Source of the DNA: Oscillospiraceae bacterium
GTDB lineage: Bacteria > Bacillota > Clostridia > Oscillospirales > Ruminococcaceae
Direction: 5' to 3'
Assembly (NCBI GenBank): GCA_021203065.1
Contig: JAJQBX010000032.1
Location: 1 to 64,000 of the forward strand
DNA length: 64,000 bases
In this document: positions 1-64,000 of the stretch, one piece after another
Numbering within the stretch: position 1 is the first letter of the stretch
How the letters are laid out: each line of letters starts with the position of its first letter
Position numbers and translations under genes: made by a program
The notes under the pieces: model-generated
Databases searched by the model: none
What the model was told of the DNA's origin: nothing
The model's input: only the letters and a program-made list of their open reading frames with translations

Positions 1-54
1 TCTCGCCTACGATACTTGGATGGCGACGTCCCGGGAAAATTGGTGTTGCCGACA
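1..54 (+). rRNA. rrf: 5S ribosomal RNA, 3' part
   Basis: The first bases match the 3' half of a Firmicutes 5S rRNA: the GATACTTGG segment, a helix IV/V hairpin around GGATGGCGACGTCC, the GGGAAAAT loop and a closing strand ending GTTGCCGACA that would pair with the missing 5' end. It lies directly before a tRNA cluster, the usual end of an rRNA operon. The 5' part is outside the window, so the boundary at 54 is approximate. Confidence 0.75.
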
Positions 55-59
55 CTTTT

Positions 60-135
60 GCACCATTAGCTCAGTTGGTAGAGCAACTGACTCTTAATCA
101 GTGGGTCCTGGGTTCGAGTCCCCGATGGTGCACCA
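60..135 (+). tRNA. tRNA-Lys (CTT)
   Basis: A full cloverleaf is visible: acceptor arms GCACCAT (60-66) and ATGGTGC (125-131), discriminator A, encoded CCA at 133-135, a GGTTCGAGTCC T-arm, and anticodon stem ACTGA/TCAGT enclosing loop CTCTTAA with anticodon CTT at 93-95. It follows the 5S rRNA by 5 bases and is probably part of the rRNA transcript. Confidence 0.96.
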
Positions 136-137
136 CC

Positions 138-212
138 GGCCCGTTGGTCAAGCGGCTAAGACACCGGCCTCTCACGCCGGTAACGCGAGTTCGATTCTCG
201 CACGGGTCACCA
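138..212 (+). tRNA. tRNA-Glu (CTC)
   Basis: Acceptor arms GGCCCGT (138-144) and ACGGGTC (202-208), discriminator A and encoded CCA at 210-212. Anticodon stem CCGGC/GCCGG encloses anticodon CTC at 171-173, and the T-arm contains GTTCGATTC. It is 2 bases downstream of tRNA-Lys and followed at once by a terminator-like hairpin. Confidence 0.96.
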
Positions 213-216
213 TGGC

Positions 217-259
217 TCTTCACGAGGAATGCCTTGAGTTTCCCTCGTGAGGGTTTTTT
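217..259 (+). terminator. Intrinsic terminator between tRNA-Glu and tRNA-Met
   Basis: TCACGAGG (220-227) pairs with CCTCGTGA (243-250), extended by weaker pairs on both sides, and is followed by six Ts (254-259). It should end part of the rRNA/tRNA-Lys/Glu transcript, yet two more tRNAs follow without a well-placed promoter, so termination may be partial. Confidence 0.8.
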
Positions 260-294
260 GCTTTTTAAGGTGTCAACAATTGAGTTTACACTAA

Positions 295-371
295 GGGCCA
301 ATAGCTCAGTTGGTTAGAGCTACCGGCTCATAACCGGTCGGTCCGGGGTTCGAGTCCCTGTTGGCCCACCA
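295..371 (+). tRNA. tRNA-Met (CAT), elongator type
   Basis: Acceptor arms GGGCCAA (295-301) and TTGGCCC (361-367), discriminator A, CCA at 369-371, anticodon CAT at 329-331 in stem ACCGG/CCGGT. The paired G1-C72 and the absence of three GC pairs in the anticodon stem argue against an initiator. A CAT anticodon could also be a lysidine-modified tRNA-Ile2, but the sequence resembles clostridial elongator Met tRNAs. Confidence 0.93.
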
Positions 372-375
372 CCTT

Positions 376-451
376 AGGGGTATAGCTCAGATGGTAGAGC
401 AGCGGTCTCCAAAACCGCGTGCCGAGGGTTCAAGTCCTTCTGCCCCTGCCA
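376..451 (+). tRNA. tRNA-Trp (CCA)
   Basis: Acceptor arms AGGGGTA (376-382) and TGCCCCT (441-447), discriminator G as expected for bacterial tRNA-Trp, CCA at 449-451, anticodon CCA at 409-411 inside stem GCGGT/ACCGC. It is the last gene of the tRNA cluster and is followed by a strong terminator. Confidence 0.96.
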
Positions 452-454
452 ATT

Positions 455-486
455 AAGAAGTCACATCAGAGTGGCTTCTTTTTTTG
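455..486 (+). terminator. Intrinsic terminator of the rRNA/tRNA operon
   Basis: A 10-bp stem (455-464 with 471-480, loop ATCAGA) ends in a run of seven Ts (479-485). It lies 3 bases after tRNA-Trp and closes the rRNA/tRNA unit. Confidence 0.9.
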
Positions 487-494
487 TCTAAATA

Positions 495-565
495 TTAAGA
501 GTTCTTAAGATTATATTAAGATTTCTTAATAATTCTTGATTTTCCGTTATTTCATTTGCTATCAT
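495..565 (+). promoter_or_regulatory. Five-repeat response-regulator-type box with sigma-A promoter (copy 1)
   Basis: TTAAGA occurs at 495, 505 and 516, TTAATA at 526 and TTGATT at 536, so the half-sites are spaced 10, 11, 10 and 10 bases, one helix turn each. The last one doubles as a -35 element (536-541) and is followed after 18 bases by TATCAT (560-565) as -10. Tandem direct repeats in phase upstream of or over the -35 are the usual layout for OmpR/PhoB-family activators (family knowledge). The same array with identical spacing occurs at 30715-30785. No response-regulator gene is in the window. Confidence 0.7.
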
Positions 566-571
566 AAGGTC

Positions 572-649
572 ACAATCTTTATTTGCAATCGTGGCTCATT
601 TCCGAATCTCATAGCATAAGAAAAGCCGACGCTTCACACGTCGGTTTTT
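572..649 (+). ncRNA. Candidate small RNA from the five-repeat promoter
   Basis: The predicted start is about 7 bases after the -10 at 560-565, and transcription should stop at the hairpin at 622-649, giving an RNA of roughly 75-80 bases. There is no ATG in it; a short TTG-started frame has no ribosome site. The promoter module is otherwise identical in layout to one that drives an ABC operon further on, so a regulated non-coding RNA is plausible. It may instead be the leftover of a deleted gene or a leader read through into the Xre gene. No match to a known RNA family was recognised. Confidence 0.4.
622..649 (+). terminator. Terminator hairpin of the GCCGACG type (copy 1)
   Basis: GCCGACG (625-631) pairs with CGTCGGT (639-645), extended by three A-T pairs, with five Ts after the stem. 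The same stem recurs at 13896-13930 and 15028-15060. Confidence 0.8.
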
Positions 650-668
650 AATATCTTCATTTATATAA

Positions 669-741
669 TCGCAAGTTCTTGCGAAAAAACGCTATTTTAT
701 AAGCGAAAATAGTTGACTTTTTGCGCTGAATGTGATAGTAT
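669..741 (+). promoter_or_regulatory. Promoter of the Xre/zinc-ribbon/SPFH operon with upstream palindrome
   Basis: TTGACT (713-718), 17 bases, TAGTAT (736-741) form a good sigma-A promoter ahead of the gene at 784. Upstream lies the palindrome TCGCAAGTTCTTGCGA (669-684, 7-bp arms), then a looser inverted repeat CGCT/AGCG (690-705). These look like operator sites, possibly for the Xre-family protein encoded next; that link is inferred from position. Confidence 0.6.
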
Positions 742-783
742 ATTTTAAAGGCTTATAGGTATTTGATCATAGAGGTACAGGTA

Positions 784-1014
784 ATGAAAATCAGAAAGAA
801 AATAAGCTACAAAAAGCTCTGGCTGATGCTTGTCGATAAAGAAATAGCTCCGGCGACGCTCAGAAAAGACCTCTGCATTGCAACAGGAACGATGACAAAG
901 CTTCGCCGCAACGAAGAGGTTGCCCTTTCGGTATTGCTTCGCATCTGCGAGTATCTTGACTGCAACATCGGGGATATTTGCGACGCAATAAGCGTTGAAA
1001 TTTTTGAAGAATAG
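784..1014 (+). CDS. Small Xre-family helix-turn-helix regulator
   Basis: A 76-residue protein, essentially one Cro/C1-type helix-turn-helix domain. It starts MKIRKKISYKKLW, contains the recognition segment TGTMTKLRRNEEVALSVL and ends with the CEYLDCNIGDICD signature typical of the short HTH_26/YozG-like group. ATG 784 was chosen over the longer TTG start at 763 because AGAGG (771-775) sits 8 bases before it. It heads a three-gene run with the zinc-ribbon and SPFH genes and probably regulates its own promoter, which carries palindromes at 669-705. DNA target and signal are unknown. Confidence 0.85.
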   Translation: MKIRKKISYKKLWLMLVDKEIAPATLRKDLCIATGTMTKLRRNEEVALSVLLRICEYLDCNIGDICDAISVEIFEE

Positions 1015-1033
1015 TCTTATTGGGGGAATATGA

Positions 1034-1954
1034 ATGGCGTTTTGCAGTAATTGTGGGAAAGAGCTTGCCGCAGGGGATAAATTCTGTTCCGAATGTGGCA
1101 CGCCAGTGAGGAGTGCCAGTACTTCTGAGAGAAAAATCGTTTATGATGGCGAACTGCATAAGTGCCCGAACTGCGGAGGGACTATAAAATCATTTGAGAT
1201 TAACTGTCCGACTTGTGGTTACGAGTTGAGAGGAGCGAAAAACTCCGATTCGGTTCGGGAATTTGCAAATAAACTTGAGAAGATAGAGCAATCAAGATCT
1301 TCCAAAAGCTCGGGACTAAAGAAGCTACTGAAAAACGGAAACGGAGTAAATGAAACTGACAAAGAGAAAATCTCGCTTATCAGAAGCTTTGTTATTCCAA
1401 ATACCAAAGAAGATTTATTTGAATTTATGATATTGGCTTCGTCCAACATCAATATGCACAGATATAGCAATTTAGATAGCATATCTGAGTCCGAAAAGGC
1501 TGTGTCTGACGCTTGGGAAGCGAAATTTGAACAGGCATATGAGAAAGCAAAATTGAGCTTCGGGGATTCTCAGGAGTTCAAGAAGATGCATAATCTCTAT
1601 ACAAAGAAAAACGGTGAAATCCGAAGAAGCAAATCAAAGCGTATATATCTTTGGATAGGATTGATTGTTGGCTACATTGCCATTTTTGGCGTCCTGTTCG
1701 GGCTGGTTGGTTCGACTGACAGAAAGATTGACAAAGAAAACGCCCGATTGGAAGCTATTGTAGAAGAGGTATATGCCGCTTTGGAAGAAGAGGATTATGT
1801 TCTTGCCAGAGCTAAAGCCGCTACGTTGACTTTTTCAGGTCCGAACACAACATCTGCCGAAAGCGCAACTGAAAAATGGGACAAGACAAGAGAAGAGCTA
1901 CTTGCTGTTATTGATGCGGCGGAAAATGGCGAATCGGATGGTATAGATTATTAG
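1034..1954 (+). CDS. Double zinc-ribbon membrane protein
   Basis: The 306-residue protein begins with two zinc ribbons: CSNCG...CSECG at residues 4-22 and CPNCGG...CPTCGYEL around 45-64. A charged linker follows, then one transmembrane helix near residues 204-226 (IYLWIGLIVGYIAIFGVLFG) and an acidic helical C-terminal part of about 80 residues. The ribbons are probably cytosolic and the tail outside, judged from the positive KSKRIY stretch before the helix. GGGGG (1022-1026) is 7 bases before the ATG. The next gene encodes an SPFH protein; zinc-ribbon and SPFH proteins of this kind are often neighbours in Firmicutes stress modules. Exact function unknown. Confidence 0.75.
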   Translation: MAFCSNCGKELAAGDKFCSECGTPVRSASTSERKIVYDGELHKCPNCGGTIKSFEINCPTCGYELRGAKNSDSVREFANKLEKIEQSRSSKSSGLKKLLKNGNGVNETDKEKISLIRSFVIPNTKEDLFEFMILASSNINMHRYSNLDSISESEKAVSDAWEAKFEQAYEKAKLSFGDSQEFKKMHNLYTKKNGEIRRSKSKRIYLWIGLIVGYIAIFGVLFGLVGSTDRKIDKENARLEAIVEEVYAALEEEDYVLARAKAATLTFSGPNTTSAESATEKWDKTREELLAVIDAAENGESDGIDY

Positions 1955-1967
1955 GGAGGATTAAAAA

Positions 1968-2732
1968 ATGTCAATATTCAAAAGAAGCAAAAGCCATGGT
2001 CTCATCAACGTAATCCGGTGTGACGAGCCGGAGTATCTGATATGGAAGTGGCATCCGGAGGGAACGGTCGCTGGGAGTAACAAGAGAGAAAATGCTATTC
2101 GGTGGGGCTCTTCTTTAAGGGTGAAAGATGGCGAAGTGGCGGTTTTTGTCTATTCCAAGGTAGATGGTACGACGCAAGAATATATCGAAGGTCCTTGCGA
2201 TGCCATACTGAGCACCGATAATCTGCCGGTGCTTGCAAGCGTGGTTGGACTGGCTTATGGCGGTGAAACGCCGTTTCAGGCTGAGGTTTACTTCATCAAC
2301 CTTGCCAATATCGTTCAGGTGAAGTTCGGAGTACCGTTCTTTGATGTGTACGACCCGAGGTTTCCCGATTACGGCGTGCCTGTCGCCGTCAGGGGCACAA
2401 TCAGCTTCAGGATTGCGGATTATAGGGAGTTTATCAAGCTACATAGGATGAATAACTTCAGCCTTGACGATTTCCAGAATCAGATCCGTGATGCCGTTTG
2501 CCGGTATGTCAAGGACTATGTCACGAACGCTCCTGCTGCAAACAATATTCCTGTCGTACAGATTGAGAGCAAAATATCGCAGATAAACGACGCCGTTGAG
2601 TTCGATCTGAGAGAACGATTGAGAGAGAATTTTGGTGTTCTGGTCTCCGGCATTGACATCGGAGCAATTGAAGTGGATAAGTCCAGCGAAAGCTACCGTC
2701 AGTTGATGACTATAATCAAAAATCAGCATTAA
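1968..2732 (+). CDS. SPFH-domain protein, YdjI / virion-core-like family
   Basis: A 254-residue protein with the SPFH (band 7-like) domain of the family typified by Bacillus subtilis YdjI, often annotated as virion core protein by resemblance to a poxvirus entry. Recognisable parts are the N-terminal LINVIRCDEPEYLIWKWHP, the RVKDGEVAVFV strand and the YVTNAPAANNIPVVQIESKI region. Relatives commonly carry a C-terminal extension with a zinc ribbon; this one stops after the SPFH core, and the separate zinc-ribbon protein upstream may supply that part. No signal peptide or membrane helix is evident. It probably acts at the inner face of the membrane as a scaffold in envelope stress (inference). 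A terminator follows. Confidence 0.8.
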   Translation: MSIFKRSKSHGLINVIRCDEPEYLIWKWHPEGTVAGSNKRENAIRWGSSLRVKDGEVAVFVYSKVDGTTQEYIEGPCDAILSTDNLPVLASVVGLAYGGETPFQAEVYFINLANIVQVKFGVPFFDVYDPRFPDYGVPVAVRGTISFRIADYREFIKLHRMNNFSLDDFQNQIRDAVCRYVKDYVTNAPAANNIPVVQIESKISQINDAVEFDLRERLRENFGVLVSGIDIGAIEVDKSSESYRQLMTIIKNQH

Positions 2733-2738
2733 AAAACA

Positions 2739-2768
2739 GCACCCACCAGTCTCTGATGGGTGCGTTTT
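2739..2768. terminator. Bidirectional terminator between convergent operons
   Basis: GCACCCACCAG (2739-2749) pairs with CTGATGGGTGC (2753-2763) with one mismatch. A T-run follows on the plus strand and an A-run precedes it (2731-2736), so it can terminate both the SPFH operon and the minus-strand ABC exporter operon. Confidence 0.85.
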
Positions 2769-2792
2769 ATTCTTGGCAGCTGCAAGCAGCTC

Positions 2793-4631
2793 TTACGCCA
2801 CTTCCTCAAACTGACTGTTATAAAGCTCCGCATAGAAGCCGCCTTGTTTGAGGAGCTCCTCGTGCGTGCCTTGTTCGACAATGTCGCCGCCCCGCATGAC
2901 GAGGATTATGTCGGCATTCCTGATGGTCGAGAGACGGTGAGCTATAACAAAGCTTGTGCGTCCGGAGGTGAGCTTATCCATAGCCTGCTGGGTGATCATT
3001 TCAGTCTTGGTGTCGACGCTCGAGGTCGCTTCATCCAAGATAAGCATCGGGCTGTTCTGAATCATCGCCCTTGCAATGGTCATCAGCTGCTTCTGACCGG
3101 CGGAAATCGCAGTGTTGTCGCTCAGGACTGAGTCATAGCCGTTTGGCAACGCCTTGATGAAGTTGTGGATTCCGCAAGCCTTGCAAGCCTCTTTCATCTG
3201 TTCGTCGGTGACGCCCTCGGTGTTGTAGAGAAGATTTTCCCTGACAGTTCCTTCAAAGAGCCATGTGTCCTGCAAAACCATTCCGAACTGGTCGTGGACG
3301 TTGCTTCTTGGGACATCGCTCGTCGGTACTCCGTCGATAAGAATCTCTCCTCCGGTGGGCTCGAAGAAGCGCATCAGGAGGTTGACCATAGTCGTCTTGC
3401 CGGCACCTGTGGGACCGACGATTGCCACTTTCTGACCCGGTCTGACTTTCACGCTGAAGCCGTGGATAATCTCCTTTTCGGGAGCGTTCGGATAGGCGAA
3501 CTTAACGTTTCTGAACTCAACTTCGCCCCTGACATTCTCAATCTTTGCGGGTTTTGAAGATTCGTCTTCCATCTCTTCCTCAGCCAAGAATTCAAACACT
3601 CTTTCCGAAGCCGCCGCACAGGACTGAACCTGAGTCATAGCCTGAGAAATCTGGCGAAGAGGGGACTCGAAGAGCCTTGTATAGATCAGGAAAGCGGTGA
3701 TAACTCCGAAGCTGATTCTTCCGTCGATAATGAGTGCCGCACCGACAACACAGACCGCAACATAGCTGAAATTGCCGATGAAAGTCATAATCGGCTGCAT
3801 GAGCCCGGACAAAAACTGCGAGCGGAAGTTGGCGTTCTTGACCGCCTTGTTCATGGATGTGAATGTGTCTTTGACCTCGCCCTCAGCGTTAAGAATCCTG
3901 ATGACATCGTGACCGGTGTACATCTCTTCGATGTAGCCGTTGAGAATGCCCAAGTTTTCCTGCCTTGCAGTGAAGTATTTCTGCGAGTGGCTCATGATTA
4001 CCACCATGAAAACCATACCGACAATAGTCGCAAGAACGGTAGTAGTAGCCATAATGGCGTTGGTGTAGTACATCATGATGAGGCATCCGATGAACTGCGC
4101 AATAGCGGTTACGAGATTCGAAAGGCTGTTTGACATAGCCTGACCTATCATGTCGACGTCATTCGTCATTCTCGAAAGAACGTCGCCTGCGGCATTGCCC
4201 GAGAAGTACTTCAAGGGAAGCCGGTTGATCTTACTGCTGATGTCGCCACGGAGACGTTTTGAAGTTCTCTGCGTGACCGTCTGCATGATATAGTGCTGTA
4301 AAAAGCTGAACAGTGCGCTTGCAAGATAGATTCCCAGAAGCAGAAGCGCAACGTTTCTGACTCCGTCCATATCTATTGAGGTTGTAAGACCGTCATAGAT
4401 ATAATCCGTTAGTCTGCTTATCTGATTCGGTCCGATAATTGTCAAGACCGCACCTGCGGCGGCGAGAACGAGGGCAAATGCTATGATTCCCGTCTGACTC
4501 CTTATATACTTGAGAAGCCCAAGGAGTGCGCCCTTCATGTCCTTGGCTTTACCGCCAGACATTCCACGTCCTCCGGGTCCTCTGCCCATTGGTCTGCCCG
4601 TGGGTCTTCTGTTTGTTTCAGGCATATTCAA
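2793..4631 (-). CDS. ABC exporter half-transporter, catalytic subunit
   Basis: The 612-residue protein joins six transmembrane helices (about 45-340) to a nucleotide-binding domain. Walker A GPTGAGKTT, Walker B LILDEATSSVD with the catalytic Glu, and the H-loop IAHRLST are intact. The signature motif is divergent, SAGQKQ in place of SGGQ. The partner encoded just upstream (8-base gap) has a proper SGGQ but a degenerate Walker B and H-loop, so the pair should form a heterodimer with one active and one degenerate ATP site, as in LmrCD, TmrAB or TM287/288 (family knowledge). The Gly/Arg/Pro-rich N-terminus (first 30 residues) is unusual. Likely a multidrug or lipid exporter; substrate unknown. 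Confidence 0.88.
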   Translation of the reverse strand: MNMPETNRRPTGRPMGRGPGGRGMSGGKAKDMKGALLGLLKYIRSQTGIIAFALVLAAAGAVLTIIGPNQISRLTDYIYDGLTTSIDMDGVRNVALLLLGIYLASALFSFLQHYIMQTVTQRTSKRLRGDISSKINRLPLKYFSGNAAGDVLSRMTNDVDMIGQAMSNSLSNLVTAIAQFIGCLIMMYYTNAIMATTTVLATIVGMVFMVVIMSHSQKYFTARQENLGILNGYIEEMYTGHDVIRILNAEGEVKDTFTSMNKAVKNANFRSQFLSGLMQPIMTFIGNFSYVAVCVVGAALIIDGRISFGVITAFLIYTRLFESPLRQISQAMTQVQSCAAASERVFEFLAEEEMEDESSKPAKIENVRGEVEFRNVKFAYPNAPEKEIIHGFSVKVRPGQKVAIVGPTGAGKTTMVNLLMRFFEPTGGEILIDGVPTSDVPRSNVHDQFGMVLQDTWLFEGTVRENLLYNTEGVTDEQMKEACKACGIHNFIKALPNGYDSVLSDNTAISAGQKQLMTIARAMIQNSPMLILDEATSSVDTKTEMITQQAMDKLTSGRTSFVIAHRLSTIRNADIILVMRGGDIVEQGTHEELLKQGGFYAELYNSQFEEVA

Positions 4632-4639
4632 GCACCTCC

Positions 4640-6436
4640 TTATTCATTCACAGCAAGCTCTTCTTCCGAGAGCTGCGAAAGCGCAATCTGCTGATAAACG
4701 GTACAATTCTTCATGAGTTCGTCGTGAGTGCCGATGCCGGCTACTTCGCCGTTGTCGAGAACAACAATCTTGTCGGCATGGCGGATGGTTCCGATTCTCT
4801 GCGCCACGATGAGGCAGGTTGTATCTTTCAAGTCAGTCTTGATTCTCTGACGTAATGCCTTATCTGTCTTATAGTCGAGAGCCGAGAACGAATCGTCGAA
4901 GATGAGAATTTCCGGCTTTCCGGCAACCGCCCTTGCGATGGAAAGACGCTGCTTCTGACCGCCTGAGACGTTCGAGCCGCCCTGAGAAATCTGGCTGTTG
5001 ACATCGTCATCCATAGCGTGAACGAAGTCGGAAGCCTGAGCTATGTCCATGGCGTTTTCCATTTCCTCATAGGTTATGTTGTTTCTGGTTGAGCCGAACT
5101 TAAGGTTGCCCTCAACTGTGTTGGCAAAGAGAGTCGCTTTCTGGGGAATATAGCCGACTTTCTTATAAAGTGTTTCGAAATCGTATCTTGAAATCTCTTT
5201 TCCGTCGAGTAAAACCGTTCCCGAAGTGGCGTCATAAAGCCTTGCGGCAAGACCACCAAGGGTAGATTTTCCTGAACCGGTAGCACCGATAAACGCAACA
5301 GTCTCGCCTTTCTTGGCAGAGAATGAAATGTGCTTGAGGCAATCCTCCGAAGCATCGGGATAGCGGAAAGAAACGTCCTTGAATTCTATTGTGCCGGTCT
5401 CGGTGGAATCGGTTTCACTGCCCTCTTTGACGGCAATGTCCGAATCGAGAACCTCGTTGATTCTCTGGGCAGAAACCTGTGCACGGGGCATCAGCATGAA
5501 TATCATCAGAAGCATCACAAACGACATGATGACGTAAAGAGCATAAGAGCTGAACGAAACCACTTCTCCGAGCATTGTTGAACGCTCCGAAATCGCAGTC
5601 GCAATCTCTGCGGCAGTTCCACTCAGGGGAACCTCAATATTGTTTATAAGAATTGCTCCTACATAGTAGATAGCCACGCTAACTCCGCTCTGCACAAACA
5701 TCATGATAGGGGAGAGAACCGCCATACCACGACCGGTGAAGAGCTGTGTTTTCATAAGGTTTGTATTTGCTGTGTCGAATTTATCCTCCTGATACTTTTC
5801 GGCGTTGAAAGCCCTGACAACCCTGATGCCATTTAGATTCTCTTCCGTAATTCTGTTGACGTCGTCAATCTGCTTCTGGACAATCCTGAATTTCGGAATC
5901 ATAATTGCAAGAAGTACTATGAGTGATCCAACAACGATTACAACTGCCGAGGCTACAACAACCGAGAGCTCCCAGCTCTTGCCGACTATCTTTATGATAG
6001 CCCAGATAGCCATGATGGGCGCACGGATAAGCATCTGAAGACCCATCGAAATAATCATCTGGATCTGTGTTATGTCGTTTGTGGTACGTGTGATGAGGCT
6101 TGCGGTCGAGAACCTTTTGATTTCGCCACTGCCGAAAGCGGTGACCTTGTCAAAGAGCTTTGCTCTGACGTCGTAAGAAAAGTCCGCCGCAATCATAGCG
6201 GCTAAATATCCGACTATAACTGTCAGAAGCGCACTGCACAAAGCACAGGCGAGCATCTTGCCGCCTGCCGCAAAATACTGCGATAGCTCGGTTACTTCAC
6301 TGCTGATCAAAACTGTTATCTCTGCAGTGTAATCGGGCAGACGCAGATCAAAATATACCTGACCGCAAACAAGCAGCACGCACAGAAGTGCGAGCCACCT
6401 GTCCTTGGTCTTCATATTGCTGAAAATATGAAGCAT
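4640..6436 (-). CDS. ABC exporter half-transporter, degenerate-site subunit
   Basis: A 598-residue half-transporter with six membrane helices and a C-terminal ATPase domain. Walker A is GATGSGKST and the signature SGGQKQR, but Walker B reads LIFDDSFSALD (Asp instead of the catalytic Glu) and the H-loop reads VAQRIGT (Gln instead of His). These changes mark the degenerate site of heterodimeric exporters. AAGGAGG lies 10 bases before the ATG. The gene is 41 bases after the ABC-2 permease gene and 8 before its partner, consistent with one operon from the TetR-type operator at 9483. Confidence 0.88.
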   Translation of the reverse strand: MLHIFSNMKTKDRWLALLCVLLVCGQVYFDLRLPDYTAEITVLISSEVTELSQYFAAGGKMLACALCSALLTVIVGYLAAMIAADFSYDVRAKLFDKVTAFGSGEIKRFSTASLITRTTNDITQIQMIISMGLQMLIRAPIMAIWAIIKIVGKSWELSVVVASAVVIVVGSLIVLLAIMIPKFRIVQKQIDDVNRITEENLNGIRVVRAFNAEKYQEDKFDTANTNLMKTQLFTGRGMAVLSPIMMFVQSGVSVAIYYVGAILINNIEVPLSGTAAEIATAISERSTMLGEVVSFSSYALYVIMSFVMLLMIFMLMPRAQVSAQRINEVLDSDIAVKEGSETDSTETGTIEFKDVSFRYPDASEDCLKHISFSAKKGETVAFIGATGSGKSTLGGLAARLYDATSGTVLLDGKEISRYDFETLYKKVGYIPQKATLFANTVEGNLKFGSTRNNITYEEMENAMDIAQASDFVHAMDDDVNSQISQGGSNVSGGQKQRLSIARAVAGKPEILIFDDSFSALDYKTDKALRQRIKTDLKDTTCLIVAQRIGTIRHADKIVVLDNGEVAGIGTHDELMKNCTVYQQIALSQLSEEELAVNE

Positions 6437-6477
6437 ATATGGGCATTCCTCCTTGAAAATTTTGCTTCAAAATGTTT

Positions 6478-7659
6478 TTACAACGGTAAATCCTTCTTCT
6501 GGAATCTTACTGCGCCAATGGCGTAGCAGACTATAGCTATACAAACCAAAGCTATAAGCTTCGGAACGAATGCATAATCAACTGCTCCCGAACCCACTGT
6601 TCCGAGTGCATCGACATCAAAAAGCCCGACAATAGTCAGATTGTTGAAAACTCCGAGCATTTCCGCTCCCATTCCCATGCTGACCATCGTATCAGATCCG
6701 AACATTCCGAGCAGTGAGCAGAGGAAGAACCAGACATTGAGTCCTCCTCCCAAGGCAAGAGCGTTCTTACTGAGGTTGAATACACAGCTTGCAAGGTAGC
6801 AGATGCTTGCCATTGCTTCGGCTAAGAGATAAATTCCGCCATAGAGAGCTAAGAATTTCACTACATCCACTTCACCGGTGAATGCTCTTGTCGCCAGAAG
6901 CCTTACTATCAGCCCACACCCGACCATCACAAGCGGCGTGATAATCATATACACCATCTGAGTGATGACCACGGCACTTCTCTTTGTTGGGGTCGAGAGT
7001 ATACAAGCCATCGAGCCCTTGTCAACCTGATCGACAACCAAGGCGTTTCCTGCGAAGATGATGAAGAGAATGATAGGCAGTAAGCACATGATTGTGAAGT
7101 ACATCTGGTTGAGCATCGCCGAGGTGTCCATCTCGGTCATGGTGGTGAGCAAGTCAGAAGACATTCCCATCATCTCAAACATGTTGGTCATCATTGTGCT
7201 GACATCCAGAGTATTGCCTGTGAAAACGCCCTCAGTGGCACCCAAAGCATAAACATACTCGAAGTTCTCGATATAGACGTCAAGTCCTATATCCGATTCA
7301 GAAAGAAGCTCAGCCGATTCTGCGAACTTCTCGACGGATAAATCCAAGTCCTCCGATTGTGCCGACATCATTTCAAAGATGGTTTCGTACATGCTTTGGT
7401 CGTCGGTGGTGGAAAAGTCTTCATAGCTGAGCTCTGTTCCCGCCATCTCGTTATATGCCGCCAGAACGTACAGATGGCTGTAGAAATCGGTCTGAGCGTC
7501 GGTGTAGTCGGTCGATTCTGTTCCGGCGATAAGGTTTCCGGCATATGTCGTGACCACCGTCATCAGGCACAGAACCACCGTACAGGCGATAAGAAGAACC
7601 CTGTTTGCACGTAAGCTCTGTTTGAACAGCGGCACGGAAAATACTTTTGTTACTTTCAT
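6478..7659 (-). CDS. ABC-2 type permease
   Basis: A 393-residue membrane protein with a first helix near residues 18-42, a long extracytoplasmic segment rich in Asp, Glu, Ser and Thr (about 45-175), then a block of five helices to the C-terminus (MYFTIMCLLPIILFIIFAGNAL onward). This is the ABC-2 permease layout. Its start overlaps the stop of the upstream ATPase gene by 4 bases, so it presumably works with one or both of the two ATPases encoded upstream in exporting a drug or peptide. Substrate unknown. Confidence 0.82.
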   Translation of the reverse strand: MKVTKVFSVPLFKQSLRANRVLLIACTVVLCLMTVVTTYAGNLIAGTESTDYTDAQTDFYSHLYVLAAYNEMAGTELSYEDFSTTDDQSMYETIFEMMSAQSEDLDLSVEKFAESAELLSESDIGLDVYIENFEYVYALGATEGVFTGNTLDVSTMMTNMFEMMGMSSDLLTTMTEMDTSAMLNQMYFTIMCLLPIILFIIFAGNALVVDQVDKGSMACILSTPTKRSAVVITQMVYMIITPLVMVGCGLIVRLLATRAFTGEVDVVKFLALYGGIYLLAEAMASICYLASCVFNLSKNALALGGGLNVWFFLCSLLGMFGSDTMVSMGMGAEMLGVFNNLTIVGLFDVDALGTVGSGAVDYAFVPKLIALVCIAIVCYAIGAVRFQKKDLPL

Positions 7660-8555
7660 TTCTTTTTCTCCTCTTCACTGTAGATATTCATAAAGTATTG
7701 CTCCAAGTTTTCGTGATTCTCGTCTATTGAGACGACTGGCAGGTTGCCAATTGCTTTGAACATCCTGTCCGTTTCGGATGCAAGTATGCTCAAACTCGCT
7801 TCACTGCCATTAACTTTAGCTTCCGGAATAAGCCCTGCGAATTTCTCCGCTGCAGTGCGGTCGCCGAAGACTATTCTATAGTTCCTCGGCGTCCCGTGCC
7901 GCAGCTCAGAAAGGCTCAAGATGCTTTCAATTTTACCGTTACCAATAATGGCAACCCTGTCGCAGACATCCTCGATCTCCTCGAAGATATGGCTCGACAT
8001 GAAAATGGTTCTGCCCTTTTGCTTCTCTTCACGGACAAGCTCCAAGAACGTCTCCCTCATCAGCGGGTCAAGACCGGTTGTCGGCTCATCCATGATGAGA
8101 ATCTCCTTGTCGCCCATGAGAGCCGCAACGATGGCGGTTTTCTGCTTCATGCCCTTGCTCATCCGCTTTAAGTTCGCCGACGGGTCGAGCCCGAGCTTAT
8201 CTATGAGATAGTTCATATAGGTGAAATCTTTAACGCCCAAGAACTCGGCTTGCACTCTGAAGAAATCTGTTCCGGTCTTTACATCCGGAAAAGCGATTTC
8301 GCCCGGAATATAGCTGACGTTTTTCATTACTTCGGGAGCATGATTCCAAGGATTGAGACCGTTTACTGTCACTTCTCCCGAATCTGGCTTCAGAAAGCCC
8401 ATCATGTGACGGATGGTGGTGGTTTTTCCTGACCCGTTAGTGCCGAGGTATCCGAAAACCTCGCCCTTTTGTATATCGAGCGATATATCGAACAGACCAC
8501 GGTTATATCCATAGTCTTTGGTGAGGTTTCGTACCGAGATAATACTTTCGCTCAT
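7656..8555 (-). CDS. ABC transporter ATP-binding protein (second of two)
   Basis: A 299-residue ATPase with Walker A GTNGSGKTTT, signature region MSKGMKQK (a common variant in ABC-2 export ATPases), Walker B LIMDEPTTGLDP and an SSHIFEEIE H-loop. The last 90 residues form the DrrA-like C-terminal extension. It overlaps the neighbours on both sides by 4 bases (ATGA junctions), so it is translationally coupled to the paralogous ATPase upstream and the permease downstream. The two ATPases probably form a heterodimer on the one permease, or the permease may dimerise. Confidence 0.88.
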   Translation of the reverse strand: MSESIISVRNLTKDYGYNRGLFDISLDIQKGEVFGYLGTNGSGKTTTIRHMMGFLKPDSGEVTVNGLNPWNHAPEVMKNVSYIPGEIAFPDVKTGTDFFRVQAEFLGVKDFTYMNYLIDKLGLDPSANLKRMSKGMKQKTAIVAALMGDKEILIMDEPTTGLDPLMRETFLELVREEKQKGRTIFMSSHIFEEIEDVCDRVAIIGNGKIESILSLSELRHGTPRNYRIVFGDRTAAEKFAGLIPEAKVNGSEASLSILASETDRMFKAIGNLPVVSIDENHENLEQYFMNIYSEEEKKK

Positions 8556-9466
8556 CTGCTCACCCCCTCAAAATGATGACCTGTGTCGTAGAAGCTCATG
8601 AAGTAGTCCTCCAAGGTGAAAGGAATCTCAACAAAGTCGGCGACGTTGTAATCGCCAAGACACCCTGTCAGCTCTCCAACCCTATTCGACTCAATCTGAA
8701 CACGGGCTCTCAGCTTGCCGTGGTTCTTTGAAGTAAACCTGAACGGCTTTTCTATAAAGCTGAGATAGGACTGTTCGTCCCTGAATGTGACACGGTAGAT
8801 TCTGTCGTGGCTCGCCTTGAGCTCATCCGACTTGAATTCTGATGCAATCTTGCCGTCACGGATTATAGCGATCCTGTCGCAGGAGGCGTCAACCTCGTGG
8901 AAAATATGGGAGGAGAGGAAGATGGTCTTGCCCCGTTCTTTTTCCTCCTTGACGAAGTCGATAAACGTCTCCTGCATGACGGGATCCAATCCGGAGGTTG
9001 GTTCGTCCAGAATAAGAATATCCGGGTCGTGCATGAAAGCCGTAACGACTGCAAGCTTCCTCTTGACTCCAAGGCTCATCCGCTTGATGCTGATGTCCGG
9101 GTCGAGGTCGAATTTGTCGAGCAGCATTTTAAGGTAGTCGTCGTTTTTTGTGTGGCGCATGCCCTCCATCATCTTAAGGAAGTCCGTTCCCGAAAGCCCC
9201 TGAGGAAGAGTGACCTCTCCCGGAAGATAGCCTACGGTGTTTTTAAGCTCAGCTGAGTGCTCCCAGCTGTCCTTGCCTGAAATGGAGGTCTTGCCCTCCT
9301 GAGGCTTTGAAAAGCCCATTAAATGTCGTATAGTAGTCGTCTTCCCGGCACCGTTAGGTCCCAAGAAGCCATAGCATTCGCCTTTTTTAACCTGAATAGA
9401 CACATCAAACACACCACGACCGTGACCGTAGTCTTTTGTGAGATGGTCCACAGAAATTACTGGCAT
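8552..9466 (-). CDS. ABC transporter ATP-binding protein (first of two)
   Basis: A 304-residue ATPase with Walker A GPNGAGKTTT, signature MSLGVKRK, Walker B LILDEPTSGLDP and an SSHIFHEVD H-loop. It is the first gene of the five-gene efflux operon: AAGGAGG precedes the ATG by 6-7 bases, and the promoter at 9512-9539 with a TetR-type operator over its start site is immediately upstream. Paralogous to the next gene. Likely role: energising export of a toxic compound sensed by the TetR protein encoded at 13272. Confidence 0.88.
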   Translation of the reverse strand: MPVISVDHLTKDYGHGRGVFDVSIQVKKGECYGFLGPNGAGKTTTIRHLMGFSKPQEGKTSISGKDSWEHSAELKNTVGYLPGEVTLPQGLSGTDFLKMMEGMRHTKNDDYLKMLLDKFDLDPDISIKRMSLGVKRKLAVVTAFMHDPDILILDEPTSGLDPVMQETFIDFVKEEKERGKTIFLSSHIFHEVDASCDRIAIIRDGKIASEFKSDELKASHDRIYRVTFRDEQSYLSFIEKPFRFTSKNHGKLRARVQIESNRVGELTGCLGDYNVADFVEIPFTLEDYFMSFYDTGHHFEGVSR

Positions 9467-9482
9467 ATAATTCCTCCTTGTT

Positions 9483-9566
9483 ATTATCCAACAACCTGTT
9501 GTATAATAAATATTATACTCAGTACAGATGAGTTATCAACCCTCAATTTTTCATGAGGTGTCGGAT
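9483..9566 (-). promoter_or_regulatory. TetR-type operator/promoter repeat, copy A (efflux operon)
   Basis: On the minus strand TTGATA (9534-9539), 16 bases, TATAAT (9512-9517) form the promoter of the efflux operon. The predicted start site at about 9505 falls at the edge of the imperfect palindrome ATCCAACAACCTGTTGTAT (9486-9504; 8-bp arms with one mismatch around ACC), a size and position typical of TetR-family operators. A further inverted half-site TGTCGGAT is at 9559-9566, and a small CCTCA/TGAGG hairpin lies between. The 84 bases align without gaps to 13166-13249 at about 83% identity (counted by hand). Confidence 0.75.
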
Positions 9567-9584
9567 AGTTTACAGACGGTTCAA

Positions 9585-10562
9585 TCACGAAAAGTATTTG
9601 CAGAATTCCTTGTAGTTATAGTCCTTTTCCGGTCTGCACATGACAGCGAAATCGATAGAATCAAACAGCATTTCAGCCAGCTTTCCAGCATAGGAAAAGC
9701 TCATAATCGTCTTATAGAACAGTCTGGATACGAGATGGGCATCATTTCCATAAACTCCGCAGCCGAATGCGCCCAGAATCAGGTGACGATATTTTTCAGC
9801 TGCGGCAACCGTCAGCATTCCACGGATTCTCGTTTCGAGCATGCTTTCATACTCATCTTGTGTCATTCCCTCAAGCCCCATGCGAATCATCGGGGCGGCG
9901 CAGGACATAACCGAAATCTGAAACGGCTCGGCGAGTGTTTCAGAAGAGCTGTCTTTTATAACCTCGACATTGTGAGACATGATAATTCCATGTGAACCCA
10001 TGTGGGTTTTGAGTGCGTTGTTATAATCGTAATACTTTTTTGCATTCTCACTTTCGAGCGACCAAAGAAGAGTCGATCGCCTTGAAAGGTCTTCCTCCTG
10101 TGCACTTGCACCTTTTCTGGTGTGACCTCCCGGCTCAGTTGCGCTTGCAAGGTTCAGAACAAGAACTTTCTGAGAGAAATCGCCCGATTTTTTCATTTCT
10201 ATGAATCTTCTCTTCGCCAGAACGAGTGCATCCTCATTTTCACAGCTGAAAATCCAGTTGATTTCACGTTCAGTTGACAATTCCGTAACCGGAGCTGATT
10301 TTTCGATAGATTCAATATCTTCCGGAAGATAGACCATTGATTCTCTCATTTCATCCGCAGAGAAGCTAAGGTTTATACTCCTGCCGTTCTTCTCATAAGA
10401 GCCTTTTTCGAGAATACTGAGTGTGTCGTCGAGAATTCTGATATTTTCAAGTCTGCGCTTCTCCTTTTCGGCGTCACGAGCCTTGATTTCCGATTCAGTC
10501 AAGCCTTTGTTTTCGGCTTCCCGCATTTTCTGGGCAAGCTCTTTCATTCCCTCTTCGGTCAT
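9585..10562 (-). CDS. PARG-type macrodomain, predicted poly/mono-ADP-ribose hydrolase (TIGR02452-like)
   Basis: A 325-residue protein of the bacterial PARG-like macrodomain group. The segment EPGGHTRKGASAQEEDL (about 143-159) matches the PARG signature, a Gly-rich loop followed by QEE, the second Glu being the catalytic acid in characterised bacterial PARGs; the usual third Gly is His here. A second loop GAFGCGVYGND (near 263-273) fits the phosphate-binding loop of macrodomains. The first 55 residues are charged and helical. Its start overlaps the stop of the upstream sirtuin gene (TAATG), so the ADP-ribosylation writer and eraser are probably translationally coupled. Predicted job: removing ADP-ribose placed by the two sirtuins (inference). 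Confidence 0.82.
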   Translation of the reverse strand: MTEEGMKELAQKMREAENKGLTESEIKARDAEKEKRRLENIRILDDTLSILEKGSYEKNGRSINLSFSADEMRESMVYLPEDIESIEKSAPVTELSTEREINWIFSCENEDALVLAKRRFIEMKKSGDFSQKVLVLNLASATEPGGHTRKGASAQEEDLSRRSTLLWSLESENAKKYYDYNNALKTHMGSHGIIMSHNVEVIKDSSSETLAEPFQISVMSCAAPMIRMGLEGMTQDEYESMLETRIRGMLTVAAAEKYRHLILGAFGCGVYGNDAHLVSRLFYKTIMSFSYAGKLAEMLFDSIDFAVMCRPEKDYNYKEFCKYFS

Positions 10563-11269
10563 TATCTTTTCTCCTCTTCTTTCAGCTTCCGGAAAACGTC
10601 GTCCGACGGTTCCCGGATGTTCAGATCCGCAACCCTGTCAAATGCAGTCCTCCCGGGATTTATCTGAACTATAACAGCATCGCTTCTCCGGTAGCCCCAG
10701 TATGCGCTGCCGTAGTAGCCGTTTGTGCCGATGACAATTATAAGGTCGGCTTTTGAAATCCATTTCTGTGCATCTCTGACTCCGTCGTCCCACAGCCCGA
10801 TGTGGCTGTAAAGCTCCCACGGGAGAATGGTCCCGCCACAGGAATCGCACTTTGGTAGTTCATCCCGATTCCATATTTCATAGCCGTCAAAGTGCTTGCC
10901 GCAATCCTTGCAGCGGTTGATCTGGAAGCTGCCCTGAATCTCGGCGACATTTTGTGAGCCTGCTATCGTGTGCATGCAGTCCTCATTGGTGGTGATTATC
11001 CCGATGAGCCTGCCATCACGTTCCAGATCGGCAAGCGCATAGTGACTGAGGCTTGGCTTATAGTGGTGCATTGCCTTGACGTAGGATGTCAGAAATGACT
11101 CACTTTCAAAACCGCCTCCCGGACGGATCGCTCGGGAAAGCTGAGAGTATGTGACTCCTCCGCCGGAGACAGATATTCCAGCACCGGTTATTGCGACTAT
11201 ACTGTGGCTGTTGTCTACATAGTCAGCGAACTGCTTTATCTTGTCAAATGAATTCGATTTAGAGAACAT
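10562..11269 (-). CDS. Divergent Sir2-family protein, class-M-like (paralog 2)
   Basis: A 235-residue Sir2 protein with the Rossmann motif GAGIS (29-33), TTNED (93-97, usually TQNxD), zinc Cys pairs CKDC and CDSC (120, 123, 141, 144) and the late VIGTNG and QINPG motifs. The catalytic His of deacylase sirtuins is replaced by Gln in EIQGSF (Gln 112), and the SGIPDFR cofactor segment is not recognisable. His-to-Gln replacement is known in class M sirtuins (SirTM), which transfer ADP-ribose to proteins instead of deacylating them. The gene overlaps its paralog upstream by 11 bases and the PARG gene downstream by 1. Predicted protein ADP-ribosyltransferase; an inactive binding paralog is the alternative. 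Confidence 0.8.
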   Translation of the reverse strand: MFSKSNSFDKIKQFADYVDNSHSIVAITGAGISVSGGGVTYSQLSRAIRPGGGFESESFLTSYVKAMHHYKPSLSHYALADLERDGRLIGIITTNEDCMHTIAGSQNVAEIQGSFQINRCKDCGKHFDGYEIWNRDELPKCDSCGGTILPWELYSHIGLWDDGVRDAQKWISKADLIIVIGTNGYYGSAYWGYRRSDAVIVQINPGRTAFDRVADLNIREPSDDVFRKLKEEEKR

Positions 11270-12008
11270 TTCTGGGTCTCTCCCATTCGTCCATCACTTC
11301 GCCTAATACCTCTGCGGCATCGGCGTGGATATTCCAGTCGGCAATCTGATCGAGCTGAGTTTCCGACGGATTTATCTGGACGAGCCTTGTGCCTTTTCTC
11401 ATTTTCTTAAGATACTCATCGCTCCTAAAGCCGGTAGTGCCGATGATGATAACAAGATCCGCCTCCGAAATCATCTCGGAGGCTTTTGTCATGCTCTCTT
11501 TCGAGACCTGCTCAGCTATCTTGTTCTCCCGACAGAACATCGTCGGCATCAGGGGAGAGCCGCACTTCTCGCAGGTTGGAGTGTGTCCATGATTCCAGAT
11601 TTTGTAGCCAAAATGCCTTGTTCCGCAGTCTACACAGATATTATCCTGAAAGCTTCCCTGAAACTCAACGACGTTCTTTGAACCGGCTATAGTGTGCAGA
11701 CAGTCCATATTCTGAGTGACGATTCCATAGAGCAAACCACACTTTTCAAGAGTCGCAAGCTGCTTATGAACCTCACTCGGACCTTTTATAAATGTAGCGT
11801 CTAAAAACGAAGTCTTGACTATTCTGTAGAACTCATCAGGATTGCTTCTTACAAAAGAGGGCGAGAGAACCTGCCTTGAATTCATCAGCCCAACGCTCTG
11901 CTTGAGCCGCCTCATTCCATATAAATAGGAGATTCCTGCACCCGTTACTGCAACAGTCCTGTTACTGCCCTTCATATATTCTCTCAACTGTTCTGATTCG
12001 TATCTCAT
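11259..12008 (-). CDS. Divergent Sir2-family protein, class-M-like (paralog 1)
   Basis: A 249-residue paralog of the next gene: GAGIS at 23-27, the canonical TQNMDCLH at 98-105, EFQGSF at 115-120 with Gln 117 where deacylases have the catalytic His, and zinc Cys at 125, 128, 146 and 149. The PDFR segment is again missing. Keeping TQN makes it the more likely active member of the pair. The first helix YESEQLREYMKGSNRTVAVTGAG is typical of the family start. GGAGATG precedes the ATG. In known SirTM operons a macrodomain hydrolase is a partner, as here, but the lipoate ligase and GcvH-like target of those operons are not seen in this window. Confidence 0.82.
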   Translation of the reverse strand: MRYESEQLREYMKGSNRTVAVTGAGISYLYGMRRLKQSVGLMNSRQVLSPSFVRSNPDEFYRIVKTSFLDATFIKGPSEVHKQLATLEKCGLLYGIVTQNMDCLHTIAGSKNVVEFQGSFQDNICVDCGTRHFGYKIWNHGHTPTCEKCGSPLMPTMFCRENKIAEQVSKESMTKASEMISEADLVIIIGTTGFRSDEYLKKMRKGTRLVQINPSETQLDQIADWNIHADAAEVLGEVMDEWERPRNVL

Positions 12009-12032
12009 AAACTCATCTCCAGACTTTTAAGC

Positions 12033-12078
12033 GTGCCCACAAGCACCAGCCCACCAAATCGTTGCTTCTTCGGTGGGC
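12033..12078 (-). other. Two hairpins in the leader of the sirtuin genes
   Basis: The 114-base gap between the nitroreductase and sirtuin genes has GCCCACC (12049-12055) pairing with GGTGGGC (12072-12078), and a smaller GTGC/GCAC hairpin at 12033-12046. Neither is followed by a T-run on the minus strand, so they look like processing, stabilising or weak termination structures rather than a proper terminator. Confidence 0.4.
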
Positions 12079-12122
12079 GGTGTCTCATATATGTGACTTG
12101 TGGAGGTACTGACTGCCAATAA

Positions 12123-12797
12123 TTACTTCCAAGTGAAGTTTTCCTTTCCGGCACCAAGCTCAAAGAAATACTTGCTGATTCCAAGGTCTGAATCTGCAAA
12201 GGAAACATCCGGACAGGTCATTGAAACCTCGTTGCCAGAGCCTTTTATCACGAACTCTTGCCTGTTCATTCCGGTAGGAGCCAAAAGTGCCGCTTTAACT
12301 CCTGCTTTGAACCAGTCGGGCGCATCTCCCTCATAGGAAGAAACCTCGCTTGCGGATTTTGATTTGTGCGGAACCCCCTGCTCCATACCGTAGCCGACAG
12401 CTACTATTCCGGTGATTTTGCCGCCGTTTCCGACAATGGAGTTTTTCTTGGCGTTCTTGCGGCTGAACATTCCGCCAACCCACCATGTGTTAAGACCCAA
12501 AGTCTGCGCATAGAGCATGAGGTCAGCACTTGCATATCCAAGCTTCACTTCCGTATCTGACTTATCCGGACCAGCTAAAATCATGTAGTTGTTGACGTTC
12601 TTAGACATCGTAGCGGCTATAATAGACGGAAGAGCCTCCTTGTTGTCGGTTTTAAGCTGGATGTTCAGACCGTGCTTTGAATTGTTCTCAGAGATTCTTG
12701 TGCGGAGCTTTTCGACAATATCGGCAGGAATCGCCTTGTTCTCGTACTTCCTGACGGTGTGCCTTGCGTTCATTGCTTCTTGCATTGTCATTTCCAT
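12123..12797 (-). CDS. Nitroreductase-family flavoprotein
   Basis: A 224-residue protein of the FMN nitroreductase fold, in the subgroup with the first domain described as putative TM nitroreductase. It opens MQEAMNARHTVRKYENKAIP, the usual RHSVRxF phosphate-binding start, contains GYASADLMLYAQTLGLNTWWVGGMF in the middle, and has a second half with KAALLAPTGMNRQEF, typical of the duplicated arrangement. Likely an NAD(P)H-dependent reductase of quinones or nitro compounds. It is 29 bases after the Cys-cluster gene, in the operon started at the TetR-controlled promoter 13195-13222, which suggests a detoxification role. Confidence 0.82.
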   Translation of the reverse strand: MEMTMQEAMNARHTVRKYENKAIPADIVEKLRTRISENNSKHGLNIQLKTDNKEALPSIIAATMSKNVNNYMILAGPDKSDTEVKLGYASADLMLYAQTLGLNTWWVGGMFSRKNAKKNSIVGNGGKITGIVAVGYGMEQGVPHKSKSASEVSSYEGDAPDWFKAGVKAALLAPTGMNRQEFVIKGSGNEVSMTCPDVSFADSDLGISKYFFELGAGKENFTWK

Positions 12798-12826
12798 GAT
12801 AATAGCCTCCTAAACTATTTGTTGTC

Positions 12827-13114
12827 TCACAGCCGGAAGGTCGTCACATAAGGGCAATCCTCCGGCAAAGTGGTATTAAACAGTGCCGTATATAAAGTCA
12901 GTTTTCCGCAGTGGTTGCACTTCTTGAATCGCTCGTCATATACACGGCACAGGTTTGTACTTGTGTCTAGATACTCACAGGGGTTGTCATAATGGATGAT
13001 AACCTTGCCGTCGGAGTCAACAGAGCGGGTGTAACAGCATTTTCCGCAGCGAGTGCACAGGGAATCCCAGTCTTTTCGCCACTTGAACCACTCTTTTATG
13101 ATCCGGACGCTCAT
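12827..13114 (-). CDS. YkgJ/YcgN-type cysteine-cluster protein
   Basis: A 95-residue protein with the zinc/iron-chelating Cys cluster CTRCGKCC near the start, then C-x5-LC and CNHC motifs, as in the YkgJ-like UPF0153 families. ATG 13114 was chosen because AGGAGG lies about 9 bases upstream; a longer TTG start at 13177 would fall within the operator and has no ribosome site. First gene of the minus-strand operon controlled from 13166-13249. Biochemical role unknown; the metal site suggests metal binding or redox sensing. Confidence 0.78.
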   Translation of the reverse strand: MSVRIIKEWFKWRKDWDSLCTRCGKCCYTRSVDSDGKVIIHYDNPCEYLDTSTNLCRVYDERFKKCNHCGKLTLYTALFNTTLPEDCPYVTTFRL

Positions 13115-13160
13115 AACAGCCGCCCTCCTCTCCGACAAAAAAATTACGGGAAGATTTGTC

Positions 13161-13249
13161 TTGACATTATCCAACAACCTGTTGTATAATATATATTATA
13201 CTCCGCTATGATGAAATATCAACCCTCAATTTTTTTGAGAGTGTCGGAT
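13161..13249. promoter_or_regulatory. Divergent TetR-type operator/promoter, copy B
   Basis: Plus strand: TTGACA (13161-13166), 18 bases, TATAAT (13185-13190) drives the TetR gene, with the palindrome ATCCAACAACCTGTTGTAT (13169-13187) filling the spacer, a classical autorepression layout. Minus strand: TTGATA (13217-13222), 16 bases, TATAAT (13195-13200) drives the Cys-cluster/nitroreductase/sirtuin operon with the same palindrome at its start site. An inverted half-site TGTCGGAT (13242-13249) and a CTCAA/TTGAG hairpin (13225-13239) also match copy A at 9483-9566. Confidence 0.8.
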
Positions 13250-13271
13250 GATTATAAAGAGGCGATTATAA

Positions 13272-13856
13272 ATGAAGAAACAACCAGAAATCACGGAAAG
13301 GACAAGGCAGAAATTTGTGAATGCATTCTGGGAGCTTGCCCGAGCAAAACCGGTCTCAAAGATTGCAGTCAGTGAGCTGACCCGTCTTGCAGGCTACAAC
13401 CGCAGTACGTTTTATGAATACTTTCTCGACACCGACGACCTGCTCACCTATGTCGAAGATAAGCTTATAGAGGAAGTAGGGGAAGTTGCTAAGAAATCCA
13501 TGTCGAAAGACGAAGCTCCTACAGAATTCTTCCGGATGGTGTTTGCCGCCGTGAATGAGAAAATCTATATTTTGGTCGGTCCGAACGGCGACAGCAGCTT
13601 TTTGCCAAGAGTCAGAACCGAGCTTATTCCTCTCGCCTCACAATACCTCCCGATAAGACCGGACACCAAAAATTTCGATTATCTTGTTGCATTCGTCAAC
13701 TCAGCCATGTTCGGTCTCTTGGAGCATTGGCATGATAAAAACAAGGACATCAGCCCCGAAGAAATCAGCGAAATGATGCAGAGACTGGTGTTCGGAGGAG
13801 TCAGGGAATATATTGAGGACAGTGGACAGTGTTTACCTGTGAGCCAGCTCACATAA
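13272..13856 (+). CDS. TetR/AcrR-family transcriptional repressor
   Basis: A 194-residue protein with an N-terminal TetR helix-turn-helix: TRQKFVNAFWELARAKPVSKIAVSELTRLAGYNRSTFYEYF spans the whole DNA-binding domain (about 9-46), with RSTFYEYF as the usual recognition helix end. The C-terminal part is the family's variable ligand and dimerisation domain. GAGGCG is 8 bases before the ATG. Its promoter contains the palindrome also found in front of the efflux operon 9466-2793, so it most likely represses itself, the divergent sirtuin operon and the distant efflux operon. The inducer is unknown, probably an exported toxic compound. Confidence 0.88.
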   Translation: MKKQPEITERTRQKFVNAFWELARAKPVSKIAVSELTRLAGYNRSTFYEYFLDTDDLLTYVEDKLIEEVGEVAKKSMSKDEAPTEFFRMVFAAVNEKIYILVGPNGDSSFLPRVRTELIPLASQYLPIRPDTKNFDYLVAFVNSAMFGLLEHWHDKNKDISPEEISEMMQRLVFGGVREYIEDSGQCLPVSQLT

Positions 13857-13895
13857 ATGCGTTTTTTCGGTACAACCAGCAGCCACCTATAATAA

Positions 13896-13930
13896 AGAAG
13901 AAAGCCGACGTGATGAGCGTCGGTTTTCTT
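13896..13930 (+). terminator. Terminator of the TetR gene, GCCGACG type (copy 2)
   Basis: GAAAGCCGACG pairs with CGTCGGTTTTC around loop TGATGAG, with a T-rich end. The stem is shared with 622-649. The hairpin is essentially the inverted copy of the one at 15028-15060, whose loop is CTCATCA. Confidence 0.8.
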
Positions 13931-14130
13931 GCTTTTGTGCACTTTCAACAATTTTCGCTTTGATTGTCGTCTCACTTTGTACTTGCGGAGGGGTAACGGT
14001 GTGTTATATGGCGGTGTATACATGGATACCACGTAAAATCCAGATTACAGCATCCGGATCGTCGGTGTTATGATATGCATACAGGGTAATAAACCTGTCT
14101 CGGAAACTATACTGTATGGAGGAAAATATT

Positions 14131-15021
14131 ATGAAAAAAAGAATTACATTAATCTTACTTATGGCACTGAGCGTCATTTTGATGTTCTCACTCACTTCCT
14201 GTGGAACGGCATCTGGAAAGAGCCAGTCTGCAATTTGTCAGGACATACAAAACGAGGATTCTATCTATTCTGACTGTGGTCTGAAAATCAACTCGTCGAC
14301 AATAACAAAGCGTCAGACAAATGTTGACAGTAAAACTGACTATGTCTGGATTGAGGTTGTTGCTTCCAATGACGAGTGCACTTACTATGCAGGATACGAA
14401 TTGACTTATGTCTTGTACAATGACGGATGGATATTGGAAGATTATTATAACGATTCTTATAGCTACAATGCGAAGAATAAAGTTTCACAAGCAGAAGCAG
14501 ATGAAGTTGTCGCAGCGAATTATGAGAGCTACGAATTCGTTTCCCGTGAAGATAGTGACAATTCTTCTATATTTACCTATAATGTCAGTAAAACGGAGGG
14601 ATATGTTTCAACGCAAAGAGTAGCTACTGTCGAATATAGTTTTCGCCCACGAAGGGGTTGGTATTATGAAACTTCAAGCTCTTATACGGGAGCGACTTGG
14701 AATATTGAGGGAGAATGGTACTATGATGACGGCACTAATTACATATGGGTTAATGTCATAGATGTTGACGAGTCATCCAAAACCATAACTGTGGAGTACG
14801 AGATGACATATTCGAAGTTTGGTACATGGCATAATTGCTCGGGGGATTTTGCATCTGATGGAGCTGTAATTTTAGCATATAACTACTATCAAGAGGCAAA
14901 TTATTTGCTAGACGACCCTTATCAAATTTACACAGCGGATCTTCCTGAAACAAAAGACAATCTTTGGATAAGGAATAACACGGGCGTCACGTGGTGCGGC
15001 GTTGCGTTAACAAAGAAATAA
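14131..15021 (+). CDS. Predicted secreted lipoprotein, function unknown
   Basis: A 296-residue protein with a lipoprotein signal: positive KKR, a hydrophobic stretch and the lipobox LTSC at about residue 24, so it should be anchored on the outer face of the membrane. The rest is rich in Tyr, Ser, Asp and Trp with beta-strand patterns (TATWNIEGEWYYDDGTNYIW), suggesting a beta-rich extracellular domain. No family recognised. ATG 14131 was chosen because GGAGG sits 9 bases upstream; the in-frame ATG at 14116 lies at that ribosome site. The coding DNA looks more AT-rich than its neighbours, and the gene is bracketed by mirrored hairpins, so it may be a later acquisition. No confident promoter was seen in 13931-14115. 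Confidence 0.75.
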   Translation: MKKRITLILLMALSVILMFSLTSCGTASGKSQSAICQDIQNEDSIYSDCGLKINSSTITKRQTNVDSKTDYVWIEVVASNDECTYYAGYELTYVLYNDGWILEDYYNDSYSYNAKNKVSQAEADEVVAANYESYEFVSREDSDNSSIFTYNVSKTEGYVSTQRVATVEYSFRPRRGWYYETSSSYTGATWNIEGEWYYDDGTNYIWVNVIDVDESSKTITVEYEMTYSKFGTWHNCSGDFASDGAVILAYNYYQEANYLLDDPYQIYTADLPETKDNLWIRNNTGVTWCGVALTKK

Positions 15022-15027
15022 AGAGTG

Positions 15028-15060
15028 CAAAAGCCGACGCTCATCACGTCGGCTTTTCTT
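15028..15060. terminator. Bidirectional terminator, GCCGACG type (copy 3)
   Basis: AAAAGCCGACG pairs with CGTCGGCTTTT around loop CTCATCA, with T-rich tracts on both sides. It serves the lipoprotein gene and the convergent Rrf2 gene, whose stop codon is at its edge. It is the reverse complement of the hairpin at 13896-13930 apart from minor end differences. Confidence 0.85.
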
Positions 15061-15470
15061 TAATCTTCATTCCTCATCAAATCCTGAATAGTAAACCCAT
15101 CCAGATATTCCGAAATCATCTTATCGAGCCCTTGCCACATCGGGTATGACCGGCATTCGTAGCGTCTTTCGCATTGCTCAACAGACTTGTCGACGCAGGA
15201 GACCGGGGCGAGTTCGCCATCGGTGAGCCTCAGGATTTCTCCGACGGTGCACTCGTCGGGGGAACGGCTCAGCTTGTAGCCGCCGCCTTTGCCTCTCTGA
15301 CCCTCCAGAACTCCGCCCGAAACAAGGCTCTTGACGATGGCTTCGAGGTATTTTTCAGAAAGATGCTGACCGTCGGCAATCTCCTGAAGCGGGATATATT
15401 CATCCGTCTGCCTTTCGGCTATATCAACAACTACTCTCAGGGCATATCTGCCCTTTGATGAGATAAACAT
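15060..15470 (-). CDS. Rrf2-family iron-sulfur cluster regulator (IscR/SufR-like)
   Basis: A 136-residue Rrf2 protein: winged helix with SSKGRYALR at the start, the LSEKYLEAIVKSL recognition helix and the RGKGGGYKLSR wing. Three Cys at 92, 100 and 106 (C-x7-C-x5-C) correspond to the Fe-S ligands of IscR, so DNA binding is probably switched by an iron-sulfur cluster. ATG 15470 has GGAG 8 bases upstream and is preferred to the GTG three codons earlier. It is divergent from the suf operon, so it presumably senses cluster supply and represses suf and itself. Confidence 0.88.
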   Translation of the reverse strand: MFISSKGRYALRVVVDIAERQTDEYIPLQEIADGQHLSEKYLEAIVKSLVSGGVLEGQRGKGGGYKLSRSPDECTVGEILRLTDGELAPVSCVDKSVEQCERRYECRSYPMWQGLDKMISEYLDGFTIQDLMRNED

Positions 15471-15493
15471 TGCGCTCACTCCAATCTTATTAT

Positions 15494-15522
15494 AGTATAC
15501 ACCAGTCGCAGATAAATTTCAA
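15494..15522 (-). promoter_or_regulatory. Promoter of the Rrf2 gene
   Basis: Minus strand TTGAAA (15517-15522), 17 bases, TATACT (15494-15499), followed by the Rrf2 ribosome site within 25 bases. The 50 bases between this and the suf promoter are the expected location of the regulator's operators. Confidence 0.6.
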
Positions 15523-15571
15523 GTCCCATCAAAAATCTTGATTTGTGAAGCTCAAAATGGGGCATATTCCC

Positions 15572-15600
15572 TTGACAAGAGCCCCCGGATGTGATACTAT
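15572..15600 (+). promoter_or_regulatory. Promoter of the suf operon
   Basis: Consensus TTGACA (15572-15577), 17 bases, TACTAT (15595-15600). It is the only strong promoter in the 190-base gap on the plus strand and points to sufC 63 bases downstream. Confidence 0.75.
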
Positions 15601-15606
15601 ATCTTT

Positions 15607-15630
15607 AACCCACCGCAAAGGTTGGTTTTT
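15607..15630 (+). other. Stem-loop with T-run at the 5' end of the suf transcript
   Basis: AACCCACC (15607-15614) pairs with GGTTGGTT (15620-15627) with one mismatch, loop GCAAA, and five Ts end the element. It begins at the predicted transcription start. It could be a 5' stabilising hairpin or a very early attenuator; being at position +1 makes the stabiliser reading more likely. Confidence 0.45.
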
Positions 15631-15662
15631 ATAATGTATATTTAAACGGAGTGTGAAATATA

Positions 15663-16415
15663 GTGTCAGCACTTTTGAAAGTGAATAATCTTAACGTCTC
15701 GATTGACGATAAACACATCCTGCATGATGTCAATTTGCAGATTAACGAGGGCGAAGCCCATGTTCTGATGGGACCCAACGGCGCAGGAAAGTCGACCCTC
15801 GGCTATGCCCTGATGGGTAATCCCCAGTATTCTATAGACTCGGGAAGTATAGTTTTCTCGGGAAATGATATAACATCTGAGTCCGCCGACAAAAGAGCGA
15901 AAGCCGGAATGTTCCTCTCGTTCCAGACACCTTTGGAAGTTCCGGGACTCACCGTCGAGAGCTTTTTAAGAAGTGCCCTCGAGCAGAGAACCGGCAAGCG
16001 TCTTAAGCTCTTTGATTTCAAGAAAAAGCTTGCCGCCGCAATGGAGCTTTTGCAGTTAGACCCGTCCTACGCCAAGAGGGATTTGAATGTTGGCTTTTCA
16101 GGCGGAGAGAAAAAGAAGACGGAAATTCTGCAGCTTCTCATGTTCCGCCCGAAGCTTGCAATACTCGATGAGACCGACTCCGGTCTTGATGTCGACGCGG
16201 TGCGGCTTGTCTCCAATGGAATCAAAAAATATCTTGAGGAGGAGAACGGCGCACTCCTCGTCATCACCCACTCAACAAGAATCCTCGATGCTTTCGATAT
16301 AGACAAAACCCACGTAATGGTCGACGGTCATATAGTTGCCGATGGCGACGCCTCCGTAGTTGACGACATAAACGAAAATGGCTATGAGAGATATATCGAA
16401 TTGGCAGGAAAGTGA
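15663..16415 (+). CDS. sufC: Fe-S cluster assembly ATPase SufC
   Basis: A 250-residue ABC-type ATPase of the SufBCD scaffold complex in the cytosol. Walker A is GPNGAGKST, the signature region is FSGGEKKK and Walker B is LAILDETDSGLDVDA, all diagnostic of SufC. It starts with GTG; GGAG is 11 bases upstream, a slightly long spacing, which may tune expression. First gene of sufCBDSU. SufC binds SufB and SufD and drives conformational changes needed to build the cluster. Confidence 0.95.
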   Translation: MSALLKVNNLNVSIDDKHILHDVNLQINEGEAHVLMGPNGAGKSTLGYALMGNPQYSIDSGSIVFSGNDITSESADKRAKAGMFLSFQTPLEVPGLTVESFLRSALEQRTGKRLKLFDFKKKLAAAMELLQLDPSYAKRDLNVGFSGGEKKKTEILQLLMFRPKLAILDETDSGLDVDAVRLVSNGIKKYLEEENGALLVITHSTRILDAFDIDKTHVMVDGHIVADGDASVVDDINENGYERYIELAGK

Positions 16416-16418
16416 GTC

Positions 16419-17828
16419 ATGATGAAAGAAAAAAGTCAGGTTGAGAATATCGACCGCAACATGTACGATTTCCGGAACGAGGATAGGGATAACTACAAGC
16501 TGAATGCCGGTCTCACAGAGGAAATTGTCGATAAAATTTCAAAAGAGAAGAACGACCCGGCATGGATGAACCTTTTCCGGTTGCAGTCTTTACAGATATA
16601 TAACAGCATGTCTGTCCCGAACTGGGGACCGCCGATTGACGGCTTGGACATGGACAACATCGTAACCTACGTAAGACCTAACACCAAGATGAGCGCAAAG
16701 TGGAGCGATGTACCGGATGAGATAAAGGACACATTCGAGCGTCTCGGAATCCCTCAGGCTGAAAGAAAGTCTTTGGCTGGCGTCGGAGCGCAGTACGATT
16801 CCGAGCTTGTCTACCATAATGTCCGTGAAGAGGTTGCCGCAATGGGCGTCGTCTACACCGACCTTGAAAGCGCAATGCACGGCGAATATGCCGACATGAT
16901 AAGAAGCCACTTCATGAAGCTCGTAAAGCCGAATGACCACAAGTTCGCCGCACTTCATGGCGCAGTCTGGTCTGGCGGCTCGTTCGTCTATGTCCCGCCA
17001 AAAGTCAAGGTTGAAATTCCGCTACAGTCATATTTCCGGCTGAACGCTCCCGGTGCCGGACAGTTTGAGCACACGCTTATCATCGTCGACGAGGGTGCAG
17101 ACCTCCACTTCATCGAGGGCTGCTCTGCTCCCAAGTATAACGTCGCTAATCTCCATGCCGGATGCGTTGAGCTTTTCGTCGGAAAGAATGCCCGCCTCAG
17201 GTATTCAACAATTGAAAACTGGTCGAAGAACATGTATAACCTCAACACCAAGCGTGCAACCGTCGAAGAGGGCGGCACTATGGAGTGGGTTTCCGGCTCA
17301 TTTGGCTCGCATGTCTCCTATCTATACCCGATGACAATCCTTAAGGGCAAGAATTCCCGTATGGAATTCACCGGAATCACATTCGCCGGCAAGGGTCAGA
17401 ACCTTGACACCGGTGCAAAGGTTGTCCACATCGGCGAAAATACATCCTCATATATCAACACAAAATCCATCTCGAAAGACGGCGGCATAAGCACATTCCG
17501 TAGCTCTGTTATCGTCGGAAAGAACGCCCACAAGAGCAAGGCGGCGGTTTCCTGCCAGTCTCTGATGCTCGACGACATTTCCCGTTCCGATACAATTCCG
17601 GCTATGGATATAAGAACCGGTGATGCTGATGTCGGACACGAAGCGAGAATTGGCAGAATCAGCGACGATGCGGTCTTCTACCTCATGTCCCGTGGCATTT
17701 CCGAGGAGGACGCAAGGGCGATGATTGTCGGAGGCTTTGCCGACAACGTTTCAAAGGAGCTTCCTCTTGAGTACGCCGTTGAGATGAATAACCTCATCCG
17801 CCTCGAGATGAAGGGCGCAATAGGCTAA
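16419..17828 (+). CDS. sufB: Fe-S cluster assembly scaffold SufB
   Basis: A 469-residue SufB, the usual length. Conserved SufB segments are visible, including YDSELVYHNVREE, PPKVKVEIPLQSYFR, the EGCSAPKY motif with a likely cluster or sulfur-transfer Cys, and the C-terminal EARIGRISDDAVFYLMSRGISEEDA. SufB receives sulfur from SufS/SufU and assembles the cluster with SufC and SufD. It starts 3 bases after sufC; two consecutive ATGs (16419 and 16422) are possible starts. Confidence 0.95.
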   Translation: MMKEKSQVENIDRNMYDFRNEDRDNYKLNAGLTEEIVDKISKEKNDPAWMNLFRLQSLQIYNSMSVPNWGPPIDGLDMDNIVTYVRPNTKMSAKWSDVPDEIKDTFERLGIPQAERKSLAGVGAQYDSELVYHNVREEVAAMGVVYTDLESAMHGEYADMIRSHFMKLVKPNDHKFAALHGAVWSGGSFVYVPPKVKVEIPLQSYFRLNAPGAGQFEHTLIIVDEGADLHFIEGCSAPKYNVANLHAGCVELFVGKNARLRYSTIENWSKNMYNLNTKRATVEEGGTMEWVSGSFGSHVSYLYPMTILKGKNSRMEFTGITFAGKGQNLDTGAKVVHIGENTSSYINTKSISKDGGISTFRSSVIVGKNAHKSKAAVSCQSLMLDDISRSDTIPAMDIRTGDADVGHEARIGRISDDAVFYLMSRGISEEDARAMIVGGFADNVSKELPLEYAVEMNNLIRLEMKGAIG

Positions 17829-17840
17829 GGAGGGGAAAGA

Positions 17841-18884
17841 ATGACAACTGAAAATACTATTCTGAATCCGCTCCCCGTGAGGACATGGAACAGCCTTAAG
17901 ATGAACGAGGCTAATTATTCAGGAGAAGTTCCTGCACTCAGCTGTGCCCCTGAAATAACAAAGCTTCCAGACAGCATGAAGCTCACTCACGATGAAGCCT
18001 TAACCGGCATCAGTTCTGCTGCTGGAGAGCTAAGCGAGCATCTCACCGGCGACTCAGTTCTCATAGAATCCGAAAGCGAAGCATCGCCGGCGGTTCTCAA
18101 TTATAATTTTGATGGCGGTAAGACTGCAAGGCTTTTTCTTAAAGCCAAAGAAAACGCCACTCTTCCGGTTTCAGTAATCATGACAGGCGAGGGCACAGCG
18201 GTTCTCGAAATCAAGATCCTTGCCGGAAAAGGCTCAAAAGTCGATCTGTCTGTAGTTCAGTCGGTTGGAGGTGAGTCCGATGTAATCACCGACATCGGCT
18301 GCACCTGCGAAGAGGGCGCAAGCTTCAATCTCACAAAACTTGAGCTTGGCGGCAAGAGTGAATATGTCGCAGTCTCAGTCGATTTAGCAGGCGAGCACAG
18401 CTCATTCTCAGCGAACGCCGGCTATCGTGTCAAGACAAACCAGAGCTTAGACATGAATTATGTCGTCCGCCACACCGGAAGAAAAACCGAATCGGATATA
18501 TTCGCTTCCGGAATTTTGGAGAACGACTCAACCAAGATTTTCCGTGGCACAATCGACCTCATCAAGGGCTGCGCCGGCGCAAAGGGAACTGAAAACGAGG
18601 ATATACTTCTCTTAGGCGACAATCAGATAAACCAGACAATTCCGCTTATCCTTTGCAATGAAGAGGACGTTGAGGGTAACCACGGAGCATCGATAGGCAG
18701 GCTTGATGACAATATCATCTTCTATCTCGGCTCACGTGGGATTTCTCCTGAGGCAGCTGAGGACATAATCGCTCATGCAAAGCTTGACGCCATAATTTCC
18801 CACATTCCGGACGGTGACGTCAGAACACTCGCTCACAGCCTCATTTCTGACGATTCAGACGGAGGCGAAGATGCGAAGCTATAA
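17841..18884 (+). CDS. sufD: Fe-S cluster assembly protein SufD
   Basis: A 347-residue SufD, with the SufB/SufD-type beta-helix core. The C-terminal segment EGNHGASIGRLDDNIIFYLGSRGISPEAAEDII matches the SufD signature, including the His-bearing GNHG stretch. It is paralogous to SufB and completes the SufBC2D complex. AGGAGGGG precedes the ATG. The end overlaps the sufS start by 14 bases. Confidence 0.92.
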   Translation: MTTENTILNPLPVRTWNSLKMNEANYSGEVPALSCAPEITKLPDSMKLTHDEALTGISSAAGELSEHLTGDSVLIESESEASPAVLNYNFDGGKTARLFLKAKENATLPVSVIMTGEGTAVLEIKILAGKGSKVDLSVVQSVGGESDVITDIGCTCEEGASFNLTKLELGGKSEYVAVSVDLAGEHSSFSANAGYRVKTNQSLDMNYVVRHTGRKTESDIFASGILENDSTKIFRGTIDLIKGCAGAKGTENEDILLLGDNQINQTIPLILCNEEDVEGNHGASIGRLDDNIIFYLGSRGISPEAAEDIIAHAKLDAIISHIPDGDVRTLAHSLISDDSDGGEDAKL

Positions 18885-20082
18885 AGAAGATTTTCCGCTT
18901 CTCAGAAGCGTGGATATAGCCTATCTTGACAACGCCGCCACCGAGCAAAGACCTGCTGTGGTTTTGGACGCAGTCCGTGATTTCTATGAGCACTCTAACG
19001 CAAATCCCTTAAGAGGATTATACTCTCTTGCCTATGACGCCACCGAGCATTACGAAAATGCACGTGAGAAAGTAAGGGATTTCATAAAAGCCCCGAAAGC
19101 GAGCGAGATAGTTTTCACCCGGAACACAACAGAAAGCATTAATCTGGTTGCATATAGCTACGGCTTGAATCATCTTCATGATGGCGACGAAATCCTGATA
19201 ACGATTTCTGAGCATCATTCAAACATCCTCCCGTGGCAGATGGTCGCAGGAAAAACCGGTGCTAAGCTCAAGTATCTTGAATGTGAGCCGGACGGCTCTT
19301 ATCCGATGGACAAGCTTAAAGCCACAGTGACTGATAAAACCAAGCTTGCCGCAATGGCGCAGGTTTCAAATGTCTTAGGAAGCGAGAACCCGGTAAAAGA
19401 GCTGAGTTCACTTGTTCATGCTAACGGCGGAGTGGTTCTCGTCGATGCCGCCCAGAGCGCACCGCATACGGCTATTGACGTTAAAGAGCTTGACTGCGAT
19501 TTTCTTGCATTCTCCGGTCACAAAATGATGGCTCCGATGGGCATCGGTGTCCTCTATGGCAAGGAAGCCTTGCTTGAAAAAATGCCGCCATTTCTTTCCG
19601 GCGGCGAGATGATAGAGTATGTCACCAGAGATTCGGCGACCTATGCTGAGCTCCCTCACAAGTTCGAGGCGGGAACAGTCAGCGCAGGCGGCGCAGTCGG
19701 TCTCTCAGCGGCTATCGACTATATCGAGAGTATTGGAATGGACACCATCCACGCAAGGGAAACCGAGCTGACAAAGCTTCTTTTCGAAGAGATGAGCCGT
19801 ATTCCACACGTCAACATAATCGGCTCTTCTGATTATAGAAACCACTCCGGAATAGTCAGCTTCACTGTCGATGGCGTTCATCCGCATGATATTTCTGCGA
19901 TCTTAGACGAGGACAAAGTCGCAATCAGAGCCGGTCATCACTGCGCTCAGCCGCTTCATACATTCTTGGGCATACGCTCTTCTGCAAGAGCAAGCCTCGC
20001 ATTTTACAACGATGAGCGTGACATCGAACGCTTCGTAGAATCCCTTAAAACACTCAGGAGGCGAATGGGTCTTGGCGAATAA
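18871..20082 (+). CDS. sufS: Cysteine desulfurase SufS
   Basis: A 403-residue PLP enzyme of the group II cysteine desulfurases. The PLP lysine is in FSGHKMMAPMGIG, the catalytic Cys in RAGHHCAQPLH, and the N-terminus reads YLDNAATEQRP. It removes sulfur from cysteine as a persulfide for SufU. Start ATG 18871 is supported by GGAGGCGAAG just upstream and by the family N-terminus; longer in-frame starts lie inside sufD. Confidence 0.95.
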   Translation: MRSYKEDFPLLRSVDIAYLDNAATEQRPAVVLDAVRDFYEHSNANPLRGLYSLAYDATEHYENAREKVRDFIKAPKASEIVFTRNTTESINLVAYSYGLNHLHDGDEILITISEHHSNILPWQMVAGKTGAKLKYLECEPDGSYPMDKLKATVTDKTKLAAMAQVSNVLGSENPVKELSSLVHANGGVVLVDAAQSAPHTAIDVKELDCDFLAFSGHKMMAPMGIGVLYGKEALLEKMPPFLSGGEMIEYVTRDSATYAELPHKFEAGTVSAGGAVGLSAAIDYIESIGMDTIHARETELTKLLFEEMSRIPHVNIIGSSDYRNHSGIVSFTVDGVHPHDISAILDEDKVAIRAGHHCAQPLHTFLGIRSSARASLAFYNDERDIERFVESLKTLRRRMGLGE

Positions 20083-20500
20083 CACTTTTTATAATGAAGT
20101 CCTGACAGACCACAACCTGTATCCACAGTATAAAGGCAAGCTTGAGGACGCAACCTGCGCTTTGGAGGGTGTAAACCCCTCTTGTGGCGATGACATTGTC
20201 CTGCAGCTTAAGGTTGAGAACGGTGTAATTGTTGACGGCTCTTTCGAGGGCGACGGCTGCGCCATTTCTCAGGCGTCGGTCGACATAATGCTTGATCTTG
20301 TAATCGGCAAGACAAAAGAGGAAGCCCAGCATCTGTCTGACTTGTTCTTAAAGATGATCAAGGGAGAAGCTACAGATGATGAGATAGAGGAGCTCGAAGA
20401 GGCAGGAGCATTGAAAGACGTCTCCCACATGCCATCACGAGTCAAATGCGCTGTCCTTGGCTGGCGAACGATGAGCGAAATGCTTGATAAAACCGAATAA
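20072..20500 (+). CDS. sufU: Zinc-dependent sulfurtransferase SufU
   Basis: A 142-residue SufU with the ligand Cys in NPSCGDD, GDGCAISQAS and RVKCAVLGW, plus the Asp of the first motif. SufU takes the persulfide from SufS by zinc-ligand swapping and hands it to SufB. It starts with TTG inside the last codons of sufS, so translation is coupled, and GGAGGCG lies upstream. Presence of SufU instead of SufA/SufE is characteristic of Firmicutes. Confidence 0.93.
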   Translation: MANNTFYNEVLTDHNLYPQYKGKLEDATCALEGVNPSCGDDIVLQLKVENGVIVDGSFEGDGCAISQASVDIMLDLVIGKTKEEAQHLSDLFLKMIKGEATDDEIEELEEAGALKDVSHMPSRVKCAVLGWRTMSEMLDKTE

Positions 20501-20505
20501 GCATA

Positions 20506-20541
20506 AGAAAACAGGAGCCGAATAAAGCTCCTGTTTTTATT
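20506..20541. terminator. Bidirectional terminator after the suf operon
   Basis: AAAACAGGAGC (20508-20518) pairs perfectly with GCTCCTGTTTT (20527-20537), with T-runs in both directions. It closes suf on the plus strand and the GH127 gene on the minus strand. Confidence 0.9.
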
Positions 20542-20546
20542 TTGCC

Positions 20547-22463
20547 TCAAATCAGGTTCATCCAGACCCTCATCTGGTTCTCTCCACGGTTGCACCATGC
20601 ATAGTAGGGAATCGCCTTGGCATAGCCCTTTTCATACACCGGCTTGCTAAGTGTGTAAAGCCCACTCACTTCACAGCTCTTGACAGCAGGAACTTTCAGT
20701 GCCACTATCTCATCGGGAAGCCTCTCCGCCTTTTCCGGGGAAATATCGTCATCTCCTGTCAGTGACAGCGAGAGAATATTTCCGTCGCACCAGCCGTTGT
20801 CCTTACCCTCAAAGCAGTAGACAAGCGGTCCTCGGCAAAGTGCCACCGATCCCGTAAGCTCCGGAATCTTATTTGACGGATAGACATAGTAGGGAAGTGA
20901 ATCAAGCTTCAATGCCACCTCGTCGCTAGCTTTGACACTGAGATATGCGTAGCCGTTTCTGATTTCGTGGTTCACTATTTCGCCGTTAACTGTCAAGCTA
21001 AACTCCTTGCTCCATGCTGGAATCCTTATAGCAAGCGCGCCCTCACCGTCAAGGACAGTGTAATTGACATCAAACCCAAATGGGTATTCAGTTTTGCAGG
21101 AGAGCTTAAGCCCGTTTTCAAATTCAACCTTTCCCGAAGCAAACATATGGCAGAAAGCAGTCTTTTCATTTTCGCCATAGGCATACTTTCCGAAAGAGCA
21201 GACGCACCTTGCCAGATTCGGAGGACAGCACGCACAGGCGTACCACTTCGGTCTTTGGGTCAGGTCATGCCAGTGCGTAGAAGCCTTTCCTGAGATGCCC
21301 GGCACGCACTCGAGCGGATTGACATAGAAGAAGCTCTTCCCGTCAAGCTGGATTCCGGCGAGAACGGTGTTATAAAAAGCCTGTTCCATAACGTCGCCAT
21401 ATCTGCCGTCAGCGTTGCTTTCAAGCATCCTCGAAGCGAAGAACATCAGCCCGATTGATGCGCAGGTCTCGCAGTAGGCGGTGTCATTCGGAAGGTCATA
21501 ATCAACTGTAAAGGCTTCACCATTTACACTTGAGCCGATGCCGCCGGTGATGTACATTCTCTTTCCGGTGATGCTTTCCCAGAGGCGGTTGCAGGCGTCC
21601 AACAGTTCTTTATCGTCCGTTTCGCTCGCCAAGTCAGCCATAGCAGTGTAGAGATAGACCGCTCTGACCGAGTGCCCGGTAGCGTCCGACTGCTCTCTGA
21701 CAGGTCTGCCGCTCTGCTGGTAGTCGTGATCCCTGCCGTCGCTTCCCCAGACAACCCAGTCACGGGATTTTCTTTCATTTTCAAAGTAATGCGGGTCGAC
21801 GCCACGGACATTTATAAAGTGCTCCGCCAATTCAAGGCACTTGTGATTTCCGGTCAGCCGATACATCTTCATAAGAGCAAGCTCGACCTCCGGGTGTCCG
21901 GGATAGCCCTTGTGACCACCGGTGATGAAAACGTCATAAATGTGCTCGGCATTCTTCTCCATAACCTTAAGAAGCTTGTCCTTTCCGGTAGCCTCATAAT
22001 AGGCGCAAGCCGCCTCCATCATGTGCCCGGCACAATAGAGCTCGTGCCCCTCAAGTAAATTCTGCCAGCGATGGTCTCTGTCCTTGATAGTGAATGCCGT
22101 GTCAAGATACCCGTCCTCGTCCTGAGCTGAAGCGATGATGTTGATAACTTCATCTGCCGTTGCTTCAAGCTCCTCATCCGGATGAATCGCCAGCGAATAA
22201 GCTACAGTTTCCAGCCACTTTGCGGCGTCGCTATCCTGAAATACCATTCCATAGAATCCGTCGCCGACGTCCTCGCCCCGAAGAGCTCTCCCAGCATTGA
22301 CAAAGTTCGCAATAACGTGGCTCTTCTCAGTGTCGGGAGCTTCATCCCGAAGAACAGAATACTGATAGGGAATAACCGTTTCACGGATAAGCTCCTGCTT
22401 TCTGCCGATAAATCCGTCGTCCGGCTTGTAAGCCGTTTGTCTTATTTGCTTCTGATTTTTCAT
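20547..22463 (-). CDS. Glycoside hydrolase family 127 (beta-L-arabinofuranosidase type)
   Basis: A 638-residue protein of the DUF1680/GH127 family, an (alpha/alpha)6 barrel followed by beta domains. The zinc and catalytic site is present: ETC in YCETCASIG and the Cys pair in YACACCPPNLARC, matching the Cys3-Glu centre in which one Cys is the nucleophile in HypBA1. ITGGIGS and EGHELYCAGHMMEA are further family segments. No signal peptide, so it acts on imported arabinose-containing oligosaccharides in the cytosol. ATG 22463 has AAAGGAG upstream and is preferred to a start 15 codons earlier. It stands alone with its own promoter and terminator. Confidence 0.9.
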   Translation of the reverse strand: MKNQKQIRQTAYKPDDGFIGRKQELIRETVIPYQYSVLRDEAPDTEKSHVIANFVNAGRALRGEDVGDGFYGMVFQDSDAAKWLETVAYSLAIHPDEELEATADEVINIIASAQDEDGYLDTAFTIKDRDHRWQNLLEGHELYCAGHMMEAACAYYEATGKDKLLKVMEKNAEHIYDVFITGGHKGYPGHPEVELALMKMYRLTGNHKCLELAEHFINVRGVDPHYFENERKSRDWVVWGSDGRDHDYQQSGRPVREQSDATGHSVRAVYLYTAMADLASETDDKELLDACNRLWESITGKRMYITGGIGSSVNGEAFTVDYDLPNDTAYCETCASIGLMFFASRMLESNADGRYGDVMEQAFYNTVLAGIQLDGKSFFYVNPLECVPGISGKASTHWHDLTQRPKWYACACCPPNLARCVCSFGKYAYGENEKTAFCHMFASGKVEFENGLKLSCKTEYPFGFDVNYTVLDGEGALAIRIPAWSKEFSLTVNGEIVNHEIRNGYAYLSVKASDEVALKLDSLPYYVYPSNKIPELTGSVALCRGPLVYCFEGKDNGWCDGNILSLSLTGDDDISPEKAERLPDEIVALKVPAVKSCEVSGLYTLSKPVYEKGYAKAIPYYAWCNRGENQMRVWMNLI

Positions 22464-22493
22464 AATATAACACTCCTTTCGAGTTCTTAGGCT

Positions 22494-22522
22494 ATTATAT
22501 ATCATCACGGCTTTTATTGCAA
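22494..22522 (-). promoter_or_regulatory. Promoter of the GH127 gene
   Basis: Minus strand TTGCAA (22517-22522), 17 bases, TATAAT (22494-22499), 30 bases before the start codon. The -35 abuts the terminator of oadA. Confidence 0.7.
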
Positions 22523-22523
22523 G

Positions 22524-22556
22524 AAAAATCTCCCCAAGATTTGCTCTCGGGGAGAC
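22524..22556 (-). terminator. Terminator of the oxaloacetate decarboxylase operon
   Basis: On the minus strand TCTCCCC and GGGGAGA form a stem (22529-22535 with 22549-22555) followed by five Ts. It lies 13 bases after the oadA stop. Confidence 0.88.
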
Positions 22557-22568
22557 TTATTTTAGAAA

Positions 22569-24014
22569 TTACTGAATAGAGCAGTCATCAACATAGAGAA
22601 CTCTCGGACCATTGTCAGCTGGCTTGGTGACAGCGACTTTCTTGTCTTTCTCGAGTCTCGATGCGAAGAACTTCGTTGCGACCTGCGGGAAGAGGGCATA
22701 GCTCAGAACATCCTCTTCAGAGCCGTTGAAGCCGGGAATGTCCTTGACCTCTTCACGGTACTTGTCGAGCTCCGGCTCAAGATTGTCGGCGGGACGGCAG
22801 GTGATGACCTCGTCGTCGCTGATGCCGGCTTTCTTTCTGACATCCGGGTTAACTTCGCCCGGAAGACGACCGTATTCGCCACGGAGGAGTCCTTTCGATT
22901 CTTTGGTGAGCATCTTGTAACGCTCGCCGGAAAGGACGTTCATAACCGCCTGAGTGCCGACAATCTGGCTGGTAGGAGTTACGAGCGGGGGATAGCCGAA
23001 GTCCTTTCTTACTCTCGGAACTTCGTCCAAAACCTCATAGTACTTATCCTCGGCATTGGCTTGCTTGAGCTGTGAGATGAGGTTCGAGAGCATTCCGCCC
23101 GGAACCTGATACATAAGCGTCTTGGTGTCAACATGCAAAACCTTCGAGTCGAGGCTTCCGGCTTCCTTGAGCCTGTCAGCAACCGTTCTGAAGTGAGCCG
23201 CCGCTTCGGCGAGCTTCTTCTGATCAAGTCCGGTATCTCTGTCAGTTCCGGCAAGAGTAGCTACCAAAGATTCAGTAGCCGGCTGTGAAGTGCCGTTTGC
23301 AAGAGGCGAAAGCGCAGTGTCGACAATGTCAACTCCAGCCTGTGCCGCCATGAGGTTGACCATGTCGCCTGTACCAGTGGTGTTGTGTGTATGAAGATGA
23401 ATCGGAATCTTGACGTGAGCCTTAAGCTCCTTGACAAGCTCAGCCGCATCGTAAGGCAGAAGCAGGTTCGCCATATCCTTTATGCAGATAGTGTCTGCGC
23501 CCATCTCCTCAAGCTCCATAGCAAGCTTGACGAAGTATTCCTTGCTGTGAACGGGGCTTGTGGTGTAGCTGAGAGCCGCCTCGCATATTCCGCCGTATTT
23601 CTTTGTGGCAGTGATTGCGGCTTGCAGGTTTCTTGTGTCGTTAAGAGCATCGAAGATCCTGATAACGTCAATGCCGTTCTCGATAGATTTCTTGACGAAT
23701 GCATCGACAACGTCGTCCGCATAGTGCTTGTAGCCCAAGATATTCTGACCACGGAAAAGCATCTGCAGCTTGGTGTTCGGCATAGCCTTTCTTAGAGCTC
23801 TCAGCCTTTCCCAAGGATCTTCGTTAAGAAATCTCATGCAGGTGTCAAAAGTCGCACCGCCCCAGCATTCAAGCGACCAGTACCCGATGGAGTCAAGAAC
23901 CGGGCAAGCGGGGAGCATGTCGTCAAGCCTCATTCTTGTTGCCGCCTGAGACTGATGCGCATCTCTTAAAATTGTATCTGTAATGTATAGTTTATTAGCT
24001 TTAGCTGTTGCCAT
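22569..24014 (-). CDS. oadA: Oxaloacetate decarboxylase, carboxyltransferase (alpha) subunit
   Basis: A 481-residue carboxyltransferase with a TIM barrel. TDTILRDAHQSQAATRM at the start, the biotin/carboxyl-transfer lysine region ICIKDMAN and the metal ligands HLHTHNTTGTG are visible. It moves CO2 from oxaloacetate to the biotin of the separate carrier protein (25340-25696) in the cytosol. It lacks the fused C-terminal biotinyl domain of enterobacterial OadA, so it is a split-type subunit. Last gene of the operon, 17 bases after oadB, GAAAGGAG before the ATG. A related decarboxylase such as methylmalonyl-CoA decarboxylase is unlikely because that uses another carboxyltransferase type. Confidence 0.9.
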   Translation of the reverse strand: MATAKANKLYITDTILRDAHQSQAATRMRLDDMLPACPVLDSIGYWSLECWGGATFDTCMRFLNEDPWERLRALRKAMPNTKLQMLFRGQNILGYKHYADDVVDAFVKKSIENGIDVIRIFDALNDTRNLQAAITATKKYGGICEAALSYTTSPVHSKEYFVKLAMELEEMGADTICIKDMANLLLPYDAAELVKELKAHVKIPIHLHTHNTTGTGDMVNLMAAQAGVDIVDTALSPLANGTSQPATESLVATLAGTDRDTGLDQKKLAEAAAHFRTVADRLKEAGSLDSKVLHVDTKTLMYQVPGGMLSNLISQLKQANAEDKYYEVLDEVPRVRKDFGYPPLVTPTSQIVGTQAVMNVLSGERYKMLTKESKGLLRGEYGRLPGEVNPDVRKKAGISDDEVITCRPADNLEPELDKYREEVKDIPGFNGSEEDVLSYALFPQVATKFFASRLEKDKKVAVTKPADNGPRVLYVDDCSIQ

Positions 24015-24031
24015 ATAGAACTCCTTTCATA

Positions 24032-25294
24032 TCAGCCCAGAAGCGAGATGAGAACACCCGCCGCAATAGCAGAGCCGATAACTCCCGAGACGTTCGGACC
24101 CATGGCGTGCATGAGCAGGAAGTTCGAGGGATCTTCTTTCTGACCTTCTCTTTGCGCAACTCTCGCCGCCATAGGAACAGCCGAAACTCCAGCTGCACCG
24201 ATAAGCGGATTGATCTTGTTCTTCTTAGAGAAGACGTTCATAAGCTTTGCAAGAAGTACTCCGCTGGCAGTTCCGATGCTGAACGCAACGATACCAAGGA
24301 CGAGTATTCCAATGGTCTTGAGATTAAGGAAGGTGTTCGCAGTAGCGGTTGCACCTACGGAAACGCCCAAGAATACAACGCAGATATTCATGAGCTCGTT
24401 CTGAACGGTCTTTGAAAGTCTTTCGGTAACTCCGCACTCTCTCATGAGGTTTCCAAGCATCAGGCATCCGATAAGCGGAGCGGCAGAGGGAACTAAGAGT
24501 GCTACAAAGATTGTAACAACAATCGGGAAGATGATCTTCTCGGTCTTCGAAACAGGTCTAAGCTCTTTCATAACGATTCTGCGCTCTTCCTTGGTAGTAA
24601 GCGCACGCATAATCGGTGGCTGGATAACAGGCACAAGTGCCATGTAAGAGTAAGCCGCAATCGCTATAGGACCTAAGAGATTAGAAGCCAGCTGCAATGT
24701 GGTGTAGATAGCAGTAGGACCGTCCGCACCGCCTATAATAGCAATAGAGCCTGCTTCCTGCGGAGTGAAGCCCATAAGGGTTGCACCGATGTATGTAATG
24801 AAGATACCGACCTGAGCGGCAGCACCCAGAAGAAGCGTTTTCGGGTTAGCGATCAGAGGACCAAAGTCAGTAGAAGCACCAACGCCTATGAAGATAAGGC
24901 AGGGATAAACGCCCAGCTTGACGCCCAAGTAGAGTACATCCAGAAGTCCAACAGTAACTGTCTGCCCTACTTCAAGAGTATTGGCAAGAGCTATGTTTGT
25001 TGAACTTCCACTTTCAAGCAGGTTCTGAATAAAGTCTGCATCTATTGCTGCTCCGCCGAACAGATCCCAGTGAATATGTCCATCTACGAAGAGAACCTCG
25101 TGGAACATTTCAGAACCCGGAATGTTGGTTAAGAGCATGCCAAACGCAATCGGCAGCAAGAGTAGCGGCTCAAACTTCTTCACTATCGCAAGGTACAGAA
25201 GCACGCATGAGATAGCAATCATGATGATAACCTTCCAGTTATCCGCAATCATGGCGAAGCCGGTCGTCTGGAGAAAATTTAAAATCTCATTCAT
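24032..25294 (-). CDS. oadB: Sodium-pumping decarboxylase beta subunit
   Basis: A 420-residue integral membrane protein with about ten hydrophobic segments. It carries family motifs [27 protein letters not shown] and the C-terminal [17 protein letters not shown]. The beta subunit decarboxylates carboxybiotin and exports Na+, storing the energy as a sodium gradient. Oxaloacetate is the likely substrate given the OadA partner. Between the biotin carrier and oadA in the operon. Confidence 0.93.
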
Positions 25295-25339
25295 TTAAGC
25301 TTTTTGTCTCCTTTCCGTAAATACGGTTGCAAACCGCCG

Positions 25340-25696
25340 TTATTCAATTGCGCAAAGAACGTCGCCGGTCTTGACCGATGAGCCCTTTGAAACGCTGACA
25401 GCTGAAACCTTGCCGGACTTCGGAGCCATGATTTCGTTCTCCATCTTCATAGCCTCTAAAATCATAAGGACGTCGCCCTTGTTTACAGACTGACCAGCTG
25501 AAACATTTACAGAAAGGATAGTTCCCGGCATCGGAGCGGAAACCATCTCAGCACCAGTCGGTACAGTGGCAGGTGCAAATGCAGCAGGTGCTGCGGCAGC
25601 AGGAGCAGCCTGACGGGACTTAGCTTCCTCAGCGGAAATTTCCTCAATTTCGATTTCGTAATCGGTTCCGTTTACATTAACGTGATAGTGTTTCAT
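25340..25696 (-). CDS. Biotin carboxyl carrier protein of the decarboxylase
   Basis: A 118-residue biotinyl protein: short N-terminal domain, an Ala/Pro-rich linker (about residues 27-49), then a lipoyl/biotinyl domain with the biotinylation motif EAMKMEN (Lys target). It carries CO2 between OadA and OadB. ATG 25696 was chosen because GGAGG sits ahead of it; the nine codons further upstream contain that ribosome site. Same role as GcdC or MmdC in related enzymes. Confidence 0.9.
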   Translation of the reverse strand: MKHYHVNVNGTDYEIEIEEISAEEAKSRQAAPAAAAPAAFAPATVPTGAEMVSAPMPGTILSVNVSAGQSVNKGDVLMILEAMKMENEIMAPKSGKVSAVSVSKGSSVKTGDVLCAIE

Positions 25697-25740
25697 AATA
25701 TGACCTTCCTCCATTGTCATCAAAGTGCTGCATAAAAGTA

Positions 25741-26055
25741 TTACAGCTTCTTAATAGATTTAATCCTGATTGCTTCTACGTCTTGCCCGAGCTCTTCCGC
25801 AATAACGGCGGAAACAGCCGCAATAAGCTCCTGTCTGTTGACTATAGGCTCGCTGGCAGGTGCATTCACAGCAGTGGCAGTAACAGCGTCAGCAGTAGCA
25901 GGCTCTTTATCAGCCTTGCTCTTGCTTAATTTTGTCATGATGAAGCCGAGCAGATAGCAGATGGCGATAAGACAAATCAGTCCGAAGAAAACCGTGCCAA
26001 TACCGAGACCAACTACGGTTACGGTTGACGGGGTTTGCGCTTCTAAAAGTATCAT
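25741..26055 (-). CDS. oadG: Decarboxylase gamma subunit, OadG-like
   Basis: A 104-residue protein with one N-terminal membrane helix (TVVGLGIGTVFFGLICLIAICYL, about 10-33), a charged KLSKSKADKE stretch, an Ala/Pro-rich linker and a C-terminal segment ELIAAVSAVIAEELGQDVEAIRI as in OadG_gamma/MmdD proteins. It assembles the carboxyltransferase with the beta subunit at the membrane. ATG 26055 follows AAAGGAG; the longer reading frame extends through the promoter and is not likely translated. First gene of the operon. Confidence 0.85.
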   Translation of the reverse strand: MILLEAQTPSTVTVVGLGIGTVFFGLICLIAICYLLGFIMTKLSKSKADKEPATADAVTATAVNAPASEPIVNRQELIAAVSAVIAEELGQDVEAIRIKSIKKL

Positions 26056-26089
26056 AGCAGTTCTCCTTTCAAATTGCCGAATCAAGACT

Positions 26090-26118
26090 ATTGTAGCACA
26101 ACGCCCCGATTTTTTCAA
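26090..26118 (-). promoter_or_regulatory. Promoter of the oxaloacetate decarboxylase operon
   Basis: Minus strand TTGAAA (26113-26118), 17 bases, TACAAT (26090-26095), with the oadG start about 35 bases downstream. Confidence 0.7.
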
Positions 26119-26254
26119 GCCCAAATGAGTGTTTTCAGATATAATTTTCACAGTTTCGACATTCGCCCAAAAATGTATAAAAAACAGTGGAAATTTTTCT
26201 TGCAAAGTGATATACTGTATCATGACAGAAAACGCGAAAACTAAGGAGCATGGC

Positions 26255-27025
26255 ATGACTATAGCTATCAATGGCATAAAAACAAACTACAAAATGACAG
26301 GAACTGGCGAAACGGTCCTCTTCCTCCATGGCTGGGGATCAAATATTGAGCTTTTCGATAAGCTCATGACCGCCGTTTCTGAGAAATATACCGCACTGGC
26401 ACTTGATCTTCCGGGATTTGGACAGAGCGAAGAGCCGCCCGAGCCTTGGAGTGTCGACGACTATGTGAAATTCGTGAATGCGTTTTTGGATCAACTGGGA
26501 GTCAAGCCTGTCTGCCTCATCGGTCACAGCTTTGGCGGGAGAATCATGATAAAAGAGCTCTCTGGGAATCTCCTCCCAAGTGTCACAAAAGCTGTCTTCA
26601 TAGACTCTGCCGGCATCAAGCCAAAAAAGACCGCCAAGCAGAAGCTGAGCCTTGCATGCTACAAAGTGGGCAAAGCAGTCTTAAGCTTCAAGCCTATAAA
26701 GGCACTCTTCCCGGATGCACTTGACAACTTAAGAAACAAGCGAGGTTCAGCTGACTATAAGAGCTCCACCCCCACAATGCGGGCAACCCTCGTAAAAGTC
26801 GTGAACGAAGACCTGACAGAGCTTCTCGGGAAAATTCAAGTCCCGTCGCTTCTCATCTGGGGCACTGCCGACACCGCTACTCCCATCTCAGACGGCGAAA
26901 CATTCGAGAAGCTTATCCCTGATGCTGGTTTAGTTCGTGTGACCGGGGCAGGGCACTATTCTTTCCTGCAAGCTCCCGAGCTAACGGAACGTGCAATCCG
27001 TTCATTCTTGGGAATTCCATTATAA
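26255..27025 (+). CDS. Alpha/beta hydrolase
   Basis: A 256-residue alpha/beta hydrolase. The oxyanion strand LFLHGWGSN, nucleophile elbow GHSFGGR (Ser), acid region WGTADTATP (Asp) and catalytic His in GAGHYSF form a complete triad. ATG 26255 has AAGGAG 6 bases upstream and is preferred to an in-frame ATG at 26222. It is followed after 18 bases by a MurF-like gene and then ddl, so it heads a cell-wall operon. The substrate is not evident; a peptidoglycan-precursor or lipid-carrier related ester is a guess. A weak promoter TGGAAA (26188-26193), 17 bases, TATACT (26211-26216) lies upstream. Confidence 0.82.
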   Translation: MTIAINGIKTNYKMTGTGETVLFLHGWGSNIELFDKLMTAVSEKYTALALDLPGFGQSEEPPEPWSVDDYVKFVNAFLDQLGVKPVCLIGHSFGGRIMIKELSGNLLPSVTKAVFIDSAGIKPKKTAKQKLSLACYKVGKAVLSFKPIKALFPDALDNLRNKRGSADYKSSTPTMRATLVKVVNEDLTELLGKIQVPSLLIWGTADTATPISDGETFEKLIPDAGLVRVTGAGHYSFLQAPELTERAIRSFLGIPL

Positions 27026-27043
27026 AACCGGAGGTCGTAACCG

Positions 27044-28606
27044 ATGATCAACCTGTTCATGATACTCAGCGTCATAGCATATGTACTTGCGGCATGCGTG
27101 TCTTCACGCCACTTCATCCACATGTTCCAGCTGAATTCATATAAACCGAAAGTGCAGGCAAAGTGGCTCTTTTCCCATGACTCAACTTATATGGTAGTGC
27201 ACCTTACTGTACTTGTGATAGCTGTTGTGCTGAGCACAATCAGCGTTAATTCTCTTATTCCGCTCCTGTTATCTGCAATACTTATCCTGTTGACAGCACT
27301 TCCTCAGCTTCCGAAAGGCAAGGACAAAGTGCCGCTTAAGTACACAGCCCGGGTCAAGCGGCTTATAGCGACACTTGCGGTTCTCTACATCATCCCGGTA
27401 ATTCTTCTCTGGCTTATTCCTGTGAATATCTCTGCGCCGCTGATGGCACTCTGGATATTCTTAGTCCCGTGGATGGTGCTCCTTGCAAATCTCATCAATC
27501 GTCCCATGGAGCTCGCCATCAATCAGCACTATATCAACGACGCCAAGCGCATCTTAGCCGACTGCCCGAATCTTACCGTTATCGGAATCACCGGAAGCTT
27601 CGGCAAGACAAGCGTCAAATACTTCCTCGACTCTCTTTTAAGTGTAAAATTTAACGTCCTGAAAACTCCCGGAAACTTCAATACTCCATTGGGAGTGGTC
27701 AAGACCATCCGAGGATCACTCCGAGCCACCCACGACATCTTCCTCTGTGAAATGGGTGCCAAGAATGTCGGCGACATAAAAGAGATATGCGACATAGTCC
27801 ATCCAAAGCATGGCATCATAACCTCAGTAGGCGAAATGCACCTCGAAAGCTTTGGCAGTATAGAAAACGTCAGAAAGACCAAGTTCGAACTCGCCGACGC
27901 TGTAAAAGGCAAGGGCATGCTCTTCTTAAACATGGATAACGAAAATATCCAGTCGCTTTCGCCGGAATATGAACACATCTCCTATGGCATAGAAGACCGT
28001 TCCGGCTACTATGTAACCGACCTGAGCATTTCCGAAAAGGGTTCAACTTTCACAGTGCATTCGCCCTCCGGCAAGAGCTGTGAATACCGCACTCAGCTTA
28101 TCGGAAAACACAATGTAATCAATATCTGCGGTGCAATCGCTGTTGCAAATTCCCTCGGAATCACCCTCGAAGAGCTCAAAGCTCCTGTCAGAAAGCTTGA
28201 GAGCGTCCCTCACCGGCTACAGCTAATCAACAAAGGTGATTATTCCGTCATCGATGACGCCTATAACTCGAACCCCTCCGGCGCAAGGGCTGCTCTTGAA
28301 GCTCTCTCAATGACCGATGGAATGAAGATTTTAGTAACACCCGGAATGATTGAGCTTGGTTCAAAGCAGTATGAACTCAATAAAGAATTCGGTATGGAAG
28401 CCGCCGCAGTCTGCGATTTCGTCGCACTTGTGGGCTCAGCCCAGACCAAGCCAATTCACGACGGACTCACCGAAGCCGGCTATCCGGAGGATAAAATCTA
28501 TGTTGCGGAAACGTTAAATGAGGCGATGGGAGCAGTTTACTCCTTGACAACCGACGGAAAACGTAAGATAATATTACTTGAGAACGACCTACCCGATAAT
28601 TATTGA
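27044..28606 (+). CDS. MurF-like ligase with N-terminal membrane domain
   Basis: A 520-residue Mur ligase preceded by about 150 residues containing five hydrophobic helices (near 3-20, 50-68, 70-86, 107-125, 130-149). The ligase part has the ATP loop GITGSFGKTS (181-190), NFNTPLGVV, the HLESFGSIENV region, and the C-terminal DDAYNSNPSGARAAL typical of MurF, which adds D-Ala-D-Ala to the UDP-MurNAc tripeptide. Standard MurF is soluble; a membrane-anchored form occurs in some Clostridia. The neighbouring ddl supports the assignment. Whether this is the main MurF or a second, membrane-bound ligase cannot be decided from the window. Confidence 0.85.
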   Translation: MINLFMILSVIAYVLAACVSSRHFIHMFQLNSYKPKVQAKWLFSHDSTYMVVHLTVLVIAVVLSTISVNSLIPLLLSAILILLTALPQLPKGKDKVPLKYTARVKRLIATLAVLYIIPVILLWLIPVNISAPLMALWIFLVPWMVLLANLINRPMELAINQHYINDAKRILADCPNLTVIGITGSFGKTSVKYFLDSLLSVKFNVLKTPGNFNTPLGVVKTIRGSLRATHDIFLCEMGAKNVGDIKEICDIVHPKHGIITSVGEMHLESFGSIENVRKTKFELADAVKGKGMLFLNMDNENIQSLSPEYEHISYGIEDRSGYYVTDLSISEKGSTFTVHSPSGKSCEYRTQLIGKHNVINICGAIAVANSLGITLEELKAPVRKLESVPHRLQLINKGDYSVIDDAYNSNPSGARAALEALSMTDGMKILVTPGMIELGSKQYELNKEFGMEAAAVCDFVALVGSAQTKPIHDGLTEAGYPEDKIYVAETLNEAMGAVYSLTTDGKRKIILLENDLPDNY

Positions 28607-28627
28607 TGAGAGGAAAGGAAGACCAAT

Positions 28628-29815
28628 ATGAAAATCAAACTTGCGCTACTTTTCGGAGGCAGAAGCACCGAGCATGAGATTTCGATAATCTCTGCTCTTC
28701 AGGCATATGCCTATCTTGACAAAGAAAAATACGACATAATCCCCATCTACATATCCAAGACCGGCGAAATGTACACCGGCGAGCATGAAGCGGATATAGA
28801 AGCTTACAAAGACATAAAAAAGCTTCTCTCCGAAAGCTACCGTGTCACGTTCGCAAGAGTGGGAGATCGGGTAGAGCTCCACAGAGTTGAGACCAAGCTT
28901 CTTAAGAAGCCTTTTGTAGACTATGTAGACATCGCTTTCCCGATAGTCCACGGCACAAACGTCGAGGACGGAACTGTCGCCGGCTACCTCAACATGCTCG
29001 GACTCCCGTATGTCGGCTGTGACGTCCTTTCCTCCGCTCTTGGCATGGATAAATACGCCATGAAATGCGTCTTTAAGGACAACGGAATCCCGGTTCTTGA
29101 CTGTATGCTCTGCTATTCTGACGAGTTCGACGATAACCCGAACCTTGTCATGCTCTCGATCGAGAAAAAGTTTGACTATCCTGTCATAGTAAAGCCCGTC
29201 AACCTCGGCTCGAGCATCGGCATTTCAAAGGCAGATTCGAGAGAAAAGCTTGAGGCGGCTCTTTCCGACGCTTTCAGGTATTCAAAGAAAGTCCTCGTTG
29301 AGCGGGCTATAACGAATCTCACAGAGGTCAACTGTGCCGTTTTAGGTGACGACCGTGAAGCCGAAGCCTCCGTATGCGAAAGACCGGTCAGTGCCGACGA
29401 AATCTTAAGCTTCAACGACAAGTATATGGGCGGCTCGAAATCCTCAAAGGGCATGGCGAGCACCAAGCGTGTAATCCCCGCAGACATCTCTCAGGAGAAT
29501 ACCACCGCAATTCAGGAATACGCAGTCAAAGCGTTCAAGGCTCTCGGTTGCAACGGTGTCGCCAGAATCGACTTTATGATCGACAACGATTCCGGCGTGG
29601 TTTATCTCAACGAAATCAACACCATCCCCGGCTCGCTCTCGTTCTACCTCTGGGAGCCAAAGGGCGTCAAGTATGCAGTACTACTCGAAAGAATGATCTC
29701 CCTCTCCCTCAAACGCTACCGTGAACAGCAAAGCATCACCTATACTTTTGATACGAACGTCTTAAGCGGGGTGCATTTAGGCGGCACAAAGGGAGTAAAG
29801 GGTGGAAAAGCATAA
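28628..29815 (+). CDS. ddl: D-alanine--D-alanine ligase
   Basis: A 395-residue ATP-grasp ligase. GGRSTEHEIS with Glu 15, HGTNVEDGT, KPVNLGSSIGI, and the C-terminal YLNEINTIPGSLSFYLWE are the family motifs. In the omega loop SFNDKYMGG, Lys 265-Tyr 266 correspond to the Lys-Tyr pair of E. coli DdlB, whose Tyr marks D-Ala-D-Ala rather than D-Ala-D-lactate ligases; the preceding Tyr-Asp-Tyr is altered to Leu-Ser-Phe. Makes the dipeptide used by the adjacent MurF-like ligase. AGGAAAG precedes the ATG. Confidence 0.92.
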   Translation: MKIKLALLFGGRSTEHEISIISALQAYAYLDKEKYDIIPIYISKTGEMYTGEHEADIEAYKDIKKLLSESYRVTFARVGDRVELHRVETKLLKKPFVDYVDIAFPIVHGTNVEDGTVAGYLNMLGLPYVGCDVLSSALGMDKYAMKCVFKDNGIPVLDCMLCYSDEFDDNPNLVMLSIEKKFDYPVIVKPVNLGSSIGISKADSREKLEAALSDAFRYSKKVLVERAITNLTEVNCAVLGDDREAEASVCERPVSADEILSFNDKYMGGSKSSKGMASTKRVIPADISQENTTAIQEYAVKAFKALGCNGVARIDFMIDNDSGVVYLNEINTIPGSLSFYLWEPKGVKYAVLLERMISLSLKRYREQQSITYTFDTNVLSGVHLGGTKGVKGGKA

Positions 29816-29835
29816 GCAAGAAGGAGGCATCCCAC

Positions 29836-30663
29836 TTGGACTGGAAAACCGTCAAAAAAATAGACGCACACGTTCATCTCGTTCCCGAAGAAACCCTTAG
29901 CTGGATAGGAGGCGTCTGGAAGCATGCCGAACGAGAAGAATATCTTCGCCTGATGGACAGATATAATGTTGAAAAAGCAGTACTCGTTCCGATAAACGAG
30001 GGCGCAACCTATAATTCCGATTGCAGCAAGACAAATCAGTGGCTTGCGGACATGATGAATTCCTCGGACGGCAGGTTCATCTCATTTGCAGATGTTCTTC
30101 CGGCAGGAGGATACTTCTACGACACTGCACCCTACTTCTTGGAACAGGCTGTCAAGGAATATGGATTAAAGGGCTTGAAGCTCCACCCATCAAATCTCGG
30201 AATTCCGGTCGATTCACTCGAAACAGTTCCGGTGATAAGAACAGCCTGCGACCTGAAAATCCCGATAATGATTCATTCATACCCATTCGGGGGAACTGAT
30301 TTCGACTTGTGTTCTCCAGCCAGAATTCACAATATATCAAGAGTCTTCCCAGACGGGACTATAATAATCTCCCACATGGGCGGCTCACGCTGGCAGGATG
30401 CGCTTGAGGGCAAGGAATATGTCGATATTTCAACTTACCTGCCTGAGCTCGTCCGCATCTATGGAATCGAGACTTCCAACTGCATTCTTCGTGAATTCGG
30501 TGCCGACCGCCTGATTTTCGCTACCGATTATCCGCAGGTCTATCGGGTAGAACCGGAAAACATCTATGAAACCTACTGCGATATTCTTAACCAGATGGAC
30601 TTCACAGACTCCGAAATAGAGAAGATAGCCTATGGCAATATCTCTGACATCTTAGGATTGTAA
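29836..30663 (+). CDS. Amidohydrolase-family metal-dependent hydrolase
   Basis: A 275-residue TIM-barrel amidohydrolase of the PF04909 type. Metal ligands are visible in DAHVHL at the first strand, MIHSY, the SHMGGSRWQDAL strand and the FATDYP Asp. Starts with TTG; AAGGAGG lies 9 bases ahead and no in-frame ATG is near. Last gene of the hydrolase-murF-ddl run, 20 bases after ddl. The family includes decarboxylases and hydrolases of small aromatic or lactone substrates; the actual substrate is unknown. Confidence 0.82.
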   Translation: MDWKTVKKIDAHVHLVPEETLSWIGGVWKHAEREEYLRLMDRYNVEKAVLVPINEGATYNSDCSKTNQWLADMMNSSDGRFISFADVLPAGGYFYDTAPYFLEQAVKEYGLKGLKLHPSNLGIPVDSLETVPVIRTACDLKIPIMIHSYPFGGTDFDLCSPARIHNISRVFPDGTIIISHMGGSRWQDALEGKEYVDISTYLPELVRIYGIETSNCILREFGADRLIFATDYPQVYRVEPENIYETYCDILNQMDFTDSEIEKIAYGNISDILGL

Positions 30664-30671
30664 GAAAATTT

Positions 30672-30703
30672 CCCGTCACAAACGATTTGTGGCGGGTCTT
30701 TTT
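30672..30703 (+). terminator. Terminator of the ddl operon
   Basis: An 11-bp stem (30672-30682 with 30686-30696, loop CGA) is followed by TCTTTTT. Confidence 0.9.
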
Positions 30704-30714
30704 ATGCCCAATTA

Positions 30715-30785
30715 TTAAGAACTATTAAGATTAGATTAAGATTTCTTAAGAATTATTGACTTGAGAGAAACGAGGGGTGTAAACT
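30715..30785 (+). promoter_or_regulatory. Five-repeat response-regulator-type box with promoter (copy 2)
   Basis: TTAAGA at 30715, 30725, 30736 and 30746 and TTGACT at 30756 repeat with spacings 10, 11, 10, 10, identical to the array at 495-541. TTGACT serves as -35 and, again after 18 bases, TAAACT (30780-30785) as a weak -10. A weak -10 with helically phased sites over the -35 suggests activation by an OmpR/PhoB-type regulator. It drives the lipoprotein/ABC operon starting at 30816. Confidence 0.72.
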
Positions 30786-30815
30786 TAGCGTATCAAATAC
30801 GAAAGGAACATGATT

Positions 30816-31442
30816 ATGAAGAAAATATCAACAATTATTATCTCAATACTTCTCGCAACCTCCCTCGTCGGTTGTGGCTCTGATGACATGATGTACTCTG
30901 AAAGCAAAACAGGCTCCGATGACTCGTCCTACTCCATTCCGTACTATGTGGCGGAAACCGACAGTGCCATATATGTCGACTGCACCGTGAACTCAGTCAC
31001 TGTTGAAGAGGGGAAGATAACCTCAGTCACAGATACTGACAGAATCAACGACTGGTATTCTGCGCTCTCTGATGACGGAACTATCGCCGACGGCTATGTA
31101 TTTGTGACGGTTGAGGTCACCCTGAACAGTCCTGAAACTATTGACTCTCTCAGCTTGTCCTGCTTCTGGCTCTGTTACGGAAAGTCAAGCAAGAACTACG
31201 ACTTCAAGGAGCCAAGCTACATCAGTGATTCAGCCGCTCCCGATGATGTGCATAACGCCATGACTGTAAACGTAACCGCAAACGAAGATAAAACCGTAAC
31301 AATCGGCTATCTTATGGCAAAGTCCGGGCTCGAAGACTCGAAATATATCGCCTTGGGAGCCGCATTCACCGACTTTGGCGATGACGGCGACTATACAAAT
31401 CCTCTTATCAAGCTTGCTGACAGCTTGGAGGAGCTTTCATGA
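30816..31442 (+). CDS. Predicted lipoprotein heading an ABC operon
   Basis: A 208-residue protein with a lipoprotein signal (MKKISTIIISILLATSLVGC, lipidated Cys at 20), a Ser/Asp/Gly-rich spacer and a beta-rich domain with alternating hydrophobic strands (YVFVTVEVTLNSPE). It resembles DUF5027-type clostridial lipoproteins in general layout, but this is from memory and not certain. ATG 30816 is preferred over 30810 because AAAGGA is 8 bases upstream. Its stop overlaps the next permease gene by 4 bases, so it probably works with the transporter. Confidence 0.72.
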   Translation: MKKISTIIISILLATSLVGCGSDDMMYSESKTGSDDSSYSIPYYVAETDSAIYVDCTVNSVTVEEGKITSVTDTDRINDWYSALSDDGTIADGYVFVTVEVTLNSPETIDSLSLSCFWLCYGKSSKNYDFKEPSYISDSAAPDDVHNAMTVNVTANEDKTVTIGYLMAKSGLEDSKYIALGAAFTDFGDDGDYTNPLIKLADSLEELS

Positions 31443-32281
31443 AAGAGGCTTTAAAACTGGAGCTTCGCAGGCTCTTCTCCTCGAAAGAGCTCTATATCGC
31501 ACTTGCCATAGGTCTTACGCTGGTTGTCTGGCTTTTCGTGTATGAGATTTCGGAATCGGTGCGCCTTGCGGAGCAGTATGCCACCTATGGCGATAAGGTT
31601 TCCGCTTACCTCTACTACCCGAAAACTGTTTTTAACTCATGCATTGAGCTCGAATATGACGCCCTCCCGCCGATACTTCTCTATCTTCTTTTCCCGATAA
31701 TAGCGGCATTCCCGTATGCATCTACTTATTGTAAAGACAGGAAGACCGGCTATCTTAAGAATCTTCTCATAAGAGTCGACCGCAAAGATTGCTATCTTTC
31801 AAAATACATAGTCTCTTTCCTGAGTGGATTCTTGCTGAGCGGAGTAATCCTGCTGTCAAGCTTGCTTCTTACGATGCTCGTCTTCCCGATGCTCATTCCC
31901 GAAGCAGTCACGCAGAACTATTATGTCCAGTCGGGCAACATGTGGGGAAATCTTTTCTACACAATGCCAATGCTCTACACGCTTTTGTACATCCTGATCG
32001 ACATGCTCTGGTGCGGCTGCATGGCGACATTTGCCTTGCTCATAAGCATGTTCACCCGTTCAGCATTCTTGACTGTCACCGGCAGCTTCATCGTTTTCGA
32101 AGTTCTCGACTATGTCCACTCACTCTTTTCGCTCTCGCAGTTCAGCCCGATTACATTCCTGAGACCAATCCAGACATCAGACGGCATAAGCCTTGGAATT
32201 ATCATGGGCGAATTCATAGTACTTATGGCGGCAAGCTTCGCCGGATTTTACCTTTTGGAGCGCAAGAAAGATGTATTTTAA
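31439..32281 (+). CDS. ABC-2 type permease, first subunit
   Basis: A 280-residue membrane protein with about six hydrophobic helices: one at 18-34, a paired set near 78-96, 118-150, 176-215, and a final helix GIIMGEFIVLMAASFAGFYLLERKK. The early helix followed by an extracytoplasmic loop of 45 residues matches ABC-2 permeases. Overlaps the lipoprotein gene by 4 bases and the second permease by 11. Probably forms a heterodimeric channel with the next gene product. Confidence 0.78.
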   Translation: MKEALKLELRRLFSSKELYIALAIGLTLVVWLFVYEISESVRLAEQYATYGDKVSAYLYYPKTVFNSCIELEYDALPPILLYLLFPIIAAFPYASTYCKDRKTGYLKNLLIRVDRKDCYLSKYIVSFLSGFLLSGVILLSSLLLTMLVFPMLIPEAVTQNYYVQSGNMWGNLFYTMPMLYTLLYILIDMLWCGCMATFALLISMFTRSAFLTVTGSFIVFEVLDYVHSLFSLSQFSPITFLRPIQTSDGISLGIIMGEFIVLMAASFAGFYLLERKKDVF

Positions 32282-33044
32282 GTATGACCTGAAAGTAAGA
32301 TTCTTAAGAGACCTGCCGAAGCTTCTTGTGCTTTCCGGCATAGTCTTAGTCGCAAATATATCCCTATACAGATACGCCAAATTTTATTTTCTGGACTTGG
32401 GAAGTCTCGATTATATTCTGTATCTCATGAAGTCAATCGCACCATTCCCGCAAAGCGGAGAGGAATTCAGATTCCCTGTTGTCTGGTATCTTATCCAGCT
32501 CTATTTATCGTGGATAATCGGCAGATACCCGTTTTCCTCCCTCTGCGACAGTGTCCTTATCTACGGTGGCTCACGCAAAAGATGGTATCTTTCTAAAGTA
32601 GTATGGATAGCATTGACGGTACTTGCGTATTATCTCACGATGATGGTTACATCGCTCATCTTCTGCACAGTTTCAGGTGTCCCCATTTCATGGGAGATTA
32701 ATCTTCTCGACATTTCGGAAGAGTTTTCAAGTGCGGCACTTCTTCTCCCGATTGCAACATCATTCGTAACCGGCGTATTTCAGCTGTTTTTAATGACTCT
32801 GACCACACCCATCATCAGTTTCTTATTGGTAGCCGCACTTTCCGCCGCTTCAACCTATGTGACAAGCCCTATACTCTTCACTAACTGCTCCCAGCTTTTA
32901 AAGCTCTCGGCATTTTCGGAGTATGGCATCGGAACAGGTGAGAGCTATTTGACCTTGGCGATAGTATTCGCACTGAGCCTTGCGGCAGGACTCATAGTCT
33001 TCAACCGACGTGACATTCTCAGAAGCATAAGAGACGAGGAATAA
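32271..33044 (+). CDS. ABC-2 type permease, second subunit
   Basis: A 257-residue membrane protein with about six helices, from LLVLSGIVLVANISLYRY at the N-terminus to LALSLAAGLIVF before a positive C-terminus (NRRDILRSIRDEE). It overlaps the first permease gene and is followed after 2 bases by the ATPase gene. Pairs with the previous protein and the ATPase in one exporter; substrate unknown, perhaps an antimicrobial peptide or other envelope-active compound given the inferred two-component control. Confidence 0.76.
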   Translation: MYFKYDLKVRFLRDLPKLLVLSGIVLVANISLYRYAKFYFLDLGSLDYILYLMKSIAPFPQSGEEFRFPVVWYLIQLYLSWIIGRYPFSSLCDSVLIYGGSRKRWYLSKVVWIALTVLAYYLTMMVTSLIFCTVSGVPISWEINLLDISEEFSSAALLLPIATSFVTGVFQLFLMTLTTPIISFLLVAALSAASTYVTSPILFTNCSQLLKLSAFSEYGIGTGESYLTLAIVFALSLAAGLIVFNRRDILRSIRDEE

Positions 33045-33046
33045 AT

Positions 33047-33676
33047 ATGATCTTAGAACTACAAAACATAACGAAAGAAATCACAGGCGTGACAATCCTT
33101 GATAACATCAGCCTCACCATGCACGGCGGTAAGGTTTATGGCTTCCAAGGTAAAAATGGCAGTGGGAAAACGATGCTCATGCGCCTTATCTGCGGGCTCA
33201 TCAAGCCCACAACAGGACAGGTCATCATAGATGGTGAGGTCTTGGGTGAAGATATATCGTTTCCAAGAAGCGTCGGCGTCCTGATTGAGAATCCTGCTTT
33301 TCTCCCTGAATACACAGCTCTAAAGAACCTCAGACTCTTAAGTGATTTGCGGGAGAACCTTTCAGATAGCGAGCTCAAAGCTGTTCTTTCAGAAGTAGGT
33401 CTCGACCCGGAGGACAAGCGCAAATACCGTAGCTTCTCCCTCGGCATGAAGCAAAAGCTCGGTATAGCCGCCGCAGTGATGGGAAATCCTGAGCTCGTCA
33501 TCCTCGACGAACCCATCAACGCTGTCGACGACAATGGTGTCGAGAACATCCGCAGAATTCTTGCAAGGCTCAAAGAAAACGGCTCCCTTATCATAGTCGC
33601 CTGCCACGACAGGGAAGAACTCGAGCTCATCTCTGATGAAATCCTCAAGATAGATGCCGGGAGGATTGTTTCATGA
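33047..33676 (+). CDS. ABC transporter ATP-binding protein
   Basis: A 209-residue compact ATPase with Walker A GKNGSGKT, signature FSLGMKQK and Walker B LVILDEPINAVDD. The H-loop position reads VACHDREE. It is shorter than the paralogs at 7656-9466, lacking the C-terminal extension. It energises the two permeases encoded upstream. Confidence 0.88.
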   Translation: MILELQNITKEITGVTILDNISLTMHGGKVYGFQGKNGSGKTMLMRLICGLIKPTTGQVIIDGEVLGEDISFPRSVGVLIENPAFLPEYTALKNLRLLSDLRENLSDSELKAVLSEVGLDPEDKRKYRSFSLGMKQKLGIAAAVMGNPELVILDEPINAVDDNGVENIRRILARLKENGSLIIVACHDREELELISDEILKIDAGRIVS

Positions 33677-34191
33677 AACGGATAGTAGCCATAATAGCCG
33701 TCATCGCCATAGCTTTCACGGCAAGAGTCATCTATGTCAACGCCATCGAGTACCATTTCACCGAAAAAGCCGTTTACGAGACGGGCGACACATTCATCCT
33801 GAACGGTTTAGAGCTCACCTGCACCTACGACGGCATATACTCCTCAGAAGAGCTCATGAAGATTTACGGCGAAGAAGTCCTTAGTTACTGCGACGAATCC
33901 GACCTGATTCTGACCCTCATAGTCACCAATCCGACAGCAGAGGAGAAAGCCCTTGACCTCTCTTCATTCTGCATGCAATATGCCTACACCTCCGGCGGAG
34001 GAATCAACCCTTATCTCTTCGCTTATCTGAACCCCGGCACTGGTTCGAAATGTACCATGGAATCGGGTGAAACCCTTACCGTCCTCCTCCCATACTCCTA
34101 CGACTGGGACACTTTTGGCTCTGAGAAGCCCTACGACCTCGTCCTGTCTCTCTATCCCGAGAATGTGAGGGTGAGGATAGTGGAGAAATAG
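33673..34191 (+). CDS. Small exported protein of the ABC operon
   Basis: A 172-residue protein with an N-terminal hydrophobic signal or anchor (RIVAIIAVIAIAFTARVIYV) and no lipobox. The outer domain has beta-strand patterns resembling the lipoprotein that heads the operon (DLILTLIVTNPTAEEKALDLSSF against FVTVEVTLNSPETIDSLSLSCF), so the two may be related accessory proteins. It overlaps the ATPase gene by 4 bases. It may be a DUF5028-like protein, uncertain. Function unknown; presumably transporter-associated. Confidence 0.7.
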   Translation: MKRIVAIIAVIAIAFTARVIYVNAIEYHFTEKAVYETGDTFILNGLELTCTYDGIYSSEELMKIYGEEVLSYCDESDLILTLIVTNPTAEEKALDLSSFCMQYAYTSGGGINPYLFAYLNPGTGSKCTMESGETLTVLLPYSYDWDTFGSEKPYDLVLSLYPENVRVRIVEK

Positions 34192-34276
34192 TCATAATCT
34201 ATAAAATCTCATCCTCCAAGTATTATTTCCTGAGTCCCGGCAAAAATAATGGAAGTATTTCTGAGGAGATGGTTTT

Positions 34277-34750
34277 ATGTGGGGAAGAAGTGTGGCGATT
34301 TCGGTTATCAAGCGTATAGTGATATTTGTCGCCGGTGGGCTTACTTATGGGCTCTTGGAGATTATCTGGCGGGGATATACTCATATTTCGATGTTTGTGG
34401 TCGGTGGGTTGTGCCTTACGATTATCGGGAGCATGGACGAGGGCGGGGAAGTACCTTGCCTTTTATGGCAGGCTTGCCTTGGGAGCATGACTATTACGGT
34501 GATGGAGTTCACCTCCGGGGTGATAGTAAATCTTGTGATGGGGCTTGAGGTCTGGGACTATTCTCAGCTCCCGCTCAACGTGATGGGTCAGATATGTCTG
34601 CCGTATTCGGTGCTGTGGCTGGTGCTCTCGATTCCGGCGATTTATTACGAAGACGCATTAAGACATTTCCTTTTTGGGGAGACTATCCCGCATCAAAGAC
34701 TACTTCCCGAGTTCATGCTATCTGAAAATTCGCCGAAAAAGGCAAAATAG
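34277..34750 (+). CDS. CmpB-like membrane protein (putative ABC transporter permease family)
   Basis: A 157-residue protein with four hydrophobic helices. The segments GGLTYGLLEIIWRGYTHISMFVVGGLC, SMTITVMEFTSGVIVNL and VWDYSQLPLNVMGQICLPYS match the PF06541 family of small membrane proteins annotated as putative ABC transporter permeases; no ATPase partner is adjacent. GGAG precedes the ATG by about 10 bases. Not obviously part of the upstream operon (85-base gap). Role unknown. Confidence 0.75.
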   Translation: MWGRSVAISVIKRIVIFVAGGLTYGLLEIIWRGYTHISMFVVGGLCLTIIGSMDEGGEVPCLLWQACLGSMTITVMEFTSGVIVNLVMGLEVWDYSQLPLNVMGQICLPYSVLWLVLSIPAIYYEDALRHFLFGETIPHQRLLPEFMLSENSPKKAK

Positions 34751-34762
34751 CGGGTAAAATCA

Positions 34763-34791
34763 TTGACTTTTAGCTTCCGTTGTGCTATGCT
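34763..34791 (+). promoter_or_regulatory. Promoter of the M29 aminopeptidase gene
   Basis: TTGACT (34763-34768), 17 bases, TATGCT (34786-34791), about 45 bases before the gene. Confidence 0.65.
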
Positions 34792-34837
34792 TTTAATTTA
34801 AGCGGGAAGATTCCGCAATGTAAAACGCTGAAAGGAA

Positions 34838-36085
34838 ATGATTCTTACGAAAAAATCAACTATAAAAAAGTACGCCAAGCTCATAGTCAGAGTTGGCGCA
34901 AATGTCCAGAAAGGACAGACTGTTCAGGTCTATGCCGACGTCGATCAGGCAGACTTTGCAGCTCTCGTTGTCGACGAGGCTTACAAGGCAGGAGCAAAGA
35001 AGGTCAATGTCGAGTGGGGCTGTGATGCAATCATGAAGCTCAACTACAGACACGCTTCCGTCAAGACTCTTTCAACCATTCTTCCTTGGCAGGAGGAAAA
35101 GATGAAGTGGCAGAGCGAGGAGCTCCCTGCAAGAATCATGATTGACTCGAGCGACCCCGACGGTCTCAAGGGCATCAATATGGACAAGATGCAGAAGGCT
35201 TCCCGTGCAAGATACAAGGTTTCAAAGCCTTATTCTGAGAAGATGGAGAACCGTCACCAGTGGACTATAGCCGCAGTTCCCGGCGAAGCTTGGGCAAAGA
35301 AGGTATTCCCGGGTCTTCGTAAGAGTCAGGCAGTGGAAAAGCTCTGGCAGGCAATTCTTGAAACCGTTTATGTAACCGACGATAACGACCCGATCGAGGT
35401 CTGGAATCAGGTAAACGAAGATTTCAAGCATAAGTGCGCAAAGCTCAACGCCTATCACTTCGAGAGGCTTGAATATAAGTCCTCAAACGGCACCGACTTC
35501 AAGGTCTGGCTGATGCCTCGTGGCAGATGGTGCGGCGGCGGAGAAACCGACCTTAACGGCAGATACTTCAACCCGAACATGCCCACAATAGAAGTCTTCA
35601 CCACTCCTGAAAAGGGCAAGGCAGAGGGCAAGGTCGTCTCCACAAAGCCTCTTTCCTATCAGGGTCAGTTAATCGAGAACTTCTGGTTTGAGTTCAAGGA
35701 CGGGAAAGTCGTAGACTACGGTGCTGAAAAGGGCAAGGAGCTTCTTGAGAAGATGGTAACGATGGACGAGGGAGCTTCCATGATTGGTGAGGTTGCACTC
35801 GTTCCCTGCGAGTCTCCCATCAATAAGCAGAACATCCTCTACTATAACACCCTCTTTGATGAGAACGCAAGCTGTCATATCGCTCTCGGCAGAGGCTTCA
35901 ACGACTGCGTAGAGGGCTTCGAGGAGCTCAAGAAGGAAGACTTCGACGCCATGGGCGTAAATGATTCGATGATTCACGTCGATTTCATGGTCGGATCTCC
36001 TGACATGTCGATTGTCGGCTATACTCACGACGGACAGGCTGTCCAGATTTTCGAAAACGGCAACTTCACCGCAGAGTTCAACTGA
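34838..36085 (+). CDS. M29-family aminopeptidase (AmpS/PepS type)
   Basis: A 415-residue thermophilic-type metalloaminopeptidase. Family segments are KYAKLIVRVGANVQKGQ at the start, NMPTIEVFTTPEKGKAEG, GASMIGEVALVP, YNTLFDENASCHIALG and HVDFMVGSPDMSI, which hold the metal-binding Glu, His and Asp residues. Cytosolic, removing N-terminal residues from peptides. The start is odd: the only conventional start is ATG 34838, but AAAGGA ends one base before it, whereas an ACG three codons later is 10 bases away from it and fits where relatives begin. Confidence 0.88.
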   Translation: MILTKKSTIKKYAKLIVRVGANVQKGQTVQVYADVDQADFAALVVDEAYKAGAKKVNVEWGCDAIMKLNYRHASVKTLSTILPWQEEKMKWQSEELPARIMIDSSDPDGLKGINMDKMQKASRARYKVSKPYSEKMENRHQWTIAAVPGEAWAKKVFPGLRKSQAVEKLWQAILETVYVTDDNDPIEVWNQVNEDFKHKCAKLNAYHFERLEYKSSNGTDFKVWLMPRGRWCGGGETDLNGRYFNPNMPTIEVFTTPEKGKAEGKVVSTKPLSYQGQLIENFWFEFKDGKVVDYGAEKGKELLEKMVTMDEGASMIGEVALVPCESPINKQNILYYNTLFDENASCHIALGRGFNDCVEGFEELKKEDFDAMGVNDSMIHVDFMVGSPDMSIVGYTHDGQAVQIFENGNFTAEFN

Positions 36086-36103
36086 TTTTAATAAGTGCAT
36101 ACG

Positions 36104-36136
36104 AAAAGCCCGCAGATTCAGAACCTGCGGGCTTGT
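36104..36136. terminator. Bidirectional terminator
   Basis: AAGCCCGCAG (36106-36115) pairs with CTGCGGGCTT (36125-36134). AAAA precedes and TGTTATT follows, so it is stronger for the minus-strand phosphoglucomutase operon than for the aminopeptidase. Confidence 0.82.
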
Positions 36137-36153
36137 TATTATGTCTGATTGAA

Positions 36154-37893
36154 TCAGAACCCAAGCGATGCCTTAAACTCCTTCGCAATCTTCTGTCCGA
36201 GCTCTACTGCATCCTCTCTTACAGCTGCAATAGTGGTGTAATAAGCCTTGATCTTTGGCTCGGTGCCGGAGGGACGGATGATGACGGTTGCCTTGTTATC
36301 GAGGGTGAACTTGAGAACGTCCGACTTCGGGAGATCTATTCCCTTTGATTCGCCAGTAACAAGGTCGGTGTCGGTCTTCTTTAAGTAGTCGGCAAGAGCA
36401 ACAACCTTGAACCCTGCGATTTCTTTCGGCGGATTTTCGTGAAGGTCGCCCATAATCTTAGCCATCTCAGCCATACCGGCGGCACCTTCGCAGACAAAGC
36501 TCTCAACGGTGTGGACATAGTTGCCATACTTTTTGTACATAGCCTCTCTTGCATCCAAGAGCGAAACGCCAATTGAGCGGTAGTAAGCCGCCATCTCGCA
36601 AATCATCATCGAGCCGACAACAGCGTCCTTGTCTCTGACATATGAGCCGGCAAGGTAGCCATAGCTCTCCTCAAAGCCGAATATGTATCTGTTTGCTTCG
36701 CCAGCGGCTTCAAGATAGCCGATCTGCTCGCCGATAAACTTGAATCCGGTTAAGACGTTTCTCATCTCGACGCCGTAATCAGCGGCAATAGCGTCCGCAA
36801 TGGCGGTGGAAACGATGGACTTGACAGCAACAGGTCTTTCCGGCATAGTGCCAAGCTTGATTCTTTCCTTGCAGATGTATTCAAGAAGCATAGCTCCGAC
36901 TTCGTTTCCGCTGAACAGGACATAGTTTCCATCCTTGTCTGGAACGGCAATACCAACTCTGTCGCAGTCGGGGTCGGTTGCGAGGAGCAAGTCGGGCTTT
37001 ACAGTCTTGCAGAGCTCCAAGCCAAGGTGCAGAGCTTCCTTGATCTCGGGATTCGGGAACGGGCAGGTGGGGAAGTGCCCATCCGGGTTCTCCTGCTCGG
37101 GAACGACGGTGACGTCGTTGACACCGATTCTCTTGAGAATAGCTCTTACCGGCTTGTTGCCGGTGCCGTTAAGAGGAGTGTAGACAACCTTAAGTCCGCT
37201 TGCGGCACAGACCTCCGGATGAATCTGCTGCTTCTGAACCTCGTCGAGATATGCAGTTATGACATCCTGAGAGATGTATTCGATCATTCCGCTTGCAAGA
37301 CCCTCTTCGAATCCGACAAGCTTTGCTCCGCCGAACATCGGAGTAGCATTGATTTTGCCAAGAACTGTGTCAGCCGCTTCAATGGTCATCTGACAGCCGT
37401 CAGAGCCGTAAGCCTTGTAGCCATTGTACTTCGACGGATTGTGGGAAGCAGTGCAGACGATACCAGCCTTGCAGTGAAGAGTTCTTACAGCCCACGAAAG
37501 CATAGGCGTAGGCATAAGCTCGCTGTAGATATAAGCCTTGATACCGTTTCCGGCGAGAACTCTTGCTGCCTCTTTCGAAAAGAGATCAGACTTTATTCTC
37601 GAGTCGTATGCAATGGCAACAGCATTATCCTGCCCGGGATAAGCTTCGTTGACATAGTCAGCAAGCCCCTGAGTGGCTCTTCTTATAGTATAAATATTGA
37701 GTCTGTATGTGCCGGCACCGATGACTCCCCGGAGTCCACCAGTTCCGAATTCGAGGTCACGGTAGAAGCGGTCTTTTATAGCCTCGTCGTCTCCCTCAAC
37801 CGATCTGAGTTCTTCGATTAAATCCGGGTCTTCGGTTGCGTTTTCCAGCCAGAGCTTGTAGAGCTCCATCTCGCTTGGTCTTAATTCACTCAT
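36154..37893 (-). CDS. Phosphoglucomutase/phosphomannomutase
   Basis: A 579-residue alpha-D-phosphohexomutase of the PgcA type. The active Ser loop TASHNPSKYNGYK, the metal loop DPDCDRVG, the sugar loop FEESYGYLAG and the phosphate loop RPSGTEPKIK are all present. It interconverts glucose-1- and glucose-6-phosphate, and in relatives also mannose phosphates. ATG 37893 has GAAAGGG upstream; the longer frame enters the telA gene's 3' end region. Lies 44 bases after telA on the same strand and may be co-transcribed. Confidence 0.93.
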   Translation of the reverse strand: MSELRPSEMELYKLWLENATEDPDLIEELRSVEGDDEAIKDRFYRDLEFGTGGLRGVIGAGTYRLNIYTIRRATQGLADYVNEAYPGQDNAVAIAYDSRIKSDLFSKEAARVLAGNGIKAYIYSELMPTPMLSWAVRTLHCKAGIVCTASHNPSKYNGYKAYGSDGCQMTIEAADTVLGKINATPMFGGAKLVGFEEGLASGMIEYISQDVITAYLDEVQKQQIHPEVCAASGLKVVYTPLNGTGNKPVRAILKRIGVNDVTVVPEQENPDGHFPTCPFPNPEIKEALHLGLELCKTVKPDLLLATDPDCDRVGIAVPDKDGNYVLFSGNEVGAMLLEYICKERIKLGTMPERPVAVKSIVSTAIADAIAADYGVEMRNVLTGFKFIGEQIGYLEAAGEANRYIFGFEESYGYLAGSYVRDKDAVVGSMMICEMAAYYRSIGVSLLDAREAMYKKYGNYVHTVESFVCEGAAGMAEMAKIMGDLHENPPKEIAGFKVVALADYLKKTDTDLVTGESKGIDLPKSDVLKFTLDNKATVIIRPSGTEPKIKAYYTTIAAVREDAVELGQKIAKEFKASLGF

Positions 37894-37937
37894 AGTAATG
37901 CGCCCTTTCAATGTATTTTTATTTTCGGGATTTGGCT

Positions 37938-39095
37938 TCAAGCCTCGTCGCCGTTACGGATCTCAAGAAGCTTCTGCTTGAGGTCATCCTCCATTCTTGC
38001 CATTTCAACCTCGGCGGCACGTCTTGCGGCTCTGCCGTCCGACTGAATCTTCATGACGTCGTCAAGGGTCTGGATAAGCTGCTCATTGGTCTCCTTGAGG
38101 GTCTCGATGTCGACAATTCCACGTTCCGCTTCCTGAGCAGTTTCAACAGAAGCTGTGTGGAGCTTTTCTGCGTTCTGCTTGAGAAGAGCATTTGTGATGT
38201 CGGTAACCTGTCTCTGAGCCTGAGCCGCTTCGGTGGAGTGCTCGATTCCGAGAGCCAAGACCATCTGGTTCTTCCAGAGAGGAATGGTGTTCGTAAGAGT
38301 CGTCTGAATCTTCTCGACCATAACGTTGTCGTTATTCTGGATCATCCTTATCTGCGGAGCAGTCTGGATGGAGATAGCCCTTGTGAGCTCAAGATCGTGA
38401 ATCTTCTTCTCGAACCTGTCGCACTTGTCAGAAAGGTCTTTCGCCGCCTGAGCATCCTCAGCAAGCCCCGACTGTTTGGCTTTGTTCTGCAGCTCAACAA
38501 GCTTTCCGTTTCTTGTCTCCTCAAGCTTCTGCTTTCCAGCCATGACGTACATGGTAAGCTCCTTGAAGTAAGCTAAATTCTGGTCATACATCTTGTCAAG
38601 AACAGCGGAGTCCTTGAGAAGCCTTACCTGATGCTCCTGAAGCGCATCGCCGATCTTCTCAACGTTGACTTCAGCCTTTGCATACTTCGTCTTCATCGAT
38701 TCAAGCTTATTGGACTGCTTGCGGAAGAAGCCAAGGAAGCCCTTCTCTTCCTCCTCGTTGATGCCCTTGAGCTCGTTGACCATGCTTGAAATAAGGTCTC
38801 CGACCTCGCCTAAATCCTGAGTGCGGACATTAGCCAGAGCGGCATCCGAAAAGTCAGCCATCTTTTTCTGCGTGCTTGCACCATACTGCAAAATCTGAGC
38901 GGTGTTCTCGACGTCGATTTTTGCGGCGAACTCCTGAACAGCCTTCTGTTCCTCAGGCGTCAGAGTGGTCTCAGCGATCTCAGTAGGCTTCTGGCTTCCT
39001 GCTTCGACAATCCCGGTAACAGCCTCGTTTCCGAGGTCGGGCTCAAGTGTCAGGTGGGGAACACCGGTGAATTCTTGCTCATTTACATTATCCAT
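37938..39095 (-). CDS. TelA/YaaN-family toxic-anion-resistance protein
   Basis: A 385-residue, mostly helical protein of the TelA/YaaN/KlaA family (PF05816). The core GFLGFFRKQSNKLESMKTKYAKAEVNVEKI, QMVLALGIEHSTEAAQAQRQVTDITNALL and the C-terminal QLIQTLDDVMKIQSDGRAARRAAE are typical. Members are linked to resistance to tellurite, nisin or other envelope stress, mechanism unclear. The start is placed at the second ATG (39095), where AGGAGT is 7 bases away; ATG 39101 directly abuts it. Follows the xpaC-like gene by 48 bases, a pairing common in Firmicutes. Confidence 0.88.
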   Translation of the reverse strand: MDNVNEQEFTGVPHLTLEPDLGNEAVTGIVEAGSQKPTEIAETTLTPEEQKAVQEFAAKIDVENTAQILQYGASTQKKMADFSDAALANVRTQDLGEVGDLISSMVNELKGINEEEEKGFLGFFRKQSNKLESMKTKYAKAEVNVEKIGDALQEHQVRLLKDSAVLDKMYDQNLAYFKELTMYVMAGKQKLEETRNGKLVELQNKAKQSGLAEDAQAAKDLSDKCDRFEKKIHDLELTRAISIQTAPQIRMIQNNDNVMVEKIQTTLTNTIPLWKNQMVLALGIEHSTEAAQAQRQVTDITNALLKQNAEKLHTASVETAQEAERGIVDIETLKETNEQLIQTLDDVMKIQSDGRAARRAAEVEMARMEDDLKQKLLEIRNGDEA

Positions 39096-39143
39096 AGTCA
39101 TACTCCTGTTCTTGAAATTGATTTATATTAATGTTATTTTGCT

Positions 39144-40334
39144 CTATTTGAAATCGTCGCCCTTGAGCCCCTCTTGTGCCAAAAGGGTGTTGAGGACTGA
39201 AATGTCGCTCGAAACGTCCAGAGCAGTGTCGGAAAAAAGCTCATCCAGAAGCTTCTCGAAAGCCTGATTGAGGGTATCTAAAGTCTCCTCAATCTCACGC
39301 TTCGAAGCCTGAATGTTTTCGCCCTGAACCGGCTGTTTGTCCATGTCCGCATAGGCGTTGAGAAGCTTCACTGTCATCGGGAGATAGTAGTCCATCAGCT
39401 TTTTGAGGTCGGGAACGATCTCCGGATTGGTCTCAGCTCTCTCGAAAATTCTTCTGACGATAAGCTCCATGCGGGAAATCTTTTCGGAAATCTCCTCGCC
39501 CGGGATAGCGCCGTTGCAGGCTCTTATCTGGGCAATAAAGCTGTTGCCCTTGTCCAAAACTTCCTGAAGCTTTGCATCTTTTTCAGACTGCCGTTTCTCA
39601 GCCATATCCTTGACCGACTGCTCCGCCTGTTTTATAAGGCTCTTCTGATAGTCTTCATACGTAGCATCGCTTGTGATGAGGATCGTCTGCTTCTCATCAA
39701 GGTGACCCTGCAGGAAGAGACCATCGTCAATCATCCTCTGGAGCTCTTTGCGAACCTTTTTGACGCTTTTTCCGACGCTCTGAGCAAGCCTGTCAATGGT
39801 GCAGTGGGTTTTCTGCCCTAAAATCTGCCTGTAGGTTTTGAATCTGTTCGCAAAGCTAACCTGCTTGCCACCGCTGACAATAAGCGGCAGACCGACGGCT
39901 ATACCCGCAAGAGCCGGAAGCATGGTCAGCAGTCCGAAATCCACATAGAACCACCAGCCAACGAAAGCAATCAGTGCTGAAAGGCAAACCGCACCGCCGG
40001 CGAGCACAACTCCTCCGACTATTTTCATAATTCCGCCGGATGTGATCTTACTCGGATTTCCATAAAGCGCAGGCAGGTTTCTGGCAGACGGAACTACTCT
40101 CGGAGTGGAATCCGTTCCATCCTGATAGCTTTCCTGATTAGTATTATCGTAGTAAGAGCCTGAACCTCCGCCCGCCGCTCTTCTCAGCATACCAGTGCCC
40201 ATGTTTATAACATTTCCTACAAGATTCCGGACTGACTGATTCAGTTCGCTGTAATCCTGAGAGTAAATAGCTTTGTCTATAACGTCCTTGATGTCATTGC
40301 CAAGGTCATCCCAATTCAGATTGTTGTTAGCCAT
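39144..40334 (-). CDS. XpaC-like membrane protein
   Basis: A 396-residue protein resembling Bacillus XpaC (annotated as 5-bromo-4-chloroindolyl phosphate hydrolysis protein, a label from a plate phenotype). It has an N-terminal soluble part, two adjacent membrane helices (near residues 100-150 of this start), and a long helical cytosolic tail with RNACNGAIPGEEISEKISRMELI. XpaC genes commonly sit beside telA, as here. ATG 40334 is preferred because the promoter's -10 lies within the upstream extension of the frame. Biochemical function unknown. Confidence 0.78.
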   Translation of the reverse strand: MANNNLNWDDLGNDIKDVIDKAIYSQDYSELNQSVRNLVGNVINMGTGMLRRAAGGGSGSYYDNTNQESYQDGTDSTPRVVPSARNLPALYGNPSKITSGGIMKIVGGVVLAGGAVCLSALIAFVGWWFYVDFGLLTMLPALAGIAVGLPLIVSGGKQVSFANRFKTYRQILGQKTHCTIDRLAQSVGKSVKKVRKELQRMIDDGLFLQGHLDEKQTILITSDATYEDYQKSLIKQAEQSVKDMAEKRQSEKDAKLQEVLDKGNSFIAQIRACNGAIPGEEISEKISRMELIVRRIFERAETNPEIVPDLKKLMDYYLPMTVKLLNAYADMDKQPVQGENIQASKREIEETLDTLNQAFEKLLDELFSDTALDVSSDISVLNTLLAQEGLKGDDFK

Positions 40335-40373
40335 ATAATCATCTCGTTTCTTAGTTACAATCCTACTCATCCC

Positions 40374-40402
40374 ATTATACAGCTTTTTTTTCGACTTTAC
40401 AA
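40374..40402 (-). promoter_or_regulatory. Promoter of the xpaC-telA(-pgm) operon
   Basis: Minus strand TTGTAA (40397-40402), 17 bases, TATAAT (40374-40379), about 40 bases before the gene. Confidence 0.7.
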
Positions 40403-40476
40403 GTGCCGATGAAAGGTTTAAAGCAATTTTCATGCGAATTTTTTGTGAATTTTTCGAAGAATGCTTTCCCCAGCCC

Positions 40477-40505
40477 TTGAATTACCGGCTCAAATAATGT
40501 AGAAT
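40477..40505 (+). promoter_or_regulatory. Promoter of the comM-ispDF operon
   Basis: TTGAAT (40477-40482), 17 bases, TAGAAT (40500-40505), 38 bases before the comM start. Confidence 0.65.
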
Positions 40506-40543
40506 AGTAACAGAACTTATATCAGCGGAAAGGGTTGATTGGC

Positions 40544-42076
40544 ATGTTTTCAGAAGTCAGAAGTGTCGGACTGTTCGGAATGAACGCTTTTGAGGTCAGT
40601 GTCGAGGTCGAGGCTTCGAAAAGTATGGAGCGATTTGACATTGTTGGTCTTGCGGATATTGCCGTAAAGGAATCCCGTGAGAGAATCCGTTCTGCGTTCC
40701 GTTCTTCTAAGATTCGCTTTCCCCCTGTCAGCATCATAGTCAACCTTGCGCCTGCCGACGTCAAGAAAAGCGGCTCTTCGCATGACTTGGCTATAGCAAT
40801 TGCAATTCTGACGGCTTCCGGGTCTATTCCCACACAACGCGCCGAAGACTCCTGCTTCATAGGCGAGCTTTCCCTGAGCGGAGATTTGCGCCCGATAAAC
40901 GGCGTTCTCCCTATGACAATATTCGCCCAGCGAATGGGCATTAAAAAGATGTATGTTCCCAAAGAAAACGCCTACGAAGCCTCTGTTGTTGAGGGAATCG
41001 AGGTCTACGGCATCGAATCCCTGAGCGAGGTTGTTCACTTTCTGAGCGGCGATATAGTCATTGAAAAAGCCCCGCCATATGTCCCGGCTGAGAAGAAGAC
41101 GGTAGCCATTCTCGACTTTGCCGACGTCAAAGGTCAGCAGTTCGCAAAGAAAGCTCTTGAAGTTGCCGCATGTGGAGGGCATAATCTTCTGATGATAGGC
41201 TCGCCCGGCTCCGGAAAGAGTATGCTTGCGAAGAGACTTCCGTCAATTCTTCCAAAGATGACCTTTGAGGAATCTATAGAAACAACAAACATCTACTCAA
41301 TAGCCGGTCTAATAGATAAAAGTGCGCCGTTGGTGGTTGAAAGACCTTTCCGCTCACCTCATCACACCGTTTCAACGGCCGGTCTTGCCGGTGGCGGAGG
41401 AATTCCACGCCCCGGTGAAATCTCCCTTGCACACAACGGGCTTCTGTTTTTGGACGAGCTTGCCGAGTTTTCACGATCAACCCTTGAAATTCTCCGTCAA
41501 CCGATAGAGGATGGAAAAGTTACGATTTCAAGAGCATCGGGAACGGTTACATACCCGTCGAATATAATGCTCGTAGCGGCGATGAACCCCTGTCCCTGCG
41601 GCTACTACGGTCACCCCAAGAAAAAGTGTGTCTGCACCAAAAAGCAGGTATCTCAGTACCTCTCAAAGATTTCCGGACCGCTTCTTGACAGGTTTGATCT
41701 TCACATCGAGGTAGCACCTGTCGAGTACGAAAACATCTCATCGACAAAGAAAGAAGAACCAAGTGCCGCTATCCGTGAGCGAGTCCAGAAGGCAAGAGAG
41801 GTTCAGAATCAGAGATACAAGGGCACAGGAATCACCTGCAACGCCAGAATCACCTCCGAGCTTTTGCACGAGGTCTGCCCTCTTACTGACGACGCCAACA
41901 CGCTTTTGGGCGAGGTCTTCGACCGCCTCGGGCTCTCAGCAAGAGCCTATGACCGGATTCTCAAGGTCTCAAGAACAATGGCAGATATGGACGGCGAAGA
42001 ACGAATCGACCGCAAGCACGTCGCTCAGGCAGTAAGGTACCGTTGCCTTGACAGAAAGTACTGGGAGAATGGATGA
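40544..42076 (+). CDS. comM: ComM/YifB-family AAA+ ATPase
   Basis: A 510-residue protein of the Mg-chelatase-like ComM/YifB family: an N-terminal Lon-S16-like domain ([23 protein letters not shown]), an AAA+ module with Walker A GSPGSGKS, Walker [11 protein letters not shown] and a zinc-like [15 protein letters not shown] insertion, and a C-terminal helical lid. In other bacteria ComM is a helicase assisting branch migration during natural transformation. ATG 40544 follows GGAAAGGG by 9 bases and matches the family start; a TTG 9 bases earlier is possible. Confidence 0.9.
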
Positions 42077-43236
42077 TGACTAAAAATATATCGGAGCTTA
42101 TGCCCGCTTCCTGCTCAGCAGAGCTCATCTTAGCCTGCGGCGGCAGAAGCACACGCATGGGCGGAGAAAACAAGCTTTTATCCCCGATTTCGGGAAAACC
42201 GTGCATATATCGTGCCTGCAAACCGTTTTGCGGGTTTTCCGAAATCAGGAGAATCATAATTTCCGCACCGCCTGAGCTTTTTGACACCTATAAGTCAGCA
42301 CTTTCCGGAATAGAGAAGCCAATTCTATTCGTGAATTCCGGCGAAACCCGTCAGCAGTCGGTCACGAACGCCGTAAAAGCTGCCCGTGAAGACATCATCA
42401 TGATTCACGACGGCGCACGTCCTCTTGTCTCATATGAAGAGATAAGGGCTTCTCTGGACGATGCGTTCAGTTATGGGAGTTCTATTGTATCAACTCCTAT
42501 GACCGAGACGATAAGATTTTCCGACGGCGAGACTTCCTATTCCCCTGACCGTTCGAAATACTATCTCATAAAAACTCCACAGAGCTTTTCAAGGAAGCTT
42601 TACCTCTGCGCTTTGGAGAATTCAACCGGCGACTACACCGACGATGCACAGCTTCTTGACGGGGCGGGAATAACACCTCATCTGACGATGGGCTCGAGGA
42701 ACAACATAAAAATCACCATTTCGGAGGATTTAAAGATGGCGGAAAGCTTGATAGGCTCTGACAACATAAGAATCGGTCACGGCTACGACGTCCATAAGCT
42801 TGTCCCTGACAGAAAGCTTATACTTGGCGGAGTTGAAATACCGTATACTCTCGGACTTCTGGGGCATTCCGACGCCGATGTCCTGACCCATGCACTGATG
42901 GATTCGCTCTTGGGTGCGGCGGCACTCGGAGATATAGGAAGGCTTTTCCCCGACACCGATGACAGGTATAAAGGCGCAGACAGCATAGAGCTTTTAAAAG
43001 AGGTCTGCCGTGTTTTGCATGATAACGGCTACCAGATAGTCAATACCGACATAACCGTAATCGCCCAGAAGCCGAAGCTTTCGCCCTATATTCTCACCAT
43101 GCGGGAAACTTTAGCCAGAGCCATGGAAGTTGATGTGGGTGCCGTTTCCGTCAAAGCGACCACGGAAGAGGGCTTGGGCTTCACCGGTTCAGGTGAGGGA
43201 ATAGCCGCACACGCTGTGTCGCTCATAAAAGGCTGA
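42073..43236 (+). CDS. ispDF: Bifunctional IspD-IspF isoprenoid enzyme
   Basis: A 387-residue fusion. Residues 1-225 are 2-C-methyl-D-erythritol 4-phosphate cytidylyltransferase ([12 protein letters not shown] nucleotide loop, [18 protein letters not shown]). Residues 230-387 are 2-C-methyl-D-erythritol 2,4-cyclodiphosphate synthase ([42 protein letters not shown]). The two catalyse the third and fifth steps of the MEP pathway to isoprenoids. It overlaps comM by 4 bases. The fusion is best known from alpha- and epsilonproteobacteria but also occurs in some Clostridia. Confidence 0.94.
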
Positions 43237-43251
43237 CTGATATTTCGTATC

Positions 43252-43280
43252 AAAGACTCTGTTTCGGCAGAGTCTTTTTG
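43252..43280 (+). terminator. Terminator of the comM-ispDF operon
   Basis: AAAGACTCTG (43252-43261) pairs with CAGAGTCTTT (43268-43277), followed by more Ts. Confidence 0.9.
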
Positions 43281-43315
43281 TGTCAACTAAGCCTCGTTTC
43301 ACATATACTATGTTA

Positions 43316-43360
43316 GCCTCTTTAATTCGGAGGCAGTAACAAGTGCGAGGTGCACTTTGA
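43316..43360 (+). other. Leader with hairpin and five-codon upstream frame before the DUF3343 gene
   Basis: GCCTC (43316-43320) can pair with GAGGC (43330-43334). The best ribosome site, GGAGG (43329-43333), is at normal spacing (9 bases) from a GTG at 43343 that reads five codons to a TGA at 43358-43360, one base before the ATG at 43362. This looks like a mini-frame that feeds ribosomes onto the DUF3343 start, with its ribosome site inside the hairpin. Confidence 0.4.
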
Positions 43361-43361
43361 G

Positions 43362-43583
43362 ATGAAATACACTCTCTTAGCCGTTTCTTCCGTCACCTAC
43401 GCAATGAAAGCGAAAAAGCTTCTCAACAGCATGGGAATATTCTGCGAGGTGTCAAAAACTCCGAAGAATCTCGCTTCCGGTTGCGGCTATTCGGTCAGAA
43501 TACGGGATAATCCCGGCTATGTGACGGGAATTCTTGAGAAGAGCGGCATTGCGATAAAGGATCGCATGACGGTTGAAATGTAA
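43362..43583 (+). CDS. DUF3343 protein, putative selenium/sulfur carrier
   Basis: A 73-residue protein of the DUF3343 family. It begins MKYTLLAVSSVTYAMKAKKLL, contains the LASGCGYSVRI Cys motif and ends in a short helix, the usual small beta-alpha layout. The single Cys in SGCG is the expected carrier residue. Neighbours of the family are often class V aminotransferases, as at 43614 here. ATG 43362 matches relatives; GTG 43350 would add four residues. The ribosome site is unusual (see the leader at 43316-43360). Confidence 0.8.
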   Translation: MKYTLLAVSSVTYAMKAKKLLNSMGIFCEVSKTPKNLASGCGYSVRIRDNPGYVTGILEKSGIAIKDRMTVEM

Positions 43584-43613
43584 AATACGGTCTTTACGAA
43601 AGGATCTGTCAAT

Positions 43614-44750
43614 GTGAAAACAGTTTACTTTGACAACGCTGCAACGACCTGCCCCAAGCCTCCTTCAGTTGTGAAAGCCACTGCGGAAGCACCCGTAAAG
43701 TACGGCGGAAACCCGGGCAGGTCGGGGCACGCTTATTCATATAATGCGGCGGCAATAGTCTATGATGCAAGATGCACAGTCGCCGGGATGTTCGGCTCTA
43801 CTCCCGAAAACACAGTCTTCACCAGTAATTGCACCCATTCGCTGAATCTTGCAATAAAGGGCATAGTCAAGCCTCACGACAGGCTCATAATCTCTTCGAT
43901 GGAGCATAATTCGGTGGCACGTCCAGCCTATGCTCTTTCAAAAGCGGGAGCAGAGGTGGAAGTCGCTACAGTAGGGAAGACCGATGAGGAAACCCTTGAC
44001 AATTTCGCAAGGCTTATAACTCCCGGCACTCGCTGTGTCGTCTGCACAGCCGCAAGCAACGTCACCGGAAGAGTCATGCCAATCCGTGAAATTGCAGAAA
44101 TCTGCCGGAGCATGGACGTCTGCTTCATAGTCGACGGAGCACAGGCTTGCGGCATTATGCCGCTAAGCTTGGACGACGGAATGAACTTCATCTGTACAGC
44201 AGGACATAAGGGTCTTTACGGCGTGACAGGAACGGGACTTCTCATCTCCGACGGCAAATATATTCCTGATACAATAATCGAGGGCGGAACAGGAGCTACG
44301 TCAGCTGAACTCGAGCAGACCGGCTTTATGCCCGAAAGATTGGAGAGCGGAACGCTCAACACCGTCGGCATCGCTTCCCTGAAAGCCGGAATCGACTATG
44401 TCAGAAGCTACGGCATCGAAGATATATTCAGCCACGAGCAGTCGCTTTGTGAGATATTTTTAGATGGTCTCAAGAATATCGATAACGTGACAGTTTATCG
44501 CAACGGCAATCGCTTTGTCCCGATAGTGTCGTTCAATATTGACGGCATCCCATCCTCATCTGTTTCTGGCGCACTGTCAGAAAGCGGCTTTGCACTCAGG
44601 GGAGGGCTTCACTGCGCACCTCTGGCGCACAGGACGCTTGGAACTCTGCCGGAGGGAACTGTAAGATTCTCGCCGTCGGTTTTCAATGCCGAATCGGATG
44701 TCATAAAACTTCTCAGCGCAGTAAAAAAAATCTCAAAAGATGGGGTTTGA
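43614..44750 (+). CDS. Cysteine desulfurase-family PLP enzyme
   Basis: A 378-residue class V aminotransferase fold enzyme of the EGC group: VYFDNAATTCPKPPSV start, PLP Lys in TAGHKGLYGVTGTG, and the mobile Cys loop RGGLHCAPLAHR. Distinct from SufS at 18871. It starts with GTG preceded by AAAGGA. Placed 30 bases after a DUF3343 gene; together they may deliver sulfur or selenium to a dedicated target. The substrate (cysteine or selenocysteine) cannot be told from sequence. No selD or selenoprotein gene is seen in the window. Confidence 0.87.
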   Translation: MKTVYFDNAATTCPKPPSVVKATAEAPVKYGGNPGRSGHAYSYNAAAIVYDARCTVAGMFGSTPENTVFTSNCTHSLNLAIKGIVKPHDRLIISSMEHNSVARPAYALSKAGAEVEVATVGKTDEETLDNFARLITPGTRCVVCTAASNVTGRVMPIREIAEICRSMDVCFIVDGAQACGIMPLSLDDGMNFICTAGHKGLYGVTGTGLLISDGKYIPDTIIEGGTGATSAELEQTGFMPERLESGTLNTVGIASLKAGIDYVRSYGIEDIFSHEQSLCEIFLDGLKNIDNVTVYRNGNRFVPIVSFNIDGIPSSSVSGALSESGFALRGGLHCAPLAHRTLGTLPEGTVRFSPSVFNAESDVIKLLSAVKKISKDGV

Positions 44751-44753
44751 CTA

Positions 44754-44782
44754 TTGAAATTTCCCTCGATTGCTGGTAAAAT
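44754..44782 (+). promoter_or_regulatory. Promoter of the cdaA-cdaR operon
   Basis: TTGAAA (44754-44759), 17 bases, TAAAAT (44777-44782), 38 bases before cdaA. Confidence 0.7.
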
Positions 44783-44820
44783 AGTAGGAGCATCAATGCC
44801 GTTATCAGGCGGAAAGGGAA

Positions 44821-45747
44821 ATGGACTTGGAATTTGTCAGCGATATTTGGGTAAAATTTGTAAGTGTAATCAGTTCAATATCGATAAGAGACGTTATTGA
44901 CATAATCATATTGGCGTATATCCTATATAAGCTCATCAAGATTATCCGTGAAACAAGGGCTCAGCAGCTGATCACAGGTATTCTCATCATACTTGGTGTT
45001 TACCTTGTCGCTTCATGGCTGCAGCTCAAGGTCATGTCGTACCTGCTTGAAAACTTCCTGCAGATAGGAATTCTGGCGGTGATAATCGTCTTCCAGCCGG
45101 AGCTACGGCGAATTCTCGAGAAGATGGGTCAGGCGAACGTCAAGAGCTTCGGGCTGTTCGGTGGTGGTGGCTATAAAGCCGACGACGAAGCCAAGAACTG
45201 GGACGACACCATTGAGGTTATAGGCGAAGCAGTAAGCCAGCTTTCTGAGACGAGAACAGGCGCACTGATAGTAATCGAGCGCACAACCCGCCTTGGCGAG
45301 CAGATTGACAACGGAACGGTTATGGACTGTATTCCGAGCGTTGCAACGCTTGGAAGCATCTTCTTCCCGAAAACCCCTCTTCACGACGGCGCAGTAATCA
45401 TAAGAAACGCCAGAATCATTGCGGCGGGCTGCTTCCTGCCCACTCCTCAGAAAGAGGAGAGAATCAACAAACAACTCGGTTCCCGTCACAGAGCGGCGAT
45501 TGGCATGAGTGAAAACTCCGATGCAATAATCGTTGTCGTTTCTGAGGAGACCGGCACCATTTCCATTGCCGAAAACGGCGAACTAACAAGAGGTTACACC
45601 AAGGAAAGAATCATAAAGTATCTGAAGTCTCAGATTATGGACGATAAGAATGCCGGCGACAAGAAGCTGCTCGGCAAGCTGTTCACAAGAAAGGAGAAGT
45701 CCGATGGCGGAGAAGAAAACGACCGAGAAAACAGCGCAGAAGACTAA
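44821..45747 (+). CDS. cdaA: Diadenylate cyclase CdaA
   Basis: A 308-residue membrane-bound c-di-AMP synthase. Three helices lie near residues 21-40, 50-67 and 74-91, then the DAC domain with LHDGAVII (Asp-Gly-Ala at 189-191) and SRHRAAIG (Arg-His-Arg at 222-224), the two catalytic motifs. It condenses two ATP into c-di-AMP, controlling potassium and osmolyte balance and the cell wall. The C-terminal tail after residue 270 is charged. Overlaps cdaR by 44 bases; GGAAAGGG before the ATG. Confidence 0.95.
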   Translation: MDLEFVSDIWVKFVSVISSISIRDVIDIIILAYILYKLIKIIRETRAQQLITGILIILGVYLVASWLQLKVMSYLLENFLQIGILAVIIVFQPELRRILEKMGQANVKSFGLFGGGGYKADDEAKNWDDTIEVIGEAVSQLSETRTGALIVIERTTRLGEQIDNGTVMDCIPSVATLGSIFFPKTPLHDGAVIIRNARIIAAGCFLPTPQKEERINKQLGSRHRAAIGMSENSDAIIVVVSEETGTISIAENGELTRGYTKERIIKYLKSQIMDDKNAGDKKLLGKLFTRKEKSDGGEENDRENSAED

Positions 45748-47053
45748 GTTTTTCAAGAGCGGCAACTTCTATCTCATGCTCTTTTCCATAGTTCTGGCAT
45801 TCGTTATCTGGATAATCATGTCGCTCACAGTCTTCCCCGAGACAACCATTACCTTAAAAGACGTTCCCATCGACTTCTCGCTCGACGGTTCCTATGCGGA
45901 TGTTGCAGGAATTTCGGTCATGAAGACATCAGTCGATACGGTCAATGTCGTCATCTCGGGAGAGAGGTATCTTATCGGCGATTATACCGCCGACGACATT
46001 CACGTCACCGTAAATGTTGATGCGGTAAGAGCCACCGGTTCTTATGAGCTCTCGCTTGTCGTGACGAGTGTCAGCGGCGACACCATTGAGGTTGAGCAGA
46101 TTGAGCCATCAACCGTCAAGGTCGACTTTGACTACATGGTATCAAAGACCTATTCCGTTGAGGACGGAACTCTCGTTGCGGACGTTTCAAACCTCACGGC
46201 TGCCGACGGCTACATTATCGATGAGGATGAGATCACAATCTCTCCGTCCACTATCGAGCTCTATGGTCCGCAGGACTATATCGATCAGATAACCTCTGTG
46301 GCTGTCAAGATTGACAATTCCGCTATCATTCAGTCTACAATGACCTCGAATCTCAATTCGGTGATCCTGTACAGAGGAAACGATGAGTTTACAAGTGAGG
46401 ATGTCACCATCGACAACGAAAGCTTTGAAGTTACTGTTCCTGTCTATCTTCTCAGGACTATTCCTTTGGATATAACCTTAACGTCGAATGTGGACTCGTT
46501 TGATCTGTCTTCGATAGCCTACAGTATAAATCCATCAAGCATAACTGTAAGGTCTCAGAACGAAAACGTGAACAGCATAACAAATATAAACCTTGACTAT
46601 ATTTCCGTGAACAAGATAACCGTCGGAAGTGTGTTCAGCGTATCAATAGCTGAAAATGCGAATTACGAAAACATTTCAGGTATCGACACAGCGACGGTAA
46701 CATTTGACCTTGAGGGCTACGCTGAAAAGGTCGTGACGGTAAGTAACTCCCAGATATATATTCTGAACAGTACAGACGATAAACTGGTTACCGTCGAGCA
46801 GGCTCAGATCCAGAATGTAATCCTTGTCGGACCTGAGGATGTCCTTGAGCAGATAAGCTCCTCCGACGTTGTTGCTGAAATAGACATGCTCGATTACGCC
46901 AACACAACTTCGAGCTATACCATAATGGATCTGACAATCTATGTTCCCGGCTATGACAATGTCTGGAGCTACGGCACTTATCGTGTATACGTGAGCATCG
47001 AGAATGTTGAAACCGAAGACGAGACTGATGCCGAAACGGAATCTGAGGAATAA
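45704..47053 (+). CDS. cdaR: CdaR, YbbR-domain regulator of CdaA
   Basis: A 449-residue protein with one N-terminal membrane helix (FYLMLFSIVLAFVIWIIMSLTV, about 23-44) and an outer region of repeated YbbR domains, each opening with a variant of the pattern seen in KTYSVEDGTLVADVS or VRSQNENVNSITN. An acidic tail closes it. In Firmicutes CdaR binds CdaA and tunes c-di-AMP production. ATG 45704 has AAAGGAG 9 bases upstream, inside cdaA, so translation is coupled. The usual third partner glmM is not adjacent. Confidence 0.9.
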   Translation: MAEKKTTEKTAQKTKFFKSGNFYLMLFSIVLAFVIWIIMSLTVFPETTITLKDVPIDFSLDGSYADVAGISVMKTSVDTVNVVISGERYLIGDYTADDIHVTVNVDAVRATGSYELSLVVTSVSGDTIEVEQIEPSTVKVDFDYMVSKTYSVEDGTLVADVSNLTAADGYIIDEDEITISPSTIELYGPQDYIDQITSVAVKIDNSAIIQSTMTSNLNSVILYRGNDEFTSEDVTIDNESFEVTVPVYLLRTIPLDITLTSNVDSFDLSSIAYSINPSSITVRSQNENVNSITNINLDYISVNKITVGSVFSVSIAENANYENISGIDTATVTFDLEGYAEKVVTVSNSQIYILNSTDDKLVTVEQAQIQNVILVGPEDVLEQISSSDVVAEIDMLDYANTTSSYTIMDLTIYVPGYDNVWSYGTYRVYVSIENVETEDETDAETESEE

Positions 47054-47071
47054 AAGTAAAAATCAAATTTT

Positions 47072-47106
47072 TCGGGGTGAAAGATGATTTTGCCCCGATT
47101 TTTTGA
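47072..47106 (+). terminator. Terminator after cdaR
   Basis: TCGGGG (47072-47077) pairs with CCCCGA (47093-47098), a 15-base loop, then TTTTTT. The long loop makes it moderate. The next gene starts 21 bases on with no visible promoter, so some read-through is likely. Confidence 0.65.
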
Positions 47107-47126
47107 GCAAAAAGTGAGGGAAGTAT

Positions 47127-48713
47127 ATGCCGATAATAGTCATGAATATAAAAACGCCCCTTGACGTGAGCGAAGCGGAGATAATTTCTTCGGCACTCAG
47201 GGAAACAGGAGTGGGCAAGCGTCACGTTCTCTCGGCATCGATATACAAAACCTCTCTCGACGCAAGAAAGAGGGAAAGAGCTCGTGACGGAATCCGCCTT
47301 GTAAGCTCTGTTCTTCTGTCGCTTGATTCGGATAAGCTTGAGCGTGAGCTTTCAAAGAAGCAGAATGTAAAGTATTTCGAGGAGCTTGAGCTTGCGCCGG
47401 TAATTTCGGGCAGGAAATCGGACGGCAGGGTTGTAATCGCCGGCTTCGGACCTGCAGGAATGTTTGCAGGTCTGATTCTCTCGGAATATGGCTATAAGCC
47501 GATAGTTTTAGAGCGTGGCGGCTCTGTGGATGAAAGGGTAGAGAAGATTTCCTGCTATTGGTCGGGCGGCGAGCTCGATGAGAGCACCAATGTCCAGTTC
47601 GGCGAGGGCGGAGCAGGAACCTTCTCCGACGGCAAGCTCACAACCAGAATCAACGACCCTCTTTGCCGCTATGTCCTTCAGAAATTCGTCGACTTCGGCG
47701 CACCGGAAAGTATACTCACCATCTCAAAGCCTCACCTTGGTACAGATAATCTGAGGGGCATAGTAAAAAATATTCGTCAGAAGATAATTGAAAATGGCGG
47801 TGAAGTCCGGCTTCACAGCGAACTTACCGGAATAACTTTTGACGGAGAGAAGATAACCAAAGTATCAACGCCATCCGCTGAAATAGAAACAAGCGCACTG
47901 ATTTTAGCAATAGGTCATTCTGCAAGAGATACCTTTGAAATGCTTCTTCGGAACGGCATCAGGCTTGAGCCGAAGCCGTTTTCCGTAGGCGCAAGAATTG
48001 AGCACACCCAAGAAAGCGTTGACAAGAGCCTCTATGGCGACTACGCAGGGAGCCCGCTTCTCCCGAAAGGCGAATATCAGCTTTCCCACAGAAGACCCGA
48101 TGGCAGAGCTTGCTACACTTTCTGTATGTGCCCGGGCGGTCTGGTCGTCGCCTCTGCAAGCGAAAGAGGGACTGTTGTAACCAACGGCATGAGCATGTAC
48201 AGCCGTAATGGCAGGAATGCAAATGCCGCTGTTGTAGTTTCTGTAACGCCTGACGATTTCGGTCATGGTGCACTTGACGGCGTGAAATTTGCATCCGACA
48301 TAGAGAAAAAAGCTTACCTTCTCAGCTGCGACAGCTGTGCCCCTGCAATGACGGTGGGAGACTTCATGGGAAATCCTGCAAGCCGCTCTGTAGTGCCAAG
48401 CTACCAGCCGGGAGTTGTCGACAGGGATTTAAACAGTCTGTTCCCTCAGTTCGTATCTGAAATGTTGAAAGAGGGTCTTGCAAAATTCTCTCACGACATG
48501 GACTGCTTTGGCGACATGGGAGCCGTTCTCACAGCTCCCGAAACAAGAACTTCATCGCCAGTTCGGATCACAAGAGGCGAGAATATGCGAGCCTTGGGGA
48601 CAGAAAACCTTATCCCATGTGGAGAGGGAGCAGGCTATGCAGGAGGAATAATGTCCGCCGCAGTAGACGGAATCAGGGCGGCACTCGAAGTTATGAAAAG
48701 CTTTGCGCCGTAA
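47127..48713 (+). CDS. FAD-dependent oxidoreductase, COG2509-like
   Basis: A 528-residue flavoprotein. An N-terminal domain of about 100 residues precedes the FAD-binding Rossmann motif VVIAGFGPAGMFAGLILSEYG (about 102-122). NVQFGEGGAGTFSDGKLTTR and CMCPGGLVVASASE are hallmark segments of the COG2509 group, and the C-terminal IPCGEGAGYAGGIMSAAVDGIRAA completes the FAD site. Members are annotated as uncharacterised FAD-dependent dehydrogenases, related to geranylgeranyl-reductase-like proteins. Cytosolic, substrate unknown. GAGGGAAG precedes the ATG. Confidence 0.85.
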   Translation: MPIIVMNIKTPLDVSEAEIISSALRETGVGKRHVLSASIYKTSLDARKRERARDGIRLVSSVLLSLDSDKLERELSKKQNVKYFEELELAPVISGRKSDGRVVIAGFGPAGMFAGLILSEYGYKPIVLERGGSVDERVEKISCYWSGGELDESTNVQFGEGGAGTFSDGKLTTRINDPLCRYVLQKFVDFGAPESILTISKPHLGTDNLRGIVKNIRQKIIENGGEVRLHSELTGITFDGEKITKVSTPSAEIETSALILAIGHSARDTFEMLLRNGIRLEPKPFSVGARIEHTQESVDKSLYGDYAGSPLLPKGEYQLSHRRPDGRACYTFCMCPGGLVVASASERGTVVTNGMSMYSRNGRNANAAVVVSVTPDDFGHGALDGVKFASDIEKKAYLLSCDSCAPAMTVGDFMGNPASRSVVPSYQPGVVDRDLNSLFPQFVSEMLKEGLAKFSHDMDCFGDMGAVLTAPETRTSSPVRITRGENMRALGTENLIPCGEGAGYAGGIMSAAVDGIRAALEVMKSFAP

Positions 48714-48717
48714 TATA

Positions 48718-48750
48718 AAACCGCTTTCCAGTAGCATGGAAAGCGGTTTT
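48718..48750. terminator. Bidirectional terminator between FAD oxidoreductase and P-ATPase genes
   Basis: A 13-bp perfect stem (48718-48730 with 48737-48749, loop GTAGCA) with T-rich ends on the plus strand and an A-run upstream. Confidence 0.9.
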
Positions 48751-48752
48751 GT

Positions 48753-51233
48753 TTATTCCCGGCTTGTTATAAGCCGAAGTAACCCCGAAGCAATTGGCAC
48801 AGCCGCCGCAAACAGAAGCGACCAAGCCATCTCGAGCAGTATCAGCGGAGTTGTCTCCATAGCAACCGACAAGAAAGGCACATAAATGCACATAGCAGTC
48901 ACGCCAGCTGAGACGAGAACTGCAAGTATCAGAGCAGGGTTTTCAAGCGGATTCATCCGGAATACCGATTTTCGTTCGCTTCTGCACTCAAATACATGTA
49001 TAAGCTGGCTTGCAATCAGAGTTACCAATGCGCATGTCCTCGCCGTCTCGATGGCACACCCCAAGTAGAGCGAATACGCAAAGCATCCAAGTGTGCAGAG
49101 CCCAATGAGAATTCCTCTGACAGAAATCTTTCCCAAGAGCCCACCGCTGAAAAAGCTTCCCGAAAATTCAGACGGCTTCATCCGAAGAATCTCTTTCTCA
49201 CTTCTTTCAAGACTCAGAGCCATCGCCGGAAGCCCGTCTGTGACAAGATTCACAAGAAGTATCTGCGTCGGAAGAAGTACTACCGGCATCCCCAGAACTA
49301 TTGACAGAAACATAACCATAACCTCGCCAATGTTGCAGGAGATGAGGTATTTCACGAACTTCCGGATGTTCATGTAAACCGTTCTACCCTGTCTGACCGC
49401 TTCGGTAATGGTGGACAGATTGTCGTCAAGTAAAATCATATCAGCCGCTTGCTTGCAAGCCTCAGAGCCGTTTTTCCCGATTGCGATGCCGATGTCCGCC
49501 TCCTTTACGGCAGGAGCATCGTTGACTCCGTCACCTGTCATTGCGACAATGTTGCCCTTTCTCTTGAGAGATTGCACTATCCTAAGCTTATCTCCCGGGT
49601 CGACTCTTGCAAATACGGCAACTTTCGGGATAATCCTGTCGAGTTCTTTGTCGCTTAGACTGTCAAGCTCTTCTTTCGAGATAACCATATCCCCACGCCG
49701 AAGTATCCCGACTTCTTTCGCTACAGCTTCAGCAGTGAGCCTGTGGTCGCCTGTAATCATGACCGTTCTGATTCCTGCTTTTCTCAGTTCGCTTACAGAT
49801 GTCTTTGCCTCCGCTCTTGGCGCATCGAGCATTCCCATAAGCCCCAAGAAAGTTTCATTTCCCGTTTTCTCGTCTGTAAAGGCAAACGCCATAACACGAA
49901 GAGCACATCCTGCATATTCGTCGACTACTTGATACAGTTCTTTCTTTCGTTCACTCGTCATCAGAACAACGCCCGAGTCGGTATATATCATCCGACATGT
50001 TTTGAGAATAACATCCGGTGCGCCTTTTGTATATGTTCTGACGCCGCTAACACCCGATACAGTAACGCTCATCCTCTTCGTTTCGCTGTCAAAGGGTATT
50101 TCGGAAAGCCTTGTATAACCATTTTTATTGAGCCCGAATTTCTCTGCGGCGACGAGAAGAGCAACTTCTGTAGGGTCTCCAATATCGTCGCTGGCATTAT
50201 TGCAGAGCAGTGCACACCTGAGAAGCTCGTCAAGGCATTTGTCGGAGTTCATGCTATCTGTAATGGCAAACTCCTTGTCAGCTGTCCTGATTTTAGTAAC
50301 GCTCATTTTGTTTTCGGTAAGTGTTCCGGTTTTGTCTGTGCAGATAACGTTGGCGCAGCTGAGAGTTTCGACCGAGTGAAGTCGTCTCACAAGCGCATTT
50401 CTTTTCATCATCCGCCTTACAGCCAGAGCGAGCGCAATAGTTACCGTAGCTGGAAGCCCCTCCGGAATGGCGGCGATGGCGATAGTAATGCCTGTCATCA
50501 GCATGTCAAATATCGGCTCGCCTCTCAGGATTCCTGCGATTACCACAAGAACGCATACAGCCGCACACAGAAGACAGAGCATTTTCCCAAGAGACCCAAG
50601 CTTCCTCTGAAGTGGGGTATCCTCCGACCCGGCTTCGTCAATCAGCGAAGAAACCTGTCCCATCTTGGTGTTCATTCCGGTACTTTCGCAGACGATTACG
50701 GCGTTGCCTCTTGTGACCGAGCTTCCCATGAAAACCAAATTATCCTGATCTCCTTTTCTCACCGCCTCCGATTCGCCGGTAAGTATCGACTCATTACACC
50801 AGAGCCCGTTTGAGCGAAGAATTCTCCCGTCGCAGGGCACTTGGTCTCCCGCTTCAATCAGGATAACATCCTCCAGAACTATAGTCGAAGCGTCTATTAC
50901 CTTTTCTTTCCCGTTCCGGATAACCCTCGCAGTAGGAGCAGTCAGCTTTTCAAGAGCCTCCATAGTCCGCTCTGTTCTGTATTCCTGAATGAATCCGAGA
51001 ACAGCATTCATCAGAACGATAAGAATAATAGTGACCGCATCATAGATTTCACCCATGAAAACCGAGATAACCGTCGCACCAAGAAGCACCATAACCATGA
51101 TGTCCTTGAACTGTGACAGAAATATCCCGACAGGGTTTTTCTTATTCTTCGATTTAAGGCGGTTGTAGCCACATTCACGTAGCCTCTTTTCGGCTTCCTG
51201 TTCTGTCAGACCGCCAAAGTTATTTTCCTGCAT
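48753..51233 (-). CDS. P-type calcium-transporting ATPase (P2 type)
   Basis: An 826-residue P-type ATPase. The actuator motif TGES, phosphorylation motif DKTGTLT, KGAPD nucleotide-binding motif, hinge TGDGVNDAPAV and the membrane motif IPEGLPA of Ca2+/SERCA-PMCA pumps are all present, with an N-terminal cation ATPase domain and about six C-terminal helices. It probably exports Ca2+, possibly Mn2+. The ribosome site AGGGAGC is enclosed in a long hairpin (51240-51284), suggesting regulated translation. Preceded on the same strand by a flavin-reductase-like gene with no promoter visible between. Confidence 0.9.
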   Translation of the reverse strand: MQENNFGGLTEQEAEKRLRECGYNRLKSKNKKNPVGIFLSQFKDIMVMVLLGATVISVFMGEIYDAVTIILIVLMNAVLGFIQEYRTERTMEALEKLTAPTARVIRNGKEKVIDASTIVLEDVILIEAGDQVPCDGRILRSNGLWCNESILTGESEAVRKGDQDNLVFMGSSVTRGNAVIVCESTGMNTKMGQVSSLIDEAGSEDTPLQRKLGSLGKMLCLLCAAVCVLVVIAGILRGEPIFDMLMTGITIAIAAIPEGLPATVTIALALAVRRMMKRNALVRRLHSVETLSCANVICTDKTGTLTENKMSVTKIRTADKEFAITDSMNSDKCLDELLRCALLCNNASDDIGDPTEVALLVAAEKFGLNKNGYTRLSEIPFDSETKRMSVTVSGVSGVRTYTKGAPDVILKTCRMIYTDSGVVLMTSERKKELYQVVDEYAGCALRVMAFAFTDEKTGNETFLGLMGMLDAPRAEAKTSVSELRKAGIRTVMITGDHRLTAEAVAKEVGILRRGDMVISKEELDSLSDKELDRIIPKVAVFARVDPGDKLRIVQSLKRKGNIVAMTGDGVNDAPAVKEADIGIAIGKNGSEACKQAADMILLDDNLSTITEAVRQGRTVYMNIRKFVKYLISCNIGEVMVMFLSIVLGMPVVLLPTQILLVNLVTDGLPAMALSLERSEKEILRMKPSEFSGSFFSGGLLGKISVRGILIGLCTLGCFAYSLYLGCAIETARTCALVTLIASQLIHVFECRSERKSVFRMNPLENPALILAVLVSAGVTAMCIYVPFLSVAMETTPLILLEMAWSLLFAAAVPIASGLLRLITSRE

Positions 51234-51239
51234 GATAAA

Positions 51240-51284
51240 GCTCCCTTCCGAAACTCGTCCTGAGATGAGTTTATGAAAGGGAGC
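51240..51284 (-). promoter_or_regulatory. Hairpin covering the ribosome site of the P-type ATPase gene
   Basis: On the minus strand GCTCCCTT (51284-51277) pairs with AAGGGAGC (51247-51240), and an inner 9-bp stem (51272-51264 with 51259-51251) is closed by a 4-base loop. AAGGGAGC is also the ribosome site, 6-7 bases before the ATG at 51233. Without a T-run after the stem it is a poor terminator, so translational control, or terminator plus masking, is plausible. Confidence 0.5.
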
Positions 51285-51302
51285 GGTGTTTTAGAATTGA
51301 TT

Positions 51303-51806
51303 TCAGTCAGCCTTGTAAGCCTTGACTATCTCGCCGATGTACATGGTGTGGAGATCGTTCTCGGGGTAGTTGCGCTCGAACACAGTCTTATTGACAAACG
51401 AATCGACAGTCAGCTCCTGAGCGTATAGCTTTCTGCAAACCAAAACAAGATTCGCTTCTTCGAACGTGACCGTTCCGTCGGTGAACAGGGGAGTAAGACC
51501 GGTTTCCTTCGGCTTGTCGTGGTCTCTCCCTGAAACACTGCCGCAGAATCCGAGAGCTTTCTTGTAGCCATCAGGGAAGAAAGTAAGGGTGAAGCAGTCG
51601 CTTCCGTCTACAAATTGCTTTGTATATCTCTGAGGTCTTATGTAGCAGGTAGCAACCTCTTTTCCCCAGAGTATCCCGACTCCGCCCCACGAGGCTGTCA
51701 TTGTGTTGAAGCCATTCTCATCACCCGCAGAGATGAGACACCAGTCTTTTCCGATTCTCTCGAACGGGTTGAAAGTGAGTTCGCTTATATTGAATTCTTT
51801 AAGCAT
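51303..51806 (-). CDS. Flavin reductase-like FMN-binding protein
   Basis: A 167-residue split-barrel flavoprotein. WCLISAGDENGFNTMTASWGGVGILWGKEVATCYIRPQRYT is the typical start of the flavin_reductase-like family, followed by FTLTFFPDGYKKALGFCGSVSGRD. It resembles clostridial flavoredoxin-type proteins. ATG 51806 was chosen because AGAAAGG is 9 bases upstream; an ATG three codons earlier overlaps it. Likely binds FMN and transfers electrons; partner unknown. Follows the PRPP synthetase gene by 43 bases on the same strand. Confidence 0.83.
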   Translation of the reverse strand: MLKEFNISELTFNPFERIGKDWCLISAGDENGFNTMTASWGGVGILWGKEVATCYIRPQRYTKQFVDGSDCFTLTFFPDGYKKALGFCGSVSGRDHDKPKETGLTPLFTDGTVTFEEANLVLVCRKLYAQELTVDSFVNKTVFERNYPENDLHTMYIGEIVKAYKAD

Positions 51807-51849
51807 CCAAGTCATCCTTTCTCATGTATTCAAGATACTTTATGCAGGC

Positions 51850-53001
51850 TTACTTTCCTCTATGCTCCTTAAGAAGCGTCTGGATCTTCTCGTGAGGGTC
51901 GATAATGGAGCTTACCGACATGTCGTGGTTGAGAGCGGTGATGAAGTAGGAAACATACTTCGAACAGTCAACTACGTGATACCATTCTCTCTTGAGAAGC
52001 TCATCGGGCGTATATGTCAGGTTCGTTCCGAATACTCCGTCGATAACACCGTCTCTGTAAGCCTTGTCCATCTCGTCAAAGCCCTTTGTGAAGATACAAT
52101 ATGTCGCATAGGTGAAGATTCTCTTGGCGTTTCTCTTCTTGAGGTCATAAGCAACCTCAATCATCGACTTTCCGGAGGAAATGATGTCGTCCGCAATGAA
52201 GATGTCCATTCCGGTAACGTCGTTTCCGAGATACTCATGCGCCTCGATCTTGTTGACGCCGTCTACAACCTGAGAAACGTCTCTGCGTTTGTAGAACATT
52301 CCGAGCGTAACCTGAAGCTCAGAGGAATAGTGCATATTCCGATTCATTCCGCCCTCGTCGGGTGATACAATCATGAAATGCTCCTTGTCGACAATCAGGT
52401 CTGGGAAAGCCTTGAAGAGTGCCTTTAAAGCCTGATACGACGGAACGATGTTGTCAAATCCCATAAGCGGAACGGCATTCATGACTCTTGGGTCGTGAGC
52501 ATCAAAGGTGAGAACATTCTCTACACCGATGTTCTGAAGCTCCTGAAGCATGCATGCGGCGTCGAGGGATTCTCTGCCGTTGCGCCTGTGCTGTCTTCCT
52601 CCATAGAGAAGCGGCATGATAACATTGACTCTGTGCGCCTTTCCTCCTGCGGCTTGAATCAATCGTTTTAAGTCCTGAAAATGGTCATCGGGAGATTTGC
52701 GGTTTTCATAGCCAAAGTACGGGTATGTACAGGAGTAGTTTCCTACATCGCAGACGAAGAAAAGGTCGTAACCTCTGACTGTCTCATAGATGAAGCCTTT
52801 TGCGTCGCCCGACTGGAACCGGGGGCAGCTTGACGGGATAAGGAAAGTATCAACGTCTCTTCCTGCCTGTCTTGCCCATGTCACGAGATAGTCGTTAATC
52901 TTCTCTCCAAGCTCTTTTGCGTTGTCCATTGCGATGATACCGAGTGGAGCAACGCTCAGCTCAGGATTGAAGATCTGCGAGGTCTTTTTTAACATTGTCA
53001 T
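51850..53001 (-). CDS. prs: Ribose-phosphate pyrophosphokinase (PRPP synthetase)
   Basis: A 383-residue protein, longer than the usual 310-320, belonging to the divergent clostridial PRPP synthetases. The MPLLYGGRQHRRNGRESLDA segment matches the ATP-binding region (YxRQDR equivalent), TFDAHDPRV the metal His loop, and FIADDIISSGKSM the PRPP-binding loop. It makes PRPP from ribose-5-phosphate and ATP for nucleotides, His and Trp. GGAGG is 9 bases before the ATG. The length and divergence leave a small chance of a specialised paralog. Confidence 0.88.
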   Translation of the reverse strand: MTMLKKTSQIFNPELSVAPLGIIAMDNAKELGEKINDYLVTWARQAGRDVDTFLIPSSCPRFQSGDAKGFIYETVRGYDLFFVCDVGNYSCTYPYFGYENRKSPDDHFQDLKRLIQAAGGKAHRVNVIMPLLYGGRQHRRNGRESLDAACMLQELQNIGVENVLTFDAHDPRVMNAVPLMGFDNIVPSYQALKALFKAFPDLIVDKEHFMIVSPDEGGMNRNMHYSSELQVTLGMFYKRRDVSQVVDGVNKIEAHEYLGNDVTGMDIFIADDIISSGKSMIEVAYDLKKRNAKRIFTYATYCIFTKGFDEMDKAYRDGVIDGVFGTNLTYTPDELLKREWYHVVDCSKYVSYFITALNHDMSVSSIIDPHEKIQTLLKEHRGK

Positions 53002-53057
53002 TGCATCATGCCTCCATATTGTATTTTGAATAATAGTGTGCCGAAATGCTATATTCC

Positions 53058-53077
53058 AAATCTATAAAGATAGATTT
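53058..53077 (-). other. Short AT-rich hairpin after potD
   Basis: AAATCTAT and ATAGATTT form an 8-bp perfect stem with a 4-base loop directly after the potD stop. It has no T-run beyond the stem, so it is a weak terminator or an mRNA-end stabiliser separating the pot operon from prs. Confidence 0.4.
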
Positions 53078-54313
53078 CTACAGATGATCGGAGTGCTTTT
53101 TTCTTGCCCGCCGGACGTTGACGAACACCGTCGCCGCCAGCATGGCAACAAGGAAAATAGGAACGAGCCATGGATTGGTCCCGTCAATCTTGAGCTGATT
53201 CCAGAGGGTCTGCATCAGTTCGCTCGCCTCGTCGGAGAGATTTACAAACACCTCCGTGTGTTCCGTGAGATATTCATCCGACGGATACTGCAAAGGATTG
53301 TTCTTTACATCATCATCCAAGAGTTCATATGCCGCCTGATTCGGGGTTGAATAGCCGGTGTATTCGCAGTTTGCAAGAGCAACCTCCGCCTCAAGCAGGA
53401 AGTTTATATACATCTCTGCAGCCTCTTTATTCTGCGAGGTGGTCGGAATGCAGATGGCGTCGACAAACTGGTTTGTGCCCTCCTCCGGAATACAGTAGGT
53501 GAGGTCTTCATTCTCTGCCATCATAGTGACTGCATCGCCAGAGTAGTAGGGAGCAATAGCTGCGGAACCGCCCTCCATCTTGTCGAAAATCTCGTCCATT
53601 ACATACGCCTGAACCAGAGATTTCTGTTCTTTAAGAAGAAGTGCCGCCTCCTGAAGCTCAAGCTCGTCCTCGGTATTCTGAGAGTAGCCTAAATAAGTAA
53701 GAGCAATGCCGAAAGCATCTCTGGGGTTATTGAACATAAGAATGTTTCCGGAGTACTTCTCGTCCCAGAGCGACGCCCAAGAGGTTATCTCTTCGTCGAC
53801 CATAGTGGTATTGTAGATGATAACAACCATTCCCCATAGGTAGGGGACGGAGTATTCATTCGTCGGATCATACTCGGGATAGAGAAACGTCTCCATGATG
53901 TTAGAGATATTCGGGATATTGTCAAAGTCAAGCTTCTGGACAAGACCCTCGTCAATCATCTTTGAAACCATGTAGTCGCTCGGAATGATGATGTCATACT
54001 CTGCGCTTCCTGACTGAATCTTTGAGTAAAGAGTCTCGTTGCTTGCAAACGTGGTGTAGTTGACCTCAATTCCGGTGAGAGCTTCAAACGCTTCGTTTAC
54101 GTCGAGCATGTCCGCCTCATTGAGGCACATATACTCGCCCCAGTTGGCGACATTCAGGATTATGTCCTGATCCTTGAATCGGGTGTAATCGTAATCGGAA
54201 AGAAGCTCCTCGTCAAGCTCCGAGTATGCGCCATAGGCGTTCCCGGATGAACATCCGCAGAGTGCGAAAGCAAGGATGAGAAATGACATCAGAATTGCAG
54301 AAAGCTTCTTCAT
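53078..54313 (-). CDS. potD: Polyamine ABC transporter substrate-binding protein (PotD-like)
   Basis: A 411-residue lipoprotein of the PotD/PotF group: lipobox around LCGC (lipidated Cys near 21), then NVANWGEYM, EIVNYTTFASNE-like and DIIIPSDYMVSKM segments of the periplasmic-binding-fold type, and ALTYLGYSQNT. It captures spermidine or putrescine outside the cell. Unusually, the C-terminus has a hydrophobic helix (about 386-402) followed by RRARKKHSDHL, so it would be anchored at both ends. Overlaps potC by 4 bases. Last gene of potABCD. Confidence 0.9.
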   Translation of the reverse strand: MKKLSAILMSFLILAFALCGCSSGNAYGAYSELDEELLSDYDYTRFKDQDIILNVANWGEYMCLNEADMLDVNEAFEALTGIEVNYTTFASNETLYSKIQSGSAEYDIIIPSDYMVSKMIDEGLVQKLDFDNIPNISNIMETFLYPEYDPTNEYSVPYLWGMVVIIYNTTMVDEEITSWASLWDEKYSGNILMFNNPRDAFGIALTYLGYSQNTEDELELQEAALLLKEQKSLVQAYVMDEIFDKMEGGSAAIAPYYSGDAVTMMAENEDLTYCIPEEGTNQFVDAICIPTTSQNKEAAEMYINFLLEAEVALANCEYTGYSTPNQAAYELLDDDVKNNPLQYPSDEYLTEHTEVFVNLSDEASELMQTLWNQLKIDGTNPWLVPIFLVAMLAATVFVNVRRARKKHSDHL

Positions 54314-55140
54314 ACCATGCTCTCCTTCCTCTGAGCGGCACGGAACTGCTCCTGTTCACGCCTCAGCTTGCGGTTGTCGAGTATGTTTTTGGTGATGAGA
54401 ATCACGCAGATAACGAGGAAGATTATCGCTGACAAAGCGTTTATCTCCGGGGAGACCTTCAGTCTTGTCATAGACTCAATTGTGATAGAAAGCGTCTGCA
54501 CATTCGTGCCCGAGGTGAAGTAGCTTACAACGAAGTCGTCAACCGAGTAGGTGACGCTCATCAGGAATCCGGTAAATATTCCCGGCATAATCTCCGGGAT
54601 TACGACTTTAAAGAAAGCCTGCCTCTGGTTACAGCCAAGGTCCTGAGCCGCTTCGACAAGGCTTGGGTTCATTCCCCGAAGCTTCGGAAGAACGCTATAT
54701 ATAACGTAGGGCACATCAAACGAGATATGCGCAAGTATAAGCGAAGCAAATCCGAACTGGAATCCAAAGGAAGTTCTGAAAATCTGGAAGAGAAGCATGA
54801 GGGAAACGCCCATGATGATTTCAGGACTGACAACGGGTATATATGTCAGGTTCATGAAAACGGTTTTCGAATGCTTCTTCATGCTGTTGATGCCAAGAGC
54901 GGCGGTAGTGCCCAAGATTGTTGCGAATATCGACGCCGCAAGGGCAACTATTACCGTGTTCCGAAGAGAAGTGAGTATCGTCTCATTGTGGAACAGCTTG
55001 ACATACCAGTCGAGAGTAAAGCCTGTCCAGTTGGAGCGGGACTTACTGACATTGAATGAGAACACAATCAGAACGAGAATCGGGAGGTACAAAAACAGGT
55101 ACAGTGCATACATGTAGAGCTTTGAGGGTAGCTTTCTCAT
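54310..55140 (-). CDS. potC: Polyamine ABC transporter permease PotC
   Basis: A 276-residue permease with six helices and the cytoplasmic EAA loop LVEAAQDLGCNQRQAFFKVVIPEIMPGI that contacts PotA. The start YMYALYLFLYLPILVLIVFSFN is typical of PotC. Overlaps potB and potD by 4 bases each, so the genes are translationally coupled. Confidence 0.93.
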   Translation of the reverse strand: MRKLPSKLYMYALYLFLYLPILVLIVFSFNVSKSRSNWTGFTLDWYVKLFHNETILTSLRNTVIVALAASIFATILGTTAALGINSMKKHSKTVFMNLTYIPVVSPEIIMGVSLMLLFQIFRTSFGFQFGFASLILAHISFDVPYVIYSVLPKLRGMNPSLVEAAQDLGCNQRQAFFKVVIPEIMPGIFTGFLMSVTYSVDDFVVSYFTSGTNVQTLSITIESMTRLKVSPEINALSAIIFLVICVILITKNILDNRKLRREQEQFRAAQRKESMV

Positions 55141-55946
55141 AGCATAGCCTCCTCTTCCGAGCCGAACTGATTAAAGAGGCTCATCAGGAATATAACAACT
55201 ATCATAAGAACCAACGCCATCGCCGAGCCGAGGTGAGGATTATACGAAGTCCCCAAAAACTGCGATTCGATTATGTCGCCGATGAGGTCGTTCGTTCCGC
55301 CGCCAAGCATTCTTGAGATGACGAATGTCGAAACACTCGGAATGAATACCGCTATAATGCCGGAATTGATTCCGGGCATAGAAAGGGGAAGAATAACCCT
55401 TCTTACGAGGTTGAAGTTGTTTGATCCCAAGTCCCTTGCCGCTTCGATAACGCTTGAGTCGATCTTGACCATCACAGAATAGAGGGGCAGAATCATGAAA
55501 GGAAGGTAGTTATATACCATACCCAAGATAACAGCACCGCCATTATTGATAAGGTTCAACGGACCAATTCCGAACAGCCCCAAAAACTTGTTTATAAGAC
55601 CGTTTGATTCGAGAAGCGTCATCCATGCGTAGGTTCTTAAGATGAAGTTTGTCCACATAGGGACCATTATTAAAACTATAAGCGAGGACTGATTGAACGA
55701 CTTTGCCCGGGATATGATATATGCCGCAGGAAAAGCCAGAACAAGGCAGATAACCGTTGCGATTATGGCGAAGAGTATAGAGCGGAATAAAACCGCCATA
55801 TAGTCTGACATATCGAACAGGTTCTGAAGCGTAAAGCCTCCGTCAGAATCGGTAAGAGCGAATCCGATTACAAGTCCCAAAGGAATTATCGTAAAGACGA
55901 GAACCCATACAGCGTATGGTACGGCGAAAACCTTAGATACTTTCAC
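55137..55946 (-). CDS. potB: Polyamine ABC transporter permease PotB
   Basis: A 269-residue permease with six helices and the EAA loop VIEAARDLGSNNFNLVRRVILPLSMPGI. It forms the channel with PotC. Begins 4 bases after potA and overlaps potC by 4 bases. Confidence 0.93.
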   Translation of the reverse strand: MKVSKVFAVPYAVWVLVFTIIPLGLVIGFALTDSDGGFTLQNLFDMSDYMAVLFRSILFAIIATVICLVLAFPAAYIISRAKSFNQSSLIVLIMVPMWTNFILRTYAWMTLLESNGLINKFLGLFGIGPLNLINNGGAVILGMVYNYLPFMILPLYSVMVKIDSSVIEAARDLGSNNFNLVRRVILPLSMPGINSGIIAVFIPSVSTFVISRMLGGGTNDLIGDIIESQFLGTSYNPHLGSAMALVLMIVVIFLMSLFNQFGSEEEAML

Positions 55947-55950
55947 CGGT

Positions 55951-56994
55951 TTACGCCTCCGACTTGTGCATGATATGTATATCCATAGGAGTTACATTCA
56001 TGCCGATAATCGCTCCTGCCTCCTCGCTCTGAGTGGAGTGTATTTTCCATTTGTAGCCGAGAGCATCAACGCCTATCTCGTAGTGAACGCCCTTGAAGAT
56101 ACAGCTTTCAACTACTCCAACGATAGCTCCCTGATACTGCGGAACAACCTTGATGTCTTCCGGTCTTATGACAACGTCAACAAGCTCGTCGGAACCGAAT
56201 CCCTGATCAACGCAGGAGAATTCCTTGCCGGCAAACTCAACCAGAAAGTCACGTCTCATTATTCCGTCAATGATGTTTGATTCGCCGATAAAGTCGGCAA
56301 CAAAGGCATTTGCAGGCTCATTATATATGTCCTGCGGCGTGCCAATCTGCTGAATGCATCCGTCTCTCATTACAACAACCGTGTCAGACATGGTAAGAGC
56401 TTCCTCCTGATCATGCGTGACATAAATAAATGTAATTTCAAGGTCCCTTTGCATTCTTTTAAGCTCAATCTGCATCTCTTTTCTGAGCTTGAGATCGAGT
56501 GCGCCGAGAGGTTCGTCAAGTAGTAAAACCTTAGGGCGATTTACGAGAGCTCTGGCAATTGCAATTCTTTGCTGCTGTCCGCCGGAAAGAGAATTCACCG
56601 AGCGTTTCTCAAAGCCTTGCATATTCACAAGCTCAAGCATCTCTCCGACACGCAAAGCAATTTCTTTCTCAGGGAGCTTTTTGATCCTGAGACCGAAAGC
56701 AATGTTGTCGTAGATATTCAAATGGGGGAAAAGCGCGTACTTCTGGAAGACAGTGTTGACCTCACGCTTGTGGGGTGGGAGGTTGTTAATCTTCACGCCG
56801 TTAAAAAATAGCTCACCGCTTGCCATTTCGGCAAAGCCACCGATGATCCTGAGCGTTGTGGTCTTTCCACAGCCCGACGGACCCAAGAGTGTTACGAATT
56901 GCTTGTCCACTATGTCGAGGTTGATGCTCTTGAGCACCTGAATCCCGTCATACTCGACAACAGCATTTCGTATGCTGATGATAGTATTTTTCAA
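55951..56994 (-). CDS. potA: Polyamine ABC transporter ATP-binding protein PotA
   Basis: A 347-residue importer ATPase: Walker [10 protein letters not shown], signature LSGGQQQR, Walker [13 protein letters not shown]-loop YVTHDQEEA, then a C-terminal TOBE-type regulatory domain (about 270-345). It starts with TTG; AAGGAGA is about 13 bases upstream, a long spacing, which together with TTG suggests low translation of the first gene. No ATG alternative is in frame nearby. Confidence 0.93.
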
Positions 56995-57062
56995 TTACAA
57001 TCTTTGTCTCCTTGTTTTAAACAATTTTTTCGGCAGCATGATACCCCATAATGCCACTTTTC

Positions 57063-57091
57063 ATTATATAGCAAATTCAGCCCTTTTACAA
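57063..57091 (-). promoter_or_regulatory. Promoter of the potABCD operon
   Basis: Minus strand TTGTAA (57086-57091), 17 bases, TATAAT (57063-57068). The leader to potA is about 60 bases. The rest of the 315-base gap (56995-57309) is AT-rich with a short GGAT/ATCC repeat near 57126-57140 and no recognised riboswitch. Confidence 0.7.
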
Positions 57092-57209
57092 TAATAAAAT
57101 TATAAATATTCCCGATATTTTGATAGGATTTTTTTATCCTTTTTTCGCTCCCATCGTCCCATGACGCCTGAAAACCAAAAAAATCTTTCCGGTCTCGCAA
57201 AAATAGGCA

Positions 57210-57238
57210 TTGAATTACGTAGGGAAATGTTATATAAT
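57210..57238 (+). promoter_or_regulatory. Promoter of the murD operon
   Basis: TTGAAT (57210-57215), 17 bases, TATAAT (57233-57238). It excludes the longer reading-frame start at 57253 as a likely start, since the transcript would begin only a few bases before. Confidence 0.75.
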
Positions 57239-57309
57239 ATTGTAGGCTGAAAATGTATTGTGACGAATTGCGCTCAGCCATTGCAAACGAAATCGAAAGG
57301 CGTGAATTT

Positions 57310-58704
57310 ATGAACAAGACACAGAGATTTTTTGATTCTCTTAAAGATATGAGAGTTGCCTTTATCGGAACAGGCGTAAGCCACACCGAGCTTATAAGGC
57401 TTTTCCTCTCAAAAGGCATAGATGTAACCGTTTTAGACAAGAAGACCAAAGACCAGTACGACCCTGATCTCTACAGCGAGTTCTCCGGAAAAGGAGTAAA
57501 GTTTGTCTTGGGCGAAAGCTATTTGGACAGTCTTACCGACTACGATGTTGTCTACAGAACCCCGGGAATGTACTATAACAACCCGAAGCTTATGGAGGCA
57601 AGACAGGCAGGAGTCATAGTAACCAGCGAAATGGAGTCGTTCTTCGAGCTCTGCCCGTGCAAGATTTATGCGGTCACCGGCTCAGACGGTAAGACCACCA
57701 CAACGACAATTATATCAGAATTCCTGAAAGCAGAGGGCTACAAGGTCTGGCTCGGCGGAAATATCGGCAAGGCTTTGCTTCCAAGAATCGAGAGCATTTC
57801 CGAAACCGATTTTGCGGTGGTTGAGCTTTCAAGCTTTCAGCTTATCTCGATGCGCCAGTCTCCCGACGTAGCGGTTATAACGAACATATCCCCGAACCAT
57901 CTCGACGTTCACGGAACGATGGATGAGTATATCTCGGCAAAGTGCAATATCCTTGATCACCAGAGCGCATTTTCAAAGGCTGTCCTGAATCAGGACAACG
58001 CTGAAACCGTGAAGCTTGGCTCGCATGTAAGAGGAAATCTTGTAGGCTTTTCAAGACTTTCTCCTGTAAAGGTCGGAGCTTATCTGAACTCAGACAGAGT
58101 CCTTTGCTACTGCGACGGCAGAAAGACTGTCAAGATAATCCCTGCAGAGAGAATCAAGCTCCCCGGAGAGCATAATATCGAAAACTATTTGGCGGCAATC
58201 AGTGCCGTCTGGGGCGACGTTTCTGTCGACTCCATCTGCCGTGTTGCACGTCATTTCGGCGGAGTTGAGCATCGTATAGAGTTCGTCCGTGAACTCGACG
58301 GAGTCAAGTACTATAACGACTCGATAGCATCAAGTCCCACAAGAGTTATAGCCGGTCTCAAGGCTTTCGGAACAAAGATAATAGTGATAGCCGGTGGCTA
58401 TGATAAGAAGATTCCTTTCGAGCCTCTTGCAGAGCCGGTCAACAGGTATGTCAAGACCCTTGTTCTCATGGGTCAGACTGCGCCGAAGATCGAGAAAGCC
58501 GTCACTGACACCCCGTTCTATAATCCGGATGAGCTTACAATTCTCCACGCTTCCGGAATGGAAGAGGCGGTCGAGCTTGCAAGAAAGAGTGCAACAGCGG
58601 GTGACATAATAACCCTTTCTCCCGCATGCGCTTCGTTTGACATGTATCCTAACTTCGAGGTTCGTGGCAAACACTTCAAGTCAATAGTGAGCGGGCTCAA
58701 GTAA
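57310..58704 (+). CDS. murD: UDP-N-acetylmuramoyl-L-alanine--D-glutamate ligase
   Basis: A 464-residue Mur ligase. An N-terminal UDP-binding domain (MRVAFIGTGVSHTELIRLFL), ATP loop GSDGKTTTT, NISPNHLDVHGTMDEY and the C-terminal NDSIASSPTRVIAGL are MurD signatures. It adds D-Glu to UDP-MurNAc-L-Ala in the cytosol. ATG 57310 has AAAGGCG 8 bases ahead. First gene of a run of seven plus-strand genes. Confidence 0.94.
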   Translation: MNKTQRFFDSLKDMRVAFIGTGVSHTELIRLFLSKGIDVTVLDKKTKDQYDPDLYSEFSGKGVKFVLGESYLDSLTDYDVVYRTPGMYYNNPKLMEARQAGVIVTSEMESFFELCPCKIYAVTGSDGKTTTTTIISEFLKAEGYKVWLGGNIGKALLPRIESISETDFAVVELSSFQLISMRQSPDVAVITNISPNHLDVHGTMDEYISAKCNILDHQSAFSKAVLNQDNAETVKLGSHVRGNLVGFSRLSPVKVGAYLNSDRVLCYCDGRKTVKIIPAERIKLPGEHNIENYLAAISAVWGDVSVDSICRVARHFGGVEHRIEFVRELDGVKYYNDSIASSPTRVIAGLKAFGTKIIVIAGGYDKKIPFEPLAEPVNRYVKTLVLMGQTAPKIEKAVTDTPFYNPDELTILHASGMEEAVELARKSATAGDIITLSPACASFDMYPNFEVRGKHFKSIVSGLK

Positions 58705-59477
58705 TGATAAGACGTATAGACAGCTTTGACAACGCAAAGCTTCTTCTCAGAGATTCCCACTATTCGAGAATAATTCTGTCGCACATTCTGACTTATGGAA
58801 CAGAATACGACTTCTGCGAATTCTATGAACTTCTGAAAGGCAATAAGCGTGTCGGGATATTCGCCTCGCTTAACAGCTCACTGACGGTGGACCTACTTGA
58901 TGATGCCCACAGCTCATCCGGCTGTATAAGGGAGACTGCGGAGTTCATCCGCTTCAAATACCCGATGTTCGTTGAGATGCCGGAGGTGCTCATCCCAAGA
59001 AGAGGCTTAAGCGAGTATCGCAAGGAAAAGAGATACTTTTTCTCGGTGCCGGTAGCGGAAGAATCTATTGAATATGGAGAGCTCTTGCGTGAACTTCCAT
59101 ATGAAAAAGCCTTTGAAACGGCGTTCTCAGGTCAGGATGCAAACTACGGCTTGTGGCTTACAGACACAGTAAGGCGTGTGCAGAGGGGAATAGTCAGAAT
59201 TTATGGCTACCGCTCGTCAGTTCTGACTGTCAAGTGCCATAGCTACGGCAGAGCGTACTTAGCTGATATAGCTACTCCCGAGGAAGACAGGGGAAAAGGC
59301 TACGCAAGCGTGCTTATAAAACTCGTTTCTAAGGAGCTGAAAAAAGAGGGAATCGACTGCTATCTCGCCTCCGACGAATCGATGAAAGATTTTTACCTTC
59401 GCCTTGGCTGTACCCTGCTCGGCGAGGATTATATACTAAAACTGAAGGAAAGAAAAGATTATGAAGAACTTGTTTAA
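58704..59477 (+). CDS. GNAT-family N-acetyltransferase with N-terminal extension
   Basis: A 257-residue protein. The C-terminal third is a GNAT domain with the acetyl-CoA loop DIATPEEDRGKGYASVLIKLVSKEL (about 190-214) and DFYLRLGCTLLGED. The first 150 residues (DNAKLLLRDSHYSRIILSHILTYG) resemble a second, degenerate GNAT-like half. It starts within the murD stop (TAATG) and overlaps the next gene by 17 bases. Acyl acceptor unknown. Confidence 0.78.
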   Translation: MIRRIDSFDNAKLLLRDSHYSRIILSHILTYGTEYDFCEFYELLKGNKRVGIFASLNSSLTVDLLDDAHSSSGCIRETAEFIRFKYPMFVEMPEVLIPRRGLSEYRKEKRYFFSVPVAEESIEYGELLRELPYEKAFETAFSGQDANYGLWLTDTVRRVQRGIVRIYGYRSSVLTVKCHSYGRAYLADIATPEEDRGKGYASVLIKLVSKELKKEGIDCYLASDESMKDFYLRLGCTLLGEDYILKLKERKDYEELV

Positions 59478-60732
59478 TATCGACGAAAGAATTCTTAAGC
59501 TTGCCGACGAGGCTGAAGCTCAGTGCTCAGAGGCATTCGATAGGATCGACAAAATCGCAGAATATAACGGCATGAAAGTACTTTCTGCGTTCATTAAAAA
59601 TAATGTAAGCGAGACTTGCCTCCACGGCACTACCGGCTATGGTTATGATGACCTCGGCAGGGATACCCTCGATAAGGTCTATGCAACGGCTTTCGGCTGC
59701 GAGGACGCACTTGTAAGGCACACAATAGTTAATGGCACTCACGCTCTTTCAACTGCACTATTTGGAGTCTTAAGACCGGGCGACAAGCTTCTGATGCTCT
59801 GCGGCGCACCGTATGACACCCTCGAAGAGGTCATCGGCAAGCGTGGTGAAAAGGGAAACGGCTCGCTTATGGACTACGGAATAGAGTATGAGGAAATCGA
59901 GCTTCTCGATAACGGCATGCCCGACCTCGATGCCATCACAGAAAAAGTCAAAACCGCCACAGTCGCCTATATCCAGCGTTCAAGGGGCTACTCAACAAGA
60001 CCCTCCTATACTATTGCGGATATTGAGAAGATGGTTGCCGCTGTCAGAAAGGGCAACCCTGACGCAATAATCATGGTCGACAACTGCTATGGTGAGTTTG
60101 TCGATACCAAAGAACCTACAGAAGTAGGTGCAGACCTCATAATGGGTTCTTTGATCAAGAACCCCGGTGGCGGAATTGCCTCTACCGGAGGATATATAGC
60201 AGGAAGAAAAGACCTTATAGAGAAATGCGCCTACCGTCTGACAGTAGTCGGAATGGGAAAAGAAGTAGGAGCAAGCCTACATCAGAATAGAGAAATGTAC
60301 TTAGGCTTCTTCTTAGCTCCCGAGGCTACAGCCGCAGCCGTCAAGACCTCCGAATTTGCATGTGCACTTTTGGGACTTTTGGGCTATGAATCCCTCCCGA
60401 AGCAGGGAGAGCCGAGAGCTGATATAATCGCTTCAATACTACTTAAAAACGAGAAAACTCTCACATCATTTATAAAAGGCGTCCAGAAAGGCGCACCTAT
60501 TGACAGCTATGTCGTTCCCGAAGCCATCCCCACTCCCGGCTATGAAAGCCCGGTAATAATGGCTGCAGGAGCATTCACAATGGGAGCATCGATAGAATTT
60601 TCCGCTGATGCCCCGATAAGAGAGCCCTATGCCGCATGGCTTCAGGGCGGAATCACATACCCAACCGGAAAAGCAGGAATCCTCATAGCCGTTCAGAATA
60701 TGCTTGAAGACGGCGAGATAAAATTAGACTGA
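59461..60732 (+). CDS. Methionine gamma-lyase family / aluminum resistance-like PLP protein
   Basis: A 423-residue PLP fold-type I protein of the PF06838 family, labelled both methionine gamma-lyase family and aluminum resistance protein. HGTTGYGYDDLGRDTLDKVYA, the VNGTHALSTALFG cofactor region, IMVDNCYGEFV and the Lys-bearing GSLIKNPGGGIA loop are diagnostic. It is often located in Firmicutes gene clusters with cell-wall or nucleoid genes; the reaction is not established. Begins inside the GNAT gene with AAGGAAAG upstream. Confidence 0.88.
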   Translation: MKNLFNIDERILKLADEAEAQCSEAFDRIDKIAEYNGMKVLSAFIKNNVSETCLHGTTGYGYDDLGRDTLDKVYATAFGCEDALVRHTIVNGTHALSTALFGVLRPGDKLLMLCGAPYDTLEEVIGKRGEKGNGSLMDYGIEYEEIELLDNGMPDLDAITEKVKTATVAYIQRSRGYSTRPSYTIADIEKMVAAVRKGNPDAIIMVDNCYGEFVDTKEPTEVGADLIMGSLIKNPGGGIASTGGYIAGRKDLIEKCAYRLTVVGMGKEVGASLHQNREMYLGFFLAPEATAAAVKTSEFACALLGLLGYESLPKQGEPRADIIASILLKNEKTLTSFIKGVQKGAPIDSYVVPEAIPTPGYESPVIMAAGAFTMGASIEFSADAPIREPYAAWLQGGITYPTGKAGILIAVQNMLEDGEIKLD

Positions 60733-60757
60733 CGTCATAACGAGAAAGGAGACCTAT

Positions 60758-61717
60758 ATGGCAGAAAAGTATACAGTTTCACTCGCACAGTTTGCAAAGG
60801 AAGTAAACCTAAAAACGGTCTACACCCCCAAAGACCTGTCAAAAATAATGATTTCCAACAACGACATCAACCGTCCGGGACTTCAGCTCACCGGCTTCTA
60901 TGCCTATTTCAATAACGAGAAGATCCAGATTTGCGGAAATACCGAATTTGCATATCTTCAAGGGCTGGCATCCGACGAGAGAAAAAGAGTCCTGATGACC
61001 CTTTTCTCATATAAATTCCCTGCACTCATCATTTCCCGCGGGCATGAGCCTTTCCCGGAAATGATGGATGCCGCAACAGAATACGGTGTTCCGGTTCTGT
61101 CGTCAGAGCTCGACACCTCGGAAGTTATGTCAAGAGGAATTGCTTATCTTAATACCCAGCTCGGTCAGAGAATCACCCGTCACGGTGTTCTCATTGAAAT
61201 CTACGGCGAGGGCGTACTTATCGTCGGCGAAAGCGGCGTAGGTAAGTCGGAGACAGCAATCGAGCTCGTCAAGAGAGGACATAGATTGGTTGCAGACGAT
61301 GCGGTTGAAATCAAGAAAGTATCCGCAATCTCCCTTGTCGGTTCATCTCCTGACAATATCCGCCACTTTATAGAGCTTCGAGGCATAGGAATAGTTAACG
61401 CAAGAAGACTCTTCGGTATGGGTGCTGTCAAGATGACCGAGAAAATAGATCTCGTCGTCAAGCTCGAAATCTGGGATCCCGACAAGGTCTATGACCGTAT
61501 GGGCGTCGATTCCGAGAGCATGGACATCTTAGGAGTTAATATTCCCTGTATCACAATCCCCGTTAAGCCCGGACGCAACTTGGCAGTAATTTTAGAGGTT
61601 GCCGCAATGAACAACCGCCAGAAGAAGATGGGCTATAACGCCGCTCAGGAGCTTCTCAACAACTTGGGTCTTGAGATGGAGGGAACAGAGACGGTTTCCA
61701 AGTGGGAGGATTTCTGA
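60758..61717 (+). CDS. hprK: HPr kinase/phosphorylase
   Basis: A 319-residue HprK. The N-terminal domain is followed by the catalytic domain with RHGVLIEI (His 142), Walker A GESGVGKS (157-164) and the signature ELRGIGIVNARRLFG (about 207-221). It phosphorylates and dephosphorylates Ser46 of HPr, the key switch of catabolite control in Gram-positives. AAAGGAG precedes the ATG. Its stop overlaps the next start (TGATG). Confidence 0.95.
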   Translation: MAEKYTVSLAQFAKEVNLKTVYTPKDLSKIMISNNDINRPGLQLTGFYAYFNNEKIQICGNTEFAYLQGLASDERKRVLMTLFSYKFPALIISRGHEPFPEMMDAATEYGVPVLSSELDTSEVMSRGIAYLNTQLGQRITRHGVLIEIYGEGVLIVGESGVGKSETAIELVKRGHRLVADDAVEIKKVSAISLVGSSPDNIRHFIELRGIGIVNARRLFGMGAVKMTEKIDLVVKLEIWDPDKVYDRMGVDSESMDILGVNIPCITIPVKPGRNLAVILEVAAMNNRQKKMGYNAAQELLNNLGLEMEGTETVSKWEDF

Positions 61718-62445
61718 TGCTTATCCAAGCTGACCTTCACACCCACACAATAGCCTCCGACCATGCCTATTCAACCCTCACAGAAAACTGCCGTGCGGCA
61801 GCTGATTTGGGCTTGAAAGCCATCGCCATGACCGACCACTACGGCATAATGCCAGACACCGCTCATGAATGGCACTTCACAAATATGCGAGTTCTTCCAA
61901 GAACAGTTTTCGGCGTTACCGTTCTTAAAGGCGCAGAGGTAAACATATATAACTATAACGGCGATGTCGATATGCACGAGGACCTTCTCAAAAAGATGGA
62001 GTGGGTGGTCGCATCGTATCACAAATACACTTTTGAAGAGCTTTCCGACGACCCGAAGGTTGTTTCCGACGGCTACATCAAGCTCTGTCAGAACCCGTAT
62101 ATTGACGTTATCGGGCATCCGACAACCGACTTCTTCCCATTCGAGCACGAAAGAGTCCTGAAAGTCTTCAAGGAGTATGAAAAGCTCGTTGAGCTGAACG
62201 AAAGTTCGCTTATGAGAAAGAAAGGCTCTCTCAAAAACTCGGTTCCGATTCTCAAGCTTTGCAAAAAGTACGAAATCCCGATAGTAGTCGATACCGATGC
62301 CCATTTCTGGGACGCTGTAGGAAAGACTTCTACAGTCGAAAAAGTCCTGAAAGAAGTCGATTTTCCCGAAAAGCTTATCTTAAACAGCGACTGGGAAAAG
62401 GTGAAAGAGTGGATCTTAAGAAAGCACCCACAGCTTGAGCTATAA
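61717..62445 (+). CDS. PHP-domain phosphatase, YcdX-like
   Basis: A 242-residue PHP hydrolase. The metal-binding motifs are ADLHTHTIASDHAYST (first motif), AMTDHYG, KGAEVNI, VIGHP and VDTDAHF, giving a trinuclear site as in YcdX. It hydrolyses phosphomonoesters such as histidinol phosphate or nucleotides; the true substrate is unknown. ATG 61717 is chosen because GGAGG sits 7 bases before it inside hprK. Confidence 0.88.
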   Translation: MLIQADLHTHTIASDHAYSTLTENCRAAADLGLKAIAMTDHYGIMPDTAHEWHFTNMRVLPRTVFGVTVLKGAEVNIYNYNGDVDMHEDLLKKMEWVVASYHKYTFEELSDDPKVVSDGYIKLCQNPYIDVIGHPTTDFFPFEHERVLKVFKEYEKLVELNESSLMRKKGSLKNSVPILKLCKKYEIPIVVDTDAHFWDAVGKTSTVEKVLKEVDFPEKLILNSDWEKVKEWILRKHPQLEL

Positions 62446-62470
62446 TAACTATTGAAATGGTGACAAAGTA

Positions 62471-63370
62471 ATGCCAAACAGCATAGAATCCCTGAAAGAA
62501 ATATCCCGAAAATACGACTGCAGATTCCTGATAAACGAGCCACTCAAAGAGCATACAACCTTCAGAATCGGTGGTCCATGCGATATAATGATATTTCCGA
62601 ACAGCGTTGAAGCTCTGAAAGAGCTTTTGCAGGAAGCCGACAGATATATGATTCTCGGGAATGGTTCGAATGTCCTCTTTTCGGATAACGGCTATCGTGG
62701 AGCGATATTTGTTCTCGGCTCAGACATGTCGGACATTTCGGTCGATGGCGAATATATCACAGCTTATGCAGGCTCTTCTTTGGTAAGAGTATGCAAAGCG
62801 GCACTTGATTCGTCCCTTACTGGTCTTGAATTTGCCTACGGAATCCCCGGAAGCGTCGGCGGAGCGGTATTCATGAATGCCGGAGCTTATGGTGGAGAAA
62901 TGAAAGATGTAGTAACGGAAGTAACCTGCATAAATCAATCCGGAGAGACCATAACCTATTCAGCCGATAAGCTTGATTTCGGTTATCGCCGGTCACGCTT
63001 CACCGATTCCGGCGAAATAATAATCTCAGCGAGGTTCAAGCTCTCTCATGGCGACAAAGACGCCATCAAGTCCCGTATGGATGAACTGATTGCAAGGCGT
63101 AAATCCCGTCAGCCGCTTGAATACCCAAGCGCAGGCTCGACTTTCAAGAGACCGGAGGGCACATATGCCGGACTTGTAATTGAGGAAAGTGGCTTAAAAG
63201 GCTTCTCTGTAGGCGGTGCAAAGGTCTCCGACAAGCATGCGAATTTTGTTATCAATACAGGAGATGCAACAGCTTCGGATGTCTTGAACCTGATTTCCCA
63301 CATAAAGAAGACAGTTTCAGAAAAAACTGGATATTCGCTTGAGTGTGAAGTCAAACTGATAGAAGAATAG
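62471..63370 (+). CDS. murB: UDP-N-acetylenolpyruvoylglucosamine reductase
   Basis: A 299-residue type II MurB. The FAD-binding segments HTTFRIGGPCD, LGNGSNVLFSD and GIPGSVGGAVFMNAGAYGGE, the RRSRF region, the Ser of PSAGSTFKRPEG (catalytic) and the C-terminal SDKHANFVIN are present. It reduces the enolpyruvyl group to form UDP-MurNAc. The ribosome site GGTGA is weak. Its place between the PHP gene and rapZ is standard in Clostridia. Confidence 0.95.
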   Translation: MPNSIESLKEISRKYDCRFLINEPLKEHTTFRIGGPCDIMIFPNSVEALKELLQEADRYMILGNGSNVLFSDNGYRGAIFVLGSDMSDISVDGEYITAYAGSSLVRVCKAALDSSLTGLEFAYGIPGSVGGAVFMNAGAYGGEMKDVVTEVTCINQSGETITYSADKLDFGYRRSRFTDSGEIIISARFKLSHGDKDAIKSRMDELIARRKSRQPLEYPSAGSTFKRPEGTYAGLVIEESGLKGFSVGGAKVSDKHANFVINTGDATASDVLNLISHIKKTVSEKTGYSLECEVKLIEE

Positions 63371-63392
63371 GCAACAAAACGGGAGGAAGAAT

Positions 63393-64000
63393 ATGAAAAT
63401 CGTCATTGTAACAGGGATGTCGGGAGCAGGGAAGTCGAGTGCCATCAACTATCTTGAGGACATCGGCTACTACTGCATCGACAACATGCCTCCCGAAATG
63501 CTCTTAAGCCTCTCGAGATTCATTATCGGCACAGATAAGCTTGTAACAAAGCTTGCGGTCTCGGTCGACATCCGTTCAGGCGAGCTTTTCTCGAAGTTTG
63601 AGGACTGCGTCAATGCCTTAAGAGCTCCCGACGTTGAGCTTTCCGTTCTCTATCTCGATGCCGACGATGACACTCTGGTCAAAAGATACAAAGAAACAAG
63701 GCGTAAGCACCCACTTGATGCCGAAGCTTTCGGAAACCTCTATAAAGCCATTTCGCTTGAGCGTGAAGAGACTAAAATAGCCAAGGAAATGTCCGATTTC
63801 TATATAGACACAACCGATTTCGGAATGGCTGATTTCCATGCTGAAATGGCGGAGTTCTTCACCGACAAGGGCGCAAGAATGGCGATAAGCGTCATTTCAT
63901 TCGGCTTCAAATATGGAATCCCGAAGGATGCCGACTTGGTTTTTGACGTCAGATGCCTCCCGAATCCCTATTACATCCCGGAGCTCAAGAATAAAACAGG
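63393..64000 (+). CDS. rapZ: RapZ/YvcJ nucleotide-binding protein, 5' part
   Basis: At least 202 residues, open at the window end. The Walker A GMSGAGKSS, CIDNMPPEML, the RRKHPL motif and FGFKYGIPKDADLVFDVRCLPNP are the RapZ/YvcJ signatures; about 85 C-terminal residues are missing. It binds GTP or ATP and in other bacteria controls glucosamine-6-phosphate synthase through small RNAs or competence. GGGAGGAAG precedes the ATG. In Clostridia the next genes are usually yvcK and whiA, outside this window. Confidence 0.93.
   Translation, partial: MKIVIVTGMSGAGKSSAINYLEDIGYYCIDNMPPEMLLSLSRFIIGTDKLVTKLAVSVDIRSGELFSKFEDCVNALRAPDVELSVLYLDADDDTLVKRYKETRRKHPLDAEAFGNLYKAISLEREETKIAKEMSDFYIDTTDFGMADFHAEMAEFFTDKGARMAISVISFGFKYGIPKDADLVFDVRCLPNPYYIPELKNKT

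Follow-up and report, generated by a model that had tools for sequence, protein, structure and literature searches.

What are two sirtuins that carry glutamine in place of the catalytic histidine doing beside a macrodomain protein of the PARG type? The question is posed by three genes at 9585..12008 of the window, by which we mean the whole stretch of 64,000 nucleotides that was analysed. The functional unit probably reaches past them, as far as 13856 in one direction and, in the other, into a set of ABC-transporter genes. The features concerned are:

9585..10562, minus strand: PARG-type macrodomain protein (PF10021 / TIGR02452), 325 aa, with GGH-X7-QEE instead of GGG-X-QEE
10562..11269, minus strand: sirB, second Sir2-family protein, 235 aa, Q112 at the catalytic His position, TTNEDC motif
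11259..12008, minus strand: sirA, Sir2-family protein, 249 aa, Q117 at the catalytic His position, TQNMDC motif
12123..12797, minus strand: TM1586-type nitroreductase-family protein, directly upstream of sirA
12827..13177, minus strand: YcgN-like cysteine-cluster protein whose scores miss the cut-offs of NCBIfam and Pfam
13167..13188, minus strand: putative operator 1, TATACAACAGGTTGTTGGATAA, palindrome CAACA-GGT-TGTTG, just downstream of TTGATA-16-TATAAT at 13222-13195
13272..13856, plus strand: divergent TetR-family regulator, TetR_C_8 above and TetR_N below the cut-off
9484..9505, minus strand: putative operator 2, identical to operator 1, with TTGATA-16-TATAAT at 9539-9512, before the ABC genes
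8552..9466, minus strand: ABC ATPase whose gene is the first to follow operator 2; DrrA is its best NCBIfam model, with a score below the cut-off
7656..8555, minus strand: second ABC ATPase
6478..7659, minus strand: ABC-2 type permease (PF12679)
4640..6436, minus strand: ABC exporter half whose best NCBIfam model, MsbA, stays below its cut-off, presumably on the same transcript
2793..4631, minus strand: another ABC exporter half, again with MsbA as best NCBIfam model and a score below cut-off, presumably on the same transcript

All three cassette genes lie on the minus strand and overlap, sirA and sirB by 11 nt, sirB and the PARG-type gene by 1 nt. The sequence-only reading had assigned them to two Sir2 proteins and one PARG-family protein, and the open reading frames and profile scores uphold this: Pfam SIR2 yields 82.6 bits for SirA and 69.1 bits for SirB (cut-off 24 bits), and the third protein reaches 93 bits with PARG_cat_microb (Pfam; cut-off 23.5) and 155.6 bits with TIGR02452 (cut-off 50). 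Histidine is the catalytic base of sirtuin deacylation. In the alignments, EFQGS of SirA stands opposite ELHGN of Sir2Tm and EIQGS of SirB opposite HLHGS of a solved sirtuin, bearing out the proposed replacement of this residue by Gln in both proteins. The PDFR segment, likewise said to be missing, is absent from both by alignment and profile comparison, and the VVLYEE/FGE-type substrate loop is gone from the cassette sirtuins in the alignment. Among 36 aligned cassette sirtuins, SirA and SirB included, Gln occupies the catalytic position in 35 and Glu in one (locus L024); the active-site Asn and Asp, the adenine-ribose Asn and the four zinc Cys, whose retention had also been claimed, are kept in all 36. 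A Cys follows the active-site Asp in 36/36, where ten aligned ordinary sirtuins have Gly and nine of ten class M sirtuins His; Tyr135, Trp138, Tyr199 and Gln211 are further cassette-typical residues in the alignment. The Cys is not strictly unique to the cassette, as the ordinary sirtuin L089 has it too; in L064, a divergent cassette-like sirtuin, the residue is His. A predicted model, made for SirB alone, retains the two-domain sirtuin fold; ordinary deacylase sirtuins are its closest folds, and class M entries are missing from its best 50 fold-comparison matches, which excludes nothing.

Could the two proteins still be deacylases that tolerate the His-to-Gln change, with the macrodomain protein clearing O-acyl-ADP-ribose? 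Their closest profile, like the closest folds of SirB, is that of ordinary deacylase sirtuins. However, the catalytic base is replaced by a Gln that is almost always kept, class M sirtuins with this Gln are without deacylase activity, PDFR and the substrate loop are lost, and O-acyl-ADP-ribose cleavage is described, in the available excerpts of the literature, for MacroD and TARG1 enzymes. Of all the explanations weighed here, we regard this one as the least probable.

The Gln is a hallmark of class M sirtuins, described by Rack et al. 2015 (PMC4518038) and Ariza et al. 2024 (PMC11490716), and the change from HG to QG is the same in 35/36 cassette sirtuins. The sequence-only reading pointed to this likeness; taken as kinship, it did not survive closer comparison. 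In the tree, class M forms a clade of eight rows with support of 100/100, and SirA and SirB fall into a separate clade of 15 rows (98/93). Profile comparison of the cassette sirtuins gives E 4.7e-11 to class M and 1.6e-50 to ordinary sirtuins, and class M sirtuins score 13-32 bits with the cassette profile. By alignment, the class M pyrophosphate motif GVGx[NT]TP is absent, IGTTGFRS or IGTNGYYG-like sequences taking its place, and, again from the alignment only, the cassette stretch opposite class M NLR has no conserved counterpart of Arg192. Class M membership of SirA and SirB is thus ruled out by the clade, motif and Arg tests, and the cassette sirtuins are nearer in sequence to ordinary sirtuins. 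In the 22 ordinary rows of the tree the catalytic residue is His in 21 and Tyr in one (L109). The Gln may have arisen once, in an ancestor common to the cassette and class M; one or two origins both stand, because the tree, which has no root, requires a single H/Q change.

What the cassette does share with class M bears on catalysis. Class M transfer requires Asn118, Gln137 and Arg192, and changing the Gln to His abolishes it. As the cassette keeps the equivalents of Asn118 (36/36) and Gln137, NAD-dependent transfer to an acceptor is likely; as Arg192 and the pyrophosphate motif are missing, it is not inferable by homology to class M.

Nor is the cassette a chance arrangement, given that relatives are conserved in other genomes and that median dN/dS is low (0.062 for sirA, 0.064 for sirB and 0.098 for the PARG gene; seven close loci, 21 pairs a gene, with dS up to 2.9 and some pairs above 2, near saturation). 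Open frames and dN/dS, with the same reservation about saturated pairs, rule out gene decay in the close group. Some distant copies are broken or cut, namely at L015 (a frame break in the sirtuin), L021, L029 and L030 and one G416 copy.

These values also bear on a different view, in which the Gln sirtuins are non-catalytic sensors of NAD or ADP-ribose, while the PARG-type protein acts on a ligand or mark of other origin. Several features would fit such sensors: general base and PDFR are lost, the sirtuins are duplicated into divergent paralogues, and the class M Arg and GVGx[NT]TP are absent. Yet the active-site Asn, Asp and Gln are near-invariant, the genes are under purifying selection, and a pure sensor has no need of Gln in particular; we consider this view doubtful.

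A scan of assembled genome contigs with SirA recovered 27 loci, all from MAGs and mostly from few projects, with titles naming Oscillospiraceae, Ruminococcus, Lachnospiraceae, Erysipelotrichaceae and unplaced Clostridia/Bacillota. By tblastn, at least one further cassette sirtuin is present in 25 of the 27 (exceptions L013 and L030) and a PARG gene in 24. At two of the PARG-less loci, L019 and L029, the contig ends within sirB; at the third, L020, there is none in the roughly 850 bases before the contig end. Six loci (L014, L016, L017, L021, L024 and L028) have three or four sirtuins, one L021 copy being broken. In whole genomes, a collection that may overlap in genomes with the contig collection, the cassette profile exceeds 250 bits in 4/391 class genomes and 3/148 family genomes, the genome under study being counted in both. 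The next-best matches, at most 172 bits, were HG sirtuins in the rows inspected. PARG adjoins the cassette sirtuins in 5/6 of these matching genomes, and G279 has its cassette divided between two contigs; TIGR02452 at E 1e-20 is found in 7/148 class genomes. The triplet is no oddity of one strain: since few genomes match and PARG adjoins in 5/6, the cassette is rare and patchy, yet tightly linked. In G317, the neighbours of a divergent Gln sirtuin include MarR and nitroreductase genes and no PARG, a weak hint that the association with redox genes predates the one with PARG.

What does the eraser tell us about the mark? The earlier proposal of a PARG-type rather than MacroD-type protein is supported by the TIGR02452 match and by the lack of any match within E 0.1 to NF003163, the model for MacroD-type Zn-macrodomains. 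Its PARG signature stood in part: family cut-offs and QEE agree, but the third Gly of GGG is His here. QEE with the catalytic Glu is present in 18/18 cassette PARGs, and the residue after GG is Arg in eight, His in six, Gln in three and Gly in one; the L119 PARG has Ala at this position. TIGR02452 proteins unlinked to the cassette have PGGG in 6/7 and PGGE in the seventh. As the strict GGG-X6-8-QEE signature is not kept, this is a signature-deviant clade of the PARG family and no textbook PARG. In the tree, the 23 PARGs of the cassette group together with support of 100/97, apart from five unlinked PARGs, whose long branches the program flagged, and the eraser seems, from these sequences, to have specialised together with the cassette sirtuins.

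Acyl esters are the substrate of MacroD-type enzymes, and PARG was considered, in the available part of PMC7050489, to act between riboses and to be unable to cleave the terminal protein-ribose bond. Excerpts of a 2024 study, however, report that human, fly and Thermomonospora curvata PARG and a microbial PARG of F. johnsoniae remove tyrosine-linked ADP-ribose (PMC11541775); activity of the two microbial PARGs could indicate such marks in bacteria, for which this source, as far as available, describes no ADP-ribosylomics yet. The eraser being PARG and not MacroD thus hints at the linkage: because microbial PARGs cleave both Tyr-linked ADP-ribose and ribose-ribose bonds, the mark could be tyrosine-linked or a short ADP-ribose chain. 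More specifically, and only tentatively, we envisage ADP-ribosylation free of PARP, in which a new clade of Gln sirtuins would write and PARG erase, one sirtuin perhaps initiating and its paralogue extending. PARP had no match in the genome under study, in a search whose positive control matched nowhere.

The same genome contains, on another contig, a separate class M/Zn-macrodomain pair, so that both kinds of sirtuin-macrodomain system coexist in it. The absence of a GcvH-like target and lipoate ligase, seen earlier for the neighbourhood, extends to the whole genome, rated 100% complete, in which neither GcvH nor the lipoate ligase/LipB catalytic domain has a match (controls matched in 13/14 genomes for each). 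Neither of the two systems therefore seems to have access to the known class M target, and lipoyl-GcvH is made unlikely as a target of the cassette.

Upstream, the gap between the TetR gene and the operon, aligned for the window and eight relatives, contains the promoter-like element TTGATA-16-TATAAT immediately followed by TATACAACAGGTTGTTGGATAA. The listed TTG start of the YcgN-like gene overlaps operator 1, and an ATG near 13114 behind GGAGAGGAGG is the likelier start. Operators 1 and 2 are identical over 22 nt, follow promoters that are nearly identical, and lie 3.7 kb apart, inside a 90-nt repeat of 82% identity; the first precedes the YcgN-like/nitroreductase/sirA/sirB/PARG operon, the second the ABC-transporter operon. 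At up to three mismatches the 22-nt operator has exactly two matches in the 2.36 Mb genome, both in the window, and its reversed control none. Both sites are found in 8/9 close loci, and at L010 the TetR-side site has a one-base gap. Beyond the close group, a plausible variant near TetR occurs in 2/17 distant loci (L017 with two mismatches, L022 with four); of the 15 others, L023 and L026 have only four-mismatch intragenic matches and 13 have none. A nitroreductase or flavodoxin lies within 6 kb in 20/28 loci, or 11/19 when ten close loci are counted once, no flavin enzyme being found in the sequence covered at the remaining eight; a TetR or Rrf2 gene is near the cassette in 18/28. Neither the shared operator nor the flavoprotein neighbours and the class M pair elsewhere in the genome figured in the sequence-only reading. 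The best reading of this setting is an inducible xenobiotic or redox stress regulon that would include NAD-dependent writers and a PARG-type eraser.

Such surroundings invite two further explanations. In one, the sirtuins ADP-ribosylate a toxic small molecule instead of a protein, as part of a detoxification regulon with the nitroreductase and ABC transporters. The operator common to cassette and ABC genes and the adjoining nitroreductase and TetR genes favour it, but irreversible detoxification leaves a dedicated ADP-ribose eraser hard to explain, and we judge it improbable. In the other, the sirtuins are NADases that deplete NAD in stress or defence. SIR2-fold NADases occur in phage defence and provide a precedent, and the NAD pocket is kept. 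However, the named neighbours are redox, transport and regulatory genes, and a viral-contig scan with 107 pattern stretches returned no relatives; matches in plasmid and phage databases, 73 and 36 records respectively, stay below 60% identity throughout, by which phage or plasmid cargo is rejected as well. PADLOC (2023 library) has no match for the three proteins, and absence from this library does not exclude a defence role. This second explanation appears to us slightly less probable still than the first.

With a probability of roughly one half, we favour a module for reversible ADP-ribosylation that is inducible as part of a xenobiotic/redox stress regulon under TetR control. An inducer would release TetR from the two identical putative operators, and both operons would be made together. 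SirA and SirB would bind NAD in the manner of sirtuins, the Gln in place of the general-base His directing ADP-ribose to an acceptor instead of supporting lysine deacylation, and the PARG-type protein would take the mark off. The acceptor would probably be a protein, the simplest choice being one that the same regulon encodes or uses, a flavin enzyme for instance, and additional sirtuin paralogues could have acceptors of their own or act in pairs. Speaking against such a module are the lack of class M Arg192 and pyrophosphate motif in its sirtuins, the reported inability of PARG to cleave the terminal protein-ribose bond (PMC7050489, in the part available), the Glu in L024, the single sirtuins of L013 and L030, the missing PARG at L020 and at the divergent G317 locus, and the loci that have no operator (15/17 distant) or no flavin enzyme (8/28).

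If the module is real, it would offer bacterial PARGs a candidate writer where the genome has no PARP, and place Gln-for-His sirtuins outside class M; paired unusual sirtuins and an ADP-ribose stripper, apparently co-induced with efflux pumps and redox enzymes, may represent an unrecognised reversible protein-tagging stress response of some Firmicutes. Some bacteria have PARG without PARP, and the available portion of PMC6445106 describes bacterial PAR metabolism as not yet settled and mentions a sirtuin as one conceivable source of PAR in Deinococcus. In the cassette, one operon brings together overlapping genes for a PARG-family protein and a candidate writer, which makes the question testable with three small proteins.

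How does the cassette compare with known systems? No paper pairing a sirtuin with TIGR02452/DUF2263 genes was recognised among the matches listed, in a search to which subscription journals were largely outside scope, so that an earlier in-silico mention is possible. Bacterial PARP and PARG systems, as in Herpetosiphon and C. difficile CD160, likewise have both a candidate writer and an eraser of the PARG type in one genome, but in the cassette the candidate writer is a sirtuin pair (PMC5966428, in the part available). By curated cut-offs the eraser belongs to the same family as microbial PARG (PF10021, DUF2263, TIGR02452; Thermomonospora curvata PARG, 3sig) and keeps QEE and the GAFGCG..GND region; unlike other microbial PARGs, it forms its own clade among the rows tested, has Arg, His or Gln for the third Gly in 17/18 cases, and is linked to sirtuins rather than PARP. 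With Sir2Tm-type deacylases the cassette sirtuins share the zinc site, Asn, Asp and the adenine-ribose Asn; they differ in lacking the catalytic His and PDFR and in having Cys after the active-site Asp, as well as Tyr135, Trp138 and Gln211. The class M (SirTM)/Zn-macrodomain operons (PMC4518038, PMC11490716) resemble the cassette in the Gln before Gly at the catalytic position, in a writer gene adjoining a macrodomain-fold gene, in a stress-response setting and, for the extended operon, in flavin oxidoreductases. The cassette departs from them in its separate sirtuin clade without GVGx[NT]TP or conserved Arg192, in having usually two or more sirtuins and a PARG-type instead of a MacroD-type Zn-macro eraser, and in lacking GcvH-L/LplA2. 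A sirtuin writer with a macrodomain eraser is thus already known; new here are the sirtuin clade, the different eraser family and the candidate regulon.

What can be discerned from the promoter regions about the unit to which the cassette belongs? A 90-nt promoter-operator repeat is present in two copies, the only two in the whole genome, which are 82% identical overall and identical in the operator. One copy precedes the operon of the cassette and the other the ABC genes, which joins the two sets into what is likely one regulon. Just outside it (15060-18884) lie an Rrf2 regulator and SUF-type genes.

Features of the window, its sirtuins and its genome
9477-9566: promoter-operator repeat, one copy
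13160-13249: promoter-operator repeat, other copy
Within 15060-18884: SUF-type genes (ABC ATPase, two SufBD-core proteins)
sirA Cys103, sirB Cys98: Cys next to the active-site Asp
G000:C15, about 389275-390865 (L035; L137 5276-6866): class M sirtuin and adjoining Zn-macrodomain gene, in the same genome as the cassette

The active-site Asp is followed by Cys in all 36 aligned cassette sirtuins, a position held by Gly in most ordinary sirtuins; this residue (Cys103 in sirA, Cys98 in sirB) could possibly serve as a redox switch or a self-modification site. One cassette sirtuin (L024:6717-7439) has Glu rather than Gln at the catalytic position, while retaining the Asn, the Asp and the zinc Cys. 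A Sir2-family protein annotated as deacetylase on a Miltoncostaea plasmid (L109) has Tyr for the catalytic His and Ala for the active-site Asn.

Genome G416 carries the cassette on two contigs, C128 (L133) and C135 (L134): in one copy the frames of the nitroreductase and PARG genes are broken, and the second, a flavodoxin-sirA-PARG arrangement on the other contig, has open frames. In G317, a deep-branching Gln sirtuin (L064/L136) has a TM1586-type nitroreductase and a MarR regulator as neighbours, but no PARG.

Neither GcvH, the known class M target, nor lipoate ligase was found in the genome that bears the class M/Zn-macrodomain pair, and it is in this same genome that the known Gln sirtuin class and the cassette occur together.
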